64,000 nt of DNA from Thysanoteuthis rhombus (lineage: Eukaryota > Mollusca > Cephalopoda > Oegopsida > Thysanoteuthidae): positions 5,640,332 through 5,704,331 of the forward strand of contig OY735237.1 in the NCBI GenBank assembly GCA_963457665.1, given 5' to 3'. Both the position numbers and the translations under genes were made by a program. Of this stretch, positions 1 to 64,000 are shown one piece after another (within the stretch, counting starts at the first letter, position 1; every line of letters begins with the position of its first letter). The notes below the pieces were generated by a model. That model made no database searches. It was not told the origin of the DNA and saw only the letters and a list, made by a program, of their open reading frames with translations.

Positions 1-1
1 G

Positions 2-136
2 GTCACAGTTGATAGCGATCAAATGAAGGCATTTCTCGAAAATAATCAATACTATACAAATATAGCGAAAGATAGCCTGCCTGATCAAAATATTCAAATA
101 AAGTGTTGAAAACTGTTTGGACCAGTTTCATTCTGT
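2..136 (+). pseudogene. mariner transposase relic, N-terminal part
   Basis: An open stretch in the frame starting at base 2 reads VDSDQMKAFLENN, which resembles the N-terminal helix-turn-helix region of mariner transposases (typical form VDxDQLKALIE). It runs to a stop near 106. The segment is cut at 136 by the inverted element at 137-553, after which mariner-like coding resumes. The left part of the gene lies outside the window. It is inactive, because of the stop, the insertion and loss of the middle. The assignment to the same copy as 568-921 rests on strand, order and the target-site duplication. Confidence 0.55.
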
Positions 137-211
137 ATATCTCTGAATTTTGGAGATGAGGTATTATTATTATTTCTATTATTATCCAGACCATCCTCAT
201 CTTGGTTGTTT

Positions 212-260
212 TTCCAACAACGTTTCGGCCGTTGTGCTCTACGGCCTTCATCAGGTATCA
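212..260 (-). ncRNA. hammerhead-like motif, left arm copy
   Basis: On the minus strand CTGATGA (254-248) is followed by one extra A, a perfect 6-bp stem II (GGCCGT pairing with ACGGCC) and then GAAAC. The core therefore fits the hammerhead consensus except for a bulged A before stem II. Stem III would be only A-C/G-U, with no loop. Stem I pairs poorly on the cleavage side in this copy, so self-cleavage is doubtful. Confidence 0.45.
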
Positions 261-284
261 TCTGGAATCATTAATCATATGGAC

Positions 285-355
285 ACATAGCGTAGTGGTT
301 ACAGAATCAGACAAAATTACTGCAAGTAATCCGATGGTTCTAGGTTCAATCTCAG
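285..355 (+). repeat. tRNA-like SINE head
   Basis: A box A-like GCGTAGTGGTTACAG near 291 and a box B-like GGTTCAATCTC near 343 are spaced as in a tRNA gene. This is the presumed internal RNA polymerase III promoter of the SINE body in the 137-553 element. It lacks a tRNA cloverleaf good enough to call a functional tRNA. Confidence 0.55.
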
Positions 356-400
356 TGTGAGACAATAATACTACTGCTAAGAAGGGAGTGCGGTCAATAT

Positions 401-416
401 ACCCCCCCCCCCCCCG
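401..416. repeat. poly(C) tract
   Basis: About 15 consecutive C residues lie inside the SINE body of the 137-553 element. Length polymorphism or assembly error is likely here. Confidence 0.9.
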
Positions 417-464
417 TCGGTTGAATAAAAGGTTCGGTTCGTTACTCCCCACACCTACCAGATG

Positions 465-509
465 ATACCTGAGGAAGGCCATAGAGCACAACGGCTGAAA
501 CGTTGTATG
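465..509 (+). ncRNA. hammerhead-like motif, right arm copy
   Basis: Stem I AUAC (465-468) pairs with GUAU (505-508). The core is CUGAGGA at 469-475 (fits CUGANGA) and GAAA at 497-500. Stem II GGCCAU/ACGGCU pairs with one G-U and one A-C. Stem III is the minimal A-C/G-U at 500-503, followed by U504 as the cleavage nucleotide. One unpaired A at 476 is non-canonical. It resembles the minimal type I hammerheads known from Penelope-like elements. Activity is uncertain. Confidence 0.5.
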
Positions 510-567
510 AAAAACAACCAAGATGAAGATGGTCCGAATAATAATAGAAATAACAGTTTCATTCTGT

Positions 568-921
568 CACTCACTTTGATATGTGTGATACTGTGTATAT
601 GGTGAGATTTGAAGAGATTCCCCCACTATGATCACCTTCTGGAGAATCAAATGATTGATTTGAAATAGTACTGCTCTCTATTAGACTAATTCAAGGCTGC
701 AATTGACAGAAAGAGTCCATGTATTGATTTATACAAAATGGTGTAATATTCCATCAGGATAATGCTAGACAACATGTGTCTTTGGTGAAGGAGCAAAAAA
801 TTTTACAAGCTGGCTCGGAAATTTTCACTCCTCTACTATGTTTTGTGGATATTGCATCTTTGGGATCATTTTGGGATTTATTCTGGTCTTTAGAGAATTC
901 TTTCAATGATCAAAATATCTA
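568..921 (+). pseudogene. mariner transposase relic, catalytic part
   Basis: Read across two frames, 605-720 gives LLENQMIDLK and KAAIDRKSP, matching the mariner pattern ELLPENQTINSE...LKAAIDEKRP. At 749-921 the translation HQDNARQHVSLV holds the second catalytic Asp (HxDNARPH). After frameshifts, a degraded SPD block and the LFWSLENSFND segment follow. Internal stops and frameshifts make it a pseudogene. It continues the copy begun at 2-136 on the other side of the SINE-like insertion. Confidence 0.8.
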
Positions 922-2400
922 TGCAGCAAGATACCCTTCGTTTCCTGAGCTTGATTTATCTTGCACAAGGCTACAAATGTTAGGCACCCAACGCATGCAG
1001 AGGTCAATTTAATCTGGGCACGTAGGGGGGGGTGGCCTCTGCAGGCAGTTTTAATGCAGCTTTTTGCTCCTCCAAATGATTGAGCAAGAAACAAGGAAGA
1101 CACAACATGAAAAAATACCAAGACTCCTGACTATTCCAAGCAGGCAGACATTTGTTCAGTGGTTCTTTTGTAGCTAGATTTAGCCATTTTTTTCTCACTC
1201 TCCCAAATATTCAAGCAAGAACAAGGAATGACGGGACTACACGTGTACACAGATATTTCAAGGCAGACTTGTTTGGCAGGTTTTCTTTAATAGCTGCATG
1301 GCCAGGCAGTCATGAATAAAATCATACTATGATAGTAAGTAATGTTCTCTTAGTCTAGCTTACTATCCATTACACCATGGTGAGTCACTCAAAACCCTCA
1401 TACTAACAGTGATGAGAGATTTCATTCATTTCAGGTCTATTGATAAAGAAGACTTTCTCATTACTCCTTTTCAAAGCAGAATTTCTGAATTGGAAACAAA
1501 ACTTGCTGACCAGATTTGTGGGAATTCAAGGATTGTTTAATATTTAGTCATTCAAGTTCAATACTCTCCATCTGAGCTATGCTGATCCCCCCCCCACACA
1601 CACACACAAACTTCATAAAACTGGTTATATGGGAAATCATTTTTTGAATTGAAAAAATGTTCATTCTTTCATTGTGTATGATATGGTCAGACTATCTTCT
1701 TCATCTATATATTCATTTATTTTCAAAGTTTTGAATGTATACCCTCTGACCTTCATCAAGTGTTCTTGGTTCTAGAATGTGGAATGGTAGATTAGACCTG
1801 TCGCATCCATATATATATATATATACATGTATTCTTATACATCAGTGTTATAGTGCTAAATTCCGAGTAGCTTTTCTTTGATTTGGTTCTGTTAACTTTT
1901 TAGAAATGGCCTTTTTGATTGAGGTTTCCAGATGCTATTTATATTGATGCTCAATTGGCTAATTAGTTCGATTGAACAAAGTATGTGACTCTTTTGAAGG
2001 AAGAAAATTTCTAAAAACCAACAATAGCAGATGTACATTTAATATCAAAATGTTCTTCTGATGAGTGGAGACTGAAAAATGAAATGTTCCCCAAAATAAA
2101 CAAAGATATAGAAAGTTATCTTCCTGTACGCTGATGATTACTGATAATTACTTTCAGATTATAATGCATATAAATTTTAGAACTCCGCAAAGTGTTGTTA
2201 GCTGTACATATGATATTCCTTGAGATAAAGTTATTTCAAGGGTTCCTCTAGCCTAGATATGTTGAAAAAGGCTGCTATAGATACTTCTGGCATGTCAAGC
2301 AGGGCGGGTAGGTTTGAAGATGAAGAATTTCATAAGGATAGTCAAATGGAATTTCAGTTCATCCACCCACTCTCACACATTTGTCAGAATGATTTTAGCA
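922..2400. other. intergenic, no confident gene
   Basis: AT-rich sequence with a short (TA)n at 1808-1825, a CA-rich tract near 1592 and polypyrimidine runs. One short coding-like reading frame (1437-1539) is listed separately. No exon of the neighbouring TMEM115 gene could be recognised here. Confidence 0.5.
1437..1539 (+). pseudogene. short coding-like remnant after a splice-acceptor-like site
   Basis: TTCATTTCAG at 1427-1436 looks like a 3' splice site. The following frame is open for about 34 codons to a TAA at 1537-1539 and contains SIDKEDFLITPFQSRISELE, a non-repetitive amphipathic composition unlike the surrounding translation. The family is not recognised. It could be the terminal exon of an unknown gene, a fragment of a transposase, or chance. 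Confidence 0.2.
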
Positions 2401-2480
2401 GCAGCAGTAGTCTCATGAAGTCCAGTGTTGGACGTAGACCTTCCCTAAGATCCATCAGATCTCTCACTCCTGAGTGTCAC
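2400..2480 (-). repeat. LINE 3' end-like fragment
   Basis: On the minus strand the sequence GGTCTACGTCCAACACTGG followed by a CTG-rich run resembles the 3' end of RTE-type LINEs (compare the closely related tail GGTCTATGTCCAACAACGG at 34690-34745). It is short and diverged. Confidence 0.35.
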
Positions 2481-2984
2481 AGTGACACTCGAACTACAAA
2501 AAACAATATCAAAGATTAACCCAACTGACTGAAATTTCTCTCTGACCTTTGCCTCTCCTTCATCATATTTCTCTGAATTATTTCCTTTTCTTTCCAACCT
2601 GCCCTGGTGTAAAGCCCTGGAGGAATTGTTTTGACTAATGAAACCAATTGGATATGTAGTGAGTAAGAATATCTTAGGTAAACATTCCAAATCAGTTGCG
2701 AAGAATTTTAAGCGCCACTTTTCTTGATGGCAGATTTTCATTGTGGTCCCCTTGTCTGGAAAAAACCACTTTACATTGAATATGGGTATATTGTATATCA
2801 TTTGTAAGAAACTTTCATGCTGAGTGAAGTTTACAAAGGAACCGTATACCTCAGAGCAAGTCCTTTCAGGTTATTTGCAATCATGAAAGACCTGTTTGAA
2901 CTGATACCTATAACATAAGGGGGGGGGTAGACAGAGAACCTTTTGAACTATTGTGTGGTGCACGCAATCAACAACAACATGAGG

Positions 2985-3130
2985 AGTTGAATGTGTATAG
3001 ATCCGCTTCAAATTTTCATGACTTTCATGGCCTCTTGTCCGCCCTTGCACAAAATTTCATTGAAATTTGTTGAGAACTCTGGGAGATATAATGTGTACAG
3101 ATGAGAAATTTTGAAGATATTTTGTGGTTC
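2985..3130 (+). repeat. dispersed repeat, GAAATTTGTTGAGAAC family
   Basis: This shares the motif ATTGAAATTTGTTGAGAAC...GGAGATAT with 37985-38215 and 62830-63125. It is a diverged interspersed repeat of unknown class, possibly a retroelement 3' end. Confidence 0.5.
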
Positions 3131-4550
3131 GTACAGATAGCCACTATGTAGGAGAGGTAACTGTTCATAAATCCACTCAATATTTCAACTCACTGAAGAT
3201 CCCTCTAGCATGTTCAGTTGGTTTGATTAGTCAACTCGAAAATTCCTACAGGGATTGAACCTGGAAAACCCTCTTATATTTTTTGAATCCTGAGAGAAAT
3301 GCAATGGTTGATTGGGCTGTAAACTCTCAACATGCTTTCTTCATAAAATGTATTGTTATTTTTTCTCCAATAGCATTATGGGGTTCCTGTACACTCCAGG
3401 TGACAGAGATTCACTCCTCATGTATGTTAAAATCATCTAGGATTAAGCCTTTTCTTTATTTTCCCTGTCCATTGTTTAACTAACTAAATATAAGTTTTTG
3501 GTAGTATCATTTATTATCTATATGCTAGCACTCCTTGAACAAATTTTATTTTTCTGTCAAATTTCTACTACTCTTCATATTTTTATCTTTCTTAATACTT
3601 TGAAAACATAACCAGCAAATCTGGTTGAAAAACAAATTTCTTTTTTAGTATGAGAAAAATCTCAGTTTTATTCCTGAAAAATCAGAGATGCATATATTCA
3701 GTGGATTTAAGCTAATACTGAGACATTAGTGGAAGTGATGCAGACACAAAAATACTCTGTAGAGCCTTGCTTAACCCCCTTCCTCTCTTTCTGTTTGCTT
3801 TAGCATAACAGACACTAACAAGCAGACAAAAAAATAAGTTTTTATATTAGAAGATCTATTACTTACACCCTTGGCATTTCATGGTAAGGAGGATGTATTT
3901 CAAGTATATATTTGTGAATTTGTGTATATTTGAAGGTGTGTGTATGAATGTATAAATGAAATAAGGCAATTAAAGAATTTGAAATATTTCAGACTCATTT
4001 GTTTAATAGTTTTATGGTTCAGCTGAAATGGTAAGGTTAGTTTTGAAAATACATACTCTTATCAGAAAATTACTTTGCTATAAGATTATACAGGGGTAGA
4101 GGGTGGATGCCCCAAACTGCAGATGATACCAAAGCCTATTTACAAATACCTATGATGGAGTTTATTTAATGCATTTGGTACAATAAGAGTTTGACTGCAA
4201 TAACTAATAATGAAATAGAACAATCATAACAATATACTGTAATAAATTTAAATCTGAGCAACTTCAGCACTTTTTTTTTTTTTCATTCCTTATTCAGTTG
4301 AAAAAGCATTTACTTTTTCACCTGAAGGGAGCCGTTTACAGCTTTATTTTCACAGAACTAGCATCATAACTCCTGCGCTTTGATCCCATTTTTCAGTAAA
4401 AGTTATGAATTGTTTATTCCTGATTTTGATGGCGGGTAACTAAAAGCAGTGGATAACAGGGCATTGCTTCATCAGCTACAGAGATGAGGCTTGTTTTAAT
4501 TGTACTTGAATTTCTCTTGCTAAAACATATAAGTATGGACCCAACATCCA
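3131..4550. other. intergenic, nothing recognised
   Basis: AT-rich sequence without coding signal, RNA gene or obvious repeat of a family found elsewhere in the window. Confidence 0.4.
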
Positions 4551-4552
4551 AA

Positions 4553-4612
4553 TCTTCACTTGAGATTGAACTTTTGACCTCTTGACCATGTCAGCTAGTC
4601 CACCACTGAGCA
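4553..4612 (-). repeat. tRNA-like SINE head fragment
   Basis: The reverse strand shows a box A-like AGTGGTGGACTAGC and a box B-like AAGTTCAATCTC at tRNA spacing. It is a diverged, isolated head. Confidence 0.35.
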
Positions 4613-4734
4613 TAATGGATTTGATCGAGGTTGAAATAAATTAGCTATATTTGCATTCTTTTGTTTTCACGCGTGATTTCAGCTTTTGAGTTTGAAGATA
4701 CTAAAACAACTAGAAATAATCTGATCAGTACTGT

Positions 4735-4835
4735 TTACTCACAGTGATAGACCGACAGTCTGAGTGGCTGTGATGAAAAGTAAAGAAAACTAAGGTGAAA
4801 GAAAATACTAGTAAAAAATTCATGACTAAGAACAA
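4735..4835 (+). repeat. SINE 3' part, CTAGT-tail family
   Basis: The segment GTGATGAAAAG...GGTGAAAGAAAATACTAG matches the 3' tail of the SINEs at 29990-30045 and 40090-40147. The head is missing or unrecognisable. Confidence 0.5.
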
Positions 4836-6531
4836 TAACTTTTACTAAGTCATATTTTGCTTTGATTTTTATTGAATACTTCAATTGTAATAATCTCGGC
4901 TGCATTCTGAGCAAGATACTGTTCACATGGTTTCATTAGAAAAACCAGTTTGTTACTTATCTTAGATGGATATACTGCACATATGTATACCATGGGTAAA
5001 TAAATCAGATGTCAGAAGAGTACAAAAACATGGCAGTGGGTCTATATTTGCTTATAACTAATAAAAAATTTCATCAAATTAAGGAAAAAAAAATCATTTG
5101 TATTTTTTAAGCAAAAATAAATAAATGCATTCATCTTTAACCATTCTTCAGTTCATCGTCATATGAAGATTTGGGGTCAGGCAGACACTTTTGCAGATGG
5201 TAGTGCTTCATTTTAAAAACTAACATTTTCTTGAATCATTCAGCCATGATAATCATCATCGTATGGTAGAATAAGCGAGATAAAAAGGGGTCAGACGGAC
5301 AATGCTGTCCCAGATGGCAGTGCTTTATTGGTAATGTTATGATTTTTTTTTTTTTTTTTTTCAAATAGTTTATAAAAAAAATAAATAAGATAAAAAGAAA
5401 TATGCAGCTGTTGCCTGTTAAAACACTGAGAGTCTGCTGTGTTTTTTGTCCTTGTTTTACCAATGACCCTTGAAGAACATAGAGTTTATTAAATGATGAG
5501 ACTAGCCCTTCTCCAACCGATGAGATCAGCCAGCCAACAGCCAATATTATTTACTTGGTAACAGCAGGTTTTGGGTTGGGTTTTTTTTTTGTTTTTTTTT
5601 TTTCCAATTGAAAATGAGATGGTAGCAGATGGGGGGACAACGCTGTTGGAATAAATGACTGGATATTGTGTATGGTTTGGGACTAATTTCCTCATTTTTT
5701 AAATTTTTTTTTTCTCAACAATTTCCTATGTGTCTCACCCCCCCCCCAGTTTTCAGGGGGTATCTGTTGTCAAATTCTGTCCTGGGGGAGCATGCATATG
5801 TCCCTTTTCATACATGTCACGTCCAGTGTTTACACCTCTGTGTTGTTGAGACTGCCTTCTCCTGACCACACCACTGATCTCTCGTTGGATTTTACCAATG
5901 CTCTCATCTCTCGGGGACAAGTTTAGTCTGAAACCAACCCCATACAATAACTGAAACCCCTTGTCTAACAAAATTGAGTCTAGAACTGAATGAATGAAGT
6001 TGGGTAGAATTTGGCTTCACATTTGTAAATACTTGATGGGTAGGGTCTCCATTGCTCAATTTTAAGGTGAAATGATAAAATAACAACCATCTTTAATTTT
6101 GTTCTGTATTATAATTGATCCCTGGTGATATATTGTCATAATTATTACTTTTTGATTAGTACTTCTTTGTCTTTGTTTGCTTTTTATCTCAACTCTCATC
6201 AAAATTATTGATAATTAGGAATAGATGTAACAGACTTTTCATAGACAAAAGTCTGTAAAATGTTGGTAAGTAATATTTGATTAACAGGGTTTTCTGTGGA
6301 AATGAATAGGATCAATTTTTTTTATTACAATCGTGATAAATTGATATCATCCTCGTTAGACGCTGTACATCTGTGACGAACATTATAGTGAATATAGTTT
6401 TCAAGTTTCAAACTGATCCCCTGTTTTCTGGCTTGATAAAAATTTGGTAAAAACTGAGTATTGTTCTTTTTACCAAACAGATTCCATGGAGGGGGAGAGT
6501 CATAAGATTTCATATATTTGTGTGTGTGTGT

Positions 6532-6532
6532 G

Positions 6533-6568
<36 letters not shown>
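6532..6568. repeat. (TA)n microsatellite
   Basis: An alternating TA tract preceded by (TG)n. Confidence 0.95.
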
Positions 6569-6929
6569 GGGAGAGAGAAAGAAAGCAACTCCACAAAACA
6601 TATTTAGGTAATCAATATTTGATTAACAAAGTAATTACTATGATTGCATATAAAGCGGGTTGATATTTTACCGTTATTATATATCAAAATGATTCGTACT
6701 TTTCTAACCGTGGTAAATAATTTTTCATAATCCAGAGAGGATCAAAATAACCCCTCAAAACATGCTTGTAGGTAGTCGATATTCAATTAACTGACAAGGA
6801 CTCTGGTTGATATTCCAGTTTTTATTTACATGATCCTTGGGACATTTAATCCCATTATTTATTGATATTATTGTTTAATTTTTTTTTTCTTTACAACTCG
6901 TCCACTATTTTATTAATTTGATAAAAAAA

Positions 6930-7140
6930 ATTCTTTACGAATTCATTCTTCTCAATCCAATAACTAAATATTTGCCAGAAACAGAAAATAATTAATAATT
7001 GCTGTATGGAAGTTTTATGAAAAATATGATTTTCATTGATTTGTTTGGTTTTGTTTGTTTTTGTTTTTTTAATTAAAAAAAATACAGTTACTACATTGAT
7101 AAAAATGTTGACTCAATTGATGTTGTTTCATCACAAATAA
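6930..7140 (+). repeat. dispersed repeat related to 8190-8580
   Basis: The block TTTTATGAAAAATATGATTTTCATTGATTTG at about 7012-7042 recurs almost exactly at 8529-8560, so this is a diverged interspersed repeat. Confidence 0.5.
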
Positions 7141-7169
7141 AACATAGATAAAACCTTCTATTTTAAGAG

Positions 7170-7420
7170 CATTCTTGATGTTTGATGTAATGTCAAGTGC
7201 TTTGTCAAATAAATTATTTCACCTGTTTTCTTTTTACCTTTTTTTGAAAGAAGAGAAAATCATGTGTATAAAAGTGAGAATTACTTATACTTTAATGTCT
7301 ACCACGGTGCACAACCCCCCCCCAACATTGGCACAGCTCAACCAAATTTGGTATGCATACTTAGTGAACTTAGGTGACTTTTTTCTTTTTTTCACTGAAT
7401 ATTTTTAAAGGGGTTTTTAG
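7170..7420 (+). repeat. dispersed repeat, CAACCAAATTTGG family
   Basis: CTCAACCAAATTTGGTATGCATAC at 7338-7361 recurs at 48130-48155 (plus) and, reversed, near 50410. It is part of an interspersed family with a conserved 3' portion. Confidence 0.5.
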
Positions 7421-8074
7421 AGTTCTATTAAAAATGAGATTATGATGCTAAACTGAACCATAACCTTCTGATGTTACTAACTGGAATCTGCCAATTTGTG
7501 CAAGTTTCAGTTGCTCTATGATAAGAGAGAAACAGGTAAATTAATAGTCAAATATGTACTTGACTCCTCCTAAATTATACCACATTTTCAATTTCATATA
7601 TGTTAGTTCCTTCTTGTTAAGGAAGGATGAAGTAAAGCAGCTGACCATGTTCTGTGCATTAAATACAGGCTTTGAATTTGGTCCCACAACTCCTGTAAGC
7701 TTTTGTCTGTGCAGGTACATTTTAATATCCTGTGTCGAAAGTTCAAAGCCAATTATTAAACCTACCCTTATCAATCAAGCCCCACCACTGACTCCAGAGT
7801 CTTACCCCACCTTCTCTCTTCTTCGTCCTTTCTATTCTTCTTTATACCTGCTTGAGCCTAGTTATTTGCATCCCCTCTCCCATATCCTAAAACAAATAGT
7901 AGATTTGCTGGGTAACATGTCATATCGTTACCCCACCCCCAGGAGACACTGAGTCATGTCAGGAACCAGCTGCAGTACCTCTGGATGATTAATTTCACTG
8001 TAATTTTATGGTGTATAAATACGTACATCTATGTAATCTCTCTTGTCTGTGTTTCTCTCTCTCTCTCTTTATAC

Positions 8075-8078
<4 letters not shown>

Positions 8079-8120
<42 letters not shown>
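8079..8120. repeat. (TA)n microsatellite
   Basis: About 21 TA units flanked by GTACAT on both sides, so the locus is itself palindromic. Confidence 0.95.
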
Positions 8121-8125
<5 letters not shown>

Positions 8126-8189
8126 TACATACGCATGCATGATTAATCATACATATCTGCACAAACATGAAAATATATACCACTTGCCA

Positions 8190-8580
8190 TCACAGTCAAT
8201 AATCTAACAACCGTAGCATCAAAATTTGAAGTCGTGTAAAAAAAATTTTTTTAAATTCCATCAGAGGATAAATAAAGTCAGAACAAATTTATTTGTGATA
8301 TCACCAGCATTTTCCACTGGAAAACATCCATATTGAGTAGAAAGTAACTTTGATTCTGTTATCAATAAACCCATCAGAATAAGGCCCCAAAAATGTCAAA
8401 GCTTTTTTCCCAAGAATTAAAAAAAAGTTTTTTTTAACTTTTTTAGAAGGGTTTTATGGAGTATTGATGCCAAGATGAATGTTAATATTTGCCTTAAACG
8501 GAAAAAGAAAATAGTTAATAATTGAAGTTTTATGAAAATTATGATTTTCATTGATTTGTTTTTGTTTTTTTCAACCAGCA
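8190..8580 (+). repeat. dispersed repeat shared with 60975-61370
   Basis: AACCGTAGCATCAAAATTTG at 8208 and the later GCATTTTCCACTGGAAAA segment recur in the same order at 60996-61100. The element is diverged, non-coding and of unknown class. Confidence 0.6.
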
Positions 8581-8639
8581 TCTATTTCACACTTTTTGAT
8601 GATCTTTATAAAATATTGTAATGATTAAACATCTCCTTT

Positions 8640-8890
8640 GAAAGTTCACTTTTGGTCACAACTGCAAGAAAATATCTAGTTATAGTGAAAAAAAAATACC
8701 TCTGTGTATATTCGCCATGGATTTCTGAGCAGACTGAAGCTGGTTTTATATATTTGACTAGAACAAAGACATATTAATTCTGCCATAATTGATAGATGTG
8801 TCACTAAAAAGAAGGGAGTCAAGTTTTAAAATTTTTAATTCTTCTAACTGTATGCTTTACTGTATTCATTTATTCATCTGTAATGTCGTG
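8640..8890 (+). repeat. dispersed repeat shared with 10975-11260
   Basis: GATTTCTGAGCAGA...CATAATTGA(T/C)AGAT...TTTACTGTAT is present in both places in the same order at roughly 75% identity. The two copies flank the TMEM115 exon at 9224. Confidence 0.55.
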
Positions 8891-9223
8891 GTTGGGCAAA
8901 AACTATTCACTAATTTTCGTATTTGCAGGCCTTTTCCCCCCACCGTTAATAGCAAGAGATAATGATAATAATTGGTTCTCTCAGGAGGTAATAACTCCAG
9001 GTATATTTTTTTTGTTAATAATGAGTAGTGTCCCTTTGTTTCTTTGCAAATAATTATGATATAAATAAATTTCATGTATAGAAAGTGAGTGATTTTTTTT
9101 TTCCCTCAATAATTGAAACCCATTGTACCTAATTCATGCCCTGAAATTTTTTCCTTTCACAGCTATTTTTTTTTTTTTTCAAGTTTAAAACCAATCATTT
9201 ACCGGTTATTTTCTTTTTTCTAG

Positions 9224-9397
9224 TTTTTTCCCCAGTCGGCTTCAACCTGTGGTTGCTATTTTTGCCAACACAATCTTCAGCACTTTGGTGAAGATGAAAA
9301 TCTGTAAGAAACCCCAACGGAAGTATGATGTTAGTTCTCCAACAACGATTACCATCACGTTACCTGGCACAGATCCTCAGGATGCAGAAAGGAGGAG
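9224..9397 (+). CDS. TMEM115: TMEM115, penultimate coding exon
   Basis: The exon follows TTTTTTCTAG and ends at AG|GTAAGC. It begins with the last base of a split codon and reads FFPSRLQPVVAIFANTI, then KMKICKK, then ITLPGTDPQDAERRR. This is the end of the membrane domain and the start of the cytosolic tail of TMEM115, a rhomboid-like Golgi membrane protein involved in retrograde Golgi-to-ER traffic. LPGTDPQDAERRRQLALKAL is nearly invariant in animal TMEM115, and the match runs across the splice junction into 11516. The earlier exons, which encode the N-terminal membrane helices, were not found in bases 1-9223 and probably lie upstream of the window. Confidence 0.9.
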
Positions 9398-9541
9398 GTA
9401 AGCCAGATCTTCCCGAAATGGTAGCAACCCTTGTTCCATTGGATCTTAATTGAGCTACAAGGCTATAATTTCAGTATTTTAATAAGTTATCAATCCTGAA
9501 TGATAGATCTTAGAAACAAAGAATTATCCTCATCCTATCAA

Positions 9542-9573
<32 letters not shown>

Positions 9574-9584
9574 CTTTCAATTCA

Positions 9585-9785
9585 GTGTTTTTGGTGTAAT
9601 TGGGTACACTCTTAGATGTGAGATCAGGGTGGAAGTATCCTTTCAGTGGACTTGCATTCTGCCAAGGGGGTGGTCATAAAAACTTGTAAGAATTAAATCC
9701 TGGTCTCGACCAGACATGAAACTTGCAAGGATCACTAAGCTGATGCACATGATGGAAACCAGGACTTCATCACTCGCCATAAATA
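9585..9785 (+). repeat. SINE body fragment, family with CTTGCAAGGATCACTAAG
   Basis: GGTCATAAAAACTTGTAAG...CTTGCAAGGATCACTAAG and the following segment match the bodies of the SINEs at 17317-17640 and 24947-25275. The tRNA-like head is absent. Confidence 0.65.
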
Positions 9786-10289
9786 AATGGATGCTTTATT
9801 TAACTTAATGTGGGGAGATGCTTTTTAGTTTTTTTCAGCTGGTAACCCTTAAGTGTTGTTGTGTATGACTTAATTTGCATAACATAAATGAAATAGAACT
9901 TCTTTTGTTTGTTTATTTGTTTGTGATTTAGATCTTTAGATGAAATTAACAAAGTAACATCTTCAGTGCTTTAAAACTTTCTATACAAATAAAAGAAAAT
10001 TCTCTTTCAGCAACACCTATAGTGCTTATAGCTGTGAAGCTTTTCAGACAATTATATCCTATATAGAAGTGACATTAACAGAGAGTCACATTTGTTATAC
10101 TTACTAATCCCTCATCGTTAATTTTTTTTTTTTTTAATAACCTAGATAAGTAAGCCCTGTTTCAAAAAACTGAATGTGTAGTATGAAATGATATCCATCT
10201 ACAATACACTTGAGAATACCCTGTATAAAATAACAAACTTCGTGTATGACATGAGCTATATAGTAGAACTTAGCTGAAGGCTGGGGTGA

Positions 10290-10550
10290 TCAATACTGCT
10301 GGGGTACCATGTTAATATAACTGTTTTGTTTTCAAAATCCCTGAAACAGTTTCATGGTAAACAACTGATGATCCCCAAAAAAGAGAGAATTTACACATTG
10401 TGCCATGATAACAAAGTTTATGTGAAAATTACATAAATTGCATTGACAGATATTGGGGAAATGAGTGACTGAAGTGACACAAAAAAAGTGTTGGAAAAGT
10501 TTTTTGATGTTTAGTGTTTAAAGCTGTAAAGCTTTCAGGACTATATATAA
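10290..10550 (+). repeat. dispersed repeat, inverted relative to 20340-20560
   Basis: ATGGTAAACAACTGATGATCC, GATATTGGGGAA and GTGACTGAAGTGACA recur as reverse complements in the same order at 20340-20560. Confidence 0.6.
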
Positions 10551-11515
10551 TGGCCTGGCTTCTTGAATGGAGATTTAAGAGGCTTTTCTGTGTCTGCTGT
10601 ACCCCCCAGGATGCCAGCAGGGCCTTTGCAAGAGGGAGTTCTCACCTTTTGATGCTGCTTATATTCCTCTACTCTGGCTTTGAGGGAGATTGTTTGGTAG
10701 ACCTTGTGTTATACCTCCCTTTTGGCTACCTCTGTTGTCCACTGACGATAGTTGATTCTACAAGGAATGCTTTTCAGTCCCTTTCAAGGTGTTCTTGTAT
10801 CTTTCCCCATTTAAATTAGTGGTAATCGATTCTTCACTGTATGCCATTTTGGCTCACGAAAGGCTTTCATAGGAAGGCTGTACTCTTGGATAGCGGAGAA
10901 ACCTGTATATCCGTGAATTATTTTTCACGAATTAACTAGTTATAGTTATCCCTTCCTATTTGCAAGTCCTCTATTCACACTTTCTTTGAAAGTTTAATTT
11001 TGATTCTAGCTCCAAGGGAATAGCATAGAGTTTGTTGTTAAATCAAAAAAAAAGAAAAAAGAAAAAAAAAGAATATGTGCATTCTCACGTGAGATTTCTG
11101 AGCAGATCAAGGCTGTCGTTACATTTTTGACCTAAAAGAAGTATTGATTTCACCATAATTGACAGATCTGTCACCAGAAAAAATAATGTTGCATTTTAAG
11201 ATTAAAATTGTTTCAGTGTACACACTTTACTGTATCCGTTTATTTATTTGTACATTTACATTTTTGGAATGTTAAAGTGTTAGTTTATCGTACAAGATTT
11301 ATAGGTTTTGATGACTGAAAAGGTTGTGGGGTGCAGCAAAGATTAATCCTGGATTTAGGGCATTTGCAGCCCCTTGGTACCCCTAACATCCACAAATGAC
11401 ATGGGATAACTGTACTTATACATTCTTCATTATTCATTAGGCTCCATCTAAGAAATTTAGATAATGTGTGTGTGTAATCTTCACTCTTGAATAATTTGAA
11501 TTCTTTTTTTTCCAG

Positions 11516-11750
11516 GCAATTAGCACTGAAGGCATTAAATGAAAGACTCAGCAAAGTGGACCAGCAACCAAAATGGCCGTCACTCGTTGAAGAAGGAGAA
11601 TTTCCCAAATCCCCACCCTCAGGTCACTCCCCAGGAAAAGAGGCGAAACCCGAAGCAGCTGTAGTAGGTCGAGACAAATATCATCATGTAAAATTGCCAG
11701 TACCAGACTTTAAAGAAAACCTAAAACATTCAAGTGATTCTGTGTCCTAG
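11516..11750 (+). CDS. TMEM115: TMEM115, last coding exon
   Basis: The acceptor TTTTTTTTCCAG precedes base 11516. The split codon AG|G gives Arg, and the exon continues QLALKALNERLSKVDQQPKWPSL, closely matching the conserved animal TMEM115 tail QLALKALNERLKRVEDQSIWPS. The rest is a variable hydrophilic tail rich in Pro, Ser and Lys, ending at TAG 11748-11750. Only the C-terminal ~136 residues of the protein are in this window. The gene is transcribed towards DDX20, which lies convergent about 18 kb away. Confidence 0.92.
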
Positions 11751-12690
11751 ATCTGGCTGGCTGGCCAGGGGACTGGGTTCCTCCAATGGTTTGTCACCTG
11801 GTCAGTTGATTCATTGGGAGTTGAGAAACAAAATTTCTTTACGGAAAGACTGAAAGTGAAACAAAAACAAAAATAAGGAATATCTACCGTATTTGATGGC
11901 ATATAAGCCCCCTCCCCCTTGTTCAGCAGGGAATATTTAGAAACACATTTCCCTGAATTCCTCTCATTTATCACCCAGTTTTTTTAATTCCTCAAGTTCT
12001 GGCCAATGTAGGGTTGGACATGAAGGTTATTTACCTCTTGTGCCATTTTTTGGCTTAAAAAGGTGGGGTCCTATATGCTGTCAAATACAGTAATTTGGTT
12101 GACATTGTCATGGCAACTGGATCAGCACAGAGAGATGACAATGGAAAAAAAAAAAAATTTTTTTTCTCTTTTTGAAAAAAGGAGAAGGATTTTCTCCCTT
12201 TTTAATTTAAAAAAAATAGGAAAGAAAAAAAAACAATCGACACTTGTTTTTTTTTGTTTTTTTTTTTTGTTATCCAGTTTTTCATTCCGTTTTGTCTGGT
12301 ACGTGTACAGAAGTCTTTATCTCTAATTTTTTTTTTTTTTTTTCCATCAACTTAGGGTACAGACAAAAGGAATGGGGAGGGGGGCAAAAGAAAAAAAAAG
12401 AAACAAAATTAAGATCTTTTTGGTGACTATTAACTTTACCAGCATTGACTTCCCAATTATCTCTCTTAATGCCATTGACAAACATGTTTTCATCAAGGGG
12501 GCTTACAACTCCGGGTACAAGTTGGATATTGTTGTCCCTAAAAAGAAGTGTGGTTCCTCCCTCAGAGCTATTCATATTGCCTTGTTTTCAGATCTCGTAC
12601 TCTAATGACTGTGGTCCTAATTTACCTACCCTTACCCCGGCACAACAAAAATGTCGGCAATGATGGAGTACAAGATATGAAAATAAAGCA
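11751..12690 (+). other. TMEM115 3' UTR and flank
   Basis: This contains several poly(T) and poly(A) runs (12150-12400) and an AATAAA at 12682-12687 that could be the poly(A) signal. The transcript end cannot be fixed from sequence alone. Confidence 0.4.
12682..12687 (+). terminator. candidate poly(A) signal for TMEM115
   Basis: A canonical AATAAA about 930 nt after the TMEM115 stop codon. AATAAA is common in AT-rich DNA, so this is only a candidate. Confidence 0.3.
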
Positions 12691-12804
12691 ATACAACTAG
12701 CTCTGTAGGAGGGATTGCCCTTTTTTCAATAAGGACCACATTACTTAACTTGTACCCAACTCAATTCTGCTTTTCATATTGACCAGAAAACTAATTTTAT
12801 ATGA

Positions 12805-12865
12805 AGATCAGCTAGCCAATCAGGTAAGCCTGTGTTTGTGGTGGCCAGCCAATCAGGTAAGCCTC
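12805..12865 (+). repeat. tandem duplication of AGCCAATCAGGTAAGCCT
   Basis: AGCCAATCAGGTAAGCCT occurs twice in direct repeat (12813 and 12845). Related GGCCGGCCAATCA and GCCAGCCAATCA motifs recur at about 13130 and 13297. Confidence 0.7.
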
Positions 12866-12989
12866 TTTGTATGTGGTTTAGTTGGATTATTTCCCTCATT
12901 TCTGTTGCTCGTTTTTTTCATGTTTCAGCTGTATACCCCTAACTTTCTTGTTGTGTATGTTGTTCATTCCAGAACAAATAACATCCAAA

Positions 12990-13085
12990 GAGGGGCAGAA
13001 AGTACAAGACTGAAACATTGTGAAAAACTGAGCAACAAAGATGAGGAAAATAGTTTGACTACACCATATACAATGATTAACACCC
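12990..13085 (+). repeat. SINE 3'-tail fragment, GAAACATTGTGA family
   Basis: CTGAAACATTGTGAAAAACTGAGCAACAAAGATGAGG matches the order of blocks in the hammerhead-like 3' domain of the 137-553 element (GAAACGTTGT...CAACCAAGATGAGG). It is strongly diverged. Confidence 0.4.
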
Positions 13086-13770
13086 CGTCTAACATAATTC
13101 AGACAAGAAAAAACAGCACCTGTTTGTGGTGGCCGGCCAATCATGTTGTGATCATTAATCTATTAACTTGAAAGAACCTGAAAAATCACCTCCACCAGAG
13201 AAGCATTACTTATTTCTTGTAAAAGTTGGCAAAGATTACTGGTCATAAAGCAAGATTGATTGGTTTCATGTTGGAAACACTGAATTAATTTGCAGCCAGC
13301 CAATCAAGTTGCTGTTTTACTTTATTTTTTAAAAACTTGATCCTGAAATGGTTAATTGCAATCTGTTAAAAACATATCCTCATTGAATTTTGGGAATGCT
13401 ACTTGGTTGAGGAGGGAATTCAAACATTGAATTCTGTGCTTCTTTAGGGCACATCATGTTTATCTTGGCATTAATGAGTGCAGGGAACAGAAGCCATTCT
13501 CTGGTCTTTTCTGGTAAAAGAACTGGACCTTTTTTTTTTTTTTTCTCCTGGAGAAACAAAACAAGAAATGGAACTGCTCATATGTGATTTGTTAAATTTA
13601 CGAAAAGAAATTTTTTCCATTTTTTGAATGCTGTTTATATAATGAAATATATTGAAAAGTGAAATATACACTTCTGTATTATATTTTCTCTGTGTGTATG
13701 CATGTGTGTGTTGGTGTCACCTACGACATGTCTGACTAAATTTGGGATGCCTGCATCAGAAAAGAAGAGT

Positions 13771-13851
13771 TACAGGTTGTCCATAAAGTCTGTATATATT
13801 TTTTATTTCTGTTTAAACAAAAAAAGGTAGGGACTTTTTGGACACCCTGTA
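13771..13851. mobile_element. mariner-type MITE, 81 bp
   Basis: The terminal inverted repeats ACAGGTTGTCCATAAAGTC (13772-13790) and the reverse of GGACTTTTTGGACACCCTGT (13831-13850) match at about 18 of 20 positions. The element is bounded by TA on both sides, as for Tc1/mariner insertions. The internal 40 bp are AT-rich and non-coding. CAGGGTGTCC(A)xAAAGTC is the classical mariner terminus. Confidence 0.8.
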
Positions 13852-14579
13852 TATAAAAAGGCTCTGAGATGGGGCGGAGACTACTTCTGCATGGATCTGC
13901 CATTCCTACACTGACAGAAAGTCAATGGAGCCTTGTGATATTTCAGCCTTGAAAGTATACCCGACCCCAGCATTGTCATCTGGTGAAGGCTTTGTTGGAG
14001 GTACTGCTGCTGTTTTCTCAATGGAAGTGGTATGCTCTTAAATATAATATTCATATATACACATGCACTTGTGAATATTTATGAATGGGTTATAGTATTT
14101 GAAATGACCATCTCGTTATTACACAGAGAACGAGTCACTTGGCCTAGACAGCATCAATAGAATAAAAAAATCCGAGAAAAATGGGGCTGCTGCAGGAATG
14201 ACTCCTTCGCCATATAATAACTGAAGGTCATTTCAAATAGTTTTACATAATATAACACTTTCATAAATATTCTGACTGATTATTTATCCATTTTTTGGTA
14301 ATAGGCATGGCTTGCATATTCATATTCATATGTTTTTTTATATATGTGTGTGTGTACGTAGGTAATATTGAAATCTATTAAGGTGCTGAATGCCAGAATT
14401 TTTAAAAGTGGTATAAAAAGGGTAAGTATGTGTTTTTTTTATTTAATGATACCCAGCATTGCATGGGGGGAATATAACTTGAAATATAGCCAAACTGGAA
14501 AAATGTTCTTTGATATATGTATCTTCTTACAGGGCACAACTGCATCAATTTGGAAAATTTGTTAGATATGACGTATTGT

Positions 14580-15330
14580 GACTTCAAATGACCCCAATGT
14601 CAAAATTACATTTCCAAATACTTCAGCCATGAAAGAATCTACTTCTATGCCAAATCATGGTTTCTTGAGTGTAAAATTGTAACAAACAACTTGGAAAATA
14701 CGCTAGAATTGACCAAATATGGTGACCTCAAATTTATTCTGTGGTTGATATCACATTGCCTTTGACTTTCTCCAAGGAAAGATTTATGCCTATGCCATCA
14801 GTTACATAGGTCCAAAATTGCCAAAAACTTGGGTAGAAATTACCTGAACTGACATTTGGTGACCTTGAATGATCTCAGAAGTCAATACCATGTAGAGTGC
14901 AATCATCATTGTGTATTCTTATGCTAAATTTCAGCATCTTTGGTGCAAAATTGTGGCTTACAACTGAAAATTTGCTAGTAATGACCTCTGGTGTCCTCAA
15001 ATATTAACGTTGACATGGGAAGATGTACCTCTATGCCTAATTTCAGTTTCATAGGTGTTAAACTGTGGCCCAAAACTTAGAAAATTGTTTCAGAGTGACA
15101 AGAAATGACCCCTTATTCCCATATGCTAAACTTCAGCATCTTTGTGCAGAATTATTGCCCGTAGATCCGAAAATTTGCTAAGTGACCTTGAATGACCTTG
15201 TGGTCAATCTCACATATCCTATGTTTAAGTTGACCTCTCTTCAGGTTACGTGCAGAATATTAAACCTATTGACCTTGTAGTTTTTGTTAAGAGGCACCAA
15301 CGAACGAACAACTCAAATTATTAGAATAGA
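14580..15330 (+). repeat. degenerate tandem array, ~130-bp unit
   Basis: Roughly five to six diverged units each contain a GGTGACCT-like block, a (T/C)TATGC(C/T)AAAT(T/C)(T/A) block, a CAGCATCTTTGGTGCAAAATTGTGG-like block and an AAAATTTGCTA-like block. Anchor spacings are about 140, 137, 131, 114 and 78 bp. The array ends in a CAACGAACGAACAACTCAAATTATTAGAATAGATTAG-like tail, suggesting a transposon end. It is non-coding. Confidence 0.7.
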
Positions 15331-16490
15331 TTAGAGAAAATCATTCTTTTTTTTTTTCATATTTTGATGAATCAAAATCCTGATAGGATACAGTTGTCCA
15401 ATTGGGCATTTATCCCAGGAGAGATGAAAAACTTGGAATTAGGTCACCTTGGATTGCATTCATTTTCTGGACTCACAGATTCCCAACTCTTCGTCCCAAT
15501 TGATCAACTTATCACTTTGCTGATTTATGATTTTACCGACTCTCAATTCCCCCCCAAAAACAAGGGAAGACATTTTGAGTCCTTACTTTATTATTTGCAA
15601 AAAATTTTTGACTAGTAATTTTTTATGCTTTCAATCCTTGAGACCTTCCCTTTATCTGAGAATTCATCAGTTTGAAAAAAGTAAGTTTTCTCATTTTCAC
15701 ATGGGTTTCTATTTATTAAAAAAAATTGATATTTATAAAAAAAATTCAACTTGAAAAAAGAAATCATTGTGCTTTCATTAAGGTTATTAATGACAGAAAT
15801 ATAAAATTAAATTAGAGAATTAATCAAAGAAAAATAAGTAAATACATAAATTTTGTTACTGCTTCACTTCATAAACTTTCACTAATTTTACATGGCTAAA
15901 CCATACGATTACATATTTATGTTAATCCAAGAACTGAAATTGAAATAAGATTCATTTAATTGTAAATGATACTCTATTAACAAATGATCATATGTGTCTG
16001 TACTTAATTGTACATAAAATCATTTTTTTCTTCATAAATTTTACATATTACTAAATCTTATCCTAAATGAATAGTACATTTACTAATTTCATAATAGATG
16101 CTTATTTCTTATTTTTTTTATTTCCCCCCTCCCATAAATTGTAAACATACATCCCCCTTCTAATTACACTCATCTTGGGGAAAAAAAAAGTCAACTGGTG
16201 TTTTTGTAAATGATAAAGTATGAAAGAAAAGGTGTTGAATCTTCTTCTGGGGAATGAAGAGCCGGCAAAGGGATAAGTTGACCAAGAAGTGTGTGGGGAA
16301 ATGGAGAGTCGGGGATCTGAGGGTTGGGAAATTGGTACAGACCCAGTCACACCCAGTCTGCGTGTCTTGCAGTTGTGAAATGCTAACTAATTTTGGCGTC
16401 AGTTCCGTACTATAATAATATCATTATCTGTGGTTGTAAAAGCTTGCAAAATTTTATCTTTCATGACACATATGTTCCAGATCTGCGCAA
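15331..16490. other. intergenic, nothing recognised
   Basis: AT-rich (locally above 75% AT) with no coding signal or recognisable repeat. Confidence 0.4.
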
Positions 16491-16493
16491 TAG

Positions 16494-16496
<3 letters not shown>

Positions 16497-16534
<38 letters not shown>

Positions 16535-16560
16535 CCACCAGACCTTGAGATTTCAGTGTG

Positions 16561-16585
<25 letters not shown>
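16497..16585. repeat. two (TA)n tracts
   Basis: TA tracts at 16497-16531 and 16560-16585 lie on either side of a 28-bp segment. The second directly abuts the hammerhead-SINE tail, so it probably grew from the SINE's 3' tail. Confidence 0.9.
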
Positions 16586-16589
<4 letters not shown>

Positions 16590-16591
<2 letters not shown>

Positions 16592-16870
16592 GTCATCCAC
16601 TGACAGCTGTTTCGATGTATTACATCTCTTCAGTGTGGCTATAGACATTCCATTATCCCATCCAGTACCGCGAGGCAGAATTGAAACCTTAACTTCAGAC
16701 CCGTAGGCCGATATCCTACCTACGGAACTGGACAGGCAGTAAGGTTGAATATAAGCGTTATATTTAAATTACACAGAAATCCCTCATCCACCAGAGTGCT
16801 CAATTCTTATAGAAGAGTATTGCATAAGCTTATACAGTGGATGAGTTACCTCACTTGAAGAGTGCTCAAC
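16590..16870 (-). mobile_element. tRNA-derived SINE with hammerhead ribozyme, copy 1
   Basis: On the minus strand a leader of about 150 bp is followed by a tRNA-like segment (box A-like near 16715, box B-like AAGGTTTCAATTC near 16685). Next come a conserved link, a type I hammerhead motif (16638-16597) and a (TA)n tail. The same block order occurs at 24500, 39320 and 52765. The combination resembles the Sm-alpha SINE-like repeats of Schistosoma, which also join a pol III promoter to a hammerhead. That comparison is from general knowledge, not alignment. Confidence 0.7.
16597..16638 (-). ncRNA. type I hammerhead ribozyme, core complete, stem II covariant
   Basis: Minus strand 5' to 3': stem I CCACA (16638-16634), core CUGAAGA (16633-16627), stem II GAUGU-AAU-ACAUC (16626-16614), GAAA (16613-16610), loopless palindromic stem III CAGCUG (16609-16604), UC cleavage site (16603-16602), stem I return AGUGG. 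All invariant core bases are present. Stem II differs from the other copies (GUUGU/ACAAC) by a paired change that keeps the helix. The innermost stem I pair is A-A here. Confidence 0.75.
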
Positions 16871-16984
16871 CCTGAATAGTTATTTTATTCTTCATTTGAA
16901 TCAGACTTAGTAATTTTCTAATTTTCAGAGATGGGGGAAGGTGGATTCATTAACCGTTGTGGAATATAGATTCCAACAACATCG

Positions 16985-17310
16985 AGAGAATCGGTCCAAA
17001 TGGTCTGCCTCAGCAGTCTAAGCATAAGAATGAACATCATATGGGAGCCTTTTTATCATTAGGTTCTAGGCTCATGTATTTAGTGATCGTTGGTTCAATC
17101 CTTGGGTCAGGTAGTAAAAGTCATATACTTTGGTTCAAAGGAAAAAAGAAAAAGTGGTATCACGTGGATGAATTGAATAAATGGTTTGATTCAGAATTTT
17201 CAGTAGTCAACATGACAGAAACCTCAACATTACTGGAGGTTACAACAGCCGAAACATTGTGACTCAAATGACTAAGATGACGATGCTCTACTGAATGGAT
17301 TGATGTTTAA
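16985..17310 (+). repeat. SINE with degenerate hammerhead-like 3' domain
   Basis: A box B-like GGTTCAATCCTTG near 17091 marks a tRNA-like head. The 3' part (17225-17310) contains CTGGAGG, CAACAGCC, GAAACATTGTGAC and CTAAGATGACGATGC in the order seen in the 137-553 element, but the core is no longer hammerhead-consistent (CTGGAGG). A related 3' end is at 22086-22170. Confidence 0.5.
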
Positions 17311-17316
17311 CAGAGG

Positions 17317-17640
17317 TTGAGTCCACTCAGATAGTGTCTTGGATAGCATGGAAAATTCTTCATCAAGACCAATTTCCCTGAGTACTCAGCAGCTAATTGA
17401 GTACACTCAAAACTGTGTGATTATGATGGAAGTATCTTTTCAATGGAATTTCTTCAGACTTTCTTCCAGCCAAAGGGAAGGTCATAAAAACTTGTAAGAA
17501 TAAAGTCTCGGTCTCAAGTAGACTTGAAACTTGCAAGGATCACTAAGTTGATGCATGCTACGGAAACTGGGATTTTTATCAGTGGTTGTATACTCCATTG
17601 GGAGTTGTCTCTCAGAAGATGGAGGCTTCACTTAACAGGT
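17317..17640 (+). repeat. SINE, family with CTTGCAAGGATCACTAAG
   Basis: A diverged head (CCACTCAGATAGTGTCTTGGATAGCATGG) is followed by TCAGCAGCTAATTGAGTACACT, GGTCATAAAAACTTGTAAG and CTTGCAAGGATCACTAAG. The order is that of the full minus-strand copy at 24947-25275. Confidence 0.65.
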
Positions 17641-17799
17641 ACTGTATATGCTTGTATATAGATAAATCTTCTTTATACAGTTACTTTTTGACAAAAAAAA
17701 CATTAATTAATCACTGTTGCTTGGTTTAGGTTATTCATGTGTTCTGATATATGTATTTATATATCTGGACATTGCCCAGCCCTTACTGATCATAGTAGA

Positions 17800-18240
17800 A
17801 ATTTGAAATATTGCATGCACACACCCCACCCAATAAGTAGAGAGAAAGATTTGTTTGTATTTTTTAATACCTCCTAAATAGGTTTTTATTGGTTTTCTAT
17901 TTGCAATGAAATTTCATGCCAAACTGGTCCCTTTGTTTGTGTCTGACAGCATTCAACCTTGGTTTTTAAAAATTTGTACTTTTCAGTGATCTCAGCCCAG
18001 GAAAGACAAGAAAAGGGACTTATTCATTGATCACCCCTTTTTTTTCCAATTTATTAGTGGATCACCCTGATGTTTTTTTTTCTATTATAAAATTATGATT
18101 CAAACCATACTGGTAGTGTTTTCATCAGAATGTCATTTTACCACCACCACCACCACAGCTTAATTCACGAGGTAAACAGAAGCATATATAGGGTAGGAGT
18201 TATTCATAATTTCCCTTGGAATGCTAGTTTATTATGTCTT
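17800..18240 (+). repeat. dispersed repeat, inverted relative to 42900-43190
   Basis: AATTATGATTCAAACCATACTGGTAG and CATAATTTCCCTTGGAATGCTA recur as reverse complements at 43030-42905. It contains a (CCA)n run at 18141-18159. Confidence 0.6.
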
Positions 18241-18869
18241 GTGTTTAGGTCAACTCCTGATATTTAGCTTAATCAGACAACAAATTAGGCTGACATAGAA
18301 AACCCAAAGTAGCTAATTCTATAATCAAGCTGATCTGACCCAACAATAGTACCAACACCAACTGGTTACGCATCCATATAATAAACAATAATATGAAGTT
18401 GATATGCATTATATTAGGTTGTTAAATGAGATATTGCTTGCCCCCCCCCCATACATCTAACTATATAACTATTATTGTCACGTTTTTGGACAGATATCTA
18501 TTTGCCTGTCAAACCAATGTGTGAAATAGATAAATATTACTGCACCATACACATGAGCTACCACTTCAGAGACAAAACGAAGCACGATTTTGAGACTGAA
18601 CTATTATCAGTCAGTCTGATTTGTTGGGAGTATGCAGATAACAAAGCAGTGATAGGCATTAAACAGACTTCCTAATCTTTTTTAAATGAAAATACATCAC
18701 CGGTAGATTCACTGTAAATATAGATATCCTTAATTATTGGAGGTTTTTGAACCCTTAACAGCAAAGCTGTTTACCTAGGAAGCTGGACTGATTTCCAAGT
18801 ACAATTTCAAATTGAAATATAATTGTACCAAATCTGATTATGTCAACAAAGCATTTTGAGTGCAAATTA

Positions 18870-18989
18870 TTCAACAATAGTTTGATAGGTTTTGGTCTGC
18901 AACTATGGATACTAATAAACCTCAAGGGAGGCTGAAACCTGTTCTTTATGAAGAATTATTGACAGCAATAGTCAATAACCTAATAATGA
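18870..18989 (+). pseudogene. mariner transposase relic, N-terminal piece
   Basis: The frame through 18910-18985 reads QGRLKPVLYEELLTAIVNN, resembling the mariner pattern SGRPxxLDEDLLxAIVxxNP just before the second helix-turn-helix. It stops where the palindromic element at 18990 begins. Mariner-like coding resumes at about 19190. Confidence 0.5.
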
Positions 18990-19161
18990 TGTATCTCTGA
19001 ATTTTTGAGATGAGCTATTATTATTATTTCTATTAATATTCGGACCATCCTCATCTTGGTTGTTTTTCATACTTGATGAAAGAGTACAACGGCCAAAACG
19101 TTGTATGAAAAACAACCAAGATGAGGATGGTCCGAATATTAATAGAAATAATAATAATAAT
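18990..19161. mobile_element. palindromic element with decayed hammerhead core
   Basis: The left arm 19017-19072 and right arm 19103-19158 are perfect 56-nt reverse complements around a 30-nt centre. The centre has the hammerhead block order, with UUGAUGA (19073-19079) and AAAA (19095-19098) where CUGAUGA and GAAA would be expected, so catalysis is lost. The left terminus (TATCTCTGAATTTTTGAGATGAG) is the same as at 137 in the other copy. A short AATAATG-like duplication may flank it. It sits between two mariner relic segments. Confidence 0.7.
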
Positions 19162-19189
19162 GGTTTAAGCATTTTCTGGAAACTTCGCG

Positions 19190-19580
19190 GCTCCAACAGC
19201 AATCATATCACATCATCTCGAGAAAATAGAAAAGTTTTAAAAAGTGAGTGCATTATGTCCCACATAGACTGAATGAAAAGCTCCATGACTGGGTCTGACC
19301 CCATGCTTCTCAGCTTGACTCTATCTAAGCTCAGATAATTGGGGTATGAAGTCTTGCAGAATCCTCCATATTCACCTGACATTTCTACTAGAGGTTGTCA
19401 TCTTTTCAAGCAATTTGAATTTCATATCCATAATGAACAGGTTGATTATAGGAAAGCCATAATTTGTTCTTTCACTGAATTTGTGACCACTAAACCTGAA
19501 AATTTTATAGAGATGGTATGTTATCATTTGGGAATAGTTAGAAAATGTTAGTTGCTTCAAATGGATCCTATTTTGATTAA
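19190..19580 (+). pseudogene. mariner transposase relic, internally deleted
   Basis: The 5' part reads RKVLKSECIMSH, similar to the mariner IGKVxKLxxWVPH block. The 3' part (19339-19551) reads MGYEVLQNPPYSPDIS, with the third catalytic Asp region, then VTTKPENFIEMV. An out-of-frame NGSYFD plus TAA follows at 19560-19580, matching the mariner C-terminus. The central catalytic DD region is deleted and frameshifts are present. Confidence 0.8.
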
Positions 19581-19589
19581 ATATTTACT

Positions 19590-20335
19590 GTTTTTGGTTG
19601 ATCATACTATCCTTCATCTTTCTATTCAAAAAACATTTCATTTTCAACAACCTAATGTTTTTGAGGAACTTTGCAGTATTATCTTATTCTGTCCATGAAT
19701 CAAGTGATTCAAGACAATTCGTGAATGATGAAAGCAGTGAAATTAATGATTATCCTTGAGTGGCAGACAAGATATTTTGCTAACATGATGTCACACAAAC
19801 ATACTGTAACATAGACTTCATTTTCAATGTATCCATTCTTCCCCAAACCAATGATTTACTCAAATTTTAATATATGTATATATATTCATCTATCTATATG
19901 CAAATTAGTATGTTTGTTTAGTTGTGTGATTGTCAGTCTAGTCAGTTATAATGGATTGTGATTTACATTAACAGAGCCAATAAAACTATGATTAGGTTGT
20001 AAAATGTGATAGTCTATTGTCATAACAAAGTATATGTCACAGAGTCGCTGAATGTTTGAAACTAAAATAAGAGAAGACTGAAAGAAACGTTTAATGTTAA
20101 TTTAATGTTAGACTCAAGATTTTATTTCTGATCACCCTTTAAGTTTGGAAGTTGAGTTGGGACTTGAAAAAAAACTCAAAATTAGGATACTTGAATTATT
20201 GAAAATAAATCACCTCATGAAATAGCTGTAGTGCTGATTCATACATAACTAAAATGGGCATTTTTTTATGCATATATGCTGGTATTATATATCTGTGTGT
20301 GTGTGTGTGTGTATATCTATATATATAGAGAGAGA
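19590..20335. other. intergenic, nothing recognised
   Basis: AT-rich sequence with a short (TG)n/(TA)n/(GA)n composite at 20296-20340. Confidence 0.4.
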
Positions 20336-20339
20336 GATA

Positions 20340-20546
20340 TAGATATTCTAGGAAGCTTTAGAACTTTAAACACTTAACATTGAAAAACTTCAATAGATTT
20401 TTTTTTTGTCACTTCAGTCACCCATTCCCCAATATCTGTGAATGCAATTTATGTCATTTTTGGAACTGTTTTTTTCTTTGTTTCCCTTATACTTTGTTAT
20501 AATTATATAAATTGTCTCTTGTAGGGATCATCAGTTGTTTACCATG

Positions 20547-20550
<4 letters not shown>
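20340..20550 (-). repeat. dispersed repeat, inverted copy of 10290-10550
   Basis: The reverse complement contains ACAACTGATGATCCCTACA, GATATTGGGGAATGGGTGACTGAAGTGAC and TAAGTGTTTAAAG in the order of the 10290 copy. Confidence 0.6.

Positions 20551-20595
<45 letters not shown>
20551..20595. repeat. (TA)n microsatellite
   Basis: About 22 TA units. Confidence 0.95.
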
Positions 20596-20599
<4 letters not shown>

Positions 20600-20600
<1 letters not shown>

Positions 20601-22085
20601 CATTTTCTTATTTATTTATTTATCTTTTTTTTTTCTTTGTGGAAACAAATCTTGCATAATGGGAGGATCTATAATCCTTAGCCTAACAGTTATTAACTGA
20701 ATTTCGACCTGATATTTCACTGTATAATATTCAATCTATGTGATTAATAACCACCCCTGAATTAAGTGCATTGACAGAGAAAGTAATTATATTGTGAAAT
20801 TAAGTCTTTTCTCATAAGGCAGGAAGCTTATTGATATACTTAGATATACCTATCCACATATATGGATACACATTGTGTTTATATATATATGTGTGTGTGT
20901 GTGTGTAACATTTTTCAGTAAGAGCATAGATACTACCCTCTGATCCTAAACAGAGAGCTGGGTTGTAACACTTTGATCCCAGAGATAGCATACAAATACT
21001 CTGATCTTGAGCAGAAGTACAACTCCATATGTACCAAGTCATATCATTCTTGACGGGTATTATGCCAGTATGTATATAAAATATTTCTTTCTTGTCAGGG
21101 TCAGGGTTAACAAGCCTGTTTGACTTGCTTTTAGGAATGAATTCTGTTGTTTCTTCATTGGAAGAAATCTTTTTATTGCCAGATTGTGAATAATTTCCTC
21201 ACTTGTTTTATTCTTGTTTATGGTTTACTGTTGCTTGAACATAGAAAAGCTGTTTAGATTTAGGATAAGCCATACAAGAGGCCTCCATCTTGAAATCTTC
21301 AAAAGGCATGTAGTTGGCATTACATCAGGAAACACTTCAACCAAAGAGTAATCAACAACTGGAATCAATTGCCCAAAGAAGCTGTAAACACAAAAAACAG
21401 AGTACAATTCAAGACTATCATTGACAAGGAGTTCAGATTAGGTGCTTAATTGGTGGGGGTTGAAATAAGCAACAGGGTTGGGAAATCTGTCCCAATTTAA
21501 TAAGTGGTGGGTGGGTAAGAGATTATGGACACCGACTCTCTTTAGTAGGAACAAAGTCACTTGAGAAAGATTTATAATAGAAGTTGGGTAGGCACATGAG
21601 AACTATAAATGTACAGTATTGACAGAAACGAGAAAATTCTTTTGTTTGTGCTAAGTCTTTTGATGGTACAAAATTTTAAATCTCTGAAATTAGCAGATGC
21701 TATTAGTTTAACCAAGTTCTCCTTTTCATTATTTATTCACTGATTTCAATGATTTTAAGGTGTAAACCCTTCTGACCGATCTCAAAAATTAAATGGTGCC
21801 CCTAATAAGAGATGGGAGGGGGGGCACCCGAAGGTATTTGATCTAATATTTCTGTCCCCATCCCACATACATACACACACACACACATTTATTGCCCCAT
21901 CCTGAACTAAGGAATTTCAAATTCCAAAATTTCTCTTTTTAAGGGAACACGATGACTCCTCATTATACACCAATTTACTTAGACTAGTGTCCTCATCTTG
22001 ACAGTTATTTTTCAAACCAAACCTCCTATTCAATCTACGGTTCGGAATTCCTAAAAAGTTACCAACTTCGATAGACACCTAAATA
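20600..22085. other. intergenic, nothing recognised
   Basis: AT-rich; contains (TA)n(TG)n at about 20879-20907 and (CA)n near 21867. No coding signal. Confidence 0.4.
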
Positions 22086-22175
22086 AAACCAGAGGTAACT
22101 ACAGCCGAAATGTTGTGACTTCAACAACCAAGATGAGGACACTCATCCGAATGAATCAATGTTTAATAATGATGA
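22086..22175 (+). repeat. SINE 3'-end fragment, hammerhead-like tail family
   Basis: CAGCCGAAATGTTGTGACTTCAACAACCAAGATGAGGACACTCATCCGAATGAATCAATGTTTAATAA-like blocks match 17234-17310 and, more distantly, the 137-553 arms. Confidence 0.5.
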
Positions 22176-22704
22176 TTCGTCATTTCAGGAATGCAGACAG
22201 AAATGATCAATCATCTTCATCCACTTTGTGTCCTGTATTGATTTCTACTTTGTATTTCTTATGAAACGTCTCTGAGGCATTTTGCCATCTGGTTGTCCTA
22301 TTCCGAAGTGACCTTGGTTTTAATGTTTCTTCTTCTTCTTCTACAGTTATGAATTTGACCTTCCACAAAACTGGTTTTAGAAACTTGTCTCATCTTGTCC
22401 CTCATCCAGTAATCCCTAAACTAACGAGCTTTTTGGTTGGTTAGTTCAGTTTATGTAAACAACCAAAAGGGGAAAGAGGAGAATGTGTGACATCATTAAA
22501 AGAACATCTATTCTGGTCAATAGATGATGTATCAAGCATTTGTTCTTTTTATAGTATCGCTAAGTATCATTATTGATAAATAAAACTTTCTGCAAACTTT
22601 CGGCTATAATCAGCTAAACTATTCTATTTCCTGCTAACTTTATAGCTAAAAATGTTATACCCATATAAAGCCCACTTGTCAAATGAAATAACCTTATACT
22701 AAGA

Positions 22705-23143
22705 CTCCAGAACAAATTATTGATAAAAATTGTATACTTGGAGCTGAAACATGGAACCTAAGCAAGAGACTGACCTGTAAAATGAGAACCATGCAACGTG
22801 CACATGAGAGAATCAGGCTCAACCTCACATGGAGAGACCACAAGACAGCACAGTATATTAGGGGAAAAACAAGTGTCGGAGACATCCTAGAAACTGTTAG
22901 GAAACTCAAATGGCAATGGGCTGGCCTTGTTGCAAGAATGGCAGGCAACCGATGTATATCAATTCACAACATGGATCCCAGAGGTCAAATTTAGAAAAGA
23001 GGCTGGCAGAATATGAGATGGCAAGACAAACTGGACAGGCTTAGAAAATAATGGCTCTGCAATGCCCACAATAGATACACCTTCCCTATGATTTGACACA
23101 TCCATGTCTAACAACGAACGATAAAAGACTGATGATGATGATA
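22705..23143 (+). mobile_element. 5'-truncated RTE-type LINE, copy 2
   Basis: It translates to GAETWNLSKRLTCKMRTMQ, HERIRLNLTWRDHKTAQYIR and KLKWQWAGLVARM, the C-terminal region of RTE-type reverse transcriptases. It ends in AAAAGACTGATGATGATGATAA, the short (TGA)n tail typical of the clade. It is highly similar to the C-terminus at 27800-28185. The copy is truncated and carries stops. Confidence 0.85.
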
Positions 23144-23399
23144 AATTTCTTTTTTTGATAGCCAGATTTTCGAATGAACATTCTTCACTTTTCTCTTGCT
23201 ACTACTGCTTTGTTCAGAATCCCTTCAAAATTGAAAATTACAGATATGTATATAAGGATGGTAGATGCATTGTTGAACTTATGGTTCTTGTTTTTTTAGT
23301 TTTTTTTCTTGAAATTTCAATTTTGTTTCATGCTTCTGTATTGGAAACTGTCAACATAGGTTTCTTTAGTTTTCAATGTTATTATAAATATTACACTAG

Positions 23400-23560
23400 T
23401 ACATTGATAAGTTTGTAGCCAAATGCTGAAAAAAAAAAGCAAATATTTATTTTTTAACATAGTATCCTCCCTTGCCAATGCACTTGATTCAGTGGTGAAC
23501 GTCAGTATTACAATGAAAATTTCTGATAAGAATTCAGTGATCACAGGCATCCTCCATTAT
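23400..23560 (-). pseudogene. mariner transposase C-terminal relic
   Basis: The reverse strand (about 23493-23450) encodes IKCIGKGGYYVKK followed by a stop, matching the mariner C-terminal pattern W(x)KCIxxxGxYVEK. Upstream sequence is frameshifted. A poly(A)/poly(T)-rich end follows. Confidence 0.55.
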
Positions 23561-23601
23561 AATGCTGGTTCAAGACAGCCAATTGTGTTTTAATTAGTAA
23601 A

Positions 23602-23983
23602 GTAAAGCATCTCGTCTCTCAAAAGACCTCTCCCAATGGAGTATGACAGCTGGTGATGAAGTCCCAGCTTCTTTTGCATGCGGCAGTTTAGTGATCCTCT
23701 CAAATCTGGCGAAGACCAAGATTTTATGACTATCCACTTGGCAAAGGTATTCTGCCACCCTAATCACACAGCAGCTAATTGAGTACACAGGAAAATTTGT
23801 CTTATTGAAGTTTTTCACTCATACTGGGAATTGAACCCAAGACCTTTTATGTATGAGGCAGATGTGCTAACCATTTCACCTAATGAAGAGTTTTCCACAC
23901 TCTAAGCTCATATCCAGAATCAAAACCAAGACCTTTTGCGTGTAAGACAGACGTACTAACCATAACACTATCCGGGCGGATGC
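23602..23983 (-). mobile_element. tRNA-derived SINE with duplicated head
   Basis: On the minus strand two tRNA-like heads occur in tandem (about 23983-23913 and 23885-23826). Each has a box A-like TAGTGTTATGGTTAG or TGAAATGGTTAGC block and a box B-like segment, separated by a repeated TAGAGTGTGGAAAACTCTTC-like linker. The normal body (TCAGCAGC... to GATGCTTTACTTT) follows. Other copies have one head. Confidence 0.7.
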
Positions 23984-24104
23984 ATTATAATCAAGCAGTG
24001 AAAAAATTTTGCTATTTTGAAACTAGATTGATATTTTGAGTTTCATCATCAACCCATATTATAATGCAAACCGCTCTTCAACAGGGAAGGCCAGTAGCTA
24101 CATG

Positions 24105-24245
24105 TCAGGTTGTCCCAGAAACTAAATATTTCTGATGTCAGTCGAGAGATTATGTTTTTAATTAACTTTGAATCAATTCATCTTCAGTGTGACAATTTCA
24201 AATTTGCCTTGAACTTGTACAGACATGTCAGCCAATCCTCACCGG
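24105..24245 (+). repeat. possible mariner end
   Basis: CAGGTTGTCCCAGAAAC at 24106 resembles a mariner inverted terminus. No opposite end was found, so this may be a solo fragment. Confidence 0.3.
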
Positions 24246-24299
24246 CTATTTGTAAAAAAAAATCCTAATCCATATAATTGATGGTAGGGATACCTGTTC

Positions 24300-24430
24300 T
24301 GAAGTAATGGCTAACAAGCTCATCACAAACCAGATGCTTGTAATTAATTCAATCCCCATTGGATGCTCATATATTATGACCATGTGGTAGACTAAGCTTA
24401 GTCAGTATCCACTCAGTATGCTCTAAAAAC
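24300..24430 (+). repeat. tRNA-like SINE, GACTAAGCTTAGT family
   Basis: GTAATGGCTAACAAGCTCATCACAAACC (box A-like) and AATTCAATCCCCATTGGATGCTCA (box B-like) are followed by ATGACCATGTGGTAGACTAAGCTTAG. The same 3' block order recurs at about 41570-41780 and 45000-45160. Confidence 0.5.
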
Positions 24431-24442
24431 AACTTTTCCTTC

Positions 24443-24447
<5 letters not shown>

Positions 24448-24488
<41 letters not shown>
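24448..24488. repeat. (TA)n microsatellite at SINE tail
   Basis: About 20 TA units abutting the 3' end of the minus-strand hammerhead-SINE copy 2. Confidence 0.95.
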
Positions 24489-24493
<5 letters not shown>

Positions 24494-24494
<1 letters not shown>

Positions 24495-24690
24495 GTCATC
24501 CACAGACAGCAGTTTCATTGTATTACAACTAATCAGTGTGGCTATAGACTATCCATTATCCCATCCAGTACCACAAGGTGGGATCGAAACTTTTGCTTCA
24601 GACCCAGAGGCTGGCATTTCACCCCTACCCTACCAGTGACTTCTGCTTTCAGCAGTAGTACTTTACACGCAATAATATACACTGGTTAAT
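24494..24690 (-). mobile_element. tRNA-derived SINE with hammerhead motif, copy 2
   Basis: On the minus strand a tRNA-like segment (about 24630-24580) is followed by the conserved link and a decayed hammerhead (24541-24500), then (TA)n. In the hammerhead the core reads CUGAUUA (G8 lost) and stem III is CUGCUG, so it should be inactive. Stem II and stem I still pair. Confidence 0.65.
24500..24541 (-). ncRNA. decayed type I hammerhead
   Basis: Stem I CCACA/UGUGG, stem II GUUGU-AAU-ACAAU and GAAA are retained. CUGANGA is altered at the essential G8 position (CUGAUUA), predicting loss of cleavage. Confidence 0.6.
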
Positions 24691-24946
24691 CCTAGATGGA
24701 TTCAACAAAATAGACTTTCTGCAAATCTAATTTACAAGTGTAAATGTGTTCATAAATGAAATTTATATAATAGTCAACATTATGATGTAATACTTAGCAT
24801 TTAAATATAAGCTATTACTATCAACATTTTTAATATACTTTGATATATTTCAAACTTCTCAAAACTCAAAAACACTTTCTTTAATATTTAAGTTGATCAA
24901 ATCAAAATATAGTAACCATGATTTCTTATGACAGGTCAGTATTCAT

Positions 24947-25275
24947 ACAAAAAGCGAAGGTAAAGCATCTGTCTCTTAAGAGACAACTTCCATTGAAGTA
25001 TTAACAGCCGGTGACAAAGTCCCTGTTTCCTTAGCATGCATCAGCTTAGTTATCCTTACAAGTTTTCATAACCCCTTCCCTGGTAAAACTCAAGTCCACT
25101 GAGGGGATACCTTCACCCTAATCACACAGCTTAGAGTGTACTCAATTAGCTGCTGAGTGCACAGAGAAATTTGTCTTGAAGAGTTTTCCACTCTCTACAC
25201 TCATACCGGGAATTGAACCTGGGACCTTCTGCGAGGCAGATATGCTAACCATTACACTATCCAAGTGGACGCAAA
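24947..25275 (-). mobile_element. full-length tRNA-derived SINE with 9-bp duplication
   Basis: The minus-strand head starts at 25275, with box A-like TAGTGTAATGGTTAGC and box B-like GGTTCAATTCCCGG near 25205. The body of about 240 bp contains CTCAGCAGCTAATTGAGTAC, AACTTGTAAGGATAACTAAG and a 3' end GATGCTTTACCTT. It is flanked by AGTATTCAT at 24938-24946 and 25276-25284. The head resembles a tRNA (Val/Glu-like) but this is only suggestive. It is the best-preserved copy of this family in the window. Confidence 0.8.
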
Positions 25276-25688
25276 AGTATTCATTTGTTGTATTACACAG
25301 CGATATCTAAGTACAGATTCGCTGAATGTAGACTACTCAACCCCAGATTAGTATTTTTTTATTCTTTTATTGGGTTTTTTTTATCTGATTTTCAAATTTG
25401 TTTTTCCATGTTCTTTCCTTTGACTTTTTCATTTTTTTTTTTTTTTCCTTACATCATTACTTTTTAGTTCTTACAAAGCACAGCTTAGTCTGGTTCAAGG
25501 CTACTAGTGTACAGCACCCCGAAAAGATGGAACTTGTTACAGTCGTAAAGATCTGCAAGACTGATTAGCTGATCATTACTCGGCGTCAAGGAGAATGCCC
25601 GTTCCTGCTGAGCCAACGGTCCTGAAAGGCCCAGCTGCATCTCTTGCCTTGGGTGGGAGTGATGCCTCCCAACAGTGTCACCATACAA

Positions 25689-26110
25689 CTGCTGGAGAGG
25701 TACAAGCTAAATGTTATCCAAGTCTATGCTCCCACCTCGCAATCAACCGAAGAAGAAATAAACAACTTATATGATGACTTGATTTCCCTACTCCAAGATA
25801 CCAAAAGACACTTCAATATCATCATGGGAGATTTCAACACACAAGTAGGACAAGGAAATGAACGCTGCATCAGAGAATTTGGATACAAAAGACGAAACGA
25901 GAGAAGTGAGGACCTGGTAAAATTTTGCAACGGCAAACAACTTCAAAATTATGAATACTTACTTCAAAATGAAACCCAAAAGAAAATGGACTTGGAAGAG
26001 CCCCAACCATGAAACCAAAAACGAAATAGACTACATTTTATCAGACAAAAGCCGCACCATCAAAGATATCTAAATCCTAAACCAAGTGAATGGATGGAGC
26101 GACCATAGAA
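25689..26110 (+). pseudogene. LINE endonuclease domain, truncated
   Basis: LNVIQVYAPTSQSTEEEINN and IIMGDFNTQVG are the central endonuclease/exonuclease/phosphatase motifs. After a frameshift near 25975 the frame reads NEIDYILSDKSR and, past a TAA at 26073, WSDHRMVRC, giving the catalytic D-x-I and SDHR motifs. The N-terminal NxWN and catalytic Glu motifs are absent. Confidence 0.85.
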
Positions 26111-26117
26111 TGGTAAG

Positions 26118-27995
26118 ATGCAAATAAACACAAGTAAAGAACGCAGGAAAATGTTCCACACTAGGCCGCAGCCACTAAACGTACCAAATGAACTCACCTC
26201 AGCCTTCAAGCTAGAGTTGAAAAACAGATTTGATATCCTTACCAATGAAAACGACACCAACGTCAACGAATTCCACAACAAAATAACAACCTCTCTATTA
26301 GAAGCAGTGCATAAGTTCAAACCAAGAAACTCAGCAACCATTAGCAAAATCTCAGATGGTACCAGGAAACTGAATGAAAAGCGCAGAAACCTCAAACCAC
26401 CAACGACCAAAAGGGAGAAAATAAAAGAAATCAAACTGAACAAAACAATAAAGAAGAAACTAAAAGAAGACAAAAGAAGGTATACGGCAGCCATCATCGA
26501 GACCAACCTTGAAAAACGTTGAGGATTTAAAGCAATAAACAAAGCTCTCAGTACAGGAAAGAAACAGATAACTAGCATTCTCGAAGCAAACAGAGACAGA
26601 ATAGTTGAATGCGCCCAAGAATTTCACCAGGAACTCTACTCTTCAAAACATGGACAATACAACAATGACCAGAATACACAAGATGCCGACAATCAGTCCG
26701 AAGACTTCCCCGAAGTTACACCATGGGAAGTAAAGCAAGCCATTAAACAAATAAAAAAAGGAAAAGCCCCTGGACCAGATAACATCACCATTGATCTACT
26801 CAAAAAAGTTGGTAAAAGAGTCAACAGAAAGCTAGTTATTCTATTCAACTTGAGTATGAAACAGAGTAAAGTCCTGAAAGACTGGAACACTGCTATTATA
26901 ATGCTTCTACACAAAAAAGGTAACCCCATAGACCTCAACAACTACAGACCTAAAAGCCTGCTCAACTGCATATATAAACTTTTCACAAAAATCATCACCA
27001 ACCAGATCACTAAAACACTAGATGAGAATCAACCACGGGAACAGGCTGGATTTAGAAGAAATTACTCGACCACGGACCATCTTCATTCAATAAATCAGCT
27101 AAAAGAGAAGGCAGCAGAATACAAAATGCCACTCGCTGTAGCATTTATAGACTTCAAGAAGGCATTCGACTCTGTAGAAAGACATGAAGGCCATCACCCT
27201 ACAAGGTGTAGACTCTATATATGTTAAAGTAATGCAACACATATACAACCACAGCAACTCCTTCATTAGGCTACATAAGGACTCCGAAACGTTTCAGCTC
27301 CAAAAAGGAGTAAGACAAGGTGATACCAGCTCACCCAAACTCTTTACAGCCTGCCTTGAGAAGATCTTCCGGAACATGGACTGGGAAAATAGAGGAATCA
27401 AAATAGATAGCAGATACTTGAGTAACCTTAGATTTGCAGACGACATCGTCCTTTTTGCAGAGAACCTACACGACCTCCAACTAATGCTAAATGATCTAAA
27501 CGAAGAAAGCAAAAAAGTCGGCCTACACATGAACTTCAGTAATACAAAAAATCATGTGCAATAATCATGTTGAAAATAAGAACGTAACTGTCAAGATAGA
27601 AGATGCAAAACTCGGCAAGGTAGACCACTACATCTACCTAGGACAACGAATTTTCAGGAGACCCTCAAAAAAGGATGAAATCAAGCAAAGAATCACTTTG
27701 GGATGGCAAGCCTTTGGCAGAGCAAGCTCAAATTTCAAGAACCAGATGATCCCAATAATCCTAAAAAGAAGAGTATACAACCAATGCATTCTCCTGATAG
27801 TCACTTATGTAGCTGAAACATGGAACCTAACCAAGAGACAGACCTATAAACTAAGAAGTATGCAACGTGTGCATGAGAGAATCATGCTCAACCTTAGCTG
27901 GAGAGACCACAAGACAGCACAGTATATAAGGAAGATATTAAAAGACTCAAATGGCAATGGGCAGGCCATGTTGCAAGGATGAAAGACAACCGATA
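26118..27995 (+). pseudogene. LINE reverse transcriptase, frameshifted
   Basis: The order is a basic linker (26118-26522, Lys-rich), a stop at 26519-26521, then the RT fingers GKAPGPDNITIDLLKK, NNYRPKSLLNCIYKL, AGFRRNYSTTDHL, motif A AVAFIDFKKAFDSV (27138-27177) and a frameshift at about 27185. Then motif B GVRQGDTSSPKLFTACLEKI and motif C FADDIVLFAE (27435-27464). A stop and frameshift near 27560 precede HYIYLGQRIF and the C-terminal ETWNLTKRQTYKLRSMQ and WRDHKTAQYIR segments. The catalytic FADD Asp pair is intact. Confidence 0.88.
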
Positions 27996-28185
27996 GACAT
28001 CACTACTCACAACATGGATCCTCTGAGATCACATAAGAAACCAAGGCCAACAGAACACAAGATGGAGAGATGAACTGGACAGATTCAGGAAATACTGGCT
28101 CCGCGATGCCCATGATAGACCTTCCCCACGATTCGCCACAATTCTCTATGTCCAACAACGGACGTTAAAAGACTGATGATGACTC

Positions 28186-29695
28186 AGCATCTCTTGTCAA
28201 TGATAAATGGGTACCTCAATAGGGAACAGCACGAGTGTTAAATCTCCGTCTTTTGATAGAATTCCCTCTTTGACATCTAAAAATTTGGCAGTGTGCAGGT
28301 AGCTTGATTAAAGCAGAAGTGCTCAAATATTTTCCACCAGTCCTGAAGATCAGGGTTCAAGCTAAAGTAAAGGTCCACATTTCAAGTATTGATTTCTATC
28401 ATTAGCAAACCCTCCTCATTTAGGAGAGAGAAGGAGCACTATCTTGTCATGCACTTAGCTGAATTTTACCATGTGTTGCTTTCGGCTGTGAATCTTACAC
28501 ATGTCATCTAAAGTTTGGGATTGAAGTAAAAAATGAGACACAAGACAGTTCTTTAGAAAAAAATAATAGAAATTCTTTATTTTACTTGGTACATCAGACA
28601 CTAGGAATAGTGTCACTCGATCAGGAATCAATTAGTTGCGAGATTTTTTTCATGTAGCTAATTGAGCCAGGGTACCTTATATTCATTCAAATATTATTAA
28701 AGCTGCTTTCTTATTATTTCTGTTTTAGTAGATATCCATCTTCTCACACTAACCAATAAACTAATTGTTTAATCTTAAATTAATTTTAACTGCAACAGAA
28801 AACCATACTTTGGTTGAAGTATATTTATTATGAATACAATGCACAAAATAGTATTAGGAGTTAGATCAGAATCAGTTGAAAAAATGAGGGACTTTTACTC
28901 AACCACCTTTTTTTTTGTTTGTTTGTAGACAGCAAGGAGAGAGATAGCTTACTGGAGGTTTGAAGTTATACTTAGAGGAGAAGGAAGAGGCTAAATTTGG
29001 TGCAAATTAAAAGCAGAGAAAATATGACATTTGAAATTGATAGGAAGAAAGAGAAAACTTTGAAGGAGTGTACAGCCTAAATAAAATTAGTTCTCACTTT
29101 TCCATATCACATGAGGCCACACTTCATTGTCAGTTGGAAAATTATACAACTAATGGCATTTCAAGTTTGATCTCATTATGAGAGTTCAAAATTCTAGAAA
29201 GGCACCAATTTTTATCTTCTCCCTAAAGAATTCTTAAGGTACTGGAGGAAAAATGTTAGGTTGCCTTCAAAGAAACCTAACAATCCTTGATATAGCTAGC
29301 AAGCTCTCAGTCTATCTTTGACAAGAAACAGAAATGGGTATTGTGATCACAAATATGAAATATTTTCTGCCATGTCTATGTGTGTTCATTTACTGGATGC
29401 CTCTTAATACAACTACTGCTACTTCTGGTACGGTGTCTATTTCATTTTTTACCCAAAATGAATACAATAACTTTTGTGCTAACATTCCAAATTAATATGT
29501 AAACATACCATTAACAGAGCTAAGGGGTATTTACTAGTATGCTCTTTTCAGAGGCCTGGGTCAGCAATAATAGAGATTCCTTCCAAAAATTTTACCCTAG
29601 TTCACAAATAATTGATCAGTGTCAAGCAGAAGAACTAAAAAATTTCCAACATAAATCATGAACTAATTATCTTGATTTATTTTCTAATAGAAAAA
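28186..29695. other. intergenic, nothing recognised
   Basis: AT-rich flank between the LINE and the paired SINEs at 29700. It contains TTTATT (AATAAA on the minus strand) at 28577 and 29676 that could serve DDX20, but nothing coding. Confidence 0.4.
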
Positions 29696-29699
29696 GCTT

Positions 29700-29835
29700 G
29701 TCAGCCATTATTAAATTTTGACCAGTATCTCTTTCATCTTAAATTTAGTTGCTTTTCATCTTAACTGCACATCATAGTCAGACTCAAACTCACATTTCTT
29801 CAGCATAATAGCTGCTCTATTGCTTGAGCTATGAA
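29700..29835 (-). repeat. tRNA-derived SINE, CTAGT-tail family, minus copy
   Basis: The minus strand has box A-like TAGCTCAAGCAATAGAGC (29835-29815) and box B-like GAGTTTGAGTCTGAC (29788-29774). The tail GATGAAAAGCAACTAAATTTAAG...GATACTGGTC runs to 29700. It is paired head-to-head with the plus copy that follows. Confidence 0.65.
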
Positions 29836-29875
29836 AGCTTTTTGGCTGGCAGGAGATAAAAATAAACCGTATAAT

Positions 29876-30045
29876 CTTAACTAGTGTGCTCAATCCCATA
29901 TTTATTTTAAAGGCAAAAGGGATGCCGGTTTGAGTCTTGGCAAGAGACTTCCTTTTTTTTCCCCAATCCACACCATCCACAGACTGATGGTCTCAGAGGT
30001 TGTGATAGAAAGCAACTAAAATTAGGATAAAAGAAATCCTAGTCC
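29876..30045 (+). repeat. tRNA-derived SINE, CTAGT-tail family, plus copy
   Basis: The head holds box A-like AGTGTGCTCAATCCC (29882) and box B-like GGTTTGAGTCTTGG (29927). The body is followed by the tail GAAAGCAACTAAAATTAGG...AATCCTAGTC. It lies within the likely 3' UTR or flank of DDX20. Confidence 0.6.
29901..29906 (-). terminator. candidate poly(A) signal for DDX20
   Basis: AATAAA on the minus strand, 237 nt after the DDX20 stop codon, inside the plus-strand SINE. Alternatives lie at 29676 and 28577. Sequence alone cannot decide. Confidence 0.3.
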
Positions 30046-30142
30046 CAAATTGTTTGTAAAGAGATTTTTAAGCTTCAGGCAGGAGAGGCTCGAAAACCAA
30101 GTTAGCCTGGCTAAGTTAAAACAAAGAGTCTAAGGAGGAGCA

Positions 30143-31950
30143 TTATTGTTTTTGTGCTAAATAATATTTGGTCATCCATTTGATATAGTTCTGTTGTTGT
30201 TGGTAATAATGATTAGATACTGATTTCATCGCAGAATACAGGTCAGAAGTCATTTTGGGGTCAGTGCCTGGCTGCGTGAAAGGCACTGTATAACCATAAT
30301 AATAATTTGGACACGTCCAATAAGGATTGAGGTTCATGTGTGTCATAAATGGGTAACCCTGGGTCCATGGGTAAGGATACTGATATTGGGAATATGATGA
30401 TGGGTAGGGATAATCCATAATTTCTTCTTCCTCTGAAGACGAATTGCAAGAAGTTTCAGAGTCAGAAAAGCTGGAACTGCTGTCTGAGCAAGAACTTGAT
30501 GTACTAGAATCTGAAAATTCCTCAGAATCATCAGGAGATACGTCTTGGAGAGTCTTAGGTTTAGAATATTTTTGTGTGTGCTTCCTGTTCCCAGGTATTA
30601 ATGATGGAGACCGTGTTTTGTCTCTTAGAGTCTTATTATTCCTATCTTTTGTAGCAGCATCCGTTTTCTTGCTAGAGGCTTTATCGACAGAAATCTTTTC
30701 TATTTTTTTCTCTGGGTGTGGCAAGGATTTTTCAGGCGCTTTCTTATTCGCTGTTAGACATTGTGATTTTTCTGATTGCAATTTTTCATCATTGCCCTGA
30801 TGAGGTAAATAATCAGGGACAAAGTATTCATCATCTTTGCATCGAAAAAGATGCCGATATTTTTCTTTCTTACTGCCAGATGGATCTTGTTTCAAGTCTG
30901 TCTGGGAATTGTTTTCAGGTTTCAAACTGACTGTGTCCCCTACAGACCCTGGATCTGTTTTGGGGGATTTTGCTTCCAAAGATCCTTGATCCTTTTCAAG
31001 GGATTTGTGCCCAATGTCAGCAATCAATTGTCGTGACTTAATCTCATACAGCACAGTTAAGTCTTTTCTGTTCATTTTGACAGTGTTATTATCACAATCG
31101 GAATTGATCTGTTGATCAGGGTTTGAATAAATGGATTTGTCATTTACCTTTCTAAGAGATGAAACTTGTGATGGGACGATGCGAGATTTCTCTCCAGTGA
31201 TGCCGCCAAACAAAGTCCTGCAACATTTTGTGTAATAAGCATCCAATGTTTTACAAACTTCACTTTTCAGAGAGACAACAGACGATGAAGGAAGGGGTAA
31301 GACAGATTCTAAGTTTACACCCTCTTCTTTTTCATCTTCACAAGTGAAGAGTTCAAATTCAGAACAGAGATCCGAGTATGAACCAGGACTTGGAACTGGT
31401 TTGAATTGAGGCACTTCCAATGGTTTCCACGGGGACGCGGAAAGCTGATTCACTAATGGAAGATCATTGAAAGGCAAGTCGGGACGGTGAAATAACTGCG
31501 CCTCTTTGGTTTCTGAATCCAAAGATTTTCTGGTTTCAGTGTTTTTAATAGAAACGTCAGAGTTTTCCAGCTGTGGGGATTCAGACATTGAAAATTTCTG
31601 TGAAACTATTCCTGACTTCTGTGGGAATATTGAAGATGAGAAATCTTCAAATACAGATGATTTATTCTTGTCTGCTACTGGAATTTCAGAATCACCATTA
31701 ATTTTATCCTTAGGCTCATAAGATCCATTTTCTTTTACTGTGTTTCGATTTTCTGAAGAGATTTTCAGATTCAAAGAATCACTGATGAGCTGAGGTGGTG
31801 CTTCAGATGAGGAATCCTGTGTGAATTTTTCAGATGAGCGTTTTCCTTTTCTCTTTTGACCAGTAGACAAAGTTTCTGTGTGTACAATATCATCTAACTT
31901 TATACGAGGTTTTTGACATGGTTTACTGACCAGATCATTTGGAATGGGGT
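30143..31950 (-). CDS. DDX20: DDX20 exon 10 (C-terminal tail)
   Basis: The acceptor TTTTTGCAG precedes 31950 and the stop TAA is at 30145-30143. A 1,808-nt exon encodes residues 403-1004. It starts [20 protein letters not shown], matching the DPIP junction after the helicase core of vertebrate DDX20. It contains a short conserved-looking block [20 protein letters not shown], an acidic/Ser-rich stretch, and a C-terminus with many Tyr, Pro and Gln residues. The tail is not otherwise conserved in sequence. It is longer than in human, and any SMN-binding site would fall here. Confidence 0.95.
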
Positions 31951-34900
31951 CTGCAAAAAGAAAGAGAAAATATCAGCAGGTACCAGGTTTTTGAATTGAA
32001 GAATCATTATCATGAGTATGCACTGTGGATTAGGAATGAATTAAAATGAAAGAATGTTCAAATTCTTAGTGTGAATAAACAAGTAGCCTCCGAAATGACT
32101 TGTACTCACGTTCCATATCTTGGGAACTTGCCTTTACTAATTAGCCCACAGAAGCACGAATCAAGTCATTTTGCCATCTCCCCACGCTATATCGTTTGTT
32201 TCTACTGCCTAATCTAAAATTATTTCAATTCTGATATGAAGCATTTTCATAATATTTGGCTAGTTTTTGTCTTATAACTTTTTCAATAGCTAGCATCAAT
32301 TAAGAATAAAGTAGAAGCTCCAGCCAAAATTTGAAATCCCATGCCATATCTCATAATTCAAGTATGTATTATGTTACATGCTTAAAAATTCAAGAAATTT
32401 TAAAAAGGAAAAATTTTAAAAATCACTCACCTGGCAAAGGTTCCAGGGTTGTGTTACAAACTGCCTGAACTTTCTTCAACAGTTTCAGCCCAGCATCTCC
32501 AGGGACCAAAGTGATAGCAGCACCCTGACTGCCTGCATGAAAAAAAAAAAAAAAAATCACTGACTTCTAGATTTTGTGTATGTCAGTATATACAGACACA
32601 TAAAAACAAGTAATTAGATATGAATATGAATATAAACACACATACATAGATGTATACTCACGGAATATATACATTAAAAAATTTAAAAAAAACAGCTCTT
32701 GTACGAAATTCAATAAGTTCAATTTTTCTGGGTAAATTTTCAGATAAATTTTGCTTTCAAGGTTATCATCTTGTGGAGAAAAATATATTTTCCCCAACAT
32801 CATTTCGTTTACAGGGGGAAAAAAAAATCTCAAAAGTGGCAAGGGAGATAAATTATGTTTCCTTGGATTTGACAAAGCAGAATTTCAGGGGAGGTAAATC
32901 ATATTTGTTTGGTCATATTTCAGGGGAGGTAACTTGGGTTACCTTAGATTGAAAAAGAACTTCATTTCAGGGGAGGTAAATCATATTCTATTGGAAATGA
33001 TGGGGCTGCATTTCTGGAGATTTCAGTGATAATTAAGCTCACTCACAATGGCTTGTGAATTCAGCATGTCAACCACTGCATCATTACAGATGGACTATCA
33101 GACTTGAGAGATTAATCGTACTTTTTTTTTTCTTTTGCTTCATACAAAAATTCCCAGCATGGGGGGGGGGACCATTCTATAAACCATTAGCATCATTTTT
33201 CACACAGTTCTACAATATTTGACTTGTTTTTATTTCATTTACTTCTGTTGCTTTCTCACAGCAACACATGTTTTTACATGTTTCAACAATTATATAAGCC
33301 CCAAGAATCAGAAATTAACCAATGGCCCGTGACAAATATCATTTTTAATATCTATTTGATTTATTAGCATTGTCAAACATTATTGATTTTTTTACTGGTA
33401 TTTTTTTTCCTTCACAACATCTCAAAATGTAAGATAGGCTTCTAGATGTAAATTTTTTTATGCGGATAAAGTATTGCCAAGAAAATCTTTTTTTTTTAAA
33501 TAATCAATCTATCCAATCAGTCAGTCTATGGCAGTGAATGAACAGAGTACTTGAAACTTCAATGAAGATGAATGTAAAAAAGAAAAAAAAGTGTTGCAAT
33601 AAGAAAACAACAAAAATACAATGAAGGAATAACTAGTAAAAAAAAAAAAAAAAGTGAGCATAATCTGAAAGAAAACTTCATTCCTTTTTGGGGGTGAAGT
33701 TTTTTTTTGTTTTTTTTTTCAAAGTTATGGAGAGAGCAAAAAGAGAAGATGCAGTAAAAAATACCTGTGCATTCCTTATTTGCATATGAAACTAATCCAA
33801 GTTTGCATAATATTTAGATAAAAATATGGGTTGGCAATAAAGATTGGAAGGGATAAGGGAGTGAAGAAGAGGATACAGGCATAGGGTGAGAAGAGTAGAA
33901 GCATGAGATGATAGAAAATTTTAGTTGTAAACACCCAAGGAATTTCCACAGGTTTGGCTAGTGCTTATCATTATCATTATTCTCTCATCTTAATTTATTT
34001 CTAAAGACAAAAAAAGTGAGGACAATTGATATTTTCTTTTTTCTTCAAAAAATATTTTTCAACATTTTTTTTTTTTTTTAATGAAAAAATTTCAAATGAA
34101 GAAACAAATTTTTTCAACTCATTTTGAGAAAAAAACAAAAACAAAAAAATCAGACAGACGAACTGAAAGAGATGCATGCTGAAGAAAGAGGAAAAGTCCT
34201 TTTCAAAATTTAGGAAAAAAAAAGGATATTTACCGAATCTTCCAGCTCTGCCAATTCGATGAAGGTACACTCTTGGTTTCCGAGGTAAATCAAGATTTAT
34301 CACCAAATTGACATTTTCAGCATCAATTCCTCGAGAAGTCTGAATAAAGGACAAAAATCTTTTAATGAAGACAGCAGAAAAAAATTCTCTATTTCGTAAA
34401 AAAAGGGGGTCTTAGTAAAATCTGTGAAGCAAAGTTATCATTTATTACCTGTAACAATAGCTCCAATCAATGAATAAATCCAACACAAACCCGGATATCT
34501 ATAATCACAACAAACGTCCGTATAAAAGCTTTTTTTAAAAATTACATTCCTTTTATTCTTTCGATTTACTACCAACGTTTGTGGTAAGTTGGATTAACTG
34601 TTGATTCAAAAGAAAATACAGTAAGGGAGATAAATCTATGACCAAACAATGTTTCTCACAATCACAATGTTATTTGGAGGACTATTCATTATCAGTCTTT
34701 TATCATCCGTTGTTGGACATAGACCTTCCCCAGGATTTTGAATGTTCCCAGACCAAAAAAATGACCTCTATCCGGCATTTTTCTTTGGTTTTTCTGTTGT
34801 TAACAGATGCACAAAAATTCTAAGCTCTGGCGACTTGAAGTGTTTAATAAAAGTGAACTATAAAGCAGGAGAAAACTATAACTCTGAGACTAAAAACCTC

Positions 34901-37900
34901 ACCAAATCTGTTGATATCAGAACTCGGCACTGAAACGCCTTGAGGCTGGCCATTGCTTCATTTCTTTCTTTCTGTTCCAGGGAGCCAGCAATGCAACAAG
35001 TTGGCCAACCTTGTTCTTCAAGTTTATACGCCAAACTCAGGGCCCTGATTTGGAAGGAAGGAAAACATGTCTGGTTAGTCATTCAATGGAAACTGTCATG
35101 TGACCAACGTTTTTTGGCAGTGTGCTGTTTCAATTAAGAAATTAGAAAAAGGGGTGATCAATGAATAAATTACTTCTGTCACCTTTTGTTGGGTGGTGAT
35201 CATTAAAGAAAATGTCTGAATTAAAAAACGAAAAAACAAGTGTGAATGCTGCCAGATACAAATTAAAGGACCAATTTAGTATAAACTTACATTGTAAATT
35301 AAACACCCACCAAAACCCTGAAAGGGGTATTTAAAAAAAACAAAACGTTTTCCGAGGCACAATGAGTAAATGTTTAGATTTTCATCCCTCTATTGTCATT
35401 GGTGTGGTCTGTGCACACAATGCAGATAGATAGCCAGAATCACTTGAAAACTGAAAAAACCCACAACAATTTTTAAAAACAAAACATCTGCTGTTTGTGG
35501 CAACATGTTCTTGAAATGACTTTGGGAGCAGACAAAGTTGTCCGTTAGTTAAAGTAAAATAACTTAAAATAACTTTTTAAAACTCATAGAATTACTGCTT
35601 CTCCTCATATACAGTCAAGCATTTTTAGAGGATAAAATTTCAGAACTTAACAGAATCATTCAGACATTCTCTCCCTTTGCCATTCCTTGACTTCTTGCAT
35701 TATATTTTATATATTTTTTAGAATTTTCATTGCTTAATTTTTGAACACTCCAATAAAACAAATAATTTGTCAGGGAGATCTCACATTGGATTTATTGTCA
35801 TTAACAACCAAGCAACTTGGCCAGAATTGTTTATTTCTGTAGGCTTTTGTGGAGCATAGGGCCATTCAGTGGTTCCAGATAAAAGTAGACTTTTAGGATA
35901 GAGTTGCTAGCCCCATGCCAAAATGTTTTTTTTTATATTCAGAGTATCCTTTTATTCATATCAATGGTTTTTAACCAGGGTGTGTGAAACCCTGTGCATG
36001 TGTGTGTGTGTGGGGGGCTAATTTTCAAGTGGGGGGGGGCAGGCCAGGAGAAAAAGAAAAGAAATAAAAATTCTCCCATCATTTTGTGAATTCTTTTAAC
36101 AAGTGTTTGCATAATATCCTGATGAAGAGGATATATTGAAATCTATTTTTTCACATATTTGCGGTATCCATTAAAAACTAATCACTTGGTTGAAGATGCA
36201 AGGGTGGGGCATGGGGGCACAATCCAACTACTAATGGGAGGAGGGGGGTAAAAGGTCATGAACCACAGTCTTAGATGTATGTTAATATTGATGTCTCTAG
36301 ATTCTAATCATCAACTGTATACAAATCGTAATGGCAGTAGTATTTTGATCTTGGCAAATAGTTTTGATGGTACATGGCAAAGTTGCTGGATTTGGCCAGA
36401 AGGGGAAATAATCCAAGCTTTTTCTTAGACACTTACCCAATACAGGCATTGTAATGGTGTGAAATTTGAATTTGAGGCTTGACTCAAGAGGCTGTCATTG
36501 AACTCCTGCCTCCAGACTGGCTCGATTTTGAAATTTGATATTATTCCAATGCCTATACTGGGTAAGTCTCGGGGATGAAGCTATGTTTATCTCCCTTTTT
36601 GGCCAGATTTGGCAACTCAGGTCTGTGGCTAATCAAGGAAGAAACATTTGACAAATCCCACTTACCCTGATTGGAGGTTTGAAAATATCAAGCACTGGTT
36701 GAAGGAAACAGACGAGAGGATTTTGATGGCTGCTTCAAAACTATATTCAGCTGCTTTTTGCACGTGCGGATGGAAGGGAATTTTCAGATAATACTGTTTG
36801 ATACCTGAGTTGAAAGAAGAAAAAACCTTTCAAAAAATATTCAATAATTGCGAAAAAGTAGCTCTCTATTTTGAAAACTTCACCAAAAGATTTCACATAT
36901 TTTTTATGTTTGATACTTATCTATTCTATTTACCACAACTATATAAGTTCATATAACTACAGTTTCAAAAACAGAAGTAGTGCCTCCAATAAAGCTTTTA
37001 TCTGCTGATGACATTGTGGTCAGGCAAGGTTTTACAGTTAAAACATCACCACTAACCCAGGGCACCCAAGCAATACCTAACTATATCACCAAGATTTCTT
37101 TGTTTCCAGTCAAAGTGTGGGATGGCAAGGTCCATGCAAATGCAACCTCTACCTAACCTGGGACTTTATTTCTATTCTCTCTTTTCTGATGTAGTCATAC
37201 TGAGTTTAGGTATGTCAGAGTTCAGTTGACGATAAAACTTAACATCTCATTTCCATAGGAAATACATTCATTATCCAACCATGTCTCATTCATTTTTTCT
37301 TATATTTTGCAACAATAAGAAGGCCGAAGAATGCAGCAGTCAAAATGCTGCAACGAGAGCAATAAAGAAAAAGATACCAAGCCAAAAAATGTACAGAATG
37401 ACAACATTGAAGTTCAATTAAAGGCACGAAGTATAACTAGAAAACACTAAGAGAATGCATACATCTGCTAATGCCACACACTATTCTTAAATTCCTGAAC
37501 TGTTTTGAACTGCTCCAAATTACAGTGGATAGTATAGAAAATAATGGAACTTTTTTGTAAATATAATACTATAAAATTTAAATATTTTTACATGATAGTC
37601 TATAGGAAGTAACTTTGCAGATTTATGGTTTCCATGACAGCATGGAGAGTATTCGCGCTAAGTATGATTGTTGACACGGAGATTGAACAGAGTAAAGAAG
37701 ACACATACAAGTATTGTGACGAACAAATGAAACATACATTTAATGCATAACATTTATGACAGTAAAAGACTGAAAATGGAATTCATATAAGAAAACATTG
37801 ATACGATCAATTGTGTAAAGAAGAGAAGAAGCCTGTTTAGTTTAGAGGGTTATTCCCATACGTAAAAATGAAACATAGGAAAGAATAAGTATTCAAGGGA

Positions 37901-38646
37901 CATATGACATAACGGGTTTAATGTTGTTTAGTTTATCTATCAGATGGAGCCTGATTAATAGCTAAATAAAAAAAATCACCCAAAAATTTTCTTGAAATTT
38001 ATTGAGAACTTTCAGAGATATCGTTTTGACAGACCCGAAGGAAAAATGGAAAAATATCTCTCAATCAAAAAACAAACTCCTGGATTAACACCAAATTTTG
38101 ATTACTTCTTCTTTAAATCATGGTTCACCCTTCCACAGAATGATATTGAAATTCATTCAGAACTCTTAGAGATATTGTGTGGAGAGATAGACAGATGGAA
38201 AGAAAGACACAGGGTAATACCTTTTAGCAGAGGTAAACAAACTAAAAAGCGTCACAGAATTTTTCAACTGTTGATAAATAAAACTTTCCATTCATTATTA
38301 TCATGAAATCCAAAAATGAAAATCAAGTTATCCTTACCTAAAAGAGCAAGCTGTGTTACATCAAGTCGTATATAAGTTGGGTTTCGCATATAATTCAACA
38401 GATGCCTTGTCATGAATTCTGGGTAAGTGGCAGACAAGGCTAAAATTTGTTTGTTCTCTGGCAAAACAGAATAAATCCAGCTGAAGAGAAAAGAAGAAAA
38501 AAATCAAATACTAAAATCAAAGGTTTTTTTATTACTACTAACATAGTTCACTTCATATAAATCATGACACAGTTTGAACAGAAACTTTTTTAAAAATAGA
38601 ATTCTCTGTAATTATAGGAGAATACCAGATCCATGTAAATGTACCT

Positions 38647-38731
<85 letters not shown>

Positions 38732-39475
38732 TGGAAGTTTGTCCAACAGAATGTAGTAATCATAAAGACAATTTATTTGGAAACATATTTAGTCTGGCAC
38801 CGGAATTAACCAAGTAGCAAATCATACAGCTGAGCACATCAATGAATAAAGACAGCTTATTTTTTTTTCTATTCAATTATATGATAAGCCGTTTTATTCA
38901 CTATTCAATTAATTCTGGTGCCAGACAAAATGTTTCCAAATAAATTGTCTCTATAATCATCAAACACACACACATATCATACAATACAAATCACAGATGC
39001 AATATGATACAATATCTGATATATGATGGGTTCATCTCAAAGTGCTCAATACATTCAACTTTAAACATTAAGTTGGTTTAAAGTAGAGCTTAAAATAAAA
39101 TGGAATGAGGATTCACTACACAAACATGTTTATGTTTATGTCGTGTTTTATACATATATATATACACACACACACACAAACTAAGCTTAGCATAATCAGC
39201 CTCGAAACCACACAAGAGAGGGGGGGGGGAGTTCGCATTGCACAATGACCTGCTTAGTGGCACCTGCATAAAATATGTATCAAATATACAATTTATATAC
39301 ATATATATATATATAATCATGTCATTCACAGACAGCTGTTTCGTTGTATTACAACTCTTCAATGTGGCTATAGGCTCGATATCCCTTCCAGTACTGCAAG
39401 GACCCAGAGGCAGATGCTCTACCCCCGCCCTACACAGAATAGACAGTCAGTATGACTGAATTAAGCGATATATTT

Positions 39476-39521
<46 letters not shown>

Positions 39522-42500
39522 GGAAGTAGTGGGTAGGCTGATTGCATAAACAGAAACATGTACATATTTTGGGCAAGAAAAAGATTTTTGAATCAAGAAG
39601 ATTCCTATTTTTCTTACTTGATATCTGCCTGGAAACATTCATCAAGCAATTGGTCAGCTTCGTCAAGAACAAAAAGACGAATACTTTTCGTCTTCAGGTA
39701 ATTCTGCTCAATCAGAAATTTGATTCTACCTGAAAGAAAGAAGTAGAAAAAATTAGCCACAAAATAATAATTCTTGACTAGTATTTCTTTAATCTGAATT
39801 TTGATTGCTTTCCAACACAGTAACTCAGACCATCATTTTAAGTAAACGACACAGATCAGGCATAAAGAGTAAGCTCTCAGCGAGACTTGAACTTGCACCC
39901 CTTGTATATTGGGAAGCCTACCTTACTGTGATACCTGCTTTAATTGATTGAGCTTCAAGAGCTAACTGTTTGCAGAAGATCAAATCCAACCATATAAACT
40001 TATTCCTAGTTTTTATCCTTGATGCCACCATATTTAATATTATTGTTCTGTTCATGTACACTAGTAGTATTAGTAGTAATATTACCTTCAATGTGATGTA
40101 AAGCAACGGAAATTAGGATGAAAGAAATACTAGTCAAGAATTAATAATGGTTGACTGTGTTTCATTTAATGATAATGAAATTCAAGATGATTTTACAACT
40201 GATGATATTAGTGTGTGTAAACAAAATAACTCTTAAATTCATTAAAAAATTGTTATAAGGGGAATAACTTCTGATCACCCCTTTCAGCTCCTTCCACTTA
40301 ACCTGAACTGACCGCCTTTTGATAATCTAGCTCGGTCAGCTATACCACTCATTTTAACAGGCATTACTAATCAGGCTCCATCCAATTGATAAACTAAACA
40401 ACATTAGACATGTAATGTCACATGTCCCCTAAATACTTATTCGTTCCTATATTTCATTTTTATATACAGGAATAACTAAACTAAACAGGCTTCTTCTCTC
40501 CTTTACACAATTGATCATATCAATGTTTTCTTATATGAATTCCATTTTCAGTCTTTTACTGTCATAAATGTTATGCATTAAATGTATGTTTCATTTGTTC
40601 GTCACAATACTTGTATGTGTCTTCTTTACTCTTTAATCTCTGCGTTCACAATCATACTTGGCGCAAATACTTTCCATGCTGTCATAGCAACCATAAATCT
40701 TCAAAGTTACCTCCTATAGACCATTATGTAAATATTTGAATATCATTGTATTATATTTACAAAAAAGTTCCATTATTTTCTATATCATCTACTGTAATTT
40801 GGAGCATTTCAAAACAGTTTGGAAAATTAAGAATCAATATCACTACTTATCCCCGAAATGAGCTTCTCTACTGACATCTTTATTTGTATATAGGAGTTGC
40901 TAGGGCGCCTGCTGTAGAGCAATGTTCGGCAACCACATCTCACATACTATTGCTAGTGAGTTCGATCCTAACTGGCTGCTTATTGTGGCTCTATAAAGTT
41001 ACACTTGATGAGAATCTACACCGAACGTCCGCTGTGGAGCAATGGCTGGCTAGCTTGCAGACTATTGTTTGATGAGACTTTTTTTCAACCTTTTGAGACT
41101 GAAGGACCCAGCAAAATAACTTTAATATTTCAAGGAAACCGTGCATTAAAATATCATACATACAGCTAATGACACATCAGCAAGTTCAAAAATTCATAAG
41201 TACAATTATCTAAAAGTAATAAGTATTTTTACAGTGTATAGGAATAAAGTTTTCTATAATTTTTTTCATTCTGATAAGATATTCTTTTTTCAGTCCCTTT
41301 TCACCAAAGGACATTAAATATAAAACATTGTGGTTGTTTAGGAATTTTTCTGAATGAAAACTGAAATTTATAAAAATTATAAAAAATGAAAGCCAATGGC
41401 TTTTTTCGGTTAGTAAAAATTCTAGGGCTTCCAGTATCAAATGTCATCATGACCGGAACCGTTACTCATTATATAAAAAAACCCAGGAGCTTTTTCCATG
41501 TATGAATACAATTTTCATAGAACACTTCCCAGTTGGAAAAGACTGATGTCAAGAGTTCAACTCTTATTGGGTGCTCAGCTACTGTGATACTAAGCCATGG
41601 TTAGTAATATCAATCATGGATGGTTCATTTTAGGGATTTCAACCAGAATATATATAACATGTGGGTGTCTGTTAAAAAGCAATGGTTGACAAACTAATTC
41701 TGCAAACCATTGCTAGTCTAATGAGTTTGGTCTTCACTGAGAGCTCAATGTAGTGTGACCTTGTGCCAGACTAGGCTTTGCTTTTCATTTACTCCTTCAG
41801 GCTCCTTGTGGAGCATGGGGCCACAACCATTCATCTGTAGTTTCAGTAGCTAGTAGGTTCTTATGGAGTGGAGTTATCAGCCCTATGCCCAACCTACCTC
41901 TTTTACCTGGGCTTGAGACCAGCTATGACAACTGCCAAGCCTAAGTTTTTTTTTTCTTTAAGAGTAACCTTTTCCTAGATGGACTGCCTTAAAGGGCTCC
42001 AACTGCCCTGCAATTTACCCATAGCTGAGAGGGAGGGTGTATTCATGCCTTTCCCAAGTGCATCTGTGTGAAAGGAACACAAACAGCCTCAGCCAAAAGT
42101 TTTAACTTAATCCGACGATTTCTGTAACGGTTACGCCACTACACATTGACCTAAATATCTAAAACAGGGGTCACCAACATTTTTGCACCTCGGACATGTT
42201 TAATATTGACAATATTCTCGCAGATCAGCTGACAGGAGTTGGGGCTGTTACTTATGACTGGAATATAGGTGAGAGGTCAACTATAAGTCACTTAGAAGTG
42301 AATAATACACTCAATTTCGTTTCTAAAAAGATTTATCCAATTAATTTAATATTAAGAATATTTATACCCTGAATAAGTGAAACACTGTAGCCCATGCATA
42401 TACCAGCACAAACTATCTAAAAAGATTATCTAAAATCATTTTTGAAAAATAAATCTTCTATCTAAAAATACCAGCACAAAATTTGGGCATTGTTAGTCCA

Positions 42501-45500
42501 AAATGACCAAAGTGACCCCCCCAAAAAACACTTTTTGGAAAGAAAGAAAAAAAAAATTGTTTCTGGATAGTGCCTCGTGTGTGTGTGTGCTACTCATGCA
42601 AATTTTAAAAGTTGCAGCCTAAAATATGTGACCAGGAATGCCTGGAGACACAGACGGATACACACACACACATACAAGCAAAGAGAAGAGAATCTGTAGA
42701 CTACTCGGCTAGTTGGTCAGGCAAACCAATTTGTGGGGTTACGGTGATTTGATAATTGCCAGATCAAATCGTCTCCTCATGGCCTGATAGCACATACTTT
42801 GCAGCCAGGAGGTTGGAAACCACTGATCTTAAACAAGCCAACTGTTCTAATTCTCACTTTAAAAAAAGAAAATAAAGAGACATTACTAACACAGGACTGG
42901 AAAAAAAAAGTAGCATTCCAAGGGAAATTATGAATCACCACCATGCTTCTATGCTATTTTTTACCATGTAAATTAAGCAGTGGTAAAATCAAGTCACTTT
43001 GATGAAAATACTACCAGTATGGTTTGAATCTTATTTATCATTCTAAAAATTAGGGGGTGAATACAAAGTAAGTGACCAATTTGGCATAAACTCTAATTGT
43101 AAATTGAACCCCCTAATATAAATCTATTTAAGAGTGGAATTCTCAAAAAAGACAGGAAAAAAAAAAAAAAAACATTTCCCCTACTAATAACCGTTCATAG
43201 TAGAAATTTTGCACACTCACCTCTCAGGAGTGTGTGTGCAAAATTTCTACCATGAACGGTTAGGATCGAGTACAATCTGGAAAGATAGATACATATAAAT
43301 GTTAGAACACATGAATAACCTAAACCCAGCAACAGTGATTAAACCGGTCTATTGTGGGTAACAGTGATTAAAAAAAAAAAAAAAAAAAAAAAAACACTGG
43401 AAGAAAAAACATTTTGGCCAAATGTTGTATATTCATACCTGGGGTCCCAACGGCAATGTGGCATTTTTTCAGGTTTTCTTTATCGTCTCCCACAGATATT
43501 CCCCCAATGAAGGTGGCACATGTAAGTCCCTCGATGCCACTACCAATACTCATGATAACTTGCCAAATCTGAAAAGCAATTTCTCTTGTGGGCGCCAACA
43601 CCAAAACCTGCAGAAGAAACCAGACTGTTTAATCAAAAGACTAATAAGATTTTCTAAATAGATAATGACAGTACCGATTACTAAGGTACTATAATTACTA
43701 TGTGCTAGTGTGTGGGGGGGAGTGGAAGCCTATACTTTTAAAAATACAATGGGTACATCAAATACTGGTTTAAAAAACACACTTTAATTAATGGGTTTTT
43801 TACCTTTAAATTGCTCAGGAGAAAATAACACTGGAATTTTCCGCTTTTGTTTATAGAAACAGGTTAATATAAAAACATTTACATCTGACTTACCGATGTT
43901 CTTATAGAGTGTGTTTATTATGACAAATTACTGCCCACAGATCCATTAATGGTTTGTTCATACTTATGGTACATGTAATACTTTCTGAATAACTCTGAAA
44001 CACATCAACTATCGTTACAAACTAGTCCATACTTTAACAGCTATCATAAGTGTACAGCAGGCTGAGCTGATAACTGCTACTGATACTAGAAGTGTGATAG
44101 ACACATTAGAAAGGAAGAGAGGAGAAGAAAAAATAAGTTGTTCAATAAGAGTGTAGGAAAAAGAGGTATTTAATGAGGGTAGAAAAGGAGACGGGAGAAA
44201 AAGTTGTCAGGTAGTCTTGAAAGAGGGTAGGAAGGGAGAGAGGAGCAAAGCCATCTACATAGTTTGATACAAGGGTAGGAAGAAAAAAAGACTAATATTG
44301 CTACTGATACCAAAAATGCGATAGACAGGGCTCTTATATGATGATTACCTAGATAATCATTTACAAAAATGGTGCAAAGATAAAATAATTCATGTTAGCC
44401 AAAAAAACTCATCCATACTTTCGTAAAAACAGCAGAAAGTAAATACCCAATTTAGTATTATAGTGATTATAAATAGAAGACCCTCCCACCTTCCTCATAA
44501 AAACCTTGAAAAAAATTCTTTTATAAACAAAGGTTTTTCCAGATTGTTTGAGGGTCTAATGGATTAAAAGCATTTAAATTTGATAGGGAAAGAATTTTCT
44601 TCTAAAACAATTGTTCCCAACCTTCTCAAGGCCATTCCCTACCGTAAGATCACTAGTTTTCCCCCTCCTATTCAAGTAAGTAGAATAATTTCAAATAATT
44701 ATTTTAGTTTGTGTATAATGAGACAGCATTATAATAAGAATTATTTGAATTTTATAATTCTACAACTGCTGCTGTGTATTCGTTACTTCGAGAAAGCAAG
44801 CACAAATAATTCACAACATTCACCTCGACTAGTTTTCTTTATGTTTACCTAATAGCCTTATTCTCACCTTGGACTACTTATACATGCCCCGCCCCCGGGG
44901 TTGGGAACACTATTTTAGGAGAACTGGGTTGAACTGAAAAAACAAATCTTTATCCCATGGTAACTAATCTATCAAACTATTGCAGCAGTTGTAAGTTCAA
45001 TCTTCATTAGGCCACACCACACTTGTGACCTTTAAGCTTAATGAATATTAGATGTCTCAGTGAATTAGTTAACAAGTTACTCTTAAAGACCGTTCTTAGT
45101 ATTGGATTGTTCACCCACATTTACTGCCTTGTGCCAAACTAAGCCGAGCTTAGTAAATAACTCTGAAGTAGATACAAAAAGCACTATTACAGGAAAAACT
45201 GTTTATTGTGATCATTTTTGGACAGACTCTTTCAGATAACAATAACCAGCTGATAACATTGAGCAACAGATATATAGAGAGAGCCACTCATTGTGACTAG
45301 TTTAAATTAAATTGTTTGGGGCAGAAGCATACCTAATGATTTGGGGGGGTGCAGGCCTCCAATTTTTTCCGAAAAAGTGGGCATGCAAGCTGAATAAACA
45401 AAGAACTTTACCGACAGAAACAAAGTTTGGAGCATGTGCTCCCCGCACCCACCCCCCGAAACCCATCCTTCAGAACACACTTGGTATGGAACCAACCAAT

Positions 45501-48500
45501 TTTGATAACAATAACCGTTTGATAACATTATCTGTGATCACATTAAACGGCTCCCTGTCTATAAACAGGATTTTTGTTGCCAAAAATAAACTAAAGTCAT
45601 ATAAACAATCAATACTGATCAGAATTCATACGTAAAATTTGGGTCAACCCCAAAATTTGAAATATCAATGTTTGGTAACTGTTATTCCCTAACCCAGATA
45701 TACACCAATCAGAGATGAGCTTGTTCTGTACAGGTTATCAATGACAGCCTGCTCCCAGAAGACATCTTCTGAACGTAGATAGTTCAACAACTTGCCAAAG
45801 AAAGTACCTACATCAACCGAAATTTAACACCTGCTGGGCTGGGAAGGGCAAGTACCATATAATGAGTTGGTAGACATTCTTGATGTACATAGCTGCACAG
45901 GTAAATGAGGTGGAGTTGAACAGTGAACATATTTCAAAACTGGCCAAGTATGAGCTTCGAATCAAACAAGAGCTGGATTCTTAGTAACATGGGGGGATTA
46001 TTTTTACAATACACTCATAAATTATGAAACCTTAACAAGCTTTTACTATTCATTATCTATTTCTAATATATAATTTTCCGTGTGTATTTGTGTATATTTG
46101 TAAACCGTTGAATAATGAAGTTAATAACTGAGCCTTCAAAAATTGCTCACAAATCAAACTGATATCAATTAAAAACAGTGAAACCTTAATATATCCAATA
46201 GAACCTTGAAAATTATTCGAAAAATAAAATTTGTCTGTATTTTGTAAAGCCAATATAACGTGGAATTGTTTATAAAGGGATTTGAGTATTGATTCCAATT
46301 TCCGAAACGTTGAATTTGATTCTCAAAATAATATCTAAATACAAAAATAGAAAGACCGCCTCTGAATCAGGTGACACCAGCTGTAAAAAGGAACTGAATT
46401 AGATTTCAGAAGTCAATAAATGAAACTCACCACCCCTTTCCCTTTCAACTGTCATAAAGAAGATTAGCCTAAAATGTAATCTTCTAGTAAGGTGTCACAA
46501 TTTGAAATTTTTTTGAAGGTTAATATCTGTCTTCCTGCTGGGCTAGCCCCACCCTACTCTCACAGTTTTCTGTTCATTTCTGCATGAATTATGAAGGTAG
46601 ATCTTGAAGTGTGTGTGGGGGGGGTCTGGACCTGGTTAGTAAAAAGGGGAAATTTATTATATTGACTTACTGCGGTAGAAAATTATGAGCCCTGACTTCC
46701 ACGTTATAAGAGGTCTACAGTATACTATTATTCTGATTGTTTGTACGTGTGACTGTAACGCTTCACTGAGTAGGATCAGTCAGATCTTGGGCCATTCTGA
46801 AAAGCCATCAGTTGGACTTTCTGACTGAGAAACCTACATGAGAATATCAATCAAGAATGCATAGTGAAAAGCGAAGGACGGGAAGGGGGAAGAGGATGTA
46901 AAGGTAGGGGGTAAGAAAGCTAGAGAATAATGAAAAGAAAGCCAAGTGAAAGAAAAAAAATGAAGAGACAGAGCAAGGGGAAGGGAGGGGAACAAGAGAG
47001 AGAAAGGTCTGCTGGCTGGATATCAAGAAACAATGAAATATTGAAAGGCAGGTAAAGTTTGAAAGGTTTGAAAATTATAATACGTTAGAATTCTTTATGG
47101 AGAGATAAAGAAAAAAAAGATTCGAGTATCTTTCTCTTTTCTCAAAAAGATACAAATCCATGTTTGTACAATTCTAAGAAAAAAAACATAAATGGGCAAT
47201 GAAGATTAGAAAGGATACGGGAGAAAATAAAAATATACAAACAAAAGATGAAAAAGGGAAGAAGCATGAGATAATAGATAATCTTAATCGTCAACATCCG
47301 CAGAATTTCTAACAAGTATTCATAAAACAGACTGCATTCATAGACTTTGAGATAGGGTTATATTCTGCTGGGTTGATAAGTGCAGAACCTGCACTGACTC
47401 ACACCAAGGCATGTACCAGAAAAGGTTATTTGATTCATGAAGGAGATTCTCTCTTTCATTGAAAAAAAAAAACAATTAGAAACAATATTACAAACCCATA
47501 CCTGCCATCATTTCCAACATAACTACTAGACTAAGTATGAAGTGGCTGTGACCTTCCCGGTCGCTCAGTGTGAGTAACATTACTAGATCAAATAATTGGC
47601 ATCCATCGATGAATGATGGAATGATAGCGTTCACCCCAGCCTTGAAAATGCAATAGAATTCTTACATGGATCTAGAATCTGCCTCTATTGGACACAGATT
47701 ATATTATTCATCTTATTAAACAACTCTTCATAAAAGAAAATACTATGAACTACATGAGTAGCTAGTAAAGTCTTTATAAAGTGAAGCAAAGAAGACATTT
47801 TGGAATATTCATTTGAGATCATAAATGACCAAACTGGACAGAGTGTTAAAGAGATTGGAAAACTTGACCAAAGATGCCAAACCATGGACCTCTTTGATAC
47901 CTTGACTCAAGAGGAAAGCCTGTGGTCTCATTAAGATTCTCCATTGCTGTTGGAATTGGAAAACATGCAAGTCACTAGACCACTGCCCGACTGCAGTAAC
48001 AACACTTGAGATCGACAGCCCCACCCTCTAACAGAGGAATCACACTATTTGAGAGGTGTCATGCCATCTGTGTATGTGTCTGCTTGTTTATCTGTGACAC
48101 TATAAAAAGCATCTAAACATGGGTGCAGTCCAACCAAATTTGGCATGTATACATAATGGATATAGAAGAACATTTTAAATCAAAAAGTTTTCTTCAAGGA
48201 GACACTTTTTAAAAAGATTCAATGGGTGGTTTCTATTTACAATGTAAATAAAATGCAATGAGGTCATTTTCATAAACAACAAAGCGAGGGAAACTTCAGG
48301 GTTAAGTTTTGTATTAGATGCTCATTGTTAATTGGAATCCTCATTAATAGCCAATCCACTCACTCCTACTTGCATACAAACATAGGAAAATGTCAACATT
48401 ATAAGCTATGGGGAGGGTTCAAAATTATTTCACACGTTTTCTGAAAGTTTGATCCTTCAAGGTAGAAAAAGTCTCAAATGCTTTCAAGTTAAACTTTTTT

Positions 48501-49931
48501 GTTTCGTGCTCATTGTAAAAATTTCTTACATCTGATATATATTCATAAATATCAACAGGTTTATAATGCAAATGAAGCTTGAAGGGTGAACAATAGACTG
48601 TGCATAAACATGATGCAATCATGTAATATTCTTGTTTTTTAGTTGATATTTATTCAGACTCCCAAATGAAATATAAAGGATAAACAAAATGGACTTTTAT
48701 CTGTTCAAGGAGTTTTATAGATTTTTATTTTGAGATTACAATTCTTGTATATTTTTGTGTTTTGGTACCTTTCCATGCAAGCTTTGGTACTCTTTCAAAA
48801 AAAATTTGGCAGCCTTGGTCACACACCAGCATTTTTGTTCCTCCTTTGTCTTTTTTGCTTCCTTTCTCTTTTCTTTCCGTCCATTTTATTCACCTTTATT
48901 GAAACATCTCATATAGTGTCACTGTTTTCATTTTCCCCCTTGAATTCTTATTTAGCATTTTGTTACTGATTTAAAACTTTTGCAGTCAAAATTTTAATTT
49001 CAGAACTGACAATTTTCATGTTTCTTATTTTATTCCATTCGAAAAAAAATGTGATATTTCTTTAAATTCTATGGAAAAAATTCAAATGAAATTTTATAAA
49101 ATGTGGATATCTTAACTCAAGGAACAGAATGATTTTGAATACTCTTTCGTGTTTTCCCTTCTTCACACCATCAGTCAAAATATTTTTCGCAGATAACATT
49201 GAATGAAAAGTTGAATAATTGAATGAGTGAATTCTACCACAGAAAGTCTCAATAACCATTGTGAGTCATTATTTAGGAAAGCAAACATTTTCATTCACTA
49301 AAACAGGGCTTCCCACAGTGATAAATTGAATATAGTCGTTCATCAAGAAACAGCCTCAAAAGTTCTTGTGAAATTTGAATCAAGTTATATTATTCATCTC
49401 AAGCAAATTCTTGATAAAAGAAAATGATAAAAGATTTTAGAAAAAAGGGTCAATATTTGTTTTATCGAAATGATTGAATCTTCAAAAAAATTTTCTATGC
49501 AAAATGAACTGCTTTATCTGAATTTGACCGTAGTTTTTCTTACACTTTTTTAGTTTTTGTACAAAAATAACTTTCTTAAGAAACAAATCTTGACCAGAAA
49601 AGTTTCAATCAGTATCGAAATGCAAAATTTGTTTATGTGAGTATGATGCATTTTTTGTAATCCTAACATTCTCCTATGCTTTTGTCCAAGTAGAAGTGAG
49701 TGACTTGGCTCTGAAGTGGGGGTTCAATTTACAATGTGCGTCTGATGCAAAACTAATTTTCCTGCCATTTTTCAATAATTTTGGAATTTTGAAATCTTAA
49801 CCCTATCGGCAACAGGCTATTTTGAGAGCCAAAAAGCTATGGGGGGGGAGGTAAAAAATGCCACCCTTCCATTTCACTAACCAAAATAAATAAAAAGATG
49901 AAACTTTGTATTCCCATACCTAATTAACATA

Positions 49932-49965
<34 letters not shown>

Positions 49966-50959
49966 AAAAAAATTCCTTTATGACACTTATGAATTTCCAT
50001 GTGATTTGAAATTATTTCTTGATGTTCTGTTCATAAGCATTACAAATGGAAGGAGAAGTAAAACAGAAGTAAGATGAATAAAATCAGAAATCAGGTTCCT
50101 CCTTTAACAAAATGCTCAAAAAATTGAAATTCATCACTGGAAATGATGAAACTTTCAGAAAACATGTGAAATAGATTAGAGCTAATTTAGAAAATATCTT
50201 GAAGTCTTGAGTTTTCTGAAATTTTTGGGGGAAAAAAATGACACCTCCCCGTAGCTTATGGGATCAATATTTTCCTATGTTTGTATGAAAGTAGAAGTGA
50301 GTGGATTGGCTCTAATGTAGGGTTTCAATATAAGTCTGATACAAAACTTGAACCCTTATCTTTCTAGCTTTGTAGTTTATGAAAATTTAGAACTTTGTGT
50401 TTGCGTGCCAAAATTGGTTGGGCTGCACCCATGTTTAGATGCTTTTTATAGTGTGACAGACACACTAACACATGTGGGCTTCCCTCCTGATTTAAGGTGT
50501 CAAAGATGTCTTTGGTCAAGTTTTACAATCCCTTTAACACTGTCAGGTTGGTCCTGGAATTAGCCCTTCTGATTATTACTGGCATACCAGTTTACAGCCT
50601 CAGGGTGTTCTGTTGGTTATTGGCACATCAGTTTAAAGCCCTGTCTGTTATTGGCATACAAGTTTACAGCCTTAGGGTGTTCTATGGTTTTATTGAGATA
50701 ATTATGAAAGGGTGATTGGGTTGTTCTTAAAGTAAATTGACGTATAAAATAATAATGTTAATGGTGATGCTGCTTCTACTATTGTTGATAATAACGAGGG
50801 GAATATGATAGCTATGGTGGTTAATTTATGTATACCTTTTCCTAGGATGTTCAATAAAGGTTTTTAATAGAAATTTTGAGTGCTCTTCATTTTTTTTATT
50901 CAATAATTCTGCTTTATTTTTTTGTTCTATTGCCAAAGGTGAGTATTTCAAATTTAGTG

Positions 50960-51013
<54 letters not shown>

Positions 51014-54000
51014 GATTCTACAAAGATGGCAAACAAATGTTTCCAAGTTTATGTTTTATAAACTACAGCACCCATACTAGCTGCAAATTTGTGTACAAAA
51101 GTAACTTGATCCCAGGGTGAAGAGAAGATAGGTGGCACTGACCTTTGGTGACCTGTAAAAAAATTTAGAGTCAGGTCAATTTTGTCATTTTCTGATCTAA
51201 GGGAGACAATTCACATTTTTAGCATTTTCAAGTCCAAGGGAGCCTGTGTAGCTGAATTTGAGATTTTTTTTGTGAGTGCAAGTCTGCAGGGACTGGGGGA
51301 CCAACGATTGTGGAAGTACATGAGTGTGAAGCCAAGTCTATATGAAAAAAGAAATGCAAACAGAAAAAAAGCTGTTCAAAATACCTGGGTTGCCGAACTT
51401 TCCACCTGAAGACCTTCTAATGCCACAACAGTAAACACACACGTCTTTCCAGTCCCTGCTTTGGCTTGAACGATCAAATCTGCAAAGACAAAGAAAAATT
51501 TACAACTATTGACCTCTTAATTTTTCGACATTTAGATGGCATTAGGAACATTTAGTTAGATCACAAAATTCACTTGTCATTTATTTTTCTTTTACTCAAC
51601 TGAATGAACTTCTTTGGGTAATCTAAAAAGTCTTCAAAAGACTGAAAATAGAAAGTATTTACTTATGGACAGCACGACTCACAACATGGATCCCCATAGA
51701 TCACACGCGGAACTGAGGCCGGCAGAATATTAGATGAAGAGACGAGCTCAACAAATTCAGAAAATACTGGCTCCACGACGCCCAGGACAGAGAATTGTTG
51801 TGAATCCTGGGGAGGGTCTATATTCAACAACGGACATTAAAAGACTGATGATGATGATGATGATATGAGATGAATGGTTCACAAAGGCGTAAGGGAACTA
51901 TCACTCACTGTAATTCATCCAAGCCCCATGACTGTCCATTTAGAGCATGTGTAGGGGTAGACAGCAAAGGGATTTGGGTTGGCCCGAAGGCAAATGTTGG
52001 CATTCTAAGCTTACATTTTGTTTTGAACATTCTATCTTTTCAACAGATTCAAAAGATGCCTAGATTGAATTAAATTGTGACAAAATTGACTTCTTTGATT
52101 ACTAATTGGCTTTTAAACACAAATGATGCTTTTGCATGTTTTATGCTGAATCGGTGGAATTTCAACTTCGGTTACACAAAAAAAAATAAATGCTTAGTTT
52201 TAATTTGATCAAAATAAGGATATAAAACAGCAACTATTTTTTTAAAGTTTATATGATTAAATGCAATCAAATTTTTCTTTAACAGAAAAATTAGTAAATT
52301 TTTTTTCAAATAAAATTTCACCAATTTGATGTTACGCACGTAACATTCATTGATTTGAAGCAAAATAAAACTATCTAAACAGACAACTCTCATATTTCCG
52401 AATTTCTATGGCATTAACCAGGCCCACCCTCCATCCATTAAGATGTGACCTGGCCCACAGAGGAAAAAAGATTGCTGACCACGACTTTGGTAGACAGTAC
52501 CCTAGTTATAATACCAGCTCTTTTCCAAACTAAAAGTCTGTCTTACATATTAGTATATGCAGTAGTTAGTATGAAAAACTTTATTGGACAATGAATGATA
52601 AATCTGGCTCAAGGCTAGATTCTTAGTGAGGAATTAATTCATTGACTGGGAAGCCAATGCAATTACCAGAAGGGATTTGTTAGACTAGGCTAATTTTAGA
52701 ACAAGACCACATTCAGAAGGAACCAAGAGAAACACATCGATAAGTATATAATAATTGATAATTGTGTCATCCACAGACAGCTGTTTCGTTGTATTACAAC
52801 TCTTCAGTATGGCTGTAGACAATCCAGTATCTCTTCCAGTACCATTAGGTAGGGGCGAAACCTTCGCTACAGACCCAGAGGCAGTTGTTCTACCCCTGTC
52901 CTACGCAGAACTGGACAGTCAGTAGGACCGAATTAAGCGATATATTTACTGATGCATAATTCCCCATTTATCAGAGTGCTCTATTCTGGAGCTGGAAGAG
53001 CATTGTAGAGCAGCTTATAGTAGACGAGTGCCCTACCCAAGAGTGTTCAAAGCTAAAGAAGGGAGTGTTAATTATATATATAAATATATATCCACAAACA
53101 AATATACAAAACTGGGCAAAGCTTTTTTATAATTTTTTTTTGCAATTACTCTGTTATTCTAACAATTATAAGTGAATTATTCAATGATGTTATACAATAT
53201 TGCATGCAGTGTTTGCGCACAGAATATGTTCTACTGTAGGATAGCTTTTCCCTTGTTTTTTATTCAGAAAACTGATCCACTTCGGCAAAGAAGTTGGTAA
53301 CAGTGTGCTGCTTCAATGTTGTTCCGTCAATCTGTGGTCATTGCACACAAATTTCCTCCCAACCAGTTTGGCCTTGATATGGACCCATATGTTCTCTATG
53401 ATGTTAAGATCTTTTATATGATGGGGAGTGTTTGGTTCATTTTTTTTGTCTAGGAATACATGCACGTGCACACACACAAGCATACAGTCAAATCAAAATC
53501 AATTCACTTAATGGACCCAATCATAGATTTTGATGGAATTTCAGGAAGCGGCACTTTTTCTAGAGCGAATATAACCCAAGAAATTTCAACTTGATTCAAC
53601 AGATAATTCAGAAGTTATAAGAAATCAAAATCTGCTAAAAATATCTTCTTTTCAAAGTATAGAAAGTAACAGTCAATTGAAGAAAGGATTAAAATTTTGC
53701 TGAATTATAGTTCAATCTATCCTCTTCCATTCCAAAAAATTCAAAAACTCCTACTCATATCTAACTTGGCAGAACTGCTACAAAAAGTGCTACATTTCTG
53801 AGAATTCCAACCAAGCACCAAAGTTTCAATGAATTGAAGCACTGAAAGTGACAGAATCTATGTCAAAAGGCATCAAATCAAATGGATAACATTGTAGTAT
53901 GGACTACTGCAGGTCACTTATAGGAATCTCAACAAAATTGTCCCTTTGACTTGATGCCTTTTGACCTGGATTCTGTTACTTTCCAGGCTTAAAGAAAAAA

Positions 54001-56434
54001 TAAAATAAAATTTTGGGTATTTATTGTAATGATCCTGTTTTGCTAAACAGGAAAGTATTTAATGCTTTTAAAATCTGTGTTTCAATGTTTTATACAAGGC
54101 AATACATCAAATGAATATAATCCAATGGAAGTTTCATTTTACTGCCCTTAGTTTAGTTTCTATGACTGGCCAAAAATTTAGAATCCCCCCATCAAAAGCC
54201 ATTTTACCTCATTTTGAAGGACTTATAACTTCAAGGTTACCAAATTTCAGCTTGACATCTTCCTAAATAGCATATTTATGAAGTGCCAAATATGGCATAA
54301 TCATGATTAGAGCTTGCAGCAGAAAATTTGAGCAAATTTTAATTTGTTCAATCAAACTGAAATTTTCAGGGTGAATTTTTTCTAGAAAATGTATTAGTAA
54401 CTAAAATTACATAAAAATCGAAGATAGCACACATGAGGACTTGAGAAATATAAGGTGATCTGATATGGAATGACCCACACACATATATATATATATATTA
54501 TATATATATATATGTGTGTGTGTGTGTGATTGTAAATCAGCAATTGCTCAAACATTGTTAGTTATCATTTGTCTGCAAATTGTAAGCACCCCAAAGGTCA
54601 TTGCTTTTTGATGCATTATCACATTATTGAGTTAGCCGAATCAAAATATGTCAAGTCTTCAGAAGGCAACTTCTGGGGGAATTGGTACAGCTGAGAAGAA
54701 AGGGGCAATGGACATAAAAACACATTGTGAAACAAAGGAACTGGAACAAGAAGGCAAACATGATGTATCAAAAAAATATCTCTTGCTTATTCTTTGTGTG
54801 GACCTAGAGCAGTGATAATGAACCTTTTTAGCACAATGTCGGAATTTTAATTTTTCGAATAATACCTACTTATATTGGAGTGTCACTTACATATATTGTA
54901 GTTTTAGGTAAATTCTTAAAGATAAGCAGCCTATCTTTCTAATATATTTATAAAAACTAGGAGTTTAATAAGTCATAACTTGAAATTTCAAAATATACTT
55001 ATGAATCTGAGATAATGAAATGAAATTTGAAGTCTTTTTCTTCTTCAAGGTCAATTAGGTGTCACCTAAAAACCTGACACAGGTGTCATAGATCCACCAT
55101 CGCAAGCTTAGTCTCACGTGAATCTATGACTCTCCTCTTCTCTGGTCTCCTTTCTCTCTCTCTCTCTCTTTAGGCTGGTTTTCCCTGATAAATGGCATCA
55201 CCCTTTCCTTCGTCTTGTCAGTCTCAATTTAGTCTTCTCATCCATTAGAGGCCAGGAATATACATACCCAAATATATTTGCCAAGACACAGCTTTGTATG
55301 TAGAAAAAAGTAGTAAGAAGTTTCAACATTAGGATGAAAAATGGCAGGCAAACAACATGTGTCACTGTAAGAAAAATAACCGATTCTGCAATAGGGGCTA
55401 CACTGTGACCAGCGCTGGTAAGTCGTTTGTTTTATTGCTTAGGCTAAAAGGAAATGACCTAAGAAGATGTGGGACTACTAGCGTATTTTATCTATGGGTG
55501 TATTTAGATCCATATTCTGTTTAGTGATGATTTTAGCTGAATGGAAGTGAGGTACTACAGATCTTTAATCAGAGATTATATGTAGAGATAATGAGGTATT
55601 CTAGCAGTTTCAATTATCGAATACAATGTGAGCATCGTTGATCCAAATGATCAAACTATCAGTTAATATCAAAGGAAACTGATTGTTACAAGTACAAGTT
55701 TCTTAACATGAGTGGAATTGTTTAGGAACATACAAGAAGAAATGTTTGAATTTTTTAATTATTATTCTGGGTGCGATATTATCACAATTTTAATTGAGGC
55801 TTAGTACTCCGAGTCAATAAAGTTAGTTGGTGTTATAAATGTGTTCAACAAAATTTTAAAAAAGATAATTTAACGTGAGAAACTGCAAGGGTTCTACAAC
55901 AACAACAAATGATAACTTCAGTCTGACATGAACAAGTGTTTTAACAGGTTGTGAAACTCCATGATTACACGAAGTGACATTGAAAGGGCTTTTTTTTATT
56001 TTATTCTAAATCGGAAAAAATACTTCATCAAAATAAAACAGAGCTGTCAGGATGAAGATAACTTCGTAAAAAGTTACACTTGACACTCTTAGAGGTTTCT
56101 GAACTTAGTTTGATTAAAAATTGAAAAATAAAAAGAGAAGAGAAGAAAACCATTTAAAGCGAAACAGATATCATTGTGCACCGAGACGATGATCATGCAA
56201 CTAAAAATGCCCACAAAGAGGGACTTGAACCTCACCTAAGCCACATCGTCCCAGTGGAATAGATTTGAGTTGAATCGGTGAAGGTCTGAAAAAGCCGGCA
56301 TTTTTCAACCCTTTCAAAACATGTCGAGAGAGAAGCATGCCCTCAAAATCGACATTTTCGGAAATTTCAATGTCCTGGGTACGAATTATACTATCGTTAG
56401 AGATGTCATGGGCAACTTTCGCTGAAGAGTCCAT
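30143..56434 (-). CDS. DDX20: DDX20 (Gemin3) DEAD-box RNA helicase, ten coding exons
   Basis: The ten exons splice in frame to 3,015 nt, encoding 1,004 residues plus stop (human DDX20 is 824). DDX20 is an ATP-dependent RNA helicase of the SMN complex that helps load Sm proteins on snRNAs. Motifs in order: Q-motif [17 protein letters not shown] (~51-67), Walker A AKAGTGKT (72-79), PTREIA (104-109), GG and GTPGR (to 156), DEAD (177-180), SAT (208-210), STDLTSRGID (330-339), HRIGRAGR (360-367). The helicase core spans about 45-400. Residues 403-1004 are a Ser/Lys-rich tail ending in an acidic-Ser stretch and a Tyr/Gln-rich C-terminus, as in other animal DDX20. The start ATG has A at -3 and G at +4. 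Every junction obeys GT-AG. Confidence 0.96.
31951..32430 (-). other. DDX20 intron 9
   Basis: A 480-bp intron in phase 1, donor GTGAGT, acceptor TTTTTGCAG. AT-rich with no recognised element. Confidence 0.8.
32431..32532 (-). CDS. DDX20: DDX20 exon 9
   Basis: 102 nt, acceptor TTTTTCATGCAG, donor G|GTGAGT. Encodes [20 protein letters not shown] and [13 protein letters not shown], the end of the second RecA domain, matching the conserved end LPLPDP of DDX20. Confidence 0.92.
32840..32998 (+). repeat. short tandem repeat with TTTCAGGGGAGGTAA
   Basis: ATTTCAGGGGAGGTAA occurs three times (about 32882, 32918 and 32964), two of them followed by ATCATATT. An eroded unit (GGGAGATAAATTATG) lies just before. 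Unit length is 36-48 bp. Confidence 0.7.
33820..33960 (+). repeat. dispersed repeat shared with 47180-47320
   Basis: GGCAATAAAGATTGGAAGGGATAAGGG...GAAGCATGAGATGATAGA...AACACCCAAGGAATTTC matches the intron 2 copy in order at about 75-80%. The purine-rich centre may be recombination-prone. Confidence 0.55.
34234..34339 (-). CDS. DDX20: DDX20 exon 8
   Basis: 106 nt, phase 0 acceptor TTATTCAG, donor G|GTAAAT. Encodes [19 protein letters not shown] and HRIGRAGRF, helicase motifs V and VI, with Arg residues needed for ATP hydrolysis. Confidence 0.95.
34690..34745 (-). repeat. RTE LINE 3'-end fragment
   Basis: The reverse strand reads GGAAGGTCTATGTCCAACAACGGATGATAAAAGACTGAT, matching the ends of the LINE copies at 28120-28185 and 51810-51866. 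It lies in DDX20 intron 7. Confidence 0.7.
34903..35044 (-). CDS. DDX20: DDX20 exon 7
   Basis: 142 nt, acceptor CCAAATCAG, donor GTGAGG. Encodes [20 protein letters not shown] and RVLISTDL. It covers the second RecA domain and the first half of motif V. Confidence 0.93.
35045..36665 (-). other. DDX20 intron 6
   Basis: A 1.6-kb intron. 35070-35350 is a dispersed repeat shared with 61650-61880 and 43060-43110 (GGACCAATTTAGTATAAAC...AATTAAAC). 35847-35935 is a fragment of the GTGGAGCATAGGGCC repeat. A G-rich tract lies near 36010-36045. Confidence 0.7.
35847..35935 (-). repeat. SINE fragment, GGAGCATAGGGC family
   Basis: TTTTGTGGAGCATAGGGCCATTCAGTGGTTCCAG...GAGTTGCTAGCCCCATGCC matches the 3' ends of the copies at 41795, 57815 and 63186. 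Confidence 0.55.
36666..36804 (-). CDS. DDX20: DDX20 exon 6
   Basis: 139 nt, acceptor TTCAACTCAG, donor GG|GTAAGT. Encodes [20 protein letters not shown] and [12 protein letters not shown], helicase motif IV. The junction gives Gly-Ala where the human protein has Arg-Ala. Confidence 0.92.
37483..37961 (+). repeat. large inverted repeat, arm A (intron 5)
   Basis: A 479-bp segment whose reverse complement lies at 40367-40834 with about 90% or better identity over its length. It includes a perfect run of about 113 bp (37691-37803). It is non-coding and of unknown class; the low divergence suggests a recent origin. Confidence 0.92.
37985..38215 (+). repeat. dispersed repeat, two tandem units
   Basis: CTTGAAATTTATTGAGAACTTTCAGAGATAT (about 37990) and ATTGAAATTCATTCAGAACTCTTAGAGATAT (about 38145) are diverged units 148 bp apart. 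The same doublet occurs at 62870 and 63035. Confidence 0.6.
38338..38480 (-). CDS. DDX20: DDX20 exon 5
   Basis: 143 nt, acceptor TTCTCTTCAG, donor G|GTAAGG. Encodes [20 protein letters not shown] and [20 protein letters not shown]. The SAT of motif III links ATP hydrolysis to RNA unwinding. It lies between the arms of the large inverted repeat. Confidence 0.95.
38651..38726. repeat. long (TA)n microsatellite
   Basis: About 38 uninterrupted TA units, among the longest simple repeats in the window. It is capable of cruciform extrusion. Confidence 0.97.
38755..38960. mobile_element. fold-back (MITE-like) element
   Basis: The arms 38768-38809 and 38908-38949 are reverse complements at about 38 of 42 positions (GACAATTTATTTGGAAACAT and its reverse). 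Weaker pairing extends outward to ~38755/38960. An inner block (GAATAAAGACAGCTTA against TAAGCCGTTTTATTC) pairs after a deletion in one arm. It has no coding capacity. The transposon family is unknown. Confidence 0.75.
39315..39479 (-). mobile_element. tRNA-derived SINE with hammerhead motif, copy 3
   Basis: On the minus strand this has the shared leader (CGCTTAATTCAGTCATACTG), a shortened tRNA-like segment, the link and a hammerhead motif (39367-39326), with (TA)n on both sides. It is inserted in DDX20 intron 4 in the sense orientation, so the motif would be present in DDX20 pre-mRNA. Confidence 0.65.
39326..39367 (-). ncRNA. type I hammerhead with C3 to U change
   Basis: Stem I CCACA/UGUGA, stem II GUUGU-AAU-ACAAC, GAAA, stem III CAGCUG and the UC site are all kept. 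The core is UUGAAGA instead of CUGAAGA. Loss of C3 normally abolishes cleavage. This may be tolerated because the copy lies sense inside an intron. Confidence 0.65.
39618..39729 (-). CDS. DDX20: DDX20 exon 4 (DEAD box)
   Basis: 112 nt, acceptor CTTTCTTTCAG, donor AA|GTAAGA. Encodes [20 protein letters not shown] then [16 protein letters not shown]. The DEAD tetrapeptide (residues 177-180) binds Mg-ATP. It lies between the arms of the large inverted repeat. Confidence 0.95.
39766..39945 (-). repeat. tRNA-derived SINE, CTAGT-tail family, minus copy
   Basis: Minus-strand head with box A-like AAGCTCAATCAATTAAAGC (about 39956-39938) and box B-like AAGTTCAAGTCTCGC near 39885. The tail GAAAGCAATCAAAATTCAG...AAATACTAGTCAAGAATTATT runs to 39766. 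It is paired with the plus copy that follows. Confidence 0.6.
39948..40147 (+). repeat. tRNA-derived SINE, CTAGT-tail family, plus copy
   Basis: Head GAGCTTCAAGAGCTAACTG (box A-like) and AGATCAAATCCAACC (box B-like). The tail AAAGCAACGGAAATTAGG...AATACTAGTCAAGAATTAAT ends at 40147. Tails point outward and heads meet at about 39947. Confidence 0.6.
40367..40834 (-). repeat. large inverted repeat, arm B (intron 3)
   Basis: The reverse complement of 37483-37961 (about 468 bp, roughly 90% or better identical). The arms are separated by 2.4 kb containing DDX20 exons 4 and 5. Confidence 0.92.
40890..41080 (+). repeat. SINE with two tandem tRNA-like heads
   Basis: First head: CGCCTGCTGTAGAGCAATG (40905) with box B-like GAGTTCGATCCTAACTG (40960). 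Second head: CGTCCGCTGTGGAGCAATGG (41026), truncated before its box B. A related head is at about 41670-41730. Confidence 0.55.
41530..41780 (+). repeat. tRNA-like SINE fragments, GTGCCAGACTAGGC family
   Basis: AAGAGTTCAACTCTTATTGGGTGCTCAGCTACTGTGATACTAAGC and a second partly overlapping unit ending TAGTGTGACCTTGTGCCAGACTAGGC. Both match the 24300 and 45000 copies. Confidence 0.5.
41795..42160 (-). mobile_element. SINE, GGAGCATAGGGC family, copy 1
   Basis: The minus-strand head near 42160 has box A-like GTGTAGTGGCGTAACCG. The body and 3' end (TGTGGCCCCATGCTCCACAAGG on the minus strand) match 63186-63545 and, in the opposite orientation, 57430-57815. Non-coding. Confidence 0.6.
42480..42830 (-). 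repeat. dispersed repeat, GAGACACAGA family
   Basis: ACTCATGCAAATTTTAAAAGTTGCAGCC...GGAATGCCTGGAGACACAGA is the reverse complement of blocks at 58790-58870 and 63890-63985. Confidence 0.55.
42900..43110 (-). repeat. dispersed repeat, inverted copy of 17800-18240
   Basis: TAGCATTCCAAGGGAAATTATGAATCACC and CTACCAGTATGGTTTGAATC are reverse complements of blocks at about 18095-18230. The part at 43060-43110 is shared with 35250 and 61810. Confidence 0.6.
43189..43261. ncRNA. near-perfect 73-nt hairpin in DDX20 intron 3
   Basis: Arms 43189-43220 and 43230-43261 (32 nt each) pair with two mismatches around a 9-nt loop. On the minus strand, which is the DDX20 sense strand, one of these becomes a G-U pair. 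Size and shape fit a miRNA-like precursor, but a MITE relic or a recent palindromic duplication is equally possible. Confidence 0.45.
43439..43607 (-). CDS. DDX20: DDX20 exon 3
   Basis: 169 nt, acceptor CTTCTGCAG, donor G|GTATGA. Encodes [20 protein letters not shown] (motif Ia), [11 protein letters not shown] (GG motif) and [11 protein letters not shown] (motif Ib with the next exon). Confidence 0.95.
45000..45160 (+). repeat. tRNA-like SINE fragment
   Basis: AGTTGTAAGTTCAATCTTCATTAGGCCACACCAC (box B-like) and a downstream CCTTGTGCCAAACTAAGCCGAGCTTAG match the 24300 and 41530 elements. Confidence 0.45.
46863..47060 (+). repeat. homopurine-rich tract
   Basis: About 200 bp of almost uninterrupted A and G (for example GGGAAGGGGGAAGAGGATG). 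It could form a triplex. It lies in DDX20 intron 2, so the transcript carries the pyrimidine strand. Confidence 0.7.
47815..48440 (+). repeat. dispersed repeat, plus copy
   Basis: The blocks AACTTGACCAAAGATG, ACTATAAAAAGCATCTAAACATGGGTGCAG, AGCCAATCCACTCACTCCTAC and ACAAACATAGGAAAAT recur in reverse orientation at 50219-50550, and the last two also at 49665-49740. The copies form an inverted cluster of about 2.7 kb. Confidence 0.75.
49665..49865 (-). repeat. dispersed repeat, partial minus copy
   Basis: TCCTATGCTTTTGTCCAAGTAGAAGTGAGTGACTTGGCTC matches the 50270 segment and the reverse of 48370. Confidence 0.65.
49935..49963. repeat. poly(A) tract
   Basis: About 29 consecutive A residues, followed by GG and another A-run. 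Confidence 0.9.
50219..50550 (-). repeat. dispersed repeat, minus copy
   Basis: The reverse complement of 47815-48440 with some internal deletion. The best-conserved block is CACCCATGTTTAGATGCTTTTTATAGTGTGACAG. Confidence 0.75.
50570..50695 (+). repeat. short tandem repeat, TTATTGGCATACCAGTTTACAG unit
   Basis: Three units (about 50574, 50616 and 50647) contain TTA(T/C)TGGCA(T/C)A(C/T)(C/A)AGTTTA(C/A)AGCC. Two continue with (T/C)(T/C)AGGGTGTTCT. The middle unit is shortened. Confidence 0.75.
50962..51010. repeat. (TA)n microsatellite
   Basis: About 24 TA units in DDX20 intron 2. Confidence 0.95.
51385..51479 (-). CDS. DDX20: DDX20 exon 2 (Walker A)
   Basis: 95 nt, acceptor GTCTTTGCAG, donor CAG|GTATTT. 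Encodes [20 protein letters not shown] then [19 protein letters not shown] (residues 72-79) is the ATP-binding P-loop. The split Asp codon completes the invariant RCGLD of the DDX20 Q-motif region. Confidence 0.95.
51668..51866 (+). mobile_element. 5'-truncated RTE LINE 3' end
   Basis: ACTCACAACATGGATCCCCATAGATCAC to AACAACGGACATTAAAAGACTGATGATGATGATGATGATA matches the 3' 200 bp of the LINE at 25485-28185. It is antisense to DDX20. Confidence 0.85.
52760..53075 (-). mobile_element. tRNA-derived SINE with intact hammerhead, copy 4
   Basis: Minus strand order: leader of about 150 bp (53075-52925), tRNA-like segment with box A-like CAGGGGTAGAACAACTGCC (52905-52887) and box B-like AAGGTTTCGCCCCTACC (52866-52850), conserved link (GGTACTGGAAGAGATACTGG), hammerhead (52812-52771), then an AT-rich tail. 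It is sense with DDX20 in intron 1. Length is about 315 bp. No clear target-site duplication was found. Confidence 0.75.
52771..52812 (-). ncRNA. type I hammerhead ribozyme, predicted intact
   Basis: Minus strand: stem I CCAUA (52812-52808) pairs with UGUGG (52775-52771) using one G-U. Core CUGAAGA (52807-52801), stem II GUUGU-AAU-ACAAC (52800-52788), GAAA (52787-52784), loopless self-complementary stem III CAGCUG (52783-52778) and U-C (52777-52776) complete a GUC cleavage triplet. All invariant core positions are present. Very short stem III is typical of hammerheads in metazoan retroelements, which cleave best as dimers. Confidence 0.8.
53225..53445 (-). pseudogene. Tc1-like transposase C-terminal relic
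   Basis: The minus strand reads [20 protein letters not shown], matching the Tc1 pattern W(P)xxSPDLNPIENxWxxLK, which carries the catalytic Glu. KLVGRKF follows, then a stop. The upstream catalytic Asp region is not recognisable. Confidence 0.7.
54475..54530. repeat. palindromic (CA)n(TA)n(TG)n microsatellite
   Basis: CACACACATATATA...TATATATGTGTGTG forms a self-complementary composite repeat of about 55 bp. Confidence 0.9.
56236..56434 (-). CDS. DDX20: DDX20 exon 1
   Basis: The coding part is 199 nt from ATG at 56434-56432 to the donor TTAG|GTGAGG. Encodes [40 protein letters not shown] and [19 protein letters not shown]. The FExLLLSRxVLxGL...[21 protein letters not shown] pattern is diagnostic of DDX20. 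Confidence 0.95.
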
Positions 56435-56600
56435 ATTGAAAACAAATAAAAAGTATTGGGAAAAGAAATGGCCCTCGCGGACGGCGAGGAAACGATGTAT
56501 AACGAATCAGGTAAACAAAATATTAACAATCTAAGTTCAGGGCGGCCATGTGCTTTCATAGCAGCAAAGCTGACGTTTTTAGTTTCGTATTAGAATTCAG
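56435..56600 (-). promoter_or_regulatory. probable DDX20 promoter and 5' UTR
   Basis: CpG-containing sequence (TCGCCGTCCGCGAGGGCC near 56490) in an otherwise CpG-poor window, directly upstream of the DDX20 start. A short upstream reading frame on the DDX20 strand (ATGGCCGCC, 56550 to about 56524) has nine codons including its stop. ACATGGCCGCC resembles a YY1-type site. No TATA box is evident. Confidence 0.45.
56468..56510 (+). CDS. possible divergent first coding exon
   Basis: AGAAATGG at 56464-56471 is a good start context. The frame reads [14 protein letters not shown] and ends at a strong donor AATCAG|GTAAAC at 56511. Six CpGs in 43 bp set it apart from its surroundings. If real, it is the first exon of a gene sharing a bidirectional promoter with DDX20, with start codons only 33 bp apart. 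No following exon was recognised up to 64000, so it may be chance or part of the DDX20 5' UTR. Confidence 0.3.
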
Positions 56601-57425
56601 AGTAAAAATGTAAGAATATTTTTATAAATTCGAATCAAATATTTAGATTAGTAATATATTTGTTTATTATTCTTATCTTATTTTCAAATCCCATGATTAA
56701 TACAGTCATCAATTAATAATCAACAATATAACTTAATTCTGAGACAATAAATGTCTTTCTGACTACGTGTTACGCGGAATCGGCAAAATTGCCTAATTAA
56801 CGAAGTTTCAATTTTTTTACAAAAAATAAATTGAAAACGTAGTTTCAATTTGATAAAAAGTTTGCTTTGTCCAAATAGGCATATAAAACAACTATCTTTC
56901 AATCAAAAGTTTATGCTATCAAAGTGATATTAATTATTTTTTTTACAAAAAATAAGTGAATATGTAGTTTTAATTATTTACCAAGTAAAATCTAACTAAG
57001 TACACAGTTTTAATCAAAGAGAAATCAAACGTTTGTTTATAAGAAAATAGATAAATTCTGACGATTTAGCGTTACATATGTACTGATTAAAAGTTGGACA
57101 TACCAAACACTAGTGGCTCAATGTCAGGGCAAGCCTGAGCACCCAACAGTTTTGCCCATACCTTGCCTGGGCTCTCAAAATTTAATCTTGTCTCATATTA
57201 TTGCGTGTTTAAAAAAAATTTGCCCATCCTCATAGTTTTCTGGTTGAACCTTACCTGAGCTGGTACAAAACACTGACACTGCCACTGGTACTGAGGGGTT
57301 TTTGAAGGGGTGCTGCATCCCCCATCTCAATGCTCTTTCCATTGGCAAATTTTTCCCCTTCTTCAACCTGCACATCCAGTGTGTTGGCAATTAAGAAGCC
57401 AGCATACCAAAAATAAGAGGCCTGG
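56601..57425. other. intergenic, nothing recognised
   Basis: Strongly AT-rich with short diverged internal repeats (ATTTTTTTACAAAAAATAA at about 56813 and 56936). Confidence 0.4.
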
Positions 57426-57429
57426 TCCC

Positions 57430-57815
57430 GCTCCTAAAAATCATCATGCTTCTGATTGAGGGATGATGTAACAGAATCCGCTGAACCAAGGCTGTTGAAT
57501 GTTTACATACATTTTGCAGTAAGGCCTTTGGGAAAGGCATGAATCAACTCCACCCCACTCCCAGCTATGGGTAAATAGCAAAGCAAGACAGTTGAAGCCT
57601 TTCAACCCCGCAAGGTAGTCCATCAGAGAGAATATTACGCCGACAGAAAAAAAACCCCATCTCTTGGAAGTTTCCATAACTAGTCTCTAGCCAGGGTAAA
57701 GGAAGATGGTTGAACATCAGGCTAGCAACTCCATCCAGTAAAAACCTGCTTGTTACTGAAAATACAGCAGAGTGGTTGCAGCCATATGCTCCACAAGGTG
57801 ACTACAGGGATAAAC
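57430..57815 (+). mobile_element. SINE, GGAGCATAGGGC family, plus copy
   Basis: GGAAAGGCATGAATCAACTCCACCCCACTCCCAGCTATGGGTAAAT and GCTAGCAACTCCATCCAGTAAAAACC to ATATGCTCCACAAGG are reverse complements of the 41795 and 63186 copies. Confidence 0.6.
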
Positions 57816-58480
57816 TAAATAGTCTACTAATATAGAATAGTCCTTTTGGGTTTAAGGAGGCAGTGATGGTTGCTCTATTTTATGGGTGTAGGAAGGTCTG
57901 CATACTTTGAGATTGCTTAAGGAAAGCACATTACAAATAGCTGACTCCATGGTAAGAAATATCATCATATTAAAACAGGGCCCACATGTAAATCGGGATT
58001 TTGCAATTCACACGTTGCCTGGTTTGGAGAGTCAGGTTCAAAGAGCCAGCTGATTGTGAGCAGGCTCCTGGATTTCTGATTAGATGGCCAGGATATGTGA
58101 TGACACGAGAGGTTTGACTAGATACGCTTTAAATTAGTATTGGAGAGGCCTACTAATGGTAGATGAATGTTGTCCATCATTATTTTTTGTTTAATTTGTT
58201 TCAATATAATTTGTATCATTGTTTATTTTTGTAGAATTTGAATCACCACAATACTATCTTCTCTAAATTTGGAGAACACCACTTAACTTTTAAAGTAGAA
58301 TATATTTCTGTGTATTATTGAATCACTACACTGGTTTTCTGTTGCGAAAGTTTTGTTGTTTTTTCTCATTTTTATTTCATTACATTGATTTTTATTAAAT
58401 TTCAAACAACTCTTAAATAATAAATATGAACTGTTAATCATTGGCAATTTTTTTTCAGTAAATAAATCCACATATTCACA
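57816..58480. other. intergenic, nothing recognised
   Basis: AT-rich with no coding signal. Confidence 0.4.
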
Positions 58481-58484
58481 GTTA

Positions 58485-58600
58485 CAAGCAGATGAATGAG
58501 ATTTGCACTCATTTCACTTTTTGCCGAAGGAAACCTGGTAAAGGCCCAGCAGCTCTTAACTGTTTGAGCAACGAGAATTCTACAGCTCGACAGAAGATCT
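58485..58600 (-). repeat. tRNA-like SINE head
   Basis: The minus strand has box A-like TTGCTCAAACAGTTAAGAGC and box B-like GAGTGCAAATCTCATTC, similar to the heads at 29835 and 39945. The tail was not found. Confidence 0.45.
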
Positions 58601-58734
58601 AATCTTTAAATCTACTTCCATTCCAAATCTCTCCAATGCCACATTCACTTTTGTTTCTGTACTGGAAGTATCAGCAAAGTAATTATCTTTCATTATTTAC
58701 TATTTCTATTAGATTAAGTATTATACACCATTGA

Positions 58735-58880
58735 ATCACTGTAGCCCTCCAAATGGCCCACCCAACCAATCAGCCAAATGGGCTACATATTCTTCTCGCC
58801 TCACTTGTCTGTGTGTGTCTCCAGGCATATTTTATAGGCTATGACCATGAAATTTTGCATGAGTACACCACTTTTCATCA
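58735..58880 (+). repeat. dispersed repeat, GTGTGTCTCCAGGC family
   Basis: GCCCACCCAACCAATCAGCCAAATGG...CTGTGTGTGTCTCCAGGCATA...AAATTTTGCATGAGTACACCAC matches 63850-64000 in order and is reversed at 42480-42830. Confidence 0.6.
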
Positions 58881-59482
58881 CTAATGATAGTCAAAAATTG
58901 ATAATAATGGTTTAAAATATTTCATTCAATAGAAAAAAATAATATAAGATAATCATTTGATATGTTCACAGGCATAGCTAGAGATTTGAGGGAAACTTGG
59001 CCCTTTCAGGAGCTCTCTCCTATTCTTAGTGAGATTCATCAATAGAAATTCACTAAATGAAGTACTATTTAAAAGCTTTTGAAGACCCCCCCCCCCATTG
59101 TGGGCCCTGGGGGTGTTTTCAAATAGAGCCACCTCACCCCCGCAGCAATGGCTCTGGGAATGTTAATGACTTTTCTCAAAATTATAGACAACACAAGAAT
59201 AGAATAGCAGTCTTGAATTACTTTGCAGGAGGAATGATAGAGAAACCAGACACTTCTGGAAAATCTCCTGGTATTTTCTGCCGACAGATTCTGATTTCTA
59301 GCCAAATGTCTCAGCAGTGGCATTGGATGCCAATATATTCCCTCCTCCCACTTGAATGCTTGGGTATCGATTCAAAGCCTTCTGTAATCTAATTTGAGTT
59401 CAATATAGAGAAAAGAGAGAACTGGATGAGTCATACGTCATGTTCCATAATTAGAAACAGATTGAGATTAGAGGATATGGAC

Positions 59483-59486
<4 letters not shown>

Positions 59487-59563
<77 letters not shown>
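59487..59563. repeat. (GA)n microsatellite
   Basis: About 38 GA units. Confidence 0.97.
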
Positions 59564-59565
<2 letters not shown>

Positions 59566-59839
59566 GAATAGACTGAGATAAATGTGAATATATCAAGATT
59601 GATAGAAATGAAAAAAAAATAGATAAATAATGATGAATAGATGGATAGGTAAAAAATTTTGATATATACACAATAAATTGTGCAAGAGTGAAGCTCTACA
59701 AGAGTAATATATACAGATATCTAGAAAATGCCAAATGCATTTTTGAAAATCACTGAATCCTTACATCACAATAACATGGAAGTGTACATAGTCTCTCAGG
59801 AAAATATCCAGCCATTTTTTTATTAATGAAAAAATAGCC

Positions 59840-60300
59840 TGCATAGAGCAATGGTGCCGCAGTTCCCATCAAAGTAACCCCCTTGAGACCTTGCATACTT
59901 ATCTAAAGATCCTTCTTATCTTTCAAAACAGTCTGCATAGTATTCTTTCAGCTGCCCATCACATTTTCCTTAATCTCGTCCACACTCAGAAATCTCTTTT
60001 CGGAAAGTCAGAAGTCAGAAATATGGACTGCAGGGGGTTTGACAGACATGGGTGATGTGATGCTTCGTCAAAAACAATACGCAATACACAGAGAATTGGC
60101 AGGCTCGGTCATCGTGAATGTAACAATCATAAAGTACATAATCTCACTCATAGCCTCCCTCTTCAGACTGAGTAACCCCCACAAGGAGGTGTTCATTGAT
60201 ACATATTCAGGAAGGTCTCCTCTGATTGTTGGCTAATTTAATTACACCAAGACTGCACAACCAGTTCTGGGAATATTCAAAATGGCTGAATACTTTCTGA
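59840..60300 (-). pseudogene. mariner-like transposase relic
   Basis: Minus-strand frames give HDDRACQFS (second catalytic Asp), FLTKHHITHVCQTPCSPYF (third Asp block, SPD lost), KRFLSVDEIKENVMGS and SQGGYFDG, in the order of a mariner transposase C-terminal half (HDNAPAH, FLxKxxIxVxPHPPYSPDL, xRFxSVDEIKEN, SQGDYFEG). Several frameshifts and stops are present. The lineage differs from the copies at 568 and 19190. Confidence 0.75.
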
Positions 60301-60730
60301 ACAGACCTTGTAAATATAAACTTGTAGGTATTTATAAATAACAAAAGGATCAGCTCCCCAAATCAGATGACAATGAGACAAATATTTCATTTGTGCCAAT
60401 GCTTCTCAGTATAAACGTGTTGAGTGTTTGTGGATATAATTGCACCATAGACAGCTTTTGTTTACTCCCCGAAAGTAAAAAAAAGAAATTTACATATCTG
60501 AAGCCAATTCATATTGTAAAGTTGCTATGTTATAAATCTGAAATATTCTGAAGAGAATGTTGTTTAAAAGGATGGGAAAATAGAGAAAAAATTGTTTTTG
60601 AAAACGTATTGTTAATTGACACTTTTACATGTTATAATAATGCAAAGGAAAAAGTAAAAAGTGTTATTGTCATGAATAATATTCACCCACGCATAAATTC
60701 ATCTGAATATAATAGGGTTGCCATATCTGA

Positions 60731-60859
60731 ACATTAAAAAATAGGATGTTCCCCAGTCACCGTCATTCAAAACAGAGGATGTTCCCGGTCATTATAATTC
60801 TAAAAAGAGGACATTACCTTTCAATGTCATTCAAATAAGAGGACGTTCCGGTCACTAAC
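60731..60859 (+). repeat. tandem repeat, ~32-bp unit, four copies
   Basis: Units at about 60731, 60762, 60796 and 60826 share ATTCAAAA(N)AGAGGA(C/T)(G/A)TT(C)CC(C)GGTCA. They are diverged from each other. Confidence 0.7.
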
Positions 60860-60974
60860 ATAGTTGTCAACATATGTAAGTAATATAGTTACAGTTGCTA
60901 CATTATGGTCGAAAATTCCAAAAATTATTTAAATGCAGGGCAAGAAAAAAAAAAAAAAAATTAAATTAAACTCA

Positions 60975-61370
60975 CCACTACAGTCAATAATTGAACAACC
61001 GTAGCATCAAAATTTGAAGTCATTTAAAAAAAATTCCATTGAAGAATAAATATGGTCAGAATAAACTCTATTTATGACATCACTGGCATTTTCCACAGGA
61101 AAATACCTAGAGTAAATAAACAAAAACATCTAGAAACATCCAGGAACATCTAGATTCCAAAGAATCTAGATGTTTCTTCCACTGGAGAACATCTAAAATA
61201 GAGTAAAATAAACATCTAGAAATATTTAGATTCTGGAGAATTTAGATGTTAATAATAAACCTGATAATATTTTTTCAAAAATGAAAAAAATAATTTAGAA
61301 GGGGTCTAGTAGAGTACTGATGCCAATTTTCAAGTCTGTAGACAAAACGGTGTGGCCAGGAGCATTGAAA
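60975..61370 (+). repeat. dispersed repeat shared with 8190-8580
   Basis: GAACAACCGTAGCATCAAAATTTGAAGTCA and TGACATCACTGGCATTTTCCAC match the 8208-8320 segment. It also contains the hairpin at 61145-61174 and a diverged second hairpin at about 61215-61250. Confidence 0.6.
61145..61174. repeat. perfect 13-bp hairpin
   Basis: AACATCTAGATTC (61145-61157) and GAATCTAGATGTT (61162-61174) pair perfectly around a 4-nt loop. The motif ACATCTAGA recurs several times nearby. Confidence 0.8.
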
Positions 61371-61649
61371 CATATAAACAAATACACAAACACATACACA
61401 TATAAAAAAAGGATAGAACCCTTTACCATCTTTGATGGCTAGGATTATTCAATTTGTTTTATGCAGGGGTTCTTTGAGACATGAATTTATTTCAAGGGTT
61501 CCTCCTGTTTAAAAAGGTTGAGAAAGGCGACAGCGAATTTTTTAGGTAACCTGCTTTTTCGCTGAGATCGTTGTTTATTTCCCACCTATGTAATTTTTTA
61601 TTTATTTATATAAAGAATATAAAAACTCAGAAGGCAATCATATTACAAA

Positions 61650-61880
61650 ACAGGTCTGATTAGTCAATCAATAGAAACTGTCATGTAACCAATGTCTTTT
61701 GGCACCATGCTGTGTTGTGGGTGATCAATTAAAAATGTTGGAAAAAGGAGTGATCAATGGATTTTTGGAATTGATCACTAAAAAAGTCTGAATTTTGAAA
61801 AAACAAACGGACACAAAATAAGGGATCAATTTAGCAGAAACATATATTGCGAATTGGACGACCCCACAAAAAAAGGAATA
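61650..61880 (+). repeat. dispersed repeat shared with 35070-35350
   Basis: CAATAGAAACTGTCATGTAACCAATGTCTTTTGGCA and GGATCAATTTAGCAGAAACATATATTGCGAATTGGA follow the order of the intron 6 copy. Confidence 0.6.
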
Positions 61881-62825
61881 TTGAAAGAGCAATCCAGGCA
61901 TTTTTTTTCTAGACATAATTCGGGGTGAATGTTGAAATTTTCTGCTCTCTTGATCCAACAGTGTAGACTATATGCATCATACGTACATACATACAAAGCA
62001 AGCCAGCCAGACCTAATTGAAAACTGAATGAACTTATGTTGACGCCTTCTAATTATCAAATAACTGATTCAATTTTTAGAAAAAACATAATTTTCCAAAG
62101 ATAGCATCTTGATTAATGGAAATGAAGTTTGGGAATTCACTAGTAACGTGAACAAAAATACAAGTCAACTCTAATTTACATATGAATTGTGAATCGTAGC
62201 CATTTAGTGTTAAACATGATTGTTTTCTGCTATACAAATGTTTGATTCTAGGTTAAACGCTGGTTAAACATGAATTTCAGCTCCCACCAAAATGAGTGCT
62301 TCTTTTCATGCACATATAAAATTTTCTCAGAGCCCCTAGAAAACACTAGCAGAACACTAGGGTTCCGTGAAACTCCAGTAGAAAAACAATAGTCTAAACT
62401 CTAAATGAGAAATGATTATCACCTAACAAAACTGATATAATTATATGTAAAAGTAATTAGTGAATCGAGAAAACCAGTTTCATACCAAATAGGGAAGTTT
62501 TATTTATAGTTATGGGCTTCCTGGGAAAAAACTGAGCAGACAAAAACAAAAAAAAAATTGTGCAGACATTGTATTGTTGTCCAGGAATAAGTTACCAATG
62601 TGATTTTCTATTGCATGTGAGTGTGTCAAATCATATATTTAGAACAATGTTGTTTGTTAGATAGTGTTAGGACTCTGGGAAGCTATTGAATATTTGCGAT
62701 CATCTTACCTATCTAATTTTGATACAATCAGTTTTGAGGTAAACTAGGAAGCACTCAGAGAGCGCAAACTTCTACTAAGAATGCCATTGTCAGGGGAAGT
62801 AATTGTCTGTTGACCTGTCCCAAAA
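61881..62825. other. intergenic, nothing recognised
   Basis: AT-rich with no coding signal. Confidence 0.4.
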
Positions 62826-62829
62826 TTTA

Positions 62830-63125
62830 ATCACTTCTTCAATGGCCCATTGTCCAACCTTTCACAAAATGTCATTGAAATTCATTGAGAACTTTTGGAG
62901 ATATTGTGTGGGCAGCAACGAGCATGTACGTAAATGTATGAAATAAAACAGAAAAATAATGCTCAATCAAAAAATTCTTGGATCTGCCTCCAAACCAATT
63001 TTTCTTTATCCCATGGCTAATCCTTCCTCAAAATTTCCTTTGAAATTTGTTGAATACTTTTGGAGATATCTTGTGGACAGACCAACAGATGGAAAGATGC
63101 GACCAAAAACATGTACCTCCCCAAC
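62830..63125 (+). repeat. dispersed repeat, two tandem units
   Basis: CATTGAAATTCATTGAGAACTTTTGGAGATATTGTGTGG (62873) and TTTGAAATTTGTTGAATACTTTTGGAGATATCTTGTGGACAGACC (63038) are diverged units, as in 37985-38215. Confidence 0.6.
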
Positions 63126-63185
63126 TTTGTTGGCAGAGTTAATAAAGATAATTGGAAAACACTGAATTGTAATATTTTGTTGTGT

Positions 63186-63545
63186 ATTCCTGTACACTCC
63201 ATGTGGAGCATAGGGCTGCAACCACTCTGTTGCTGTTTCAGTAGCAAGTATTTTTTTTATGTTGTGGTATTGCTAGCTCCTCCAATACGCGGGTTTGGGA
63301 CAAGTTACGACAACTGCTGGGATAGACGGGATTTTTTTTTCAGAGTAACTTTTAGATCGACTGCCTTACAGGGCTGAAATGCTCTGAGTGTCCTGTTATT
63401 TACCCATGGCTGAGGGAAGAAATGGATCTATGCCATTCTCAAAGGCATCAGTGTGAAGTGAATGTAAATAGCCTCGACTGAAACTCTAACCCACTCTACC
63501 TGTTCTATTTTTCAAGCTAATGATCATTATACCACTCTGCACCAT
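63186..63545 (-). mobile_element. SINE, GGAGCATAGGGC family, copy 3
   Basis: The minus-strand head near 63540 (CAGAGTGGTATAATGATCATTAGC, box A-like) and a box B-like GGGTTAGAGTTTC are followed by the body (TTACCCATGGCTGAGGGAAG on the plus strand) and 3' end GGAGCATAGGGCTGC at 63203. It is about 360 bp and the most complete of the family. Confidence 0.6.
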
Positions 63546-63849
63546 TATAATATTCAGGGGGTCCTTACTAATTTTTTCACTATCTCCTTTTCATCTTACT
63601 GCTTCTTATAATTTATCAAGTTTTGTGAAATACAAATAAAGAAACAGTTCCCAACAGGACTTGAATTCATTTCCCACACGAAACTCATCTTTTATTGATG
63701 ACTTAACAAGAGGAATATTTCTGTCTTCATACTCCAAACCTTCAGACCATATTGTTTATTAAATTCAATACATTGTCATGGTCTTAGAGTACATGAATTC
63801 TCAAATGAAGTATTTCATCTATCAATTTTTGCTTTATCTTTTTCATCGT

Positions 63850-64000
63850 ACCCCCACAAATGATCTGCCCAACCCACCAGCCGAATAGGCCCATGTGTGT
63901 GTTTGTCTATCTCTGTGTGTCTCTGGGCACTCCTGGTCACATATTTGGGGCTACAACCTTGAAAATTTACATGAGTACACCACTGAGTACCATCTAAAAA
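63850..64000 (+). repeat. dispersed repeat, GTGTGTCTCTGGGC family, runs off the window
   Basis: GATCTGCCCAACCCACCAGCCGAATAGG...CTGTGTGTCTCTGGGCACTCCTGGTCACATATTTGG...ATTTACATGAGTACACCACTG matches 58735-58880. Confidence 0.6.

Follow-up and report, generated by a model that had tools for sequence, protein, structure and literature searches.

The stretch of the Thysanoteuthis rhombus genome analysed here (64,000 nt of contig OY735237.1, hereafter the window) contains the DDX20 gene on its minus strand. Coding exon 1 (56434-56237) and exon 2 (51480-51382) were placed by tblastn with P0002, and the best PDB match of the helicase exons was human DDX20. The first coding intron (51481-56236, minus strand) holds a hammerhead-bearing element in sense orientation, as had been claimed in a preliminary description of this DNA, the exons being located on the minus strand on either side of the element. 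Several other repeats could be found in the window. An inverted repeat pair within DDX20 (37483-37960 and 40834-40365) extends over 478 bp with 89% identity. A broken LINE at 25644-28180 (plus strand) encodes endonuclease and reverse transcriptase domains (PF14529, PF00078), and its 3' part recurs at 51665-51854 and ends in AAAGACTGATGATG. A long self-complementary repeat at 19016-19159, with copies near 138-265 and 458-553, is probably MITE-like; microRNA precursor models scored far below their cut-offs on it. A genuine tRNA-like SINE family, distinct from the element under study, is represented at 24941-25300 (minus strand; RF00005 match of 43.1 bits at 25198-25266), with relatives near 23599-23984, 17317-17631 and 9597-9773. 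In the genome as a whole, a reflectin fragment matched open reading frames at 44 places (up to 77% identity, best E 3.6e-43), nearly all of them in one cluster; reflectins are not known outside cephalopods, and these genes mark the host as a cephalopod.

A type I hammerhead ribozyme with a complete core and a predicted cut between 52776 and 52775 is located at 52814-52769 on the minus strand. In order, the motif reads CUGAAGA (52807-52801), the stem II sequence GUUG-UAAUA-CAAC (52800-52788), GAAA (52787-52784), CAGCUG (52783-52778) and UC (52777-52776). Stem I of this one copy has five contiguous pairs, a U-G pair among them. All core positions of the hammerhead consensus are present, in agreement with the preliminary description, which had also read stem III as the loopless palindrome CAGCUG. 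Such a stem is impossible in a monomer, where stem III is formed instead by two pairs (A15.1-U16.1 and C-G) under the palindromic tetraloop AGCU. The 8-nt palindrome ACAGCUGU makes intermolecular pairing possible in a hammerhead dimer. In a search with 801 bases over all 4227 Rfam families, the motif scored 23.4 bits with RF00163 (E 0.0045), and no hammerhead at or above the Rfam gathering score of 34 was found within the 64-kb window. In the covariance-model check that had been proposed, this copy stays under the cut-off, which two genomic relatives exceed. An apparently textbook hammerhead in the viral contig L002, also with a UAAUA loop, goes equally unreported by Rfam at gathering, so that failing this threshold is weak counter-evidence. 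A strict type I descriptor, drawn up after the motif had been seen, gave 31 matches when run on 586 Mb of Markov sequence that reproduces the window's dinucleotide content, corresponding to 0.0034 expected per 64 kb; in the window it gave two matches, both belonging to one repeat family. The hammerhead at 52814-52769 can be regarded as a genuine motif for which cleavage is predicted.

The hammerhead closes a retrozyme-like unit of 321 nt, present in one copy at 52776-53096 (minus strand), which begins with TGTGGAT and ends with the cleavage triplet GUC. Its start at 53096 is the equivalent of the base following a hammerhead cut, and its own cut lies 321 bases further on. A direct repeat (TGTTTGTGGAT and TGTCTGTGGAT, spacing 321, 91% identity over 11 nt) frames the unit, and the order of its parts is the same as at the junctions of genomic dimers. 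The 5' domain (52945-53060, minus strand) is common to the copy at 16 kb and to full-length genomic copies, and the middle of the unit (52816-52944, minus strand), in which boxes A and B had earlier been placed, has no match to the tRNA model. The stretch 3' of the predicted cut (52740-52775, minus strand) reads TGTGGATGACACAATTAT, leads into TA-rich DNA and constitutes a terminal redundancy; it is the presumed start of reverse transcription.

Three further copies of the element, likewise on the minus strand, could be aligned in the window. The second copy (16569-16869) has an intact core, in which stem II is altered on both sides to GATG/CATC, a compensatory change from U-A to A-U, and an A-A mismatch at stem I pair 1.1; RF00163 gave no match on it at E values up to 1. 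The third (39313-39478) is 5'-truncated, lies in sense in a later DDX20 intron and has C3 of the core changed to U. The fourth (24489-24633), also 5'-truncated and located past the last DDX20 exon found, has G8 changed to U, and the hammerheads of these last two copies are presumably dead. All four can be aligned, substitutions included, through the hammerhead and past the cut, with an identity of 88% in the hammerhead (264/300 letter pairs) and 76% in the body (453/594). Pair covariation among the four window copies alone was of the size reached by 132 of 500 shuffles. No tandem partner was found in the window: model R1 detected exactly the four copies at high score and no hammerhead upstream of them, which spoke against a retrozyme until dimers were met elsewhere in the genome. 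The earlier designation as a repeat family was borne out by these four minus-strand copies and by thousands of dispersed cores in the genome.

For the genome-wide survey, the 2.73-Gb assembly (514 contigs) was searched with the core pattern, leaving stem II partly free. Exact matches were found at 3,225 + 3,233 = 6,458 places, and the reversed pattern, used as a control, gave 0 exact matches across the genome. Among 100 listed matches out of the 6,458, the free stem II pair was A-U in 51, U-A in 44 and another combination in 5; stem II can thus be described as having two compensatory forms with rare intermediates. A query with the element returned 8,122 first-look candidates, 40 of which were scored and gave 48 matches, the 40 main ones with at least 83% identity; the first 30 loci, including that of the window, are the best-scoring from these 40. 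In the genome search with RF00163, 73 of 299,496 candidates were scored and 28 hits listed, nine of which were assigned by reading to this retrozyme-like family and 19 to another. Two sites, with 35.6 and 34.1 bits, scored above gathering, and by reading they belong to the retrozyme-like family. None of 14 control genomes exceeded RF00163 gathering, and weaker matches were present in 11 of the 14.

The genome also contains a second hammerhead-like repeat, mostly of about 56 nt (CTGAAGAATCCCAAACAGGACAGAAACATAAACGTGTTTGTGTA), in which stem I is ATTCGC/GCGAAT and helix III is long. It scores 22-31 bits with RF00163, carries an extra base ahead of GAAA in many members, and occupies the centre of loci L036, L038, L040, L041, L043-L047, L049-L053, L055-L058 and L060. 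Four of five scans of viral and prokaryote contigs for relatives of the element gave no match. Two viral contigs matched by a looser pattern were rejected as relatives, their hammerheads being their own; these hammerhead-like sequences (L001:1740-1850 and L002:4970-5080, minus strand) have a UAAUA stem II loop and stay below gathering in Rfam.

In 10 of the 30 loci obtained with the single-copy query, a second, 5'-truncated copy is located head to tail immediately upstream, and the other 20 contain single copies. A second sample, all of it on C1, was made up of the first 11 loci, in map order, of 40 random draws from the 100 listed core matches, with the dimer L061 left out; all ten have intact cores. 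Nine of them are single and one (L103) has an upstream partner, or two of 11 are tandem if L061 is counted. Single copies are commoner than tandem ones among the ten C1 loci with their intact cores. A query with the dimer junction gave 44 listed matches, its own place counted, and in 41 of them the match extends over roughly 400 or more of the 591 query bases. In 35 loci, 33 spacings of less than 450 between neighbouring cleavage sites were recorded, with a median of 329; 27 lie at 310-345, the others being 70, 92, 134, 289, 305 and 414. One of these loci is a trimer, and three pairs have both cores intact. As 30 of the 35 loci had been chosen by a dimer query of that very period, the peak is partly selected, which lowered our confidence in filing the element as a retrozyme. 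Two dimers found independently of the dimer query, through the core-pattern listing, have spacings of 289 and 305.

At the dimer junction, the cut is followed by TGTGGATGACACAATTATTAATTATTAT and then by AACGCTCCCTTCTTTAGGGTTGAG. A related 3' stretch, with substitutions, was observed in the four window copies and in the 3' flanks of the 30 loci. By reading, none of these 30 flanks continues to the AACGCTCCC part of the junction, and homology ends in the AU-rich stretch. Many copies end in TA repeats, which would blur target-site duplications. At one further locus (L063; G000:C35:2596800-2597900), three cores, one of them intact, are separated by TA repeats at spacings of 92 and 70 bp, the rest of the unit being absent.

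The state of decay was determined in 33 copies (29 genomic and the four of the window). The ribozyme is intact in 12 and damaged in 21; the term "apparently intact" holds for the core of the 52814-52769 copy. The commonest damage affects the CpG joining stem II to GAAA, where 11 copies have an A for G12 and seven a T for C11.1. At ten consensus CpG sites, 151 of 315 dinucleotides remain CG and 145 are now TG or CA, as would be expected if the repeats are methylated. Outside CpG sites, divergence from the consensus is 5.6% in the hammerhead, 9.0% in the 5' domain and 9.1% in the middle. The 13 nt past the hammerhead, with 4.7% in the same 33 copies, are equally conserved, and the constraint is therefore not necessarily catalytic. 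The pattern would fit selection on the 3' end, ribozyme included, in spreading copies, followed by neutral decay; conservation of the 3' end does not single out catalysis.

The element had first been described as a tRNA-derived SINE, and a SINE of this kind, with a hammerhead near its 3' end and linear pol III transcripts copied by a LINE, was considered as an alternative. Its copies are dispersed and 5'-truncated, they have a simple-repeat (TA) tail, single copies form the majority among the sampled loci, and a box-A-like match with one mismatch can be found. The tRNA derivation itself could not be upheld. The Rfam tRNA model gave no match in the element at E values up to 10 in the 64-kb window, nor at E values up to 1 in 20 of the first 30 genomic loci, while the other SINE of the window scores 43.1 bits and has 0 plus 1 box mismatches. 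ARAGORN detected no tRNA in the first 30 loci; its silence says little, because it also missed the true tRNA-like SINE of the window. The best total of mismatches to box A and box B is 5 in the 52776-53096 copy and 4 in the 33-copy consensus, a value equalled or improved by 65 of 300 mononucleotide shuffles of that consensus, which puts the boxes at chance level. In addition, head-to-tail dimers are present, and a 5' domain of more than 100 nt is located upstream of the supposed box A. As to a 3' end shared with a LINE, the one LINE compared (25644-28180) ends differently, in AAAGACTGATGATG. A much diverged tRNA head is possible, and a SINE origin as a whole appears unlikely. The Sm-alpha repeats of Schistosoma have a pol III promoter, which could not be shown in the retrozyme-like element here. 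Sm-alpha is otherwise similar, being a short non-autonomous repeat, described as a non-autonomous retrotransposon with type I hammerheads (PMC6155905).

About equally improbable is a remnant or non-autonomous derivative of a Penelope-like element with a minimal hammerhead in its pseudo-LTR. Penelope-like elements are reported to form tandem copies and to carry type I hammerheads in which helix III is minimal or missing (PMC7761336, PMC7229834), and the copies studied here are found at TA-rich sites. The minimal hammerheads of Penelope-like elements share with ours the type I architecture, a weak helix III, the tandem arrangement and a supposed cutting as dimers (PMC7761336, PMC11167929). However, a unit of about 330 bp is too small for the reverse transcriptase or GIY-YIG genes of such elements, and a short helix III does exist here.

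The intron copy could also have been retained because its ribozyme regulates DDX20, in the manner of the hammerheads found in amniote introns. Its core is intact, it lies in sense in intron 1, and another sense copy is located in a later intron. Structure prediction for the 52814-52769 copy gave -3.9 kcal/mol for the monomer hammerhead fold versus a minimum free energy of -9.0, and -23.7 kcal/mol for a double hammerhead, whose helix III forms between the two molecules over 8 bp, versus -18.0 for twice the monomer minimum. The best homodimer fold (-26.4 kcal/mol) was not the double hammerhead. Compared with shuffles, the linear unit has a z of -0.55 and the lone hammerhead of -1.24, and for circular folds, tried in 9 of 28 units, the advantage over shuffles is slight (z -0.46 to -2.67). 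With a helix III this weak, a lone copy would probably be a poor cutter, and from the double hammerhead set against the weak monomer fold an isolated intronic copy is expected to cut poorly. Cutting of the DDX20 pre-mRNA would be possible and is disfavoured for an isolated copy. As the copy is moreover one among thousands alike and the core of the second DDX20 copy is altered, a regulatory role at this gene seems very unlikely. An accidental match to the hammerhead consensus, to which the score below RF00163 gathering could point, is practically excluded by the 0.0034 matches per 64 kb expected from the descriptor, the thousands of exact genomic cores and the compensatory change in stem II.

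The element is probably a somewhat decayed single copy of a high-copy, non-autonomous and apparently non-coding non-LTR retrozyme of about 330 bp, bounded by type I hammerheads. The defining features of metazoan non-LTR retrozymes that were examined are present: a complete type I core; a distance of 150-450 bp between successive hammerheads (27 of 33 at 310-345, in loci that were mostly dimer-query picks); head-to-tail dimers or multimers (10 of 30 loci and one trimer, and one of ten in the C1 sample); and a GC content below 50% (0.445 in the consensus of 27 units). No LTR, PBS or PPT was seen in the unit by reading of the sequence. The element thus looks like a new family of a known kind, the known retrozymes having been compared by description only.

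Metazoan non-LTR retrozymes are known from the coral Acropora, the mussel Mytilus and the axolotl (Cervera and de la Pena 2020, PMC7229834). They likewise have a type I hammerhead, units several hundred bp long that occur as tandem dimers or multimers, a GC content below 50% and thousands of copies; the copies sampled here differ in being mostly single, TA-flanked or 5'-truncated, and the likeness is one of description. The satellite repeats of newt and axolotl (Rtz331) are close in unit length (about 330 bp) and in their very short helix III with a palindromic tetraloop, and their hammerheads are described as weak on their own, with dimers cutting more efficiently (PMC7229834). Rtz331 belongs to an unrelated animal and is known to us by description, so the likeness in length is perhaps coincidence. 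Among cephalopods, 235 hammerhead 1 loci were reported in the giant squid genome, where they are classed among cis-regulatory elements; these are also matches to Rfam Hammerhead_1 in a cephalopod genome, and the available text gives no family or tandem structure for them (PMC6962438). The giant squid genome was the only report of cephalopod hammerhead ribozymes in the literature searched, and no report of a cephalopod retrozyme was found in it, which is no proof of novelty, as subscription journals lay mostly outside the search.

Had the retrozyme-like element usually been copied from cut linear monomers, many copies should start right after GUC. Copies at L013 and L101 and the 52776-53096 copy look so, and such 5' ends were considered as proof of cleavage; this was rejected, the counts showing no excess. 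Exact patterns extended upstream by three bases occur at 543, 448, 367 and 313 genomic places for one junction variant, with step ratios of 0.825, 0.819 and 0.853; the step across the cut is the one of 0.819, a loss for which mutation alone can account. No excess of copy 5' ends at the cut was therefore observed in these stepwise counts over the whole genome for one junction variant. This series concerns a variant other than that of the 52776-53096 copy, found with both stem II forms (e.g. at L101); the junction pattern of the latter's own kind has 14 exact places, too few for statistics. Copies that reach the cut appear to continue into a preceding hammerhead. The lack of a 5'-end pile-up would fit templates that were ligated, circular or multimeric, and would equally be seen if the RNA had never been cut.

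Rare variants common to both halves of a dimer were analysed with exclusion of 44 common-variant positions and of CpG sites. Loci L066-L095 had been chosen by the dimer query; six of them, duplicates of earlier loci, were dropped from this test and from the inspection of 5' ends, from which L061 was additionally dropped. Over 30 loci, 25 rare variants are common to both halves, 0.83 per own-locus pair versus 0.27 per other pair (0 of 20,000 permutations); an earlier test on 10 loci had given p 0.008. Sharing is uneven, with none in 17 and one in 8 of the 30 loci, and L067 and L103 supply 10 of the 25. Halves of the same locus diverge by 12.5% and halves of different loci by 13.6%. Such sharing points to a common template, though it could also result from gene conversion within a locus or from source copies that already stood in tandem. 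Taken together, the 5' ends and the variants would favour circles or multimers, a preference separate from whether the ribozyme acts. It may further be that the re-insertion of retrozymes can be read from the genome, reverse transcription starting at TA-rich sites from one fixed position in the AU-rich part, some 30 nt beyond the cut, and going round a closed RNA circle for differing numbers of laps. Such a process would account for the 3' ends that copies have in common, for partial dimers whose halves share private variants and for the absence of a 5'-end excess at the cut; the 17 of 30 dimers with no shared rare variant reduced its probability, and it is put forward tentatively, with our judgement leaning slightly against it.

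For the spread of the family, we propose that genomic copies are transcribed, and that their hammerheads would cut the RNA into units of about 330 nt, as suggested by sequence and predicted energies; because helix III has two pairs only, they would work chiefly as dimers. By analogy with published retrozymes, host RNA ligation would circularise the units, or uncut multimers would persist, and the RNA unit junction across the cut is predicted to read GTC-TGTGGATGAC. A borrowed reverse transcriptase may then start on TA-rich target DNA, at the AU-rich sequence that follows the cut by about 30 nt, and copy one or more rounds of the template. This putative mechanism would yield the observed architecture, in which monomers are 5'-truncated, head-to-tail dimers are partial and the 3' end is the same in both. 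The copy in DDX20 intron 1 is probably a passenger, and any cutting of the pre-mRNA would be weak.

Retrozymes are thought to spread via small circular RNAs. Which template the reverse transcriptase actually copies can be tested on the thousands of intact cores and many partial dimers described here, a large natural record of insertions that offers the position of 5' ends with respect to the cut, the variants private to a dimer and a fixed 3' start. The Hammerhead_1 annotations of squid genomes may also be explained by these elements, if they belong to the same family.
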